From the NCBI RefSeq assembly GCF_003426775.1, contig NZ_QJUG01000079.1, positions 1-35,339 on the forward strand: a stretch of DNA of 35,339 nt. The letters are read 5' to 3'. Source of the stretch: Allorhizocola rhizosphaerae. GTDB taxonomy: Bacteria; Actinomycetota; Actinomycetes; Mycobacteriales; Micromonosporaceae. Positions within the stretch are counted from its first letter, which is position 1. Each line of letters starts with the position of its first letter. Shown one piece after another: positions 1-35,339 of this stretch. Below the pieces are notes generated by a model that saw only the letters and a program-made list of their open reading frames with translations, made no database searches and was not told where the DNA came from. A program made the translations under genes and the position numbers.

Positions 1-415
1 CGGCGGACGGTGCGAGCAGGGCAAGGGTGAGGCGGGCATGCGCGGCGGCCAGGGGCGGGAAGGCGACCGAGCCGAGCGCGGCCAGCAGCGCGAGCTGGGC
101 GACGCCGAGCGCGATCGCGCTCGCCCAGCTGGTCACCGGGAGCTCGATCAGCAGGCGGGGCGGGTCGCCGGCCGGGAACCGCCACCACAGCGGCATGGCG
201 ACGGCGGCGAGCAGCCCGTTGCCCAGCCACAGCAGCATGAGTCCGGCCACGATGAGATGCAGTGGCAGCCAGACCAAAAAACGCTTGAGCGGCACGGGTT
301 GCCGCTGGAAAGGCACACCGATCAGATGCGCGGCGCGGCGTTGCTGCCATCGCGCAACGAGCACGGGAAGCAGCACCCCCAGCAGGTAGGTGGTCGCCCG
401 CCACACTTTGTTCAC
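1..415 (-). CDS. Membrane sensor protein, N-terminal part (possible histidine kinase), runs off the window
   Basis: Reading the minus strand from GTG at 415 gives an open frame to the window edge, beginning MNKVWRATTYLLGVLLPVLV. Hydrophobic stretches lie near residues 8-20, 45-75 and 95-138, so this is a polytopic membrane domain. The layout (short first helix, an arginine-rich loop, long paired helices) resembles the N-terminal sensor domain of actinobacterial two-component histidine kinases, but no kinase motif lies inside the window, so that part is inference. No Shine-Dalgarno sequence is evident before the GTG. The gene is divergent from the serine hydrolase at 526 and shares an intergenic region with a perfect palindrome at 450-465. 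The plus-strand ORFs over this stretch are low-complexity R/G/A translations and were discarded. Confidence 0.5.
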   Translation of the reverse strand, partial: MNKVWRATTYLLGVLLPVLVARWQQRRAAHLIGVPFQRQPVPLKRFLVWLPLHLIVAGLMLLWLGNGLLAAVAMPLWWRFPAGDPPRLLIELPVTSWASAIALGVAQLALLAALGSVAFPPLAAAHARLTLALLAPSA

Positions 416-449
416 GCTTAACGTCTACCAGGGCGGGGCCGCGCCGACA

Positions 450-465
450 CTACAGCGCGCTGTAG
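450..465. promoter_or_regulatory. Perfect 16-bp palindrome CTACAGCGCGCTGTAG, probable operator
   Basis: CTACAGCG is followed directly by its reverse complement CGCTGTAG. A further half-site, GCTGTA, occurs at 483-488. The palindrome lies 35 bp upstream of the minus-strand gene start (415) and 48 bp upstream of the probable -10 box (513-518) of the plus-strand gene, where a dimeric regulator could control both. The outer TACA/TGTA arms recall dyads bound by BlaI/CopY-type repressors, and a beta-lactamase fold protein is the neighbour, but no such regulator is in the window. Confidence 0.45.
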
Positions 466-512
466 CTTTTTCTGGGCAGCCCGCTGTATCGGATGGGCAC
501 CTGCGGCGGACC

Positions 513-518
513 TAGCGT
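513..518 (+). promoter_or_regulatory. -10 box TAGCGT for a leaderless transcript
   Basis: TAGCGT fits the actinobacterial TAnnnT -10 pattern. It ends 7 nt before ATG 526, which has no Shine-Dalgarno sequence, so transcription probably starts at or next to the start codon. Confidence 0.5.
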
Positions 519-525
519 TGCGCTC

Positions 526-1662
526 ATGAGAATTTTGGTTGCCACGGTTGGGCTGGCGGTCCTCGTCGCGTCGGCCGCGGGCTGCTCAGAGCCGGACAAA
601 ACGCTGCAGCGGGATGCGGACGCGATCCACGCGCTCGGGCTGGTCAGCGCGCAGGCGCGGTTGGTCGCGGAGGATGGCCGGCAACATGTTGTCACGAGCG
701 GGGTCGCGGACACGCGCACGAAGGAGCCGGTTCCACAGGACGGGCGGTTCCGCATCGCGAGCACCGGCAAGACTTTTGTGGCCGTCGTGGCCCTGCAGCT
801 GGTCGGGGAGGGCCGGCTCTCACTGGACGACACCGTCGAGCGGTGGCTGCCCGGGGTCGTGCAAGGCAACGGCAACGACGGACGGCAAATCACCGTGCGG
901 CAGCTGCTGCAGCACACGAGCGGCATCCCCGACGACTTCCCGGACTACGCGACCGAGGAGGAATTCCGGCGGCACCGGTTCGACGTCTACACGCCGGAGC
1001 AGTTGGTTGCGCGGGCGATGAACCATGAACCCGGCTTCCCGCCCGGTACGGCCTGGCGCTACAGCAGCACGGGATATCTGCTCGTCGACATGATTATCGA
1101 GCGGGTGACGGGCCGGCCGTGGCACGTGGAGGTCGAGCAGCGGATCCTGCGCCCGCTCGGTCTCACCGAGACCACGTGGCCGGGGCTGTCGCCCGACGTG
1201 CCGCGGCCGCACGCCCGCGGATACCACCCGTTCGAGCCCGGTGCGGCGCCGGTGGACGTGACCGAGCAGGTTGTGATCGACCCGGAGGGGGCGATCATCT
1301 CGACCACACGCGACCTGAACAGGTTCTTCCGCGCGCTGTTCGGGGGCGAGGTGCTGCGGCCGGCGCAGCTGGCCGAGATGACCCGGACGGTGCCGATCGG
1401 GCCGGAGCTCGAACAGGCCATGCCGGGTACGCGATATGGGCTCGGGGTGTTTGAGCGGCCGCTACCGTGCGGCGGCACATACTGGAGCCATCCGGGCGGC
1501 GGTGCCGGATATGTGACGGACAACGGCGTCACCGGCGATGGCCGGCGCAGCGTGGTGCTGTCGCTGACGAGTGTGCTCGGTCATACGCCAGAGGATTTCG
1601 CGCGGCAGCAAGCCGCGATCGACACCCTGGTGGGCAACGCGTTGTGTGCCAAAGAGTCCTGA
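526..1662 (+). CDS. Serine hydrolase lipoprotein, class C beta-lactamase / D-Ala-D-Ala carboxypeptidase family
   Basis: A 378-aa protein of the PF00144 serine hydrolase family, exported and probably lipid-anchored: the N-terminus MRILVATVGLAVLVASAAGC has a hydrophobic core ending in a lipobox with Cys20. The nucleophile motif SxxK is S79-T-G-K82 in RIASTGKTF. The second motif appears as YSS (WRYSSTGY) rather than the usual YxN, and the third as HPG in SHPGGGAGY. Family members hydrolyse beta-lactams, D-Ala-D-Ala peptides or simple esters, and the substrate cannot be told here. An upstream in-frame ATG at 493 would put a non-hydrophobic tail before the signal peptide, so ATG 526 is preferred. 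It has a -10 box 7 nt upstream. The gene ends convergent with ipdB. Confidence 0.85.
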   Translation: MRILVATVGLAVLVASAAGCSEPDKTLQRDADAIHALGLVSAQARLVAEDGRQHVVTSGVADTRTKEPVPQDGRFRIASTGKTFVAVVALQLVGEGRLSLDDTVERWLPGVVQGNGNDGRQITVRQLLQHTSGIPDDFPDYATEEEFRRHRFDVYTPEQLVARAMNHEPGFPPGTAWRYSSTGYLLVDMIIERVTGRPWHVEVEQRILRPLGLTETTWPGLSPDVPRPHARGYHPFEPGAAPVDVTEQVVIDPEGAIISTTRDLNRFFRALFGGEVLRPAQLAEMTRTVPIGPELEQAMPGTRYGLGVFERPLPCGGTYWSHPGGGAGYVTDNGVTGDGRRSVVLSLTSVLGHTPEDFARQQAAIDTLVGNALCAKES

Positions 1663-1697
1663 CACGGGTCGCGCAGCACGGCTCACTCGGCCGGAAC

Positions 1698-1730
1698 GCT
1701 TGGCTCCTCCTCAAGCCCGAGGAGTCAAGC
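1698..1730. terminator. Hairpin between convergent genes
   Basis: GCTTGGCTCCTC (1698-1709) pairs with GAGGAGTCAAGC (1719-1730), 11 of 12 positions, around a 9-nt loop. The right arm overlaps the ipdB stop codon. There is no U-tract, as is common for actinobacterial terminators. Confidence 0.5.
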
Positions 1731-2420
1731 GGGGGAGCGCACGCCCCCGGCGAGGCGCTCGATGATTTCGAGCTCGGCCGGCGTGGGCGTGCGCGTGGTC
1801 GGCACATCGTCCGGAATGGACAGATCGAACCCTGTGTTGTCGAGCACGTCGTCCAGTGAAACGCCCGGGTGCAGCGAACGCAGCCGCATCGTGCGATCCG
1901 GGGTCTCGAAGTCGAGCACCGCCTTGTCGGTGATGACCCGGCGAATCTCGTGGAATCGCGCACCCACCTTGGCCGCCCGGTCGTAACCGATGCCCGACAC
2001 CATGTCGACCCGCTCCACGAAGACCCGCCTCGTGTGCTTCGGCACAAAATAACTCGTGGTGTGATTGATGGTGTTGCCGGGTGCGCCCCGCACGCCGAGC
2101 AGTTGCGACGTGGGCCGGGCCCATTCGCCGATGCACGAGATGTTTTGGTTGCCGTGCCGGTCGAGCTGGCTCGCGCCCATCATGACGTGCCTGCGCCCGG
2201 CCGCCACGATGGTGAACACGGCCCGGTATGGCAGCCAACCTTCGATGAGCCCGTCGCGTAACAAATAGGACTCTCCGTCGCCCACCATCAGCTCGGGTGC
2301 GAACGTGGCCTGAGCCAGCCGCGCGCCCAGCATGGGCAGCGGCCCCATCGGGCTGGCAAGGATGGCCCCGTCTCCGCGCCAGGCGTCCGCGCAGGCCGCA
2401 ATGAGGACACCGTCATTCAT
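1725..2420 (-). CDS. ipdB: Steroid ring-cleaving CoA hydrolase, beta subunit (IpdB)
   Basis: A 231-aa protein of the CoA-transferase family I beta-subunit fold, matching IpdB (Rv3552 type) in length and context. IpdAB is known to hydrolyse the last steroid ring of the HIP-derived CoA thioester (COCHEA-CoA) during cholesterol degradation. Visible landmarks are GDGESYLLRDG, the glycine-rich MMGASQLDRHGNQN, and GAPGNTINHTTSYF. The start is ATG 2420 (MNDGVLIAAC), inside the end of ipdA: the genes overlap by 8 nt, implying coupled translation and co-expression of the two subunits. It is the last gene of echA20-ipdA-ipdB. Identification rests on remembered family sequence and on the echA20 and ipdA neighbours. 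Confidence 0.88.
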   Translation of the reverse strand: MNDGVLIAACADAWRGDGAILASPMGPLPMLGARLAQATFAPELMVGDGESYLLRDGLIEGWLPYRAVFTIVAAGRRHVMMGASQLDRHGNQNISCIGEWARPTSQLLGVRGAPGNTINHTTSYFVPKHTRRVFVERVDMVSGIGYDRAAKVGARFHEIRRVITDKAVLDFETPDRTMRLRSLHPGVSLDDVLDNTGFDLSIPDDVPTTRTPTPAELEIIERLAGGVRSPA

Positions 2421-3252
2421 GCGACCCGACCGCCCTCTGGTAGTCGTCCTCGGTACCGTCCAAATAGGTCGCTCGAAAGGCGGACCACTCGGTTTCGGCA
2501 TAACGTTTTTGGAACGCCTCGTCCCGCCCGTAATCGGGCGCGCAACTGGTGAAGTGCGCCCCGTGCGGGGTCTCGACCACGCCATCGACCATCATCCGGT
2601 TGACCAGCAGGCTCTGCACGGGCCCGGCCTCCCGCAGCTGCGAGGTCTCGACAATCCGTTCGCACGACACGAATCTGCGCGCCGCCGCCAGACAGAACAG
2701 GTCGTCGAAGTATGGATCCGGCCCCAGATATTGCCCGTTGCCGCGCCGGTCGGCCCGGTTCAGGTGAATCAGCGCGGCATCCAACTCCAGCGCGGGCATC
2801 GCGACAAGCTCCTCGGCATCCCCGTAGGGTGAGCGAACGGTCCGCAGATCGGAGTTCACGGTCATGACGTCGGACCCCAACCCGGCCCGAATCGGCAGGA
2901 ACGGCAACCGATGCGCGGCCGCCAGCAGCCCCCAGTAGAGCATGCCCTCATCGAGCTCCGTCAACTCGATCGTGCCGTCCTGCCGGCCGCGCCGGAAGTG
3001 CGGTTCGAGCGCGATGGTGTCCAGCGACACGAACCCGCACACCACCCGCTTCACCTTGCCCGCGGCCATGAGCAGGCCGACATCGGGCCCGCCGTACGAC
3101 ACGATCGTCAGGTCGGTCAGGTCGGACCGCACGATCGCCCGGATCAGCGCCATGGGCTTGCGCCGCGAGCCCCACCCGCCGACGCCGATCGTCATGCCCG
3201 ACCGCAGCTCGCCGACGACGTCATCGATCGTCATCACCTTGTCGGTGTCCAT
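2413..3252 (-). CDS. ipdA: Steroid ring-cleaving CoA hydrolase, alpha subunit (IpdA)
   Basis: A 279-aa protein, the alpha partner of IpdB. Near the N-terminus it carries the glycine-rich element GMTIGVGGWGSRRKPMALI, typical of family I CoA-transferase alpha subunits, followed by SYGGPDVGLLMAAGKVK and LTELDEGMLYWGL. Its length is close to that of mycobacterial IpdA (about 290 aa). The ATG at 3252 overlaps the echA20 stop codon by one base (TGATG), and its own stop overlaps ipdB. The protein is expected to be cytoplasmic and to act late in C/D-ring breakdown, after EchA20. Expression should follow the KstR2-type operator upstream of echA20. Confidence 0.88.
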   Translation of the reverse strand: MDTDKVMTIDDVVGELRSGMTIGVGGWGSRRKPMALIRAIVRSDLTDLTIVSYGGPDVGLLMAAGKVKRVVCGFVSLDTIALEPHFRRGRQDGTIELTELDEGMLYWGLLAAAHRLPFLPIRAGLGSDVMTVNSDLRTVRSPYGDAEELVAMPALELDAALIHLNRADRRGNGQYLGPDPYFDDLFCLAAARRFVSCERIVETSQLREAGPVQSLLVNRMMVDGVVETPHGAHFTSCAPDYGRDEAFQKRYAETEWSAFRATYLDGTEDDYQRAVGSHE

Positions 3253-3992
3253 CAGCGGCCGTCCACAAACGACTGCCGGGCCCGATCCGAGACTCCGGTC
3301 AAGTTGAGTTCAAACGTGAAGCCCTGTTCGTAGCGGTAACTTCGGCGCACGTCGACCGGGTCGATCCCGTTGAGCGACTCCTTGGCGGCCCGGATGATGG
3401 TCGGATCCTTGGCGGCGATCTGCCGCGCGGTCTGCAGCGCCGCGTCGCGCAACCGCTCCCTCGGGACGACCTGCAAGACCGAGCCGAACTCCAGCAACTG
3501 CTGCGCCGTCGCCGTCTTGCAGGTGTAGACCATGGCCCTCATCATTTTTTCCGGTACGAGGCGAGCCAGGTGCGTTGCCGCGCCGAGTGCACCGCGATCG
3601 ACCTCGGGCAGGCCGAACGTCGCGTCGTCCGAGGCGATCACGATGTCCGCGTTTCCGGCCAGCCCCACGCCGCCGCCCAGGCAGAACCCATGCACCGCCG
3701 CGACGACCGGCACCTCGCACTCGTACACGGCCGCGAATGCGGCAAAGCACCCGCGATTGGCCGCGATCAGTGCCGCGTGCCCCTCGGTGCGCTGCATCTC
3801 CTTGATGTCCACGCCGGCGCAGAAGCCCCGCCCCTCGGCCGCGAGCACGACCACCCGCACGCCCGGGTCACGCCCGGCCGCGCGCAAAGTGTCGGCAAGA
3901 TCGAACCAACCCTGCGCGGGCAGCGCGTTCACGGGCGGGTAGTCGATGACCACCTCGGCAACACCGTCACTGACTCGCTGCACGATGCCCAC
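3252..3992 (-). CDS. echA20: Enoyl-CoA hydratase/isomerase family ring hydrolase EchA20
   Basis: A 246-aa crotonase-fold protein. It shares long diagnostic stretches with mycobacterial EchA20 as I recall it: AGVDIKEMQRTEG, ANRGCFAAFAAVYEC, ATFGLPEV.RGALGAATHL and YR.EQGFTFELNL. EchA20 opens steroid ring D of the 5-oxo HIP-derived CoA thioester in KstR2-regulated cholesterol catabolism. The oxyanion-hole regions are GRGFCAGVDIKE and GFCLGGGVGL. The start is GTG 3992, preceded by CAGGAG at Shine-Dalgarno spacing. It is the first gene of an overlapping minus-strand trio with ipdA and ipdB, divergent from the SDR at 4097, and the intergenic DNA carries a KstR2-like operator. Confidence 0.9.
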   Translation of the reverse strand: MGIVQRVSDGVAEVVIDYPPVNALPAQGWFDLADTLRAAGRDPGVRVVVLAAEGRGFCAGVDIKEMQRTEGHAALIAANRGCFAAFAAVYECEVPVVAAVHGFCLGGGVGLAGNADIVIASDDATFGLPEVDRGALGAATHLARLVPEKMMRAMVYTCKTATAQQLLEFGSVLQVVPRERLRDAALQTARQIAAKDPTIIRAAKESLNGIDPVDVRRSYRYEQGFTFELNLTGVSDRARQSFVDGR

Positions 3993-4064
3993 GGCGGCTC
4001 CTGCTCTCGGTGTTCCGCGATTCGCGTGGCCGACGCCCGTGCATGGCCCGTGCGTGGGATGCGA

Positions 4065-4097
4065 ACCTAGCGTTTGCTTGGGTACCGTAACACGGTA
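4065..4097. promoter_or_regulatory. KstR2-type operator plus a second inverted repeat, bidirectional promoter
   Basis: ACCTAGCGTTTGCT (4065-4078) matches 8 of 10 fixed positions of the published KstR2 consensus AnCAAGnnCTTGnT, and CCTAGCGTTTGCTTGG (4066-4081) differs by two bases from the site at 8641-8656. Next to it is a perfect inverted repeat, TACCGT-AAC-ACGGTA (4083-4097), touching the ATG of the SDR. On the minus strand the order TACCGTG then CCAAGCAAACGCTAGG is repeated at 8667-8641, so both KstR2-type promoters share one block. Confidence 0.65.
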
Positions 4098-4801
4098 TGG
4101 ACTTCACCGGGAAAGTCGTGCTCGTCACCGGCGGCACGCGTGGCATCGGAGCCGGGATCGCCCGGCGCTTCCGGGAGGCGGGCGCCCACGTCGTCGCATT
4201 CGGCCGCAGCGAGTGCGACGTGCGCGACCCGGCACAGGTGGACCGTCTCATCACGACAGTTGTCGAACGCCACGGCCGGCTGGACGTAGTCGTCAACAAC
4301 GCGGGCGGGTCACCCTACGCCGAGGCGGCCACCGCTTCCCCGCGCCTGCACACCAAAGTCATCGAGCTCAACCTCATCGCCCCGCTGCACGTGTCCCAGC
4401 GCGCCAACGCCGTGATGCAGACCCAAGGCGAAGGCGGCTCGATCATCATGATCGGCAGCGTGAGCGGTGCCCGCCCCTCGCCCGGCACGGCCGCATATGG
4501 CGCGGCCAAGGCGGGTCTGCACCACCTCGCCACTTCGCTTGCCGTCGAATGGGCCCCGCGAGTGCGCGTGAACAGCCTCGTCGTCGGGCTCGCCGAAACC
4601 GAGGCGGCCCGCGACCACTACGGCGACTCGCTGGCCGACGTGTCCGCGACGGTCCCGATGGGCCGCATGGCCACACCCGACGACGTGGCCGACGCGTGCC
4701 TCTTCCTCGGCTCGCCCCTGTCGGCCTACATCACCGGCGCGTCCATCGCGCTGCACGGCGGGGGCGAACGTCCGGCGTACCTAGCGGCCGTGCGCCGCTG
4801 A
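4097..4801 (+). CDS. SDR oxidoreductase of the HIP-degradation locus (Rv3549c-like)
   Basis: A 234-aa classical short-chain dehydrogenase. The cofactor motif TGGTRGIG lies near residues 11-18, NNAGG near 74, the catalytic Ser in IMIGSVSGA, and YGAAK is the active-site Tyr/Lys pair. Some residues between the Rossmann motif and NNAG are missing compared with many family members, giving a short protein. Position matches the SDR divergent from echA20 in mycobacterial KstR2 regulons, so a role in oxidising or reducing a steroid-ring intermediate is likely but inferred. ATG 4097 lies inside an inverted repeat and has no Shine-Dalgarno sequence, so a leaderless start is possible. The aldehyde dehydrogenase follows 50 bp downstream with its own KstR-type site. 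Confidence 0.8.
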   Translation: MDFTGKVVLVTGGTRGIGAGIARRFREAGAHVVAFGRSECDVRDPAQVDRLITTVVERHGRLDVVVNNAGGSPYAEAATASPRLHTKVIELNLIAPLHVSQRANAVMQTQGEGGSIIMIGSVSGARPSPGTAAYGAAKAGLHHLATSLAVEWAPRVRVNSLVVGLAETEAARDHYGDSLADVSATVPMGRMATPDDVADACLFLGSPLSAYITGASIALHGGGERPAYLAAVRR

Positions 4802-4832
4802 GAGTACTCTCCCAAAATTAGAACACGTTTCA
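4800..4832 (+). promoter_or_regulatory. KstR-type operator (4819-4832) with adjacent palindrome
   Basis: TAGAACACGTTTCA at 4819-4832 matches the KstR consensus TnnAACnnGTTnnA at every fixed position. It lies 20 bp before ATG 4852 of the aldehyde dehydrogenase. Just upstream, GAGAGTACTCTC (4800-4811) is a perfect 12-bp palindrome covering the end of the SDR stop codon and may be part of the promoter. A KstR dimer here should repress the dehydrogenase until a steroid CoA thioester is present. Confidence 0.7.
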
Positions 4833-4851
4833 AAAGTGAGGGAGGGGTGCA

Positions 4852-6360
4852 ATGGTCGCCTCGATCATGCCGCATCGCGACGCGGTCGGACTGCCCGACG
4901 GCCTCCTGCTCATCGACGGCGCATGGCGCGAGTCCACCTCGGGCGAAACCTGGACCCACCGGCATCCGGCAACGGGGGAGGAGGTCGGGAGCTTCCCGGT
5001 GTCCACTGTGGAGGACGTGGACCGGGCCGTGCGGGCCGCGCGGGCGGCGTTCGACGAGGGGCCGTGGCCGCGCAGCCGGGCCAAGGAGCGCATCACCGTG
5101 CTGCGGCGCACCGCCGAGCTCATCCGGCAGCACGCCGACGAACTGCTCACGCTGCAGGCGCTGGACAACAGCGTGCCGGTGTCGTTCAACACCACCTACG
5201 CGATGTCGATCGACGCGGTGGCCGACGCGTTCGACTACCACGCGGGCTGGATCGACAAGCTCGGCGGCGAGACGCTCTGGCCGTACCAGGGTGGCGACCA
5301 CATGGTGTTCACCCTGCGCGAGCCGATCGGGGTGGTCGCGGCGGTCGTGCCGTGGAACGCGCCGCTGTTGCTGAGCGCGCAAAAGCTCGCCCCCGCCCTG
5401 GCCGTCGGCTGCACGGTGGTGCTCAAGCCGTCCGAATACGCCACGTTCACCGTGCTGAAGCTGGCCCGCCTGCTCGAAGCGGCGGGACTCCCGCCCGGCG
5501 TGCTCAACATCGTGACCGGGCCGGGCGACCCGACCGGCGACGCGCTCATCAACCACCCGGGCGTCGACAAGATTACGTTCACCGGGAGCCGCGAGACCGG
5601 ACGGCGCGTGATGGCCGCCGCCACGTCCACGTTCAAGCGCGTGAGCCTCGAACTCGGCGGCAAGAGCCCGGCGCTCGTGTTCGCCGACGCGGACGTGTAC
5701 TCGGCAGCCGCCATCACCATGGGCACCGTCACGTTAGGACTGTCCGGGCAGGCGTGCGTGGCGCAGACCCGGGCCATCGTGCACCGCGACATCTACGACC
5801 AGTTCGTCGCGATCGCGTCGGGCATGTCGGAGATCGTGGGGTACGGCGACCCGTTCGACCCACTGGTCACGGCGGCCCCACTGATCAACGGGCGGCAGGT
5901 CGAGCGGGTGCTCGGGTTCGTGTCGAAGGGGCACGAGGAGGGCGCCCGGCTGGTGTGCGGCGGGGAACGCCTCGGCGGCGAGTTCGCGGCGGGCAACTTC
6001 GTGTCGCCTGCCGTGTTCGCGGACGTGAAGAACGACATGACCATCGCGCGGCAGGAAATCTTCGGGCCGGTGCTGTGTGTCGTGCCGTTCACCGACGAGG
6101 ACGAGGGCGTGCGCCTGGCCAACGACACCGAGTACGGCCTGGGTGCGACGGTGTGGACCACCGACGTGAAGCGGGCGATGCGCGTGACGCGGCAGCTCCG
6201 CGCGGGCACCGTGGGCGTCAACGGGTACCAGCTGGAAATCCACGCCCCCTTCGGCGGTTTCGGCCAATCGGGCCTCGGCAGGGAGGGCGGCCGCTCATCC
6301 ATCGAGGCCTACACGGAGCTCAAGACCGTGCTCCTCCCGACAACCGAGGAGCTCATGTAG
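4852..6360 (+). CDS. NAD(P)-dependent aldehyde dehydrogenase
   Basis: A 502-aa cytoplasmic ALDH superfamily enzyme of full family length. It has PWNAPLLL in the cofactor domain, LKPSEYAT, the FTGSRETG nucleotide motif, the general base Glu267 in LELGGKSP and catalytic Cys302 in SGQACVAQ. The C-terminal region contains EIFGPVLCVVPF and PFGGFGQSG. Start ATG 4852 is supported by a strong GGAGGGG Shine-Dalgarno sequence 4-5 nt upstream; a second ATG at 4864 is less well placed. A KstR-type box 20 bp upstream ties it to sterol catabolism. It may oxidise the aldehyde produced by the alcohol dehydrogenase at 9305, which also has a KstR-type box, for example during side-chain oxidation. The substrate is inference. 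Confidence 0.88.
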   Translation: MVASIMPHRDAVGLPDGLLLIDGAWRESTSGETWTHRHPATGEEVGSFPVSTVEDVDRAVRAARAAFDEGPWPRSRAKERITVLRRTAELIRQHADELLTLQALDNSVPVSFNTTYAMSIDAVADAFDYHAGWIDKLGGETLWPYQGGDHMVFTLREPIGVVAAVVPWNAPLLLSAQKLAPALAVGCTVVLKPSEYATFTVLKLARLLEAAGLPPGVLNIVTGPGDPTGDALINHPGVDKITFTGSRETGRRVMAAATSTFKRVSLELGGKSPALVFADADVYSAAAITMGTVTLGLSGQACVAQTRAIVHRDIYDQFVAIASGMSEIVGYGDPFDPLVTAAPLINGRQVERVLGFVSKGHEEGARLVCGGERLGGEFAAGNFVSPAVFADVKNDMTIARQEIFGPVLCVVPFTDEDEGVRLANDTEYGLGATVWTTDVKRAMRVTRQLRAGTVGVNGYQLEIHAPFGGFGQSGLGREGGRSSIEAYTELKTVLLPTTEELM

Positions 6361-6366
6361 TCACGC

Positions 6367-6431
6367 TTGATCGTTGTCACGCCCTGAGGTGCGCAAAGCG
6401 CTTGCGGCACCCGAGACGTGGCAACGATCAA
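6367..6431. terminator. Long stem-loop between convergent genes
   Basis: TTGATCGTTG (6367-6376) pairs perfectly with CAACGATCAA (6422-6431), extended by CACG/CGTG after one mismatch. Inside the loop is a second hairpin, CGCAA-agcgc-TTGCG (6392-6406). It separates the aldehyde dehydrogenase from the convergent PPOX gene, whose last codons it overlaps, and could terminate both directions. No U-tract is present. Confidence 0.5.
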
Positions 6432-6829
6432 ACCAGCTTGCGGTGATCCCACGAGCTGACGCGGGTGGGAGAAACCAGCCACGCCAGGCGTTTGCGCGCC
6501 GTGTATTCGATGAACTCGTCAAGCCCTGTGCCGATCCCGCGCCCCACAAGGCGCCCGACGGTCAGCACGTCGGTCGGCTCGGCGACGCCGCTGATCTGCA
6601 CGCCGCGCAGCTCGAAGTAGTCGATGCCGTCCTCGATGAGCACGGTCACCCGCGCGTCGCGCAGGATGTTGAGCGCCTTCTGCGAGGAACGATAGGTCCA
6701 GAAGGCGACCCGCCCGTCCAGCATCGCATAGAACATGGTCACCAGGTGTGGCGTGCCATCGCGGTTGATGGTCGCCAGCTGCATCTTGCGATTGCTCGCG
6801 AGAAACGAGGACGTCTCCTCGTCCGTCAT
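6428..6829 (-). CDS. Pyridoxamine-5'-phosphate oxidase-fold (FMN/F420-binding) family protein
   Basis: A 133-aa split-barrel flavin/deazaflavin-binding protein (PF01243 type). It starts MTDEETSSFLASNRKMQLAT and contains the usual LATINRDGTPHLVTMFYAMLDGRVAFWTYRSSQK, that is, the first strands followed by the K/R-rich phosphate-binding region. The small actinobacterial members often use F420 or bind FMN or heme; the cofactor cannot be decided here. ATG 6829 was chosen because family similarity begins there. It lies 17 nt after the end of the SDR at 6846-7715, so it is probably the third gene of the 8480-to-6428 operon under the KstR2-type operator. A role in steroid breakdown is inferred only from that position. 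Confidence 0.75.
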   Translation of the reverse strand: MTDEETSSFLASNRKMQLATINRDGTPHLVTMFYAMLDGRVAFWTYRSSQKALNILRDARVTVLIEDGIDYFELRGVQISGVAEPTDVLTVGRLVGRGIGTGLDEFIEYTARKRLAWLVSPTRVSSWDHRKLV

Positions 6830-6845
6830 CGCGATTTTCGCGCGC

Positions 6846-7715
6846 TCATTCGCCAAAGGTCGACTCCGCCAGCGGCAGGGTGTCGTGACACACGAATCCG
6901 GTGCTGTCCATGGGGCCGAGCACCTTGTGCAGATCGTCAACTGTCCACATCGGAGCCTCCGCGCGCCAGTGTGCCCGCACGGTCGGTGGGCCCATCACGG
7001 CAGCGACGTTGCCGTGCACCACGAACACCTCGCCCGTGATGTGCTCGGACGCGGGGCTCGCGAGATAGACCACGAGTGGGGCCACGCAATCGGGGCTCAT
7101 CGGGTCGTGTTCATCGGGAGCAGGCCCCATGAGCGCGGAAGTCATCGACGTGCGTGCCCGGGGGCAGATCGCGTTGGCCCGCACACCATAGCGGGCACAG
7201 CTGCGTGCCGTCGCCAGCGTCAGCGCGGTGATCCCGGCCTTCGCGGCCGCGTAGTTGGGCTGCCCCGCCGACCCGAGCAGGAACGCCTCCGACGACGTGT
7301 TGACGATGCGCCCATACACGGGCTTGCCCGCGGCCTTGGACGCCTCGCGCCAGTGCGCCGTCGCGACCCGCGTCGTCACGAAATGCCCCCGCAGGTGGAC
7401 CCGCATCACCAGGTCCCACTCCTCCTCGGACATCGTGAAGACCATCCGATCCCGCAGCACGCCCGCGTTGTTCACCAGGATGTCAAGCCCGCCAAAGGGT
7501 TTCAGCAGTGCCTCGGCCGTCTCCATGAGCGAGATGTCACCCGGCACGACCACCGCCTGCCCGCCGATCTCCGCGGCCACCCGGTCCAGCGCCTCGCCCG
7601 GCAGATCGTTGAGCACGACCCGCGCGCCCGCCTTCGCCAGTGCGATCGCTTCCGCCCGCCCCAGCCCGTTTCCCGCGCCCGTAACGGCCGCGACTTTCCC
7701 GTCCAAATCAAACAT
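6846..7715 (-). CDS. SDR oxidoreductase (Rv3548c-like)
   Basis: A 289-aa short-chain dehydrogenase with cofactor motif TGAGNGLGRAEA (residues 12-23), NNAGVLRD, catalytic Ser in NTSSEAF and YAAAK. The length and the C-terminal extension after residue 250 (PMWTVDDLHKVLG) resemble the long SDRs related to peroxisomal multifunctional enzymes. In mycobacterial KstR2 regulons an SDR of this size (Rv3548c) sits next to the Rv3549c-type SDR and echA20; here the two SDR genes are separated by the aldehyde dehydrogenase. It starts 3 nt after the stop of the preceding SDR, so the two are co-transcribed. A dehydrogenation step on HIP-derived intermediates is plausible. Confidence 0.8.
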   Translation of the reverse strand: MFDLDGKVAAVTGAGNGLGRAEAIALAKAGARVVLNDLPGEALDRVAAEIGGQAVVVPGDISLMETAEALLKPFGGLDILVNNAGVLRDRMVFTMSEEEWDLVMRVHLRGHFVTTRVATAHWREASKAAGKPVYGRIVNTSSEAFLLGSAGQPNYAAAKAGITALTLATARSCARYGVRANAICPRARTSMTSALMGPAPDEHDPMSPDCVAPLVVYLASPASEHITGEVFVVHGNVAAVMGPPTVRAHWRAEAPMWTVDDLHKVLGPMDSTGFVCHDTLPLAESTFGE

Positions 7716-7718
7716 CTT

Positions 7719-8480
7719 CTAGTACCCCGGCCCGCTCAGCATCCCGCCGTCCGCAACGAACTCGGCCCCGGTGCAGTAGGACGACTCGTCGGACGCGAGA
7801 AACACCACCAGCTTCGAGATCTCCGCCGATTCCCCGAACCTCGGGATCGGCATGTTCGCCAGGAACGCCTGCGGGTCGACCCGGCTGAACACCTCGGCCG
7901 CGCCGAGGGCCATCTTGGTCATGATGCCGCCCGGGTGCACGGAGTTGACCCGGATGCCCGAGTGCCCGAGCTCCTGCGCCGCCGCCCGGGTCACCCCGCG
8001 CACGCCGAACTTGCTCGCGCTGTAGGCCGACAGCCCGCTCGCGCCCGCGAACCCCTCGATCGACGACACGTTGATGATCGAGCCCCCGCCGGCCGTGGTC
8101 ATCGGGTCGATCACGGCCTTGACGCCCAGCCACATGCCCACGAGATTGACCTCAAGCACCTGCCTGAAGTCTTCGAGGCTCATGTCGCGGATCAGCGCGT
8201 GCCGCAGGATGCCCGCGTTGTTGACGAGAATGTCAAGGCGCCCAAAACTTTCGACCGTGTGCTCCACGATGTCCGCCCACTGGCCGGGGTCGGTCACGTC
8301 GTGGTGCATGTAGCGGGCGTGTTCGTCGCCCAGCTGGTCGGCCACGCGCTTGCCGTCGTCGTCGAGCACATCACCGAACACGACCTTGGCGCCCTCGGCC
8401 ACGAAGTGCCTGACGTGGGATTTGCCCATGCCACGCGCGCCGCCGGTGACCAGTGCGACCTTTCCCTTGAGCCGGTCCAT
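7719..8480 (-). CDS. 3-alpha/20-beta-hydroxysteroid dehydrogenase-like SDR (FabG3 type)
   Basis: A 253-aa classical SDR with TGGARGMG (residues 12-19), DVTDPGQW, NNAGILRH, NVSSIEGF and YSASK. The overall pattern is close to actinobacterial 20-beta-hydroxysteroid dehydrogenases such as FabG3 (Rv2002). Start ATG 8480 is preceded by AGAGGA at good Shine-Dalgarno distance. The open frame continues upstream through a repeat-containing leader that is not protein-like. It is the first gene of an SDR-SDR-PPOX operon. Its promoter region holds a KstR2-type operator at 8640-8653, directly behind the kstR2 stop codon, and the transcript would have a long 5' leader of about 150 nt. Confidence 0.82.
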   Translation of the reverse strand: MDRLKGKVALVTGGARGMGKSHVRHFVAEGAKVVFGDVLDDDGKRVADQLGDEHARYMHHDVTDPGQWADIVEHTVESFGRLDILVNNAGILRHALIRDMSLEDFRQVLEVNLVGMWLGVKAVIDPMTTAGGGSIINVSSIEGFAGASGLSAYSASKFGVRGVTRAAAQELGHSGIRVNSVHPGGIMTKMALGAAEVFSRVDPQAFLANMPIPRFGESAEISKLVVFLASDESSYCTGAEFVADGGMLSGPGY

Positions 8481-8496
8481 GCGATCCTCTTTTCCG

Positions 8497-8628
8497 CGCA
8501 GCGGCTTCAGCCCGGACCGCTTCGCGGCCGGCCCCCAGCCGCGGCTTTTCCGCGTCGCGGGTGGCGGCCGAAGGCCGACATCTGCGAGCCGGAATTGCCG
8601 CAGCAAAATCACGGCTTCGCCTGAACGG
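8497..8628 (-). repeat. GC-rich repeat in the 5' leader, copy 1
   Basis: On the minus strand this leader contains CGGCCGCGAAGCGGTCCGGG followed by CTGAAGCCGC and preceded by AAAAGCCGCGGCTGGGGG. A related block (CGGCCGCGAAACGGTCCGAG and flanks) occurs in the same orientation in the leader of the 213-aa gene at about 25430-25520. The motif GGCGAAGCCGTG near 8610-8621 (minus) also occurs at 25452-25463 (plus). It looks like a small dispersed, partly palindromic repeat. Confidence 0.5.
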
Positions 8629-8639
8629 AGTTCGGCCCG

Positions 8640-8667
8640 CCCAAGCGCTTGCTTGGTTTGCACGGTA
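8640..8667 (-). promoter_or_regulatory. KstR2-type operator
   Basis: CCCAAGCGCTTGCT (8640-8653) matches 9 of 10 fixed positions of AnCAAGnnCTTGnT. The site also reads as CCAAGC-gctt-GCTTGG (8641-8656). CACGGTA at 8661-8667 repeats an element found next to the site at 4065-4097, in the same orientation relative to the regulated minus-strand gene. It lies directly downstream of the kstR2 stop codon and upstream of the SDR operon starting at 8480. Confidence 0.75.
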
Positions 8668-9255
8668 TCAGCTGGCGGCGATCCCGTCGAACATCAGCTT
8701 CAGGAAGCCGTCGGCGACCTGCTCCGGGCTCCACTGCCCGCCCGGCCGGTGCCAGCGCACCGGCATCCAGAGGATGTCGCGCAGCAGCCGATAGGTCAGC
8801 TTGGGATCGAGGTCGCGGCGGAACTGGCCCGCCTTCACCCCCTTTTCGAGCTGGTCGACCCAGATGTGCTCGATCTCGCGCAGCGCGTCGCGCAGGTAGC
8901 CGAAGCGTGGCGCGGAGCTGAAGTAGCTCCAGTCGTTTTGCAGCATCATCAGTGCGGCGCGGTGGCGGGACAGGGTGTCCACAGTGGACCGCACGATCCG
9001 CTCCAGCACCGTCCGAGGGTCCGGCCCCTCGGCCACGGCGACGCGATAGTCGTCGAGCACGTCGTTGAGGAAGCTGGTCAGGATCTCGTCGCCGATCGAC
9101 TCCTTGGAGTCGAAGTGGTGGTACAGGCTGCCGGAAAGGATGCCCGCCGCGTCGGCGATCTCGCGCACCGTGGTGGCGCGGAACCCCTTCTCGGCGAACA
9201 GCTCCCCGGCGAGCGACACCAGGTGGGCTCGGCGTTCGGACGGGATCGTGGTCAC
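8668..9255 (-). CDS. kstR2: TetR-family repressor KstR2
   Basis: A 195-aa regulator matching KstR2 (Rv3557c type). The N-terminal HTH region reads ERRAHLVSLAGELFAEKGFRATTVREIADAAG, followed by ILSGSLYHHFDSKE. The ligand domain keeps the family signature WVDQLEKGVKAGQFRRDLD, LRDILWMPVRWHRPGG. KstR2 represses genes for degradation of the last two steroid rings and is released by HIP-CoA. The start is GTG 9255; no other in-frame start gives a sensible N-terminus, and an ATG at about 9265 is out of frame. A KstR-type box lies 27 bp upstream in the region shared with the divergent alcohol dehydrogenase, while KstR2-type operators lie downstream (8640) and in the echA20 promoter. Confidence 0.9.
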   Translation of the reverse strand: MTTIPSERRAHLVSLAGELFAEKGFRATTVREIADAAGILSGSLYHHFDSKESIGDEILTSFLNDVLDDYRVAVAEGPDPRTVLERIVRSTVDTLSRHRAALMMLQNDWSYFSSAPRFGYLRDALREIEHIWVDQLEKGVKAGQFRRDLDPKLTYRLLRDILWMPVRWHRPGGQWSPEQVADGFLKLMFDGIAAS

Positions 9256-9281
9256 CTGCCCATTATGCTTGCCAACAAAAT

Positions 9282-9299
9282 TGAAACCTGTTCTACTCT
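9282..9299. promoter_or_regulatory. KstR-type operator overlapping the -10 box of the alcohol dehydrogenase
   Basis: TGAAACCTGTTCTA (9282-9295) matches every fixed position of TnnAACnnGTTnnA. Its 3' end overlaps TACTCT (9294-9299), a TAnnnT-type -10 box 5 nt before ATG 9305, so bound repressor would block a leaderless transcript. The same region must contain the divergent kstR2 promoter. Confidence 0.7.
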
Positions 9300-9304
9300 G
9301 TGGC

Positions 9305-10384
9305 ATGCGTGCGGCGGTGCTGAATTCGGTCGACGAAAAGATCACCATTCGGGACGACGTGAACATCGTGGGGCCGGGTCCGGGCGAGGTGCGCGTCTCG
9401 GTGCGCGCGGCCGGGGTGTGCCACTCCGACCTTTCGGCGCGCAGCGGGGCCCTGCCGCAACCCGTGCCGGCGATCCTCGGGCACGAGGCGGCGGGAGACG
9501 TCATCGGGGTGGGCGAGGGCGTGCACAACATCGCGGTGGGCGACCGGGTCATCGCGAGCTGGCTGCCGCCGTGTGGCACGTGCAACTCGTGCCTGCGCTA
9601 CGAGCCGTACCTGTGCGTGACGCACGTGATGACGGCTTATGTGATGCCCCGCTTCATGGTCGGGGAAGCACCCGCGTTCGGCATGGCGGGCGTCGGTGCG
9701 TTCGCCCAGGAACTCGTGATCCCCGAGGCCGCCGCAATAAAGATCGCCGACGACGTACCGTATGAGATCGCCGCGCTGGTCGGCTGCGGCGTCATGACGG
9801 GCGTCGGCGCGGTCATCAACACCGCGCGCGTGGAGCCCGCTGCGACCGTTGCGGTTATCGGCTGTGGTGGCGTGGGCATCTCCGCCATCCAGGGCGCCCG
9901 GGTCGCGGGCGCGTCCCTCATCGTGGGCGTCGACACCAACGAGTCCAAACACGACACGGCTTTGCGTTTCGGCGCGACCCACGCCACCGCGCCCGACCAG
10001 ATCAATGAGCTCATCGCCGAGCAGACCGGGGGCGAGGGCTTCGACTACGTGTTCGAGGTGGTCGGCGCGCCGGCGACGATCCGGGCCGCGTGGCAGGCGT
10101 GCCGCCGCGGCGGGACCGTCGTCATCGTGGGCGCGGGCCGGGCCGACCAGCAGGTCGAGTTCAGCCCCTTCGAGCTGCTGTTCGAGGGCAAGACCATGAT
10201 GCCGTCGCTCTACGGCAATGCCGACGTGCGCCGCGACTGCACCCGCGTGCTCAACCTGTGGCGCGCCGGCCGGCTCGACCTCGAAGGCATGATCACGCAC
10301 CGCCTGCGCCTGGACGACGTCGAGGAAGCGCTGGGCGCCCTCGGCCGTGGTGACGTCGTCCGCCAAGTGATTCTCCACGACTAA
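9305..10384 (+). CDS. Zinc-dependent alcohol dehydrogenase (MDR superfamily)
   Basis: A 359-aa medium-chain zinc alcohol dehydrogenase. Catalytic zinc ligands are the Cys of GVCHSDL and His-Glu of GHEAAG. The structural zinc cysteines are in CGTCNSCLRYEPYLC, which keeps the four-Cys pattern. The NAD-binding motif is VIGCGGVGISAIQGARVAGA with Asp in GVDTNESK. Full family length. ATG 9305 is used because the protein family begins MRAAVL and TACTCT lies 5 nt upstream. Longer upstream readings run antisense through kstR2. A KstR-type box overlaps the promoter, so a role in sterol side-chain or ring alcohol oxidation, together with the aldehyde dehydrogenase at 4852, is a reasonable inference. Confidence 0.87.
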   Translation: MRAAVLNSVDEKITIRDDVNIVGPGPGEVRVSVRAAGVCHSDLSARSGALPQPVPAILGHEAAGDVIGVGEGVHNIAVGDRVIASWLPPCGTCNSCLRYEPYLCVTHVMTAYVMPRFMVGEAPAFGMAGVGAFAQELVIPEAAAIKIADDVPYEIAALVGCGVMTGVGAVINTARVEPAATVAVIGCGGVGISAIQGARVAGASLIVGVDTNESKHDTALRFGATHATAPDQINELIAEQTGGEGFDYVFEVVGAPATIRAAWQACRRGGTVVIVGAGRADQQVEFSPFELLFEGKTMMPSLYGNADVRRDCTRVLNLWRAGRLDLEGMITHRLRLDDVEEALGALGRGDVVRQVILHD

Positions 10385-10421
10385 GTGGACGTGCAGCTGT
10401 ATGCCGTCGACTGAGAAACGC

Positions 10422-10455
10422 ATTGGTGGGGCCCGGCTTTCCGGGCCCCACCAAT
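10422..10455. terminator. Strong bidirectional terminator hairpin
   Basis: A perfect 15-bp stem: ATTGGTGGGGCCCGG (10422-10436) and CCGGGCCCCACCAAT (10441-10455), loop CTTT. It lies between the convergent alcohol dehydrogenase and the DUF2231 gene. Confidence 0.85.
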
Positions 10456-10469
10456 TGGGCTTCCCCTGG

Positions 10470-10952
10470 CTAACGTGGGGCGGCGTGCAGTGAGCTCGGG
10501 GCGTTGAGGCCCGCGTTGTCGTCGACGCCGACGCCGAGGCGCTCGACCAGTTCGCCGCCCAGCCAGGCGGTCACCGTGGCGAGCACGAGGCCCGCGAAGC
10601 TGAGGATCAGCGCGAGTGCGCCCGGCCGCCACTGGTCGACTCCGGCACGCGCCAGCCAGCTGCCCAGGAACAACAGCGTGACCACGACGTTGCCGACGCC
10701 GTGCAGGGTGCCGACCCGCTTGGCCCGGGTGTTGGCCGGAATGGCCATCCAGTCGATGAGCCCGAACAGCGCGGCGACCAGACCGCCGATGATGCCCGCG
10801 CCCATCGTGTAACCGGCGGCGATGCTAAACCCCGTCCGGTCCGTGATGAGGTAGATGATGTCGAATATTACGGCGGTGGACAGGAGCCCGAGCGGGAACA
10901 CAATCAGCATCGGGTGGATCGCGTGTCCCATCGCCTTCGCGCGGCTTCTCAT
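10470..10952 (-). CDS. DUF2231 integral membrane protein
   Basis: A 160-aa protein with four predicted membrane helices and the DUF2231 landmarks: HAIHPMLIVFPLGLLSTAV at the N-terminus, THLGVGN-like TLHGVGNVVV in the middle and the C-terminal WLGGELVERLGVGVDD. Function of the family is unknown; members are often near redox or stress genes. ATG 10952 is used; ATG 10931 (MGHAIHP), with GAAGG upstream, is an alternative. It follows the debranching-enzyme gene by 25 bp and is the last gene of the minus operon starting at 14135. Confidence 0.82.
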   Translation of the reverse strand: MRSRAKAMGHAIHPMLIVFPLGLLSTAVIFDIIYLITDRTGFSIAAGYTMGAGIIGGLVAALFGLIDWMAIPANTRAKRVGTLHGVGNVVVTLLFLGSWLARAGVDQWRPGALALILSFAGLVLATVTAWLGGELVERLGVGVDDNAGLNAPSSLHAAPR

Positions 10953-10977
10953 ACTATGAAAATGCCCCGGGCCAGAC

Positions 10978-13134
10978 CTACCCAAACCAGGATACGGGCC
11001 ATCGAAGGACCCGAATCCGGTCGCCCGATGTGGTGATTTTCGCGCCGCCGTGCCGGTCTCGGCGCACGGTGAGGTCAAACGTCGCCCCGCCCACGCGAAC
11101 TCCTTCCAACGCCAGATCCGGCAGCCACTCCGGCAGGTGTGGATCGACCAGGATGCCGCGCACCGGCACGGCCGGGCGCAGCGCCAGCAATGCCTGGACG
11201 ACCGCGATGATCGTGCTGGCGGACCAGGCCTGCGGCGAGCAGGAGTGCGGGTAGACCCCCGGATAGGGGTGGGCCTCGTCGCGCGGCAGGCCCGAGATGA
11301 CCTCCGGCAGCCGGTGCCCCTCGAACAGCGCGGCCGCCTCGAAGGTTGCCTTGGCGAGCCGATGCAAATGATTCCAGCAGCCGTACCGTGCGAGTCCAAT
11401 CGCGACAGTTCCCGCCTCCACCGGCCACACGCTGCCCCGGTGATAGCTGAACGGGTCGTAGGCCGGGTGGTCCGACGAAAGCGTGCGCACGCCCCACCCG
11501 CTGAACATGTCGGGCGCGAGCAGACGCGCCGCCACGACGGGCCCAAACGCGCGCGGCACGATGCCGGTGGCCAGCAGGTGCCCGTCGTTGGAGTTGACCG
11601 AGCGCACCTGACGCTTGTCGGGCCCGAGCGCCAGGGCGTAGCAGCCGTGCTCCGGCATCCAGAATGCCTCGTGGAACCGGCGCCGCAACCGGCGTGCCTT
11701 GGCGACCAGTGCGGCGGCGAAGGCCCGATCGCCCGCCGCCGCGAACGCCATCGCGCTGTGCCGAAGCGCCGCATAGTGGTAGGCCTGCAACTCGCTCGTG
11801 GCGATGGGATTCTCCACGACCTTGCCGTGCTCGTCGACGATCGCCGTCTCGGAGTCCTTCCAGCCCTGGTTCTTCACGCCGTGCTTGGACCGCGTTTGGT
11901 ACTCGATGAAGCCGTCGCCGTCGAGGTCGGCATAGCGTTCCAGCCATTGATGCGCGAGCCGGGCGGTGGGCAGCAACTCGTGGACGGTGTCCAGATCGCC
12001 CGTCCATGCCAGGTACTGCCCAAGGAACATCAGGAAGTCCGGTGACGTCGACCAGTCGCCGTAGTACGCGGTGAACGGGTCCTTGTTTAGTTTGGACAGT
12101 GGGCCGTGCCGCGCCTGGTGGATCATCTTGCCCGGTTCTTCGTCGCGCCAATCATCTATGCGTGTACCGACGTGGGCCGCGTTGAGCAGCAAGGCATCGC
12201 GCAGCATTGTCGGGCCGGCCAGCAGCGCCTGCCATCCGGCCGTCAGCGTGTCGCGGCCGAAAATCTGTTGGTAGATGGGCAATCCCGCGATCGGCGCGGC
12301 CGGACCGGGCGGCTCGCCGAGCGGCAGGCACGCCAGATCGCCCACCGCGGACTGCCATGCCGCCGCCACGTCGAGGTTGGTCGAGCGCAGCGTGGCGAGC
12401 TCGCCCCACAGCACGGTGCGGGCCCGGGCGGCGAGGTCGTCGGGTTCGCTGAACGTGCCCGGGGGCGCGTGCCAGGTGACACCGTCGATCACCGGCTCGG
12501 TCACGACGTCGAACGAAGCCATCCCACCGGGCGGGAGCGACACGTCAAGCGCGAGCCCACCGTCGTGATAGGATACTGGTCGGTAATGTCCTCGTTCAGG
12601 CGAAGCCGCTGCGGGGATTACCGTAAAGGTCACGGCGAGGTCCAGATCGGGGTGGCCGTAGTCGAGCCGCAGCTGCGACGCGGCCGGGCTCCACGTGCCC
12701 GTGACGGGGGCCTCCTGCTGGCGGCGGCCCTGCGCGGCCTCGTCGGTGTCGGCGAAGTCGGCGTCGAGCTCCAGCTCGAACCGAAAGCGCTGCTCCTCGT
12801 CGGAGTAGCTTTCCAGCCGGTACCTCGTGCGCAGCCCCTCACCGAGAAACCGTTCGACCATCAAATACACGCCCCGGTGCGGGAGCTTCTCACCGTCGAC
12901 CAACTGCGCGTACGACAGCGCAGCGTGCGCGCCGACCTTGGCCGTGGAAAACGCCCGCGGCTCCCGCCCGTTGACGGTCAGCCGCTCCCGCGACAGCACC
13001 CGCGTGTTGCGGGCGAAGAACCCCTGCGGGTCGGTGCCCGCGATCCGCCCGAACACGTCCGTGATCAGGACATTCCAGCCGCTGGAGACGTACAGCAGAT
13101 CCGGCCGGACCCGAAGGTCGCGGACTTGTGTCAT
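10978..13134 (-). CDS. Glycogen debranching-type enzyme (amylo-alpha-1,6-glucosidase family)
   Basis: A 718-aa protein with an N-terminal bacterial GDE domain (roughly residues 10-200, e.g. SGWNVLITDVFGRIAG, FFARNTRVLSRERLTVNG) and an (alpha/alpha)6-barrel C-terminal domain (about 260-690). The latter includes IFGRDTLTAGWQ, LNKDPFTAYYGDWSTSPDF, DGDGFIEYQTRSKHGVKNQGWKD and SYHRGSVWPVE. These match actinobacterial proteins annotated as amylo-alpha-1,6-glucosidases or glycogen debranching enzymes; the exact substrate of this subgroup is not well defined. ATG 13134 overlaps the preceding SDR stop codon (ATGA), implying translational coupling. The frame continues upstream only as antisense-like sequence through the SDR. 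Confidence 0.88.
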   Translation of the reverse strand: MTQVRDLRVRPDLLYVSSGWNVLITDVFGRIAGTDPQGFFARNTRVLSRERLTVNGREPRAFSTAKVGAHAALSYAQLVDGEKLPHRGVYLMVERFLGEGLRTRYRLESYSDEEQRFRFELELDADFADTDEAAQGRRQQEAPVTGTWSPAASQLRLDYGHPDLDLAVTFTVIPAAASPERGHYRPVSYHDGGLALDVSLPPGGMASFDVVTEPVIDGVTWHAPPGTFSEPDDLAARARTVLWGELATLRSTNLDVAAAWQSAVGDLACLPLGEPPGPAAPIAGLPIYQQIFGRDTLTAGWQALLAGPTMLRDALLLNAAHVGTRIDDWRDEEPGKMIHQARHGPLSKLNKDPFTAYYGDWSTSPDFLMFLGQYLAWTGDLDTVHELLPTARLAHQWLERYADLDGDGFIEYQTRSKHGVKNQGWKDSETAIVDEHGKVVENPIATSELQAYHYAALRHSAMAFAAAGDRAFAAALVAKARRLRRRFHEAFWMPEHGCYALALGPDKRQVRSVNSNDGHLLATGIVPRAFGPVVAARLLAPDMFSGWGVRTLSSDHPAYDPFSYHRGSVWPVEAGTVAIGLARYGCWNHLHRLAKATFEAAALFEGHRLPEVISGLPRDEAHPYPGVYPHSCSPQAWSASTIIAVVQALLALRPAVPVRGILVDPHLPEWLPDLALEGVRVGGATFDLTVRRDRHGGAKITTSGDRIRVLRWPVSWFG

Positions 13135-14135
13135 CGCCGTCCGCCCGCCCTTCGGATGAGCATTATGGCCACGGCCAGTCCGGCCGCGGCCGCCACGCGC
13201 CCGGCGTTCGGGTTGAGCCCGAACAGCTTGGTGTAGGCGCTCGTCGACTTGGAGTACTGCCCGAACCGGCCGGTGGCCGAGCCGGTGCCGGTGCTCGGTG
13301 CGAACAGATTGTCCTTGCCGTCGTCGGCCCGATCGGTGCGCTGGCTGCCGATCGCGTCGCCGGGCCCGCGCAGGTACCAGTCGACAAGGCTCGGGCTGAT
13401 CCGCTGCATCACATCGGCCAGGCGCCCGGTCCCGCCCACATACACGTGGCGCACGGGGGTTTCGGCCGCGGCGACGATCGTCCGGGCCACCACGGACGGC
13501 TCGTAAACCCGCCCGACAGGCTTGGGGGCGACCCCGATTTTCGAGCGCGCGTTGTCGAACAGCGGCGTGTTGATCGACGACGGCAGCACGTCGACGAGCT
13601 TCACCGGCGAGCCCTGCGCCGCGAGTTCGAGCCGCAGCGCCTCGCCGAAGGCCACGATCCCGTGCTTGGCGGCGCAGTAGGCCGCCTGCAACGGGATCGC
13701 CCGCTTGCCGAGCGCCGACGACACGTTGATCAGTGTGCCGGCCGACTCGTGCAGATAGGGCAGGGCCGCCTTCATGCCGTAGATCTGGCCCATGAGGTTG
13801 ACCTCGATGACCCGGTGCAGTTCGTCGAGGTCCATCTGCTCGACCGTGCCGTACGTCGACACGGCCGCGTTGTTGACCCACACGTCGATGCGCCCGAACC
13901 GCTCGGCGGCCCGCGACGCGAGCTGCGTGACCTGTTTGGCCTCGCTGACGTCGGTCACCACGGGCAGCGCCTGCCCGCCCAACCGTCCGATCTCGGTGGC
14001 CAGGGTGTCCAGCGCCTCACCGTTGCGCGCGGCCACGACCACACCCGCACCCCGGCGGGCGAACTCCAGCGCGGTCTCCCGGCCGATGCCGGACGAGGCG
14101 CCTGTGATGACGACGACCTGCTTGGGCACGTCCAT
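13131..14135 (-). CDS. SDR oxidoreductase with C-terminal membrane segment
   Basis: A 334-aa protein. Residues 1-250 are a classical SDR: TGASSGIG near residue 11, NNAAV, NVSSALGKR and YCAAK. Then comes a low-complexity region (DAIGSQRTDRADDGKDNLF) and a hydrophobic segment near the C-terminus (AAAAGLAVAIMLIRR) ending in basic residues, which could anchor it to the membrane. SDRs of this architecture are common in actinobacteria and of unknown substrate. Its stop codon overlaps the debranching-enzyme start. It begins the three-gene minus operon, about 84 bp after the pyruvate-oxidase-like gene. Confidence 0.82.
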   Translation of the reverse strand: MDVPKQVVVITGASSGIGRETALEFARRGAGVVVAARNGEALDTLATEIGRLGGQALPVVTDVSEAKQVTQLASRAAERFGRIDVWVNNAAVSTYGTVEQMDLDELHRVIEVNLMGQIYGMKAALPYLHESAGTLINVSSALGKRAIPLQAAYCAAKHGIVAFGEALRLELAAQGSPVKLVDVLPSSINTPLFDNARSKIGVAPKPVGRVYEPSVVARTIVAAAETPVRHVYVGGTGRLADVMQRISPSLVDWYLRGPGDAIGSQRTDRADDGKDNLFAPSTGTGSATGRFGQYSKSTSAYTKLFGLNPNAGRVAAAAGLAVAIMLIRRAGGRR

Positions 14136-14178
14136 GCGCGGGCAATCCCCGCATCGACACCCCTTGAAACCCCTCCGC

Positions 14179-14208
14179 GTTGATCATGAACTTAAGTCCA
14201 TGATCAAC
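14179..14208. terminator. Near-perfect 30-bp palindrome downstream of the ThDP enzyme gene
   Basis: GTTGATCATG (14179-14188) pairs with CATGATCAAC (14199-14208); the 10-nt centre AACTTAAGTC is itself nearly palindromic. It begins 11 bp after the stop of the pyruvate-oxidase-like gene and is probably its terminator. The centre GGACTTAAGT (minus strand) resembles the core of a DosR box. Confidence 0.6.
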
Positions 14209-14218
14209 CGGAAAGGGG

Positions 14219-15955
14219 TCACGCGCCCAGTTGCTGGATTTTGTCTTTGAACAGTGTTGTGGCGATGGCTGCGCGGTGGGGTTGGCCCTTGAGGAAGGCG
14301 GCCGCGAAGTTCTTGGCCTGCTCGTAGGTGACCTTGCCGGGCATGGGCGGCTCGTTGGGGTCCACGTCGATGTCGACCAGCGCCGGGCCGTCGAAGGCCA
14401 TGGCCTCGCGCAGCGCGGCCTCGACCTCCGAGGCCTTCTCGACCTTCGCGCCGAAACCACCGCACGACCGCGCCCACGCCGAGAAGTCCGGCCGCGGGTC
14501 GCCGAAGCGCACACCGTGCTCGGGATAGCCCAGCGCCATCTGCTCCCACAGGATCATGCCCAGCGAGTTGTTGTTGTTCACGACCACCTTGACCGGCAAC
14601 CCATAGCGGGCGGCCGTGTGGAACTCGGCCATCACCATCGCGAACGCGCCGTCGCCCACATATGCGATGACCTGCCGGTCCGGCTGCGCGAGCGCGATCG
14701 CGTTGGCATAGGGCAGGCCGCAGCCCATCGTCGCGAGACTGCCCGAGTGATGGAACTCGCGCGTGCCCCGGATCGTGAAGTGCCGCGCGGCCCAGCTCAC
14801 CACGGTGCCCGAATCGGTGCACAGCACGGCGTCGTCATCGGCGATGCGGGAGATGACCGAGGCCACGTATTGCGGGGCGATCGGGTCGCGCGACGGCTCC
14901 TCCAGAGCGTCCATTGTGGACCGCCACTGGTCCATCTTCTCGCGGTACGCGTCGAGGCGTGCGGTGGATTCGCGCCTGTTCAGCAGCGGGAGCAGCTCGA
15001 CCAGCGTGCGGCCGACATCACCGGCCACGGGCACGTCGGTGGGCAGGCGGGCGCCTGCGCGCATCGGGTCGAGCTCGATGTGGACGACCCGCGCCGCGCC
15101 GGGCTTGGGAAGGTACTCCACATAAGGAAAATTGGTTCCCAGGAGCAGAAGCGTGTCGGTATCGGCGATGAGATCCTCGCTCGGGCCGGTGCCCAGCAGC
15201 CCGAGGCCGCCGGTGGTCAGCGGGGAGTCGTCGGCCACGACCATCTTGCCAAGCAGCGACTTGATGATCGGCGCGTCGAGGGCCACGGCCGCCCGCTCGA
15301 CCAGCGGCCCGGCGCCGCGCGCACCGACACCCACCAGGATCGTGACCCTGCGGCCCGCGTTGAGCACGTCGGCCGCCCGGCCAAGCTCGTCCGGGGAGGG
15401 GATGCCCGAGGCGGGGACGAAGACCGGCGCAGGCCCGGAAACCGTTGGCGCATCAGCGGTCTGCACATCATTGGGGATGCTCAGATGCGCGACGCCCTGG
15501 CGGGCGTAAGCCGCGCGGATCGCGTTGTCCACGACAAAGGGCAATTGCGCCGGGTTGGTGATGACAAGGTTGTATTCGGCGACATCTGCCAGCAGCCGGT
15601 CGAGGTGGACTTCTTGTTGGTACGAGGTGCCGAGCAGCGATGTCTCCTGCATGCCCGTGATCGCGAGCACCGGGGCGTGGTCCAGCTTGGCGTCATACAG
15701 CCCGTTGGCCAGGTGGATGCCGCCCGGCCCGCTGGTCGCCAGGCACACCCCGATCCGGCCGGTTGCCTTGGCGTGGGCGCACGCCATCAGCGCGGCCGCC
15801 TCCTCGTGATGCACGAGCACGAAGCGCACCCGCTTCTCGTGCCGGCGAAGTCCCTCCATCAACCCGTTGATCCCGTCGCCGGGCAGGCCGAACACCGTGT
15901 CCACACCCCAGTCGGCCAGCCTGCCGATCAAGGCCTCTGCCGCGATTACCGCCAT
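14219..15955 (-). CDS. poxB: ThDP-dependent pyruvate oxidase/dehydrogenase-like enzyme (PoxB family)
   Basis: A 578-aa enzyme with three ThDP-family domains. The PYR domain carries the activating Glu51 in VHHEEAAALMACA; the central FAD/Rossmann-like domain follows (about 190-330); the PP domain near residue 430 carries GDGAFAMVMAEF...VNNNN, the GDG-x-NN diphosphate site. GVDTVFGLPGDGINGLMEGL and SGPGGIHLANGLYDAKLDHAP match pyruvate oxidases and quinone-dependent pyruvate dehydrogenases. Acetolactate synthase-like activity cannot be excluded from sequence alone. It is divergent from phosphoketolase; both enzymes yield acetyl-phosphate or acetate, which suggests overflow or low-oxygen metabolism. 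No clear Shine-Dalgarno sequence precedes ATG 15955. Confidence 0.8.
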   Translation of the reverse strand: MAVIAAEALIGRLADWGVDTVFGLPGDGINGLMEGLRRHEKRVRFVLVHHEEAAALMACAHAKATGRIGVCLATSGPGGIHLANGLYDAKLDHAPVLAITGMQETSLLGTSYQQEVHLDRLLADVAEYNLVITNPAQLPFVVDNAIRAAYARQGVAHLSIPNDVQTADAPTVSGPAPVFVPASGIPSPDELGRAADVLNAGRRVTILVGVGARGAGPLVERAAVALDAPIIKSLLGKMVVADDSPLTTGGLGLLGTGPSEDLIADTDTLLLLGTNFPYVEYLPKPGAARVVHIELDPMRAGARLPTDVPVAGDVGRTLVELLPLLNRRESTARLDAYREKMDQWRSTMDALEEPSRDPIAPQYVASVISRIADDDAVLCTDSGTVVSWAARHFTIRGTREFHHSGSLATMGCGLPYANAIALAQPDRQVIAYVGDGAFAMVMAEFHTAARYGLPVKVVVNNNNSLGMILWEQMALGYPEHGVRFGDPRPDFSAWARSCGGFGAKVEKASEVEAALREAMAFDGPALVDIDVDPNEPPMPGKVTYEQAKNFAAAFLKGQPHRAAIATTLFKDKIQQLGA

Positions 15956-15974
15956 GCGGGCCCCATACCCCGGC

Positions 15975-15980
15975 TAGCGT
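15975..15980 (+). promoter_or_regulatory. -10 box TAGCGT upstream of phosphoketolase
   Basis: TAGCGT is followed by 6 nt and ATG 15987. This places the likely transcription start on the first base of a 7-codon ORF, ahead of the phosphoketolase gene. Confidence 0.5.
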
Positions 15981-15986
15981 GAAATT

Positions 15987-16010
15987 ATGAGCGAGGGCTT
16001 GCCCGAGTGA
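15987..16010 (+). CDS. Leaderless 7-codon ORF ahead of phosphoketolase
   Basis: ATG at 15987 opens MSEGLPE and stops at TGA 16008-16010. It has no Shine-Dalgarno sequence but sits 6 nt after a TAGCGT -10 box, the same geometry as other leaderless starts in this window. It is in a different frame from phosphoketolase and ends 40 nt before that gene's TTG start, which has its own ribosome binding site. It could be a regulatory leader peptide, a translation-priming ORF, or chance. Only its position and promoter geometry support it. Confidence 0.4.
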
Positions 16011-16050
16011 ATCGATAGGCAGGCACGCCCAGCGGAGCGGAGGGAGGCCA

Positions 16051-18306
16051 TTGGACGATGCAGATTTCGAGCTCATCGATGTCTGGTGGCGTGCGGCCAA
16101 CTATCTGACGGTTGGCCAGATCTACTTGATGGACAATCCGCTGTTGCGCGAGCCGTTGCGGCGGGAGCATGTGAAGCCGCGGCTGCTCGGGCACTGGGGG
16201 ACCGGCCCCGGGTTGAACCTGATCTGGGCCCATCTCAATCGGGTGATCAAGGCACGGGACGTGGACGTCATGTTCGTGACCGGGCCCGGGCACGGCGGGC
16301 CGTCGATCGTGGCGAACACATGGCTGGAGGGCCGGTTCAGCGAGTTGTATCCGAGCGTGTCGCGGGATGCGTCCGGGATGGCGCGGTTGTTCCGGCAGTT
16401 TTCGTTTCCGGGCGGCATCCCGAGTCATGTGGCGGCGGAGGTGCCCGGGTCGATCCACGAGGGCGGCGAGCTCGGCTATTCGCTGATGCACGCCTACGGC
16501 GCCGCGCTGGACAACCCGGATCTCGTGGTGGCGTGCGTGATCGGCGATGGCGAGGCGGAGACCGGCCCGCTGGCCGGGTCGTGGTTCGGCAACGTGTTCC
16601 TGAGCCCGGTCACCGACGGGGCGGTGCTGCCGATTCTGCACCTGAACGGGTTTAAGATCGCCAATCCGGCGGTGCTGGCACGGATACCGGATGATGACTT
16701 GGTGTCGCTGCTGCGCGGGTACGGGTACCGCCCGGTGGAGGTGGCCGGCGACAAGCCGCACGAGGTGCATCAGGAGCTGGCCCGCGCGCTGGACTGGGCG
16801 TTCGACGAGATCGGCGCGATCCAGCGGCATGCACGGTCCACAAACGACAACGGGCGGCCGCGCTGGCCGATGATCGTGCTGCGTACGCCGAAGGGATGGA
16901 CCGGGCCGGGTGAAGGCACGGTGCACGCCCACCAGGTGCCGGAGGTGGACATCCCGCACGGGCTGCAGGAGTGGATGCGCTCGTACCGGCCGGACGATCT
17001 GTTCACCGATGAGGGTGTGCCTCGGGTCGACGAGCTGATCCCGGCGCGCCGGATGAGCGCCAGCCCGCACGCCAACGGTGGTGAGCTGTTGCGTGATCTG
17101 GTGCTGCCCTCTCTCGACCCGTATGGCGTGCCGCTCGGTGAATTCGAAGCCACCAAGGTCGCGGGGGAGTGGCTGCGCGACGTCGTGAAGGCCAACCCGG
17201 ATCGGTTCCGGTTGTTCGGGCCGGACGAGGTGGAGTCCAACCGGTTGGGCGCGGTGCTGGAGGCGACCGATCGGGCGTTCACGCTCGACGGCACGTCCGG
17301 GCGGGTGATCGAGGTGCTGTCGGAGCACCTGTGCCAGGGCCTGCTGGAGGGCTACCTGCTGACCGGGCGGCACGGGTTGCTCACGTCGTACGAAGCGTTC
17401 ATCCACATCGTGGATTCGATGGTCAACCAGCATGCCAAGTGGCTCAAGGTATCGCGGGGGATCGCGTGGCGGCGGCCGATCGCGTCGCTGACCTATCTGC
17501 TGTCCAGTCACGTGTGGCGGCAGGACCACAATGGGTTCTCGCATCAGGACCCGGGTTTCATCGACCATGTGGTGAACAAGAAGGCCGAGGTCGTGCGGGT
17601 GTATCTGCCGCCGGACGCCAACACCCTGCTGTCCACTTTGGACCACTGCTTGCGCAGCCGGCACTACATCAACGTGGTGGTGGCCGGCAAGCAGCCCGCC
17701 CCGTCGTGGCTCACGCTGGAGGAGGCGAAGCTGCACTGCCGCCGGGGCGTGGGCATCTGGCAGTGGGCGTCAACCGATGACGGCGGTGAGCCGGATGTGG
17801 TGCTGGCGTGCGCCGGTGACGTGCCCACCCTGGAGACCCTTGCTGCGGCCGATCTGCTGCGCCAGCACCTGCCGTCGCTGCGCGTGCGCGTGGTCAATGT
17901 GGTTGACCTGATGCGGTTGCAGCCACCGTCGGAGCATCCACACGGCATGCCCGATGCGTTGTTCGACACGGTGTTCACCAAGGACCGGCCGGTCATCTTC
18001 GCCTACCACGGCTATCCGTGGCTGATCCACCGGCTCACATACCGGCGCACCAATCACGGCAACCTGCACGTGCGCGGGTACAAAGAGGAGGGCACGACCA
18101 CGACCCCGTTCGACATGGTGATGCTCAACGATCTCGACCGCTTCCACCTCGTGATGGACGTCATCGACCGCGTGCCGGGGCTGTCGGTGCGGGCCGCACA
18201 GCTGCGCCAGCTGATGGAGGACGAACGCCAGCGTTGCCGCGACCACACCCGCGCCACGGGCGAAGACGCCCCGCAGATCCGCGACTGGGCCTGGCCCAGC
18301 CGCTAG
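16051..18306 (+). CDS. xfp: Xylulose-5-phosphate/fructose-6-phosphate phosphoketolase
   Basis: A 751-aa ThDP enzyme of the XFP family (usual length about 790-800). It cleaves xylulose 5-phosphate or fructose 6-phosphate with phosphate to acetyl-phosphate. Landmarks are [40 protein letters not shown], the ThDP motif [14 protein letters not shown] near residue 165, and [18 protein letters not shown]. The start is TTG 16051 with AGGGAGG a few nt upstream; no better start is in frame, so the N-terminus is slightly shorter than usual. The upstream transcript probably begins at the 7-codon ORF at 15987. It is divergent from the PoxB-like gene. Confidence 0.92.
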
Positions 18307-18374
18307 CGGCCTCCTTCGCGACGCGGCCTCACGCACGCCGGCGCGCGCAGCGGTCGGTCGGTGATGCGGCCGCT

Positions 18375-18596
18375 CTAGCCAGCTGGCTTCGTCATGTGCC
18401 GATTCATCTCATCGGAAATCGCGTACGCCAACACCTCGCCGACTCGGGCCGTCAAGCCCTGCATCGCCTCCACGAGCATCGTCAGCCCCTGCTGCAACAC
18501 CTCCTGACTCTGCTCCACACGCTCGACCTGCTGCAGCATGGCCGCATCACGCTGCAGCAGGGCCGCCTGACTTTGCCTGTTGCCCGTGAGTTTCAT
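18375..18596 (-). CDS. Small coiled-coil protein of unknown function
   Basis: A 73-aa ORF beginning MKLTGNRQSQAALLQRDAAM. It is rich in Gln, Leu, Met and Glu, with heptad-like spacing across residues 8-50 that suggests an amphipathic helix or coiled coil. Composition is protein-like, unlike the R/G/P-rich shadow frames. AGCAGG precedes ATG 18596 as a weak Shine-Dalgarno sequence. It is divergent from a broken GNAT gene and convergent with phosphoketolase, leaving a GC-rich 68-bp gap with a short AGCGGCC/GGCCGCT dyad. I do not recognise a family. Confidence 0.45.
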   Translation of the reverse strand: MKLTGNRQSQAALLQRDAAMLQQVERVEQSQEVLQQGLTMLVEAMQGLTARVGEVLAYAISDEMNRHMTKPAG

Positions 18597-18631
18597 GACC
18601 TGCTCATGACCAGCAAAGGAGACACCTGACC

Positions 18632-18760
18632 GTGGTGACCGTGGTTCCGGCCAAGCCGGAAGATGCCCGAGCCATTGCCGATCTCATGGAGGAAATCGAC
18701 CGCTTCTACGGCGGCACGGAGTTCGAGCCGGTTGACGAACGGATGCGGCAGATCACCGGG
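18632..18760 (+). pseudogene. Truncated GNAT acetyltransferase, N-terminal remnant
   Basis: From GTG 18632, preceded by AAAGGAG, the frame reads MVTVVPAKPEDARAIADLME then EIDRFYGGTEFEPVDERM. This is the start of an actinobacterial GNAT family that normally runs to about 150 residues. Similarity stops near residue 43; the frame continues to a stop at 18902-18904 but only as antisense of the DUF1918 gene. The acetyl-CoA binding motif and the rest of the fold are absent. It was probably cut by a deletion that joined it to the convergent DUF1918 gene. Confidence 0.6.
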
Positions 18761-18790
18761 CCAAGCCGCGCTTTCGGTGCGACAGCTTTT

Positions 18791-18988
18791 CTAGCCCGCC
18801 TGCTCGGACTGCTCGATGTGGCACTCCGAACCGGGATAGACCAGGGTCTCGCGGTTGCTGTCGACCCATTTGACGGTGTAGGGCGGCGTGCCGTCGGCGT
18901 GTGACACCTCCGAGATGACACCGATCCGCTTCGGGTCGCCGACGTGTACACCCTCCATGATGAGGCGGTCTCCAACCTTGGCGTGCAT
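18791..18988 (-). CDS. DUF1918 domain protein
   Basis: A 65-aa protein, MHAKVGDRLIMEGVHVGDPK onward, with the DUF1918 pattern (VGDRL, RIGVISEV, DGTPPYTVKW, VYPGSE) predicted to form a small beta barrel. Function is unknown. Family members commonly sit beside universal stress proteins, as here (26 bp downstream of the USP gene on the same strand, so likely an operon). ATG 18988 is preceded by AGGGAG. The upstream in-frame extension is not conserved in character and was excluded. Confidence 0.85.
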   Translation of the reverse strand: MHAKVGDRLIMEGVHVGDPKRIGVISEVSHADGTPPYTVKWVDSNRETLVYPGSECHIEQSEQAG

Positions 18989-19013
18989 GGCGTTTCTCCC
19001 TGCTGTGCTTCGA

Positions 19014-19883
19014 CTATCCGCTGTGGACAACGGCCACCGGTCCCGCGGCGTGATGGACCAGCGCCTGGCTGACCGACCCGAGGAGGAGCCCCGTGAAGCC
19101 GCCCCGGCCGCGGCTGCCGATGACGGTGAGCCGGGCGTGCTTCGACTCCTCGATCAGGCTGTGTTCGGGGTTGAGGCTGTGTATTGTCCTCGTCTCCACC
19201 TGCAATTGTGAATGCTTCTTCCGGTACGGAGCCACGGCCGCATCGACGAGTGCCTCCGCGTCGTGGGCGGCCGTGACGTTGGGATCGGGCACCGGGGTCT
19301 CGCCGAACCCCCACGGCTGCGGCCAGTACGCATTGGCCACGACGAGCGGCACGCCCTGCGAGAGCGCCTCCTGCACCGCGAACTGGAGCGCGGCCTTCGC
19401 CGGGTCGGATCCGTCGTAGCCGACCAGAACCGGGCCGTGCTCGGCGTGCGGTGGCCGGAAGACGATGACCGGGTTGTGGGCGTGCGCACTGACCTGCGCC
19501 GAGACCGAACCGATCACCAGTTCGGCGAACCCGCCCAGCCCGCGCGAGCCGACCACGGTCACGGCCGACTCCTGCGTCTCGGCGATGAGCACGGCAGCGG
19601 CCCCGCCCTCACGCATGCGCGGCTCGACTTCGAGGTCGGGGTGCGCCGCGCTGATCCGGTCGGTGATCTCGTCAAGGGTCTGCTGTGCGGCGGTGCGCAG
19701 GTGCTCCTCGGCCACACCGTATCCACCGGTGGCGAACATCGGGCCCAGCCCGTAGTAGAGCGTCTCGAACACGTAGATCAGGCGCAGCGGCGCCCCCCGG
19801 CGCACGGCCAGCGCGGCAGCGTAGTGGGCGGCGGCGGTGCCCTGGTCCGAACCGTCCACTCCGACGGCGATGGGCTTCGACAT
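19014..19883 (-). CDS. Universal stress protein with two Usp domains
   Basis: A 289-aa tandem-domain cytoplasmic protein. Domain 1 (about residues 3-145) starts PIAVGVDGSDQGTAAAHYAA and carries the ATP-binding pattern GSRGLGGFAELVIGSVS. Domain 2 (about 150-289) starts PVLVGYDGSDPAKAALQFA and carries GSRGRGGFTGLLLGSVS. Both keep G-2x-G-9x-G-S, so both may bind ATP. Such proteins in actinobacteria respond to hypoxia or starvation. ATG 19883 (MSKPIAV) is used; ATG 19892, three codons earlier, is possible. It is co-directional with DUF1918 and divergent from the ArsR gene. Confidence 0.88.
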   Translation of the reverse strand: MSKPIAVGVDGSDQGTAAAHYAAALAVRRGAPLRLIYVFETLYYGLGPMFATGGYGVAEEHLRTAAQQTLDEITDRISAAHPDLEVEPRMREGGAAAVLIAETQESAVTVVGSRGLGGFAELVIGSVSAQVSAHAHNPVIVFRPPHAEHGPVLVGYDGSDPAKAALQFAVQEALSQGVPLVVANAYWPQPWGFGETPVPDPNVTAAHDAEALVDAAVAPYRKKHSQLQVETRTIHSLNPEHSLIEESKHARLTVIGSRGRGGFTGLLLGSVSQALVHHAAGPVAVVHSG

Positions 19884-19942
19884 AAGGCCCATCTTGCCGG
19901 TTTTCGCGCTCGCGCGCTCGTCGAGGTACCAGACAAGAAAGG

Positions 19943-19971
19943 TTGTACAAGAGCTCTTGTTAATGCATACT
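19943..19971 (+). promoter_or_regulatory. Promoter with palindromic operator inside the spacer (ArsR autoregulation)
   Basis: -35 TTGTAC (19943-19948) and -10 CATACT (19966-19971) are 17 bp apart. The perfect 14-bp palindrome ACAAGAGCTCTTGT (19947-19960) occupies the spacer. The -10 box ends 6 nt before GTG 19978. A bound ArsR dimer would exclude RNA polymerase. Confidence 0.65.
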
Positions 19972-19977
19972 CGGCAT

Positions 19978-20541
19978 GTGGAACGGACGCGAACCATCAA
20001 GGACTCGGCGGTGCTCGCCGCGCTGGCGCACCCGCTGCGCCGCCGGCTCATGGACGTGCTGCGGGTTTACGGCCCGAGCACGGTCAGCACCCTGGCCGAG
20101 CGGACCGGGCAGGCCGTCGGCAACGTGAGCCATCACCTGAAGGTGCTCGGCGCGAGCGACCTGATCGAAGAGGCGCCGGAGCTCGCGCACAACCGCCGCG
20201 AGCGGTGGTATCGGCTGGTCTCCAGCGGCCTGCGCTGGTCCAGCCGCGACTTCCAGGGCGACCCGGCGTCGGCCGCGCTGGCCGACACGATCCAGGCGAT
20301 GAACCTCGATCAGCACGTGAGCCTGGCGAGGAACTGGCTCGCCAAGCCGGAGGAGGAGAAAGGGGAGTGGGGCGACGTGACGTTCGTGAGCGACAAGTGG
20401 ATCCGGCTGACCCCGCAGGAGCTCGGGCAGATCGGCGAGGAGATCGCCGCGCTGTTGAGCCGGTGGTCCGACCGGCCCGACGACGGGCAGGAGCGCGAGC
20501 CGGTGCTGGTGTTCGCGTACGGGATGCCGGGGCAACCGTGA
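19978..20541 (+). CDS. ArsR-type HTH transcriptional regulator
   Basis: A 187-aa protein with a winged helix at the N-terminus: KDSAVLAALAHPLRRRLMDV, GPSTVSTLAERTGQAVGNVS, HHLKVLGASDLIEE, then RRERWYRLVSSGLRW. The rest is a longer, mostly helical C-terminal domain without Cys metal ligands, so it is probably not a metal sensor. GTG 19978 is chosen because the promoter places the transcript start there (leaderless). ATG 19963 would lie inside the promoter. It overlaps the MFS gene by one base (TGATG), the usual arrangement in which this ArsR subtype controls an MFS exporter. Confidence 0.82.
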   Translation: MERTRTIKDSAVLAALAHPLRRRLMDVLRVYGPSTVSTLAERTGQAVGNVSHHLKVLGASDLIEEAPELAHNRRERWYRLVSSGLRWSSRDFQGDPASAALADTIQAMNLDQHVSLARNWLAKPEEEKGEWGDVTFVSDKWIRLTPQELGQIGEEIAALLSRWSDRPDDGQEREPVLVFAYGMPGQP

Positions 20542-21782
20542 TGACCCCCGATTTCCGGCGGCTGTGGGTCGGCGAGACCGCGAGCAAGCTGGGCAGCAGC
20601 GTCACGAGCGTGGCGCTGCCGCTGGTCGCGGTCACCGTGCTGCACGCCACGACCCTCCAGGTTGGACTGTTGGCCGCGGCCTCGTGGCTGCCGTGGCTGC
20701 TGATCGGGCTTCCGGCCGGCGCGTGGGTCGACCGGCTGCCGCGCCGCCCGGTCATGCTGGCGTGCAACGGGGTGTCGATGGCGACGATGGCCAGCGTGCC
20801 GCTGGCCGCGTGGCTGGGCGTGCTCACCGTTTGGCAGCTGGTCGCGGTGGCCCTGCTGACCGGCGTGGCCAACGTGTTCTTCACGACCGCCTATCAGGTG
20901 TTCCTGCCGTCGCTGCTGCCCGCCTCCCGGTTGCGCGAGGGCAACGCGCGCATGCAGGGCTCCGAATCGGTGACCCAGGTGGCCGGGCCCGGTGTGGCCG
21001 GTCTGCTCGCGTCGGCGATCGGTGTTGTGAATGGACTGTGGGCCGACGTCGCCTCGTTCGCGGTGTCGACCGCCTGCCTGTTGCGCATCAAGACACCCGA
21101 GCAGCGCCGGCCGTATTCGCGCCGCACCACGACGCTGCGGCAGGAAATCGGTGTGGGGCTTCGGTTTGTGGCCCGCGACCCGTACCTGAGAATCCTGACC
21201 CTCTTCGGATCGGTGAGCAATCTGACCATGGTCGGGTACCAATCCCTGCTTGTGGTTTTCCTGGTCCGCATCGTCGGGCTCAAACCGGCCACGGTGGGCA
21301 TGCTCGTCATGGCGATGAGCGTGGGCGGGGTCATCGGCGCGGCCCTGGCCGACCGGATCGCGCGCCGGTTCGGCACCTCGCATGGGGCCCTGCTGTGCCA
21401 GTTCGCTGCGTGCCCGTTCGCGTTGCTGATCCCGTTGACGGCACCGGGTTTGCGGATCGGGTTCGTGGTCGTGGCGGGTGTCGTGATCGGCGCCGGGGTG
21501 GTGGCGAGCAACGTGATCCGCAGCAGCTGGCGCCAGGCCTACACGCCCCGCGAGATGCTCGGCCGGGTGTCGGTGAGCATGCAGTTCCTCAACTTCGGCA
21601 CGATCCCGCTTGGCGCGGTGCTCGCGGGCGTGCTCGGCGAGGCGTTCGGCATCAGGCCCACGATGTGGATGATGACCGTGGGCGTGGCGCTGGCCCCGCT
21701 CATGCTGCTGCTCGGCCCCATGCGCAAACACCGGGACCTGCCGAATTCGGCGGCCGTCGGCTCGGCGGCCGTGGTTTCCTGA
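20541..21782 (+). CDS. MFS transporter (drug/efflux type)
   Basis: A 413-aa major facilitator with about 12 hydrophobic segments. It begins MTPDFRRLWVGETASKLGSS, which is typical of the actinobacterial MFS_3/enterobactin-exporter-like group, and contains GLPAGAWVDRLPRRPVM in the loop 2-3 motif A region. Export of a drug or toxic metabolite is expected; the substrate is unknown. ATG 20541 overlaps the regulator stop codon; GTG 20538 is an equivalent alternative. The partner ArsR probably represses it. Confidence 0.85.
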   Translation: MTPDFRRLWVGETASKLGSSVTSVALPLVAVTVLHATTLQVGLLAAASWLPWLLIGLPAGAWVDRLPRRPVMLACNGVSMATMASVPLAAWLGVLTVWQLVAVALLTGVANVFFTTAYQVFLPSLLPASRLREGNARMQGSESVTQVAGPGVAGLLASAIGVVNGLWADVASFAVSTACLLRIKTPEQRRPYSRRTTTLRQEIGVGLRFVARDPYLRILTLFGSVSNLTMVGYQSLLVVFLVRIVGLKPATVGMLVMAMSVGGVIGAALADRIARRFGTSHGALLCQFAACPFALLIPLTAPGLRIGFVVVAGVVIGAGVVASNVIRSSWRQAYTPREMLGRVSVSMQFLNFGTIPLGAVLAGVLGEAFGIRPTMWMMTVGVALAPLMLLLGPMRKHRDLPNSAAVGSAAVVS

Positions 21783-21787
21783 TCGAC

Positions 21788-22135
21788 GTGTTCAAGTACC
21801 CGCGCACGGCACACCTTGAGGGCTCACGTCTGCAGGCGGGCGACGAGGATCTGGCACAGACGCCGTTCGCGCCGCTGCGCGGGCGGCATCTGGTCGTCGA
21901 AGAGAAGCTCGACGGCGCGAACGCCGGCATCAGCTTCGGGCCCGGCGGGGAGCTTCGGTTGCAGTCGCGCGGGCACTATCTGACCGGCGGCCCGCGTGAG
22001 CGCCAGTTCGCGTTGCTCAAGTCGTGGGCGGCGACGCTCGCACCCCGGCTGTGGCCGGTGCTCGGTGAGCGCCATGTCGTGTATGGAGAGTGGCTCTACG
22101 CCAAGCACCGCGCACGGCCACTCCCGGCGCGGTGA
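21788..22135 (+). pseudogene. RNA ligase family protein, truncated by deletion
   Basis: From GTG 21788 the frame reads VFKYPRTAHLEGSRLQAGDE, then the nucleotidyltransferase motif I VVEEKLDGANAGISF (K-x-D-G with the lysine that would be adenylated), QSRGHYLTGGPRERQFALLK and motif III-like VVYGEWLYAKH. At about residue 107 (nt 22106-22110) family similarity ends abruptly, leaving only RARPLPAR before the stop. Intact relatives run to about 230-250 residues, including motifs IV and V, so this cannot be an active ligase. The point where similarity ends is where the neighbouring kinase reading frame begins in the +1 frame, indicating one deletion through both genes. Confidence 0.7.
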
Positions 22136-22931
22136 GCTGATCGCGCGGCGCGTGCTGTGGGAGATGGGCGCACCCGTCTCGACCAGAGAGCACGTGGCCG
22201 CGCTGGTGCGCCACCATCAGGTGCCGTTCTGGGCGCTGGAGCGCGACGATATCGAGCAGATCGCGATCCGGGTCAGCCTGCTGGCGTCCAATGTGGAGCT
22301 CACACTGCTGGCGACGGCCGACATCCTGGGGCGGGTGTGCGCCGATCAGGCGCGGGTCGTCGACAACATCGGGCTGTTCCGGGAATACTGCGCGGAGCTG
22401 GGGGTGCTGGAGCGGCCGTTCGCGTTCGCGTCCGACCACGCGCGGTTCATGTACTTCCGCACGCCGGGACGCGACCCGCGATACGCGGCCTACGACGACA
22501 CGCGCTGCACGGTGACCGTGCTGTCCGGGCTGCCGGGTGCGGGCAAGGATACGTGGCTCACGCGGCACGGGTCCGACCTGCCGGTGGTGAGCCTCGACGG
22601 GTTGCGTGCCGAGTTGGGCGTCGCGCCGACGGGCGATCAACGGGCCGTCGCGGCGGCCGCCTATGAGCGGGCGCGCGAGCTGTTGCGGGCCCGGCGATCG
22701 TTCGTGTGGAACGCGACCAACATCAGCCGGCAGCACCGGCAGATGTGCATCGGGCTGGCGGCCGCTTATCACGCGCGGGTCGAAATCGTTGCGCTGGAAG
22801 CGACCCCGCACGAGCTGCGGACGCGCAACCAGGCGCGGGCTCATCCCGTGCCGGCGCACGTGGTGGACCGTCTGATCGGCAAGTGGGAGGCCCCGGACAT
22901 CACGGAGGCGCACACCGTCATCGTTCCGTAA
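22107..22931 (+). pseudogene. HD-domain polynucleotide kinase (AAA ATPase), 5'-truncated
   Basis: Reading from 22107 gives TAHGHSRRGELIARRVLWEM, the middle of a family in which an N-terminal HD phosphohydrolase-like domain precedes a P-loop polynucleotide kinase. The HD metal-ligand region (about 110 residues) is missing. The kinase part looks complete: Walker A GLPGAGKDTW, VVSLDGLRAELG, FVWNATNISRQHRQM, then a lid region and KWEAPDITEAH at the end. Intact relatives lie directly downstream of the RNA ligase gene and form an RNA-repair pair. A truncated kinase could be made only by internal initiation; no convincing start with a Shine-Dalgarno sequence is seen. Confidence 0.7.
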
Positions 22932-22955
22932 GGGTGGATCAACCAGGGGTACGAC

Positions 22956-22961
22956 TACGTT
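22956..22961 (+). promoter_or_regulatory. -10 box TACGTT for a leaderless small ORF
   Basis: TACGTT (TAnnnT) ends 6 nt before ATG 22968. No Shine-Dalgarno sequence is present. Confidence 0.4.
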
Positions 22962-22967
22962 GACGGC

Positions 22968-23114
22968 ATGCGACGGATCGGCACGAGTCAGATAGCCGTC
23001 ACTATCGATGGCTGGCGCACGACGGCTACGCTCGGTGCCGGATGCATTCGTGTCGCGCCCGCACGCAGCGGCACACCGGTCGATTCCGGCCGGGTGCAGA
23101 TCGCGGCCGCGTGA
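22968..23114 (+). CDS. Small hypothetical protein, 48 aa, leaderless start
   Basis: The ORF reads MRRIGTSQIAVTIDGWRTTA and continues to GRVQIAAA, ending with TGA 23112-23114. Composition (Thr, Ile, Val, Gly, few Arg after the start) is protein-like, with alternating hydrophobic residues suggesting beta strands. The start lies 6 nt after TACGTT, matching other leaderless starts in the window. The ORF ends 5 nt before a strong hairpin at 23119-23153 that would terminate it. No family is recognised. Confidence 0.45.
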   Translation: MRRIGTSQIAVTIDGWRTTATLGAGCIRVAPARSGTPVDSGRVQIAAA

Positions 23115-23118
23115 AGAC

Positions 23119-23153
23119 CTCCGTCCGGGGATCTAGGGTGTCCCCGGACGGAG
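23119..23153. terminator. Terminator hairpin between convergent genes
   Basis: A perfect 13-bp stem: CTCCGTCCGGGGA (23119-23131) and TCCCCGGACGGAG (23141-23153), 9-nt loop. It separates the 48-aa ORF from the PNGase A-family gene. Confidence 0.8.
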
Positions 23154-23173
23154 TCGTCTCTCCGGCCTCTCCC

Positions 23174-24733
23174 TCAGCAGGCGTTGGTGTCGTTGGTGAC
23201 GAACCCGTTGACGGTCGCGATGGTGCGGTCGTAGCAGCCGGTCGTGCCGCGCAGCTGGTAGCGCTCGCGAGAGAAGCCGACGCCGTGTCGGTCGGGCCGG
23301 GGCACGCCCAGCGTCCACGTCGCCTCGCCGGTGTAGGTGTCGTCGAGCGTCCAGTGGGTCGGCCGGCTCGAGCCGACCGAGCTGTGCGTGGCCGCGTCGG
23401 TCGCGGTCATGGTCGTGGTGAGCCGGTTCTCCGCTGACACGCTGACCACGCCGTCGAGGGTGTAGCGGGCCGCGTGCCGGGTCACCGACGGGCTCCTGCC
23501 CGCGACCACGACGGTCGACGTGTCCGTCCATCCGGCCTTCAGCGCGTCCGGGTTTTCGCCCGCCTGCCAGCGATGGCGGGACGTGTTGGCCAGCTCGCGC
23601 CCGACCACGTAGGTCAGGCGTCCACGCGAGCTCTGCACATAGCCGACCGCGCTGAACTTGCGCCCGCCCTCGACGGCGACCTGCGTCCAGCCGTCCACAG
23701 TGGACACTTCGACCTCGTTGCGCAGGGGCGAGAGCGACGAGGCCAGCAGGTCACCGGTGACCTGCGCGCTGCCGGGGTCGCGCCACGCGAGCAGGTTGAC
23801 CGGAGCCTCCCAGCCCGGCTGCCCGGCCGGCACACCCACCACGCTGACCGTGATCTCGTGCGGCCGCCCGTCGGTGAGCCGGCCCACGAACGGGCTCAGG
23901 TCGTAGACGACCGGTGCGACGTCGAAGGCCCGCGGCGCCGGGATGACGTACCAGAGAAAGGGATTGGACCATCCGCCGGTGTAGATGTGCGGGAACGGCG
24001 CGGCGATCCCGGCCACCTGCCCGTCCACGAGGATCTGGACCTCGCGGTAGGGCCCGTTGTCGGCCGGGCACGAGTAGCCCGAGGACGGCGGTGCCGTTAT
24101 GTACCAGAACTCCTCGCACCCGCCGCCCGACCCGGTCACGTAAACCTCGGCCAGCAGGCGCTCGGTGTTTCGCGGCAGCGCGACCCCGGGCGTGAGCACA
24201 TCGTCTGGCCCGCCCTCCGGTGGCGCGCCGGGCCAGAACGTCAGGTCCACCTGCACGTCCAGGATGCCGGTGTAGGTCTCGTCGACGACGTTGTCCAGGC
24301 GCATCATCACCGGTTGCGGCGCACCGAGAATCGGGCTGTACGCGGTGATGTCCTTCTCGACGGTCCAGCGGATGCCCTCCGGCGACGGCTGCGGCGTGGA
24401 CGTCTTGAACACGGTGACGCCGCCGATCGCCAGGTGGCCAAGCCGGTCGAACTGCCGGCCCTTCACTGCTGCGTGCATCGTCAGCACGACCTTCGCCCAT
24501 GGGCCCGCACAGCCGGCGGGCGGGGCGAAGGTACCCTCAAAAGGATCAAAGCTCTTGAATTGGTTGTCGACGATCCGCACGGTGCAGGACCGGCCCGGCG
24601 GCTTGGGAATCGGCGGCGCGGCAACGCGGGGATCGTCCCAGTCGTTGCCGAACTCGGGCGGGGGCGCGGCATGCGCTGCCGAGCCGAGCATGGTGCCCAG
24701 CAGCGCGATGCCCGCGATCAAAATGCGTCTCAT
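23174..24733 (-). CDS. Secreted peptide-N4-asparagine amidase family protein (PNGase A type)
   Basis: A 519-aa exported protein: MRRILIAGIALLGTMLGSAAHA is a Sec signal peptide with an A-x-A cleavage site. The mature part matches the PNGase A family (PF12222) in general layout: VVLTMHAAVKGRQFDRLGHL, VTVFKTSTPQPSPEGIRWTV, the EEFWYITAPP region and TGGWSNPFLWYVIPAP, then a beta-rich C-terminal half. Family enzymes release N-glycans from glycopeptides and are best known from plants and fungi; a bacterial secreted version could process environmental glycoproteins. Three near-C-terminal elements (GCYDRT, TNDTNAC) hold Cys residues that may form a disulfide. No glycan-utilisation genes adjoin it, so its role is open. 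Confidence 0.75.
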   Translation of the reverse strand: MRRILIAGIALLGTMLGSAAHAAPPPEFGNDWDDPRVAAPPIPKPPGRSCTVRIVDNQFKSFDPFEGTFAPPAGCAGPWAKVVLTMHAAVKGRQFDRLGHLAIGGVTVFKTSTPQPSPEGIRWTVEKDITAYSPILGAPQPVMMRLDNVVDETYTGILDVQVDLTFWPGAPPEGGPDDVLTPGVALPRNTERLLAEVYVTGSGGGCEEFWYITAPPSSGYSCPADNGPYREVQILVDGQVAGIAAPFPHIYTGGWSNPFLWYVIPAPRAFDVAPVVYDLSPFVGRLTDGRPHEITVSVVGVPAGQPGWEAPVNLLAWRDPGSAQVTGDLLASSLSPLRNEVEVSTVDGWTQVAVEGGRKFSAVGYVQSSRGRLTYVVGRELANTSRHRWQAGENPDALKAGWTDTSTVVVAGRSPSVTRHAARYTLDGVVSVSAENRLTTTMTATDAATHSSVGSSRPTHWTLDDTYTGEATWTLGVPRPDRHGVGFSRERYQLRGTTGCYDRTIATVNGFVTNDTNAC

Positions 24734-24781
24734 AGACGCCTATCTAAGCAGTTCGCCGCCCGTCGAGCAGCGGCGCCTTTG

Positions 24782-25423
24782 TCAGGCGGCTGCCGAGGAA
24801 CTCCACATCGCGGAGAAGCCCGCGGCCTCGCCCGACAGCCAGCGCGCCACCTCGGGGGAGGCCGCGTTGCCGTCGCACAGCGTGACGCCGCGCCGCACGT
24901 CGACCATGACCGGCTCGGCGCCCGGCAGGATCTGGTCGCTGTGCGTGGCCATCAGGTGCAGCGTCGCGGTCACCGCCTCGGGGCTCGGTGGCTCCTCGTC
25001 GAAGTGCAACCGCACCGCCTCGGCCCGCCCGTCGTCGAACCGCAGCCCGAAGTGGGCGGTGATCTTCACCGGCAGCGACCCGATCATGCCGATCGCCTCC
25101 CGGGTCGGCATGAGCCACACGGTCGCCGGATCACCCAGCGACTCCAGCCAGCGCTGTGCCCCCTCGGCGAGGGTCGAATAGAGCCGATGCCAGCGCGGGT
25201 TCACCGACTTCACCACATCGGTCAGGTTGGAGCCACCCGTGCGAAACTGCAGGTCGGCCTTGAGCGCCTTGATGAACTGGCCATGCGGGTTGAAGCCGCC
25301 GCCGGTCTCGCGCTGTTTGCGCAGGCTGCCGACGAAGTTCGCCTTGGCCGGTCCGGTCCGGTCGACATAACGGGTGAAGGCGAGCAGGGTGGCATACGGC
25401 AGAGAACGTGAGGGGTGACTCAT
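24782..25423 (-). CDS. Hypothetical protein, 213 aa
   Basis: The protein starts MSHPSRSLPYATLLAFTRYV and has no signal peptide or membrane helix. The middle contains GGGFNPHGQFIKALKADLQF and PRWHRLYSTLAEGAQRWLES, and the C-terminal half has alternating hydrophobic residues typical of an alpha/beta fold. I do not recognise a family. ATG 25423 is preceded by GGGAG at Shine-Dalgarno spacing. Its 5' leader contains a repeat also found before the SDR at 8480 and, further upstream, an AT-rich partial palindrome. The 48 bp after its stop lead to the PNGase A-family gene on the same strand, so the two could be co-transcribed. Confidence 0.75.
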   Translation of the reverse strand: MSHPSRSLPYATLLAFTRYVDRTGPAKANFVGSLRKQRETGGGFNPHGQFIKALKADLQFRTGGSNLTDVVKSVNPRWHRLYSTLAEGAQRWLESLGDPATVWLMPTREAIGMIGSLPVKITAHFGLRFDDGRAEAVRLHFDEEPPSPEAVTATLHLMATHSDQILPGAEPVMVDVRRGVTLCDGNAASPEVARWLSGEAAGFSAMWSSSAAA

Positions 25424-25429
25424 GTGGAT

Positions 25430-25525
25430 CTCCCGAGGGTTGGTTTCTTGGCGAAGCCGTGCTCTTGCGCGGCTGGGCTCGGACCGTTTCGCGGCCGACC
25501 CACCCGCTGCTGGTTTTGCAGTTCA
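25430..25525 (-). repeat. GC-rich repeat in the 5' leader, copy 2
   Basis: On the minus strand the leader holds CGGCCGCGAAACGGTCCGAG with flanks AAAACCAGCAGCGGG and CCAGCCGC, matching the leader at 8497-8628 over roughly 50 bp in the same orientation relative to the downstream gene. The element GGCGAAGCCGTG (25452-25463, plus) is also shared, in opposite orientation. Confidence 0.45.
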
Positions 25526-25535
25526 GAGGCCATCG

Positions 25536-25553
25536 TTAGTACATACATTCTAA
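25536..25553. promoter_or_regulatory. AT-rich imperfect palindrome, possible operator
   Basis: TTAGTACATACATTCTAA has TTAG/CTAA ends and 6 of 9 matching half-site positions. It is strikingly AT-rich for this genome and lies upstream of the 213-aa gene at the distance expected for its promoter. TetR-type regulators bind dyads of this kind, but none is adjacent. Confidence 0.35.
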
Positions 25554-25807
25554 TAGACGAAGCCGGATCAACCAAGCGAAGTTCCACTCGGAGTAGCGCC
25601 GCGAATTCTGTAGCGTGACAGCGTGGGCGTCCCGGATGGACCCGAGCGTCTGCGGGCCCCTCCGACGGTGTGCCGGAGAGCGAACTCGGCCGTGCCGGTG
25701 CCGTTGTTGTGATTGAAGACCCAGCCGGCGGCCGAGGCGTCCAAGCTGCCCAGGGCCGGAGGTTTCACGATGACTTTCGGGTGCTGTGCCGGCCAGGCAG
25801 GCAGCCG
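25554..25807. other. Stretch without a convincing gene; possible decayed coding remnant
   Basis: Between the upstream dyad and the glutaminyl cyclase stop codon I see no solid gene. A minus-strand open frame (25768-25568) reads KPPALGSLDASAAGWVFNHN, then NGTGTAEFALRHTV and an arginine-rich tail. The first part looks protein-like, the tail does not, and a stop codon lies 13 codons upstream of its GTG. It may be a fragment of a lost gene. Part of the stretch (25545-25620) is less GC-rich than its surroundings. Confidence 0.35.
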
Positions 25808-26566
25808 TCAATTGGCCTTCAATTTCAGCCGGATCCGGTACAGGTGCGGCCAGTTCTTCCCCGTGATAAGCAGATCTTCGGTACCCGGCAGGGCCGCCAC
25901 GCCGTTGAGGCGCCCACCTTCGAAGTCGGCGGGGACGAGACCCGGCAGCATCCCGACGTGCAGGACTCCGGTGACGTTGCCGGTCGCCAGGTCGATGCGC
26001 ACGAGCTCGTCGGTCTGCCACACGTTGGCCCACACCGTCGAGCCCACGCACTCCAGCTCGTTGAGGTTTTCGACCGGTGCGCCGGAGCGGGTCACCTGCA
26101 GCGTGCCGATTTCCTTGAACGACAACGGATCGCGCAACGTCAGCGAGGCCGTGCCGTTGCTCATCACCAACCGGTTGCCCGACGAGCACAGGCCCCAGCC
26201 CTCGCCGTCGTAGCGCTCCTCCCGGATCGGCGCGAGGGTGGCGCGGTCGCGCAGCACGGCCACGTTGTTGCGCCAGGTGATCTGCCAGACGCGGTCGCCG
26301 ACCACGGTCATGCCCTCGGCGAAGTGCTCGTCGGGGTTGCGGACCCGCTTGATGGGAGCCGGGTCGTCCAATCTGGACGTGCCGATCCACGACTCGCCGA
26401 ACCCTCCAGAGCTCTCGTACAGCACGCCGTCGTGGTATTCCAGCCCCTGGGTGAATGCGGCCCGGTCGTGCGGGTAGGTCGCGACCACCTCGGCCTCCCA
26501 CATCGCCAACCAAGGGTCCGGCGCGGGCGTCGAACAAGCCGTAAGCATGAGCGCCAGCATCAGCAC
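25808..26566 (-). CDS. Glutaminyl-peptide cyclotransferase, lipoprotein
   Basis: A beta-propeller enzyme of the bacterial/plant glutaminyl cyclase family (PF05096), about 252 aa, converting N-terminal Gln of peptides to pyroglutamate. Landmarks are YPHDRAAFTQGLEYHDGVLY, ESSGGFGESWI, EGWGLCSSGNRLVMSNGTA, VENLNELECVGSTVWANVWQ and ADFEGGRLNGVAALPGTEDL. The N-terminus has a lipobox (LMLTAC), so it should be an exported lipoprotein. The only nearby in-frame start is GTG 26566, which leaves a signal peptide without basic residues; the natural frame continues upstream through RSLWAV, so the true start is uncertain. It is divergent from RNase Z with only 18 bp between the start codons. Confidence 0.85.
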   Translation of the reverse strand: MLMLALMLTACSTPAPDPWLAMWEAEVVATYPHDRAAFTQGLEYHDGVLYESSGGFGESWIGTSRLDDPAPIKRVRNPDEHFAEGMTVVGDRVWQITWRNNVAVLRDRATLAPIREERYDGEGWGLCSSGNRLVMSNGTASLTLRDPLSFKEIGTLQVTRSGAPVENLNELECVGSTVWANVWQTDELVRIDLATGNVTGVLHVGMLPGLVPADFEGGRLNGVAALPGTEDLLITGKNWPHLYRIRLKLKAN

Positions 26567-26572
26567 AGCCCA

Positions 26573-26578
26573 TAGGCT
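26573..26578 (+). promoter_or_regulatory. -10 box TAGGCT for leaderless rnz
   Basis: TAGGCT (TAnnnT) ends 6 nt before GTG 26585. The start has no Shine-Dalgarno sequence, and the box lies in the 18-bp gap to the divergent glutaminyl cyclase start. Confidence 0.5.
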
Positions 26579-26584
26579 GCGGGT

Positions 26585-27541
26585 GTGCGTGAGTTGATCG
26601 TGCTGGGGACGGCGAGCCAGGTGCCGACGCGCGACCGGGCCCATCACGGGTGCCTGCTGCGCTGGGACGACGAGGGCATCCTGTTCGACCCCGGCGAGGG
26701 CGCGCAGCGGCAGCTGCTGCTGGCCGGCGTGCCGGCGAGCGCCATCACCCGCATCTGCATCACACACTTTCACGGCGATCACTGTCTGGGCCTGCCCGGT
26801 ATCGTCCAGCGGTTGTCCCTGGACGGGGTGGAGCACGAGGTATCCGTACATTATCCCGCCAGCGGAAACGATTATCTGGAACGCCTCCGAAACGCCAGTA
26901 TTTTCCATGATCGTGTACGGCTGCGGGAGCACCCGCTCGCAGGCTCCCAGAGCTGGGGGCACACGGTCCGGCGGGCGCGAGTGGAGGCCACGGGACATGG
27001 CAGCCGACAGGGGCCGACGGAGGGCCGAGGCGAGACGCCCGCAGCCATGACGCACTGGACGGCCCACCGCCTGGCCCACCCGGTGGAGACCTACGGCTAC
27101 CGCCTGCGCGAGCCCGACGGGCGGCGCATGGTGCCGGAACTGCTTGCGGCGCACCGCATTTCCGGCCCGGCCATCGGGCAGCTGCAGCGCGCCGGCGGCC
27201 CGCTGCTGGACGCGGTGAGCGTGCCCAAACGGGGGCAGGTGTTCGCGTTCGTCATGGACACGGGCGTGTGCGACGCGGCCATCGAGCTCGCGGCAGACGC
27301 CGACCTGCTGGTCATCGAGTCCACGTTTCTCGAGTCCGAGGCCGAGCTGGCCGCGATCGCCGGGCATCTCACCGCCGCGCAGGCCGCCCGGATCGCGGCC
27401 GAGGCCGGCGTGCGCAAGCTCGTGCTGACGCACTTCTCCCAGCGGTACCCGGATTCGAGCGTGTTCGGCGACGAGGCCGCGCGTCACTTCGGCGGCGAGA
27501 TCGTGATCGCCCGCGAGCTCGACCGGATCAGGATCCGCTGA
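26585..27541 (+). CDS. rnz: Ribonuclease Z (tRNA 3' processing endonuclease)
   Basis: A 318-aa metallo-beta-lactamase-fold nuclease that trims tRNA 3' ends. The zinc motif is [14 protein letters not shown] (HxHxDH type, residues about 60-73), with [11 protein letters not shown] at the N-terminus, VMDTGV and ESTF in the middle and the late ligand His in LTHFSQRY. Between about residues 120 and 165 there is extra sequence, [20 protein letters not shown] and flanks, not expected in the family. Nucleotides 26970-27048 within it belong to a dispersed repeat also found at 28278-28357. The frame is kept, so the enzyme may work with a surface-loop insert. GTG 26585 is the leaderless start. It overlaps the convergent GNAT gene by 14 nt. 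Confidence 0.88.
26970..27048 (+). repeat. Dispersed ~79-bp repeat, copy A (inside rnz)
   Basis: It begins GGCGGGCGCGAGTGGAGGCC and ends GGGCCGAGGCGAGACG...GCAGCCAT. Copy B (28278-28357) has the same length within 1 nt and the same order. The first 23 bases match at 18 and the last 27 at 24 positions. It adds about 26 codons in frame to rnz. Confidence 0.6.
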
Positions 27542-28364
27542 GCCGCACCCACATCTCGTCGTAGTGTCCCACCTCGGTGAAGCCAAGCGAGCGATATACC
27601 GCGATGGCGGAGTGGTTGTCGGCCTTCACGTTGAGCGTGATGTGGTCGACCGTCGCGTGTAGACGGTGGCACAGCGCGGCCACCACGGCCCTGCCAAAGC
27701 CCATGCCGCGAAAATCGGGATGGGTGGTCACGTTGCCCAGGGCGCAGACGCGATAGACGGGCGACCACACGTGCACCCCGGCGACCGCGATCAGGCGCCC
27801 GTCGCGTCGCACGCCCATGTACTGCCCCGTGTCGAGCATCCGCGGGTCGAACCAGTTGCCCGGATAGGCGGCCTCGTAAAGCGCGGTGAGCTCGTCCAGA
27901 TCTGCCCGGGTCAGCGGCTCACCGAGCGCGGGCGTGTCCGCCGGCCGGGTCAGCGCCATCTTCAGGTGTGCCTCGCCGCCGGGCCACGGCGACGCACCCG
28001 TCGAGATGTGCGCGTAAAATCGTTGTGGCAGAAGGAAAAGCGTGCTCTCGATGAAGTCCTTCAGCGCGGCCGTGTCGCGGTCGAAGGCCAGCACCGTGGG
28101 GAAGCCGCCGCCGTGATAGACCAGGATCACCTGTTCGTCGCGTTCGTACCAGGTCGTGTAGGGCCAGAAGAAGTCGTCCAGGTCGCCAAGCGAATAGGCG
28201 TGCAGGTGCGGGTCGCGCTGGAGCAGCTGCGCCAGCCGCTCCCGGTCGTGTACGGCGTGCGGGGTCACCCTCGGCCTGGCGATCGCGAGCGGGGGCCGCG
28301 CGGACCCATCGGCCGGGCGGTCACGGCGGGGGGCCGAGGCGAGACGATCGCGGCCATCAGTCAT
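27528..28364 (-). CDS. GNAT family N-acetyltransferase
   Basis: A 278-aa protein with an N-terminal region (about 40-130: [32 protein letters not shown]) and a C-terminal GNAT domain. The acetyl-CoA loop is [19 protein letters not shown] (pattern R/Q-x-x-G-x-G/A), followed by [20 protein letters not shown]. The acceptor is unknown. ATG 28364 is chosen because TAGCCT (28377-28372, minus) lies 7 nt upstream, a leaderless arrangement. However, the first ~30 residues ([20 protein letters not shown]...) are encoded by a dispersed repeat, so the ancestral start may have been GTG 28268. Convergent with rnz (14-nt overlap), divergent from the TPR gene. Confidence 0.82.
28278..28357 (+). repeat. Dispersed ~80-bp repeat, copy B (5' end of the GNAT gene)
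   Basis: It begins GGCGATCGCGAGCGGGGGCC and ends GGGCCGAGGCGAGACG...GCGGCCAT. It is related to copy A in rnz (26970-27048), in the same orientation on the plus strand. It contains GCGATCGC-type palindromic ends and supplies the N-terminal codons of the GNAT protein on the minus strand. Confidence 0.6.
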
Positions 28365-28382
28365 GTGTGAGAGGCTATCGCG

Positions 28383-28883
28383 ATGATCGAAAACAGGAGC
28401 GCGCAGTGGGAGCGGCAGGTCGCACAGGCGTGGGCTTCGTTCGACGCCTACGAGGAGGCCGACTTCCGCGCGCTGATCGACGACTTGGCGGCCGAGGCGC
28501 CGTCGCAGGCGTTGGCCGACTTCGAGCGGGCGTGCGCGTTCGACTCCACCGGGCACTCCGACAAGGCAGTGCCGCTGTACCAGCGCGCCTTGGAAGCGGG
28601 CCTGACCGGCATCCGGCGCAGGCGGGCGGTCATCCAGATGTCGAGCTCGCTGCGCAACATCGGCCGGCCCGAGGAGAGCGTGCGCCTGCTACGGGCCGAG
28701 ATGGACAACGGCTCTGACGAACTCGACGACGCCGTGAAGTGCACGCTGGCGCTCGCGCTCACCGACCTGGGCCGGGAGCGCGAGGCCGTCTCGCTCGTGA
28801 TCGGCGCGCTGGCCAAGCATCTTCCGCGCTACCAGCGGTCGATGGCCAATTATGCCCGGCTGTTAATCGAGGACCCCGCGTGA
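28383..28883 (+). CDS. Tetratricopeptide repeat protein
   Basis: A 166-aa helical protein, MIENRSAQWERQVAQAWASF onward, with TPR-like helix pairs: SQALADFERACAFDSTGHSD, KAVPLYQRALEAGLTG, RRRAVIQMSSSLRNIGRPEE and VKCTLALALTDLGREREAVS. It matches the actinobacterial TPR_5-type small proteins, presumed protein-protein adaptors. AGAGG lies about 8 nt before ATG 28383. Its 3' end overlaps the convergent SDR by 21 nt. Confidence 0.82.
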   Translation: MIENRSAQWERQVAQAWASFDAYEEADFRALIDDLAAEAPSQALADFERACAFDSTGHSDKAVPLYQRALEAGLTGIRRRRAVIQMSSSLRNIGRPEESVRLLRAEMDNGSDELDDAVKCTLALALTDLGREREAVSLVIGALAKHLPRYQRSMANYARLLIEDPA

Positions 28884-29633
28884 CGCCCGCTCGATGATCC
28901 GGATCGCCGTGCCGCGCGGCAACAGCCGCGACATCAGCACCGCCGAGAAGCTCGACACCGCGCCGGGCACGACCCGCGGCTTGCGGCCCAACGCTTTGAG
29001 CGCGGCCGACACCACGACGTCCGGCGTGACCGTGCCGGGTGCGCGTCCCTTCGAGTTGCGCTCCAGGCCCGGTGTGGCGACCGCGCCCGCCACGCAGGCG
29101 AGCACGTCCACCCCGTGCGGGCGCATCTCGGCCCACAGGCTCTCGGCGAACACCCCGTCGAACGCCTTCGTGCCCGCGTAGACGGCGATGCCCGGCGAGC
29201 CCTGCTGCCCGGCCAGCGACGACATGACGATGAGCCCGCCGCGCTTGCGCTGCACCATGCCGGGCAGCAGATGGCGCGCGAGCACGACCGGCGCCCGGCA
29301 GTTGAGGTCCATGGCCTGCTGCAGTGCGCCCGGGTCGGCCGTCGTGAATGGACCGATCGGGGACAGCGCGGCGTTCGCGACCACCAGCCCGATTTCCAAG
29401 TCGGCCATTTCGGCGAAGACCTTTTCGGTACCGGATGAAGCAGAGAGATCGGCCACGACGACCCGCGACGGCCCGGCCAGCTCGGCCGCCAGGGAGGCCA
29501 AAGGCCCTTGCCTGCGCGCGACCAGGACCACGCCCAGGCCGCGCGCGGACAGCTCGCGGGCGAATGCCGCGCCGATGCCCTCACTGGCGCCCGCGATCAG
29601 CGCCCACGGGCCGTAACGATCCTTAAACGTCAT
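28863..29633 (-). CDS. SDR oxidoreductase
   Basis: A 256-aa short-chain dehydrogenase: cofactor motif AGASEGIG near residue 15, ARRQGPLASL, NAALSPIG in place of NNAG, catalytic Ser in VMSSLAGQQ and YAGTK. The C-terminus has a basic amphipathic end (LMSRLLPRGTAIRIIERASR). Its start overlaps the EXPERA gene stop by 11 nt, so the two are translationally coupled and probably work in one process, perhaps on a sterol or other lipid. The substrate is unknown. Confidence 0.82.
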   Translation of the reverse strand: MTFKDRYGPWALIAGASEGIGAAFARELSARGLGVVLVARRQGPLASLAAELAGPSRVVVADLSASSGTEKVFAEMADLEIGLVVANAALSPIGPFTTADPGALQQAMDLNCRAPVVLARHLLPGMVQRKRGGLIVMSSLAGQQGSPGIAVYAGTKAFDGVFAESLWAEMRPHGVDVLACVAGAVATPGLERNSKGRAPGTVTPDVVVSAALKALGRKPRVVPGAVSSFSAVLMSRLLPRGTAIRIIERASRGVLD

Positions 29634-30102
29634 GGGGGAACGGCTCCTTGCGCATGCGCCAGATCACCGCCAGCGGCAAGAGCAGCCACGGCAGGTTGAA
29701 CAGCACGACGGGTCCAAAATGGGGGGTGGCGTGCACTCCCCACCGCTCCTCGAACAGGATGATGGTCACGTTGGCCAGCATGGTGCCCGCCCAGACCAGA
29801 GCCGGGACCCGGATCCAGTTGCGGCCCTTGGCGAACGCGTAGATCGCGAAAAGGTAGAACGGCCCGAAGAACAGCACATCGATCCACATGGTGGCCTTCC
29901 AGAACGGCGGGTTGGCCATGAGCAGGGGATCGAACCTCGTTCCGTACCAGTGGATGAGCTCCACGGCCGGCGCAGGCGGCCACACGGTGGCCGGCCGGAC
30001 CAGGGCCTCCAGGTCGATGATGTAGGTGACGAACACGAAGTTCACCGCGAAGAACGCGATGAATCCGATGTCGACGGGCCGGCGCCGCAAAGGCAGGGGC
30101 AT
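29623..30102 (-). CDS. EXPERA-domain (EBP/TMEM97-like) integral membrane protein
   Basis: A 159-aa protein with four membrane helices (about residues 15-35, 65-85, 98-120 and 128-148). The pattern FVFVTYIIDLEALV, WYGTRFDPLLMANPPFW, DVLFFGPFYLFAIYAF and NVTIILFEE fits the EXPERA family, which includes sterol isomerase EBP and TMEM97. Bacterial members have no assigned role. ATG 30102 is used: TAACAT (30114-30109, minus) ends exactly 6 nt before it, a leaderless start. GTG 30108 would overlap that spacer. It is coupled to the SDR downstream and divergent from the thioredoxin lipoprotein. Confidence 0.78.
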   Translation of the reverse strand: MPLPLRRRPVDIGFIAFFAVNFVFVTYIIDLEALVRPATVWPPAPAVELIHWYGTRFDPLLMANPPFWKATMWIDVLFFGPFYLFAIYAFAKGRNWIRVPALVWAGTMLANVTIILFEERWGVHATPHFGPVVLFNLPWLLLPLAVIWRMRKEPFPHDV

Positions 30103-30108
30103 TGGCAC

Positions 30109-30156
30109 ATGTTAAGCAGCCTGTAAGGGTTGTCCATAGATGTCGTGGCCTAATTT
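30109..30156. promoter_or_regulatory. Divergent leaderless promoters
   Basis: On the minus strand TAACAT (30114-30109) precedes ATG 30102 by 6 nt; on the plus strand TAATTT (30151-30156) precedes ATG 30164 by 7 nt. Both fit TAnnnT. The 36 bp between the two -10 boxes must hold both -35 regions. Confidence 0.5.
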
Positions 30157-30163
30157 GTGGGGC

Positions 30164-30715
30164 ATGAGGTTTGCTCTCGCCGCCGTCCTGCTTATCGCGG
30201 GCTGTGCCGCGGCTCCCGCCCCGGTCGCACAACCGCCTTCGTCCACGTCTCCGCCGGCGTCTCCGTCGGCGTCTCCGTCGGCATCGCCCTCGGCCGCTCC
30301 TTCTGCCTCGGTCAGCGTGCCGGAAATACTCGCCTTCAAGGCGAAGACGGTCGACGGACGCGAGTTCGACGGGGCCACGCTCGCGGGCAAGCCCACCGTG
30401 TTCTGGTTCTGGGCCGCCTGGTGCTCGAAGTGCAAGGGCGACGCGGCGGCCGTGCGCGATGTCGCGGCCGCGACGACCGGCAAGGTCAACGTGGTCGGCG
30501 TGGCCGGGCTCGGCAGCGGCGACGCGGCGATGAAAAACTTCGTGTCCACCTACAAACTCGACTCGTTCCCGCAGCTGGCCGACGACAAGGGCGACGTGTG
30601 GAAGCGGCTCAAGGTGACCACCCAGCACTACTACGTCATCGTGGACGGCACCGGTCGCGAACTGCATCGCGGCCCGCTGAGCGTTTCCCAGTTGCGCGAG
30701 AAGATCGGGGCATAG
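30164..30715 (+). CDS. Thioredoxin-like (TlpA/ResA type) lipoprotein
   Basis: A 183-aa extracytoplasmic redox protein. MRFALAAVLLIAGC is a lipoprotein signal with Cys14. A Ser/Pro/Ala linker (about residues 20-50) follows, encoded partly by a 12-bp tandem repeat. The thioredoxin fold then has GKPTVFWFWAAWCSKCKGDA, that is, a CxxC active site of sequence CSKC. It should reduce or isomerise disulfides outside the membrane. The CcdA gene starts on the next base, and such pairs pass reductant from cytoplasmic thioredoxin through CcdA. ATG 30164 was chosen for the signal peptide and the TAATTT box 7 nt upstream. Confidence 0.85.
   Translation: MRFALAAVLLIAGCAAAPAPVAQPPSSTSPPASPSASPSASPSAAPSASVSVPEILAFKAKTVDGREFDGATLAGKPTVFWFWAAWCSKCKGDAAAVRDVAAATTGKVNVVGVAGLGSGDAAMKNFVSTYKLDSFPQLADDKGDVWKRLKVTTQHYYVIVDGTGRELHRGPLSVSQLREKIGA
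30248..30295 (+). repeat. 12-bp tandem repeat, about 4 units
   Basis: Units TCTCCGCCGGCG, TCTCCGTCGGCG, TCTCCGTCGGCA and TCGCCCTCGGCC encode Ser-Pro-Ser/Pro-Ala steps in the linker of the thioredoxin lipoprotein. Linker length may vary between strains by slippage. Confidence 0.7.
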
Positions 30716-31423
30716 GTGGCGCTCGCGCTCGCCGCGGGCGTGCTCGCGGCCGTCAACCCGTGCGGGTTCGCCATGCTGCCCGCGTACGTGTCGCTGCTCG
30801 TGATGAACGAGCAGCGCGGCCGGATCCGGCGCGCGCTGGCGCTCACGGCCGCGATGACGCTCGGTTTCATGACCGTGTTCGGCGCGTTCGGCCTGCTGGC
30901 CGCGCCGGCCGCGGACTGGCTCGGCCAGCGCCTGCCCCAGTTGACCGTCGGGATTGGACTCGTGCTGGTCGGGCTCGGGGCGTGGCTGCTGGCTGGACGG
31001 TCGCTGCCGTCCCCGGTGCCGAAGCTGTCGCAGGCGCCCGAGCTGACCCGGCGGTTCGGCTCGATGTACGTCTTCGGGCTGTCGTTCGCGCTGGCGTCGC
31101 TGGGCTGCACGGTCGGCCCGTTCCTGGCCGTGGTCGCGACGAGCTTCAGCAGCCCCGACGGCGTGCTGCTGTTCGTGGCCTACGCGGCAGGGATGGCCCT
31201 GGTCGTCGGGACCGTGGCGATCGCGGTCGCGCTCGCGCAGAAGACCGTGATCGGCTGGCTGCGCCGGTCGGCCGGGGCGATCAACCGGGTCGCGGGTGGG
31301 CTCATGGTCTTCGCGGGCCTTTATGTGGCGTGGTACGGCTGGTTCGGCGGCGCGCCGCTGGCCTGGGTCGACCAGGCGCAGGTCTGGATTACCACACTGC
31401 TTGACCGGATCGTTCCGGTATAA
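30716..31423 (+). CDS. ccdA: Cytochrome c biogenesis/thiol transporter CcdA (DsbD family)
   Basis: A 235-aa six-helix membrane protein. The two redox cysteines are in AAVNPCGFAMLPAY (helix 1) and ASLGCTVGPFLAV (helix 4), the family signature. It moves electrons across the membrane to extracytoplasmic thioredoxins. The start is GTG 30716, immediately after the TAG of the thioredoxin lipoprotein, so the pair is translationally linked. No cytochrome c maturation gene is nearby; general disulfide reduction or copper/oxidant stress is possible. Confidence 0.88.
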   Translation: MALALAAGVLAAVNPCGFAMLPAYVSLLVMNEQRGRIRRALALTAAMTLGFMTVFGAFGLLAAPAADWLGQRLPQLTVGIGLVLVGLGAWLLAGRSLPSPVPKLSQAPELTRRFGSMYVFGLSFALASLGCTVGPFLAVVATSFSSPDGVLLFVAYAAGMALVVGTVAIAVALAQKTVIGWLRRSAGAINRVAGGLMVFAGLYVAWYGWFGGAPLAWVDQAQVWITTLLDRIVPV

Positions 31424-31473
31424 GGCTCGATCGTGCCTTACCCTCCGGGCCGTGCCGCGGCATGCTCGACGGC

Positions 31474-32016
31474 ATGAGCAGAGCGCTGATCGTAATTGAC
31501 GTCCAGGAGTCGTTCCGGCAGCGACCCAGCTGGGCCGCTGTTTCCACCCCTGACATCGTGGAGCGGACCAACCGGCTCGTCGAGTGGTTCCGCGCGTCCG
31601 GAGACCTCGTGGTGTGGGTCCTGCACACCGAGCCGGGCACCGGCGGCCCGTTCGACCCGGTGTCCGGATACGTCCGGCTCATGCCCGGGTTGAAGACGCT
31701 GGACGACGAGCCCGTCATCACCAAGACGTCGGTCAACGCCTTCACCACGACCAACCTGCAGCAGCTGCTGACCTCGCGCGGCATCCGGGAGCTGTGGGTG
31801 TGCGGCATCCAGACCGAGCAGTGCTGCGAGACCACCACCCGGGTCGCGTCGGACCTCGGCTACGACGTGACGTTCGTCATCGACGCGACCGCCACTTTCC
31901 CGATCCCGCACCGAGATCCGGCCGTGGACCGCCCGCTGTCCACAAAGGACATCATGGAGCGCACCGAGTACGCCCTCGCCGGGCGGTTCGCCACCATCGC
32001 CTACCTGGATTCATGA
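31474..32016 (+). CDS. Isochorismatase-family cysteine hydrolase
   Basis: A 180-aa protein with the family triad: Asp in RALIVIDVQESF, Lys in ITKTSVNAF and Cys in GIQTEQCCETT (the cis-peptide plus nucleophile segment). It probably hydrolyses an amide such as a nicotinamide-like or ureido compound; the substrate is unknown. ATG 31474 (MSRAL) fits the usual family start; ATG 31462 is possible. Neither has a good Shine-Dalgarno sequence. It overlaps the downstream regulator by 4 nt (ATGA), indicating the regulator may sense the enzyme's substrate. Confidence 0.85.
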   Translation: MSRALIVIDVQESFRQRPSWAAVSTPDIVERTNRLVEWFRASGDLVVWVLHTEPGTGGPFDPVSGYVRLMPGLKTLDDEPVITKTSVNAFTTTNLQQLLTSRGIRELWVCGIQTEQCCETTTRVASDLGYDVTFVIDATATFPIPHRDPAVDRPLSTKDIMERTEYALAGRFATIAYLDS

Positions 32017-32900
32017 CCCGGATAGTCTTCCTGCTCATCCCGCGGCTGCACCTGCTCGACCTCGCCGGTCCGGCCCAGGTGTTCTCCACCGCGATCGACT
32101 TCGGCCTGCCCTACACCCTGTCGTATGCGGCTGCGCAGGCCGAAGTGCCGACCGCGCAGGGGATTGCGGTCAAGGCCTCGACCGACTGGCCGGTTGCCGA
32201 CATCCTGGTGGTACCGGGCTGGCGCTCGCCCCTCACCAATGAGGCACTTGACCCGGCCATGACCACGCACCTCGCCGAGCACCACGCCCGCGGCGGCACG
32301 GTCGTGAGCGTCTGCGCGGGCGCCGACGCGCTCGGGCAGGCGGGCCTGCTGGACGGCAGGCGCTGCACGACACACCACGACCTGCAGGAACACCTGGCGC
32401 GACGCTATCCGCGGGCGACCGTCGTGCGGGACGTGCTCTACGTCATCGACGACCGGGTCATCACGTCCGCGGGCATCGCCAGCGGCATCGACCTCGCGCT
32501 GCACCTGATCGCGGTGCGGCACGGGCCCGGCATGGCGGCGCGGGTCGCGCGCGAGATGGTGGTCTATGTGCGGCGCAACGGTGACGAGCAGCAGGCCAGC
32601 GCGTTGCTGCGGCACCGCTCGCACCTCAACGACGCTGTGCACCGGGCGCAGGACTTCATCGACGCCCGCTTCACCGACCGGCTCCCGCTGGCCGGGCTGG
32701 CCGCGCGGTTCGATGTGAGCGAGCGAACCCTGACCCGCCAGTTCGACAGCGCGATCGGCATGAGCCCACTGCGCTATCAACAGCTGCTGCGGGTGGAACG
32801 GGCCGAGCACATGATCGGCCACGGCTCGACGGTCGAGGCCGCAGCCCGGGCGGTCGGCTTCTCCGACGCCCGGATGCTGCGGCGCCTGCGCAACGGCTAG
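32013..32900 (+). CDS. GATase1-like AraC-family transcriptional regulator (GlxA type)
   Basis: A 295-aa regulator. Residues 1-170 form a DJ-1/PfpI-like domain (FLLIPRLHLLDLAGPAQVF, VVSVCAGADALGQAGLLDGR with the nucleophile-elbow Cys, TSAGIASGIDLALHLI). Residues about 205-295 are an AraC HTH (LPLAGLAARFDVSERTLTRQ, MSPLRYQQLLRVERA, VGFSDARMLRRLR). The end is slightly shorter than in many relatives. ATG 32013 overlaps the isochorismatase-type gene, the usual pairing. Its stop codon shares CTAG with the stop of the convergent PspC gene. Confidence 0.87.
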   Translation: MTRIVFLLIPRLHLLDLAGPAQVFSTAIDFGLPYTLSYAAAQAEVPTAQGIAVKASTDWPVADILVVPGWRSPLTNEALDPAMTTHLAEHHARGGTVVSVCAGADALGQAGLLDGRRCTTHHDLQEHLARRYPRATVVRDVLYVIDDRVITSAGIASGIDLALHLIAVRHGPGMAARVAREMVVYVRRNGDEQQASALLRHRSHLNDAVHRAQDFIDARFTDRLPLAGLAARFDVSERTLTRQFDSAIGMSPLRYQQLLRVERAEHMIGHGSTVEAAARAVGFSDARMLRRLRNG

Positions 32901-33112
32901 TGCACGGTCACGACGTGCCGGTCCTCATTGGGGATCATGATCCACAGAGCCAGGTAGATCAGGATCTGCGGGCCCGGCAGCAGGCAGGACAGGACGAAAA
33001 TCAAACGCATCAGCCCAGGCGGCATGCCGAACCGGCGGGCCAGGCCTGAGCAGACTCCGGCGATCCAACGGTTGTCGCGAGGGCGGACGAGGCGCGGTCG
33101 GTTCGATGTCAT
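32897..33112 (-). CDS. PspC domain protein
   Basis: A 71-aa protein with basic N-terminus RPRLVRPRDNRWIAGVCSGL, then ARRFGMPPGLMRLIFVLSCL and one or two membrane segments ending IYLALWIMIPNE, the PspC pattern. It is linked in the family to envelope stress. ATG 33112 is used because TAACGT (33125-33120, minus) ends 7 nt upstream (leaderless); GTG 33121 lies inside that box. It overlaps the AraC gene by 4 nt at the 3' end. Confidence 0.85.
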   Translation of the reverse strand: MTSNRPRLVRPRDNRWIAGVCSGLARRFGMPPGLMRLIFVLSCLLPGPQILIYLALWIMIPNEDRHVVTVH

Positions 33113-33273
33113 GCATTCCACGTTAGGTGCCCGCGTCCAGCTTGACCTCGGTCGTTTCCCGTAGGGGCGGCCCCGATGCGCGGCGGCGGTAAAATTCGGC
33201 GGCTAACCGTTCATGGCGACAGTCCGAGCGGGCCAGACCGCGACCCGCACGCCCTTTCCACGTGGGCTTGACG
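33113..33273. other. Intergenic region between PspC and the 303-aa gene
   Basis: Apart from the PspC promoter (TAACGT at 33120-33125) I see no gene. At the left end of the 303-aa gene, CACGTGG (33259-33265) can pair with CCACGTG (33282-33288) across its stop codon as a weak terminator. Confidence 0.3.
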
Positions 33274-34185
33274 TCATGCCACCACGTGCGTCGGCGGAGG
33301 CGGGTGCTTCACGAGATCCCACACCATGTTGGCCTCCGTCTTGTCCAGCCGATCCAGCCTGGTCGCCACGCGAAAGTCGAAGCTCCTGGCGATCATCCTG
33401 CTCGTGCTGTCCGGCACGAGGATCGCCACCCTGCGGCAGCCGGAGTCGCGTTGGAGCGCCCCGGCCAGCAGGCGAATCGCGGTGTGCCACGCGAATTCCC
33501 TGGCGGGAACCGATTCGATCGGCACACCCGCGGCACGGGCCAATTCCCCCCGATCGTAATGCGTCATTCCACCGGCAATGATGGGGATCGCGGGCACCGC
33601 TGTGGTCAGGAAGCCGATGGACCCAACGCTGCGGCCCAGCACCAGCACGTGCAATCCCGGCGTCACGAGGACCATGCCGTCCTCGGCCGTGGTCGTTTCC
33701 TTTCCCGGGCACCTGCAACCGTGCAGGTAGTTGTGGCACGTGCCGATGTAGCCGGTCTGCCATCGCGGCGGGGCAGGGCTCTTCGCGCCCGCGGCCCGGC
33801 ATCGTGCGTCGCAATAGCGCGGCGGGCGGCCGCGCCGGTGCGGTTCGAGCGCCTTGCGCAGCACCTGATGGCACGAACCGCAGCGGGGGGCGGCAAGCTC
33901 GTCGAGCCGCCGCACCAGGGGCGAGTAGATGTCGGAGTCGCCAGACGCGATGCCCGCGAAGGCGACGGCCGAGCGGAAATCCTGTGACGACACGATGTGC
34001 CTGACGATCGCCTCGGGGACGCGATGCTTGCGCGAGATCCGCCGGACGGTCATCCCGTTGGAGGACTCAAAGAGCACGTTGAGGTCCAGGTCCGTGAGCG
34101 ACCCCAGCCCCTGGTCGAGCCGTCGGCCCGCGTCGTGGCTGATGACACGACCCGCTGTGGGGTCAACATCGATCCGCAGGTTCAT
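33274..34185 (-). CDS. Unrecognised protein with HTH-like segment and Cys clusters
   Basis: A 303-aa soluble protein, not assigned to a family. Residues about 44-68 (GMTVRRISRKHRVPEAIVRH) look like a helix-turn-helix. Residues about 102-135 have CGSCHQ ... RRGRPPRYCDARCRAAG, a zinc-finger-like C-x2-C...C-x3-C pattern. Residues 149-160 hold a second cluster, CHNYLHGCRCPG. The C-terminal half (HVLVLGRSVGSIGFLTTAVP, REFAWHTAIRLLAGALQ) looks alpha/beta. DNA or RNA binding is an inference from the first half. ATG 34185 overlaps the stop of the small membrane protein gene (ATGA), so the two are coupled. Confidence 0.7.
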   Translation of the reverse strand: MNLRIDVDPTAGRVISHDAGRRLDQGLGSLTDLDLNVLFESSNGMTVRRISRKHRVPEAIVRHIVSSQDFRSAVAFAGIASGDSDIYSPLVRRLDELAAPRCGSCHQVLRKALEPHRRGRPPRYCDARCRAAGAKSPAPPRWQTGYIGTCHNYLHGCRCPGKETTTAEDGMVLVTPGLHVLVLGRSVGSIGFLTTAVPAIPIIAGGMTHYDRGELARAAGVPIESVPAREFAWHTAIRLLAGALQRDSGCRRVAILVPDSTSRMIARSFDFRVATRLDRLDKTEANMVWDLVKHPPPPTHVVA

Positions 34186-34448
34186 TGCTCGCCGACTCCC
34201 GATGACTGGTCTTCATCGTGCAGCGTAGGCGTGCCGCGCCCGCGTGACGGGAGCCATCCGGCAAGCGCGCCGAGGATCCGCCCGAGTCCGGCGACGATGG
34301 CGGGGACGTCCTGGCGGCGGGCCCTCGTCAGCGCGAGCCGGGATATGGACACGACCATGGTCGCGAGCGCGACAATGGTGCTGACCCACATGACCGTGCT
34401 GGTGACGGCCAGCACGACGAGGGTCGGGTCGGGGTGTTCGGCGAGCAT
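34182..34448 (-). CDS. Small one-TM membrane protein
   Basis: An 88-aa protein: a short N-terminus MLAEHPDPT, one long hydrophobic segment (residues 10-37: LVVLAVTSTVMWVSTIVALA and on), then a basic cytoplasm-like tail RLALTRARRQDVPAIVAGLG and a polar end. No family is recognised. AAGGGA lies about 9 nt before ATG 34448. It is the first gene of a coupled pair with the 303-aa protein and is preceded by two hairpins in its leader. Confidence 0.65.
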   Translation of the reverse strand: MLAEHPDPTLVVLAVTSTVMWVSTIVALATMVVSISRLALTRARRQDVPAIVAGLGRILGALAGWLPSRGRGTPTLHDEDQSSGVGEQ

Positions 34449-34473
34449 GGCGGCATCCCTTTCCGGGAAACGA

Positions 34474-34505
34474 CGAAGGCCTCCAGCGGTCACTGGAGGC
34501 CTTCG
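34474..34505. terminator. Strong hairpin in the leader of the small membrane protein gene
   Basis: A perfect 13-bp stem, CGAAGGCCTCCAG (34474-34486) and CTGGAGGCCTTCG (34493-34505), loop CGGTCA. It begins 25 bp upstream of ATG 34448 and could terminate or regulate readthrough. Confidence 0.65.
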
Positions 34506-34518
34506 CTCGGTGGGCAAC

Positions 34519-34548
34519 AAAAAAGGCCCCGATCGCGTGATCGGAGCC
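34519..34548 (-). terminator. Rho-independent terminator with T-tract (minus strand)
   Basis: On the minus strand GGCTCCGATC-ACGC-GATCGGGGCC (one mismatch) is followed by TTTTTT (34524-34519). This is the only hairpin with a clear U-tract in the window. It lies 14 nt before the next hairpin and about 70 nt before the small membrane protein start. Confidence 0.75.
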
Positions 34549-34785
34549 AAGATCGACTGTTGCAGATTCTACCTGCGTGGAAAACCATCCCACGCGGCCC
34601 GAGAACGTGTCAAATTGCCTGGTGGAACGCATGCTGCGCGCTGGGTGGCCCGCGTCGATTTTTGCGCGACCAAAACTCGCAGCTCACGGGCTCGCGAGAA
34701 GGTGGTCGAGCCACGGTATCTTCGCCGCAGGCCGTTGACGTGCGGTTCTTCCGTGCCGTGTGTCGGGCACACGACAGTCGGCGCG
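34549..34785. other. Gene-free stretch with promoter-like elements
   Basis: No convincing ORF on either strand. On the minus strand TTGACA (34614-34609) and TAGAAT (34571-34566) are promoter-like but not at ideal mutual spacing. The segment GCGTGG-n8-CCACGC around 34575-34595 can form a hairpin. Lower-GC patches occur here. Confidence 0.3.
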
Positions 34786-34804
34786 ACCGGTCAAAGTGAC
34801 CGGT
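34786..34804. terminator. Inverted repeat at the end of the BMP-like gene
   Basis: ACCGGTCA-AAG-TGACCGGT, perfect 8-bp arms, overlaps the stop codon of the BMP-like gene and probably ends its transcript. Confidence 0.5.
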
Positions 34805-35286
34805 CAGCGTGCGGGAACAAGCGAGGCTACTCGCGGCGCGCTGTCGCCCGCGGAGACGTTGAACAGGTTCGGGCCGGCGGCCGTGCCGTTGATGGCCACG
34901 AAGCGGACGTCGGGATAGCGGGCCGCCGCGGCGGTTGCGGCGGCCACCTGGTGCCGGCCGACGGCGACGATGATGCCGCAGCGCTGCTGGACCTGGGTGG
35001 CAACGAACTGGGCCGCGCGGGCCTCGGTCTGCTCACCCGACACCTCCAGGAATGACACGCGAACCTTCGTCTGCAGGGACACCTGCTGCAGGCCGTCCCA
35101 CACTTGCTTGGTCTCCGGCTCGGCCATCCCTTGATCCCCAGTGAGCAGGCAGACGTCGTAGTCGCGATATTCACGAGCCCGGGGTTGTTCGGCCGGCTGC
35201 GGGCCGGGATAGGCGAACCATGCGACAACGGCGAGCACCACGCCCAGCGCCGCGATGCCGATCCAACTCCAGCGCTCTACGCTCAC
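34804..35286 (-). CDS. Membrane-anchored BMP (basic membrane protein/PnrA)-like protein
   Basis: A 160-aa protein: N-terminal membrane anchor (WIGIAALGVVLAVVAWFAYP), then a domain like the first half of BMP-family substrate-binding proteins (YDVCLLTGDQGMAEPETKQV, QQRCGIIVAVGRHQVAAATA, ARYPDVRFVAINGTAAGPNL). Full BMP proteins bind nucleosides and are about twice as long, so this is a half-size relative and may sense rather than transport. The start is GTG 35286 with GGGGGA upstream. TATCGT near 35320 (minus) could be its -10 box. No transporter genes are adjacent. Confidence 0.7.
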   Translation of the reverse strand: MSVERWSWIGIAALGVVLAVVAWFAYPGPQPAEQPRAREYRDYDVCLLTGDQGMAEPETKQVWDGLQQVSLQTKVRVSFLEVSGEQTEARAAQFVATQVQQRCGIIVAVGRHQVAAATAAAARYPDVRFVAINGTAAGPNLFNVSAGDSAPRVASLVPAR

Positions 35287-35339
35287 TGTTCCCCCGTTCG
35301 TTGAGCTGGTACCGAGGGACGATAGTGGGTGATCGCCCG
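35287..35339 (-). promoter_or_regulatory. Probable promoter and ribosome binding site of the BMP-like gene
   Basis: The minus strand shows TATCGT (TAnnnT) about 35 nt before GGGGGA and GTG 35286. No other gene is visible before the window ends. Confidence 0.35.

Follow-up and report, generated by a model that had tools for sequence, protein, structure and literature searches.

Rickettsia palindromic elements (RPE) are described as lying within pre-existing ORFs, where the frame is kept and the inserts fall in solvent-exposed parts of the proteins (PMC3767692; PMC10969869), and a similar mechanism has been considered conceivable in other prokaryotes (PMC10969869). Intragenic REPs have been reported in the ORFs of several species, including genes of DNA repair and RNA metabolism, and more than half of these inserts are dimers or groups that encode 20-30 residues (PMC3733652); the words Streptomyces, Frankia, Mycobacterium and Salinispora are absent from the main text of that paper. 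Intragenic in-frame fusions have also been reported for MITEs (PMC10969869). No description of such a family in actinobacteria was found in the accessible parts of open-licence papers.

The repeats described here were recognized in a window of 35,339 nt, which is the whole stretch of DNA analysed, from Allorhizocola rhizosphaerae (contig NZ_QJUG01000079.1). By analogy, the Rickettsia palindromic elements are the closest to them in behaviour. Like those elements and the Wolbachia palindromic elements, the repeats are short, palindromic and in frame within pre-existing genes, and empty sites are found in relatives; they differ in that they occupy an 8.8-Mb G+C-rich genome, use both strands and several frames, and have a unit of ~93 nt with a fold of its own. 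The likeness is one of behaviour; ATGAC, a shared word that occurs in copy A, has too few letters to serve as evidence of homology. MITEs are similar in being short and non-autonomous with complementary (inverted) ends, which here form the outer stem, but differ in that no target-site duplication and, as far as the draft assembly shows, no parent transposon was detected here. Mycobacterial interspersed repetitive units (MIRU) are short actinobacterial repeats at start/stop overlaps that keep the frames open, and in this general description they would be similar. The original prediction had regarded a mini-repeat of this kind as unusual; dozens of copies exist, but in-frame palindromic insertion is itself already on record (Rickettsia, and REPs in several species), and the family is a variant that differs from REPs in size, ends and fold. 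With a probability of about 0.78, we consider the two copies in the window to be members of a family, some sixty strong, of non-autonomous, hairpin-forming mobile repeats of ~93 nt that behave as near-neutral selfish DNA.

A dispersed repeat family with a long-range hairpin

Both copies in the window were located on the plus strand by covariance-model matches, copy A at 26961..27055 (95 nt, 80.3 bits) and copy B at 28269..28364 (96 nt, 83.9 bits). As had been predicted, they share the ending GGGCCGAGGCGAGACG-n2-CGC-n-GCCAT, which is exact at 27022-27048 and 28331-28357. The unit itself is longer than the ~79 bp first proposed, measuring 95-96 nt by the model, a few flanking positions included, and ~93 nt by the spacing of tandem copies. 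Over their full length copies A and B are 69% identical; 300 shuffled pairs averaged 55% and did not exceed 62.5%. A search of the window alone with up to 3 mismatches gave 4 matches versus 7.5 in shuffles, so weight was placed only on the exact matches and on the count in the whole genome.

The genome searched was a draft assembly of 8.8 Mb in 493 contigs, estimated to be 96.66% complete. The core 16-mer GGGCCGAGGCGAGACG occurs 45 times across it with at most 1 mismatch, while the reversed control gave 0. The first alignment comprised 19 of 29 copies, picked by eye for clear ends, and the covariance model, built from 19 copies, matched 69 places at E<=1 and 63 at E<=0.01. The search for further copies that had been proposed therefore yielded dozens, and the observation was right and larger in extent than originally stated. 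Fifty-five of the 69 model matches were studied in detail; their pairwise identity has a median of 69%, which indicates that the family is old. Tandem pairs, judged from the positions of the model matches, are spaced 93, 93, 94 and 92 nt apart, and contig C466 (L118, 1980-2123) holds shortened 66-nt copies in tandem at 78-nt spacing together with a third, weaker match.

The ends of the family form a long-range hairpin with compensatory changes. The 5' GGCC-bulge-GCGGGCG pairs with the 3' CGCCCGC-GGCC, two further GGCC words form the inner stem, the outer and inner stems are separated by an asymmetric internal loop that is conserved (GAGAGGA / GAGGCGAGA), and the tip of the hairpin is a variable stretch of roughly 30 nt. 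In copy A the arms of the outer stem lie at 26965..26977 (GGTC, a two-base bulge, GCGGGCG) and 27036..27046 (CGCCCGCAGCC), and those of the inner stem at 26986..26989 (GGCC) and 27023..27026 (GGCC, then GAGGCGAGACG), all on the plus strand; conservation across the family is highest in GAGGCGAGACG. When the 19 copies were aligned with MAFFT, 5 of the 15 pairs showed changes on both sides, against an average of 1.4 in shuffles, 0 of 500 of which reached 5. Pairing was found in 94.7% of the cells of this alignment, a figure favoured by the structure having been drawn from the same 19 sequences, and was lost on sliding the partner. Among 53 distinct rows, 11 of the 15 pairs were changed on both sides (34 cells), in a model-made alignment that leans to the structure. 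The folding energy of four single copies as DNA was not better than that of shuffles (z-scores of -1.18 to +0.14), so the case for the hairpin rests on covariation.

L070, L079, L080 and L009 make up a subfamily whose 5' arm contains GGCGGCTCGC and whose 3' arm contains GACGAG(A/T)C, both arms being lengthened and mutually complementary; L004 and L021 are partly alike.

Copies within genes and at gene ends

Copy A lies in sense orientation inside the CDS of RNase Z (rnz; 26585..27541, plus strand), a presumably essential tRNA-processing enzyme. We infer the exact ends of the inserted segment to be 26963..27055 (plus strand; 93 nt or 31 codons), corresponding to residues 127-157 of the ORF, and in the sequence the insert is bounded by GCAC at 26959-26962 and 27052-27055. 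A search with RNase Z gave some match in all 61 genomes searched from the same family of bacteria, the source genome included; the match was strong (best E below 1e-40) in 37 other genomes, and the remainder were weak matches to other metallo-beta-lactamase-type proteins. The strong matches were split into two pieces, typically covering residues of about 2-121 and 158-317. Orthologs from 29 of these 37 genomes were aligned and the insert was present in 0 of the 29, in agreement with the in-frame loop and the empty sites anticipated by the original prediction. RNase Z from which residues 127-157 are removed reads SWGH-WTAHRL, which aligns by eye with forms in relatives such as FGTLTARRL, and the RNase Z of L059 has an unrelated low-complexity loop at the insert site. 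The loop of copy A falls in a length-variable segment directly before a conserved HPVETYGYR-type motif, the His of which we take to be a metal ligand, and the active site is probably intact despite the loop. Against the E. coli RNase Z chain (2cbn), the matching pieces stop at query position 100 and restart at 155, facing chain positions 104 and 132.

To the left of rnz and divergent from it, an ORF on the minus strand of the window (25808-27586) has in part of its length a sequence (ACSTPAPDPW... FTQGLEYHDGVLYESSGG) that resembles what we presume to be a secreted glutaminyl cyclase.

Homology on both sides of the copy was found for 9 of the 55 copies, that in RNase Z included, and extra residues were present in 8 of the 9. 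Seven of these copies are sense and two antisense to the gene, the sense ones in at least two frames; with both strands and several frames represented, these copies do not preserve any one peptide. The interruptions of conserved proteins amount to about 20-32 residues, and none occurs in the relatives compared. Relative to ClpC1, the best solved chain, the alignment of ClpC (L087) moves out of register by 31 residues after LIHEGE. The corresponding shift in NadB (L022), where the copy measures 152 nt, is 32 residues, and that of a sensor kinase (L068) against a solved chain is 30 residues in the ATPase domain (502/393 to 534/395), with the Pfam domain HATPase_c spanning the insert. In a second kinase (L082) the HisKA_3 match stops short at position 37 of the 68 in its profile, a phytase-like protein (L116) has a 64-nt copy and extra residues by its Pfam match, and the insert in a BTAD regulator (L107) lies between two domains. 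The GT87 domain of the enzyme at L004 extends across the copy but hardly gains in length (236 residues over 230 profile positions), which makes this the one case of the nine without evident extra residues.

Matches to a TRAM-domain RNA methyltransferase (L085) fall into two pieces near 300/333 for many of the 61 genomes, and for five relatives they run through the site unbroken. Alignment of 24 orthologs showed a short segment in most and an intermediate one in L138, L139 and L145, and the long loops found in L140 and L141 are distinct ones that give no model match. The unbroken matches and these long loops indicate that the methyltransferase site varies anyway. Five further copies, one each at L063, L070 and L108 and two at L123, fall within long open frames, and their homology is one-sided or could not be placed.

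Within clpC, the native codons for AQEEAR resemble the 5' motif of the repeat with 3 mismatches, exactly 93 nt upstream (L087, contig C238, 4275-4292 versus 4182-4199), a likeness that is probably a coincidence.

By a looser count, in which N-terminal extensions and copy B are included, 21 of the 55 copies lie within a spanning open frame of coding-type base composition, the listing of in-gene copies being one that selects for open frames. In the 41 copies of 90-100 nt, 4.54 of 6 frames are open, versus 4.81 in shuffles. Openness is thus not above that of shuffles and a special coding tolerance was rejected, as base composition and selection suffice. The idea of a mobile, coding-tolerant mini-repeat that may modify RNase Z is supported by the dispersal and the empty sites, with the limit that its tolerance does not exceed what G+C richness alone would provide. 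A frame classifier put 9 of the 55 copies in phase; it is crude, having labelled the rnz and clpC copies as 'different strands' against the homology, and its counts were set aside. Two copies were flagged as out of phase, and these lie at gene boundaries (between two Mur ligase genes, and at the start of a DUF6098 gene) and not in broken genes.

Several copies coincide with the ends of genes. For a response regulator (L064) and an ABC ATPase (L074), the apparent ATG is that in the element's own GGCCATGA end. Further copies at gene starts or ends adjoin GTP cyclohydrolase I (L117), an MMPL protein (L110), DUF6098 (L061) and permeases (L112, L115), and at L111 the copy sits at the junction of the two Mur ligase genes, probably murE and murF.

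In the window, copy B is antisense to the gene for a GNAT acetyltransferase (CDS 27528..28268, minus strand) and extends to an ATG at 28364. The start at GTG 28268 fits the orthologs, which were found in 10 of 40 other genomes: by eye, 9 of the 10 have a possible start codon at most two codons from this position, and their upstream extensions are unlike one another. This GTG lies just outside copy B, whereas translation from ATG 28364 would lengthen the protein by 32 residues that copy B encodes. A TAGCCT hexamer, noted by eye, precedes ATG 28364 by seven bases and would be compatible with a leaderless start there; a promoter scan found nothing. Copy B would either lengthen the N-terminus of the GNAT protein or form its 5' leader. 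The proposal that copy B supplies the N-terminal ~30 residues therefore holds if translation starts at ATG 28364, but not for the ortholog-fitting GTG 28268, which is outside the element.

Spread of the element and alternative explanations

The dispersal, the tandem copies and the empty sites together show that the element was inserted, and from the dispersal and the empty sites we infer that it has been mobile. The covariation of the hairpin points to the folded form as important for spread. An enzyme acting in trans, perhaps since lost, may have moved the element as a folded strand, and copies that landed in frame in surface loops, linkers or termini would have survived; survival within genes would be helped by the length of the insert, 93 nt being a multiple of 3, and by G+C-rich sequence being often stop-free. 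Such in-frame copies would presumably give rise to additional loops on translation and be retained as near-neutral selfish DNA. Matches to the 5' half with at most 2 mismatches fall within model matches in 34 of 35 cases, the other being at a contig end beside one (by eye, in the draft assembly). A longer parent sharing these ends was therefore not detected. For target-site duplications, the mean longest shared word was 3.48 versus 3.51 permuted (P=0.65, n=42), and as the copies are old a decayed signal is possible; this test took 42 of the 55 copies, 13 tandem or degenerate ones being left out by choice, and copy A alone shows a repeat, GCAC, at its ends.

If the repeats were REP/BIME elements moved by a RAYT (Y1, HUH) transposase, one would expect them to be palindromic, dispersed and at times tandem or intragenic, as they are, and a CGTC word is present inside the unit, though internally only, where it lies in the best-conserved stretch (GAGACG) and reads on the minus strand. 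REPs, however, are 20-40 bp long, carry a GTAG/CGTC tag and are associated with RAYT, whereas the unit here is ~93-95 nt and its consensus ends, determined by eye as ACGGCC and GGCCATGAGGCAC, have neither tag. Two local REP-like hairpins were tried and rejected, with 0 pairs changed on both sides compared with 5 for the long-range hairpin. The Y1 domain (PF01797) had no match in the source genome, as represented by the 96.66% complete assembly, and the same search was positive in 5 of 14 control genomes. We consider a REP/BIME origin to be quite unlikely. A primary role as a functional RNA or regulatory motif, such as a structured 5' leader or a small RNA, with the in-gene copies as by-products, also seems unlikely. 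The covarying stems, the strongly conserved asymmetric internal loop and the several copies at gene starts would fit such a role, but copies occur on both strands of genes and inside unrelated proteins, and Rfam gave no match either for the window at gathering scores or for copy A and one other copy at a relaxed threshold. The mispairs (26 G.U versus 18 A.C, P=0.29) likewise gave no strand bias by which the folded strand could be assigned.

Mitochondrial byp elements are inserts that are skipped by the ribosome, and a structured insert within conserved genes could in the same manner be skipped, or be removed from the RNA as introns are. This is very improbable here: the listed in-gene copies are in frame and stop-free, although the method selects open frames, the two out-of-phase copies are at gene boundaries, and 93 nt falls below the length of known self-splicing introns. 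The explanation that can most readily be set aside is a chance similarity of G+C-rich coding DNA. The sole match among genome contigs, in a Mycobacterium MAG (L091), does look like a chance coding similarity, lying at the start of a predicted ORF and scoring 20.7 bits without the 5' half, and the 5' motif at up to 3 mismatches is little commoner than its reversed control (80 versus 52 matches). For the source genome, however, chance is refuted by the core count against its control and the identity of the copies above that of shuffles, and the covariation and the empty sites also speak against it, leaving it a negligible probability.

Occurrence in other genomes

The favoured reading, that of mobile and near-neutral selfish repeats, allows one to ask what moves such repeats without a RAYT transposase. 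It also provides matched proteins with comparable 31-residue inserts (RNase Z, ClpC, NadB, the kinases and others), in which the tolerance of a foreign loop is directly testable. We see about an even chance that these are undescribed, possibly genus-specific structured repeats, moved as a folded single strand, that they have placed 31-codon loops in several conserved proteins of a single actinomycete-like bacterium, and that they represent an independent origin of protein-coding palindromes outside Rickettsia and RAYT/REP. To judge from this family, palindromic repeats may come to colonise genes in frame independently in a bacterium with a large genome.

The collection holds one genome of the source genus. 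None of 299 other genomes sampled within its bacterial family (44 genera, the source genus included) contained the strict 3' pattern, and a scan of viral_contigs with this pattern gave no match, nor did copy A against plasmids or one other copy against phages. At 63 loci of relatives with rnz, GNAT or methyltransferase orthologs, the best model match scored 22 bits. Wider model searches returned one weak match each in 2 of 120 other genomes of the family and, at the level of the order, in 1 of 297 others, all below 35 bits. As these searches recovered only 34 (family) and 14 (order) of the 69 matches in the source genome itself, a large family elsewhere would be seen, but a few degenerate copies could be missed.

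The weak matches in other genera were L092 (1501-1594, 34.3 bits) and L094 (1501-1607, 27.1 bits) in genome G017, L093 (1501-1582, 30.2 bits) in G018, and L136 (33 bits) in G497. L092 keeps the stems through changes on both sides, and a distant relative of the family may exist in its genome.
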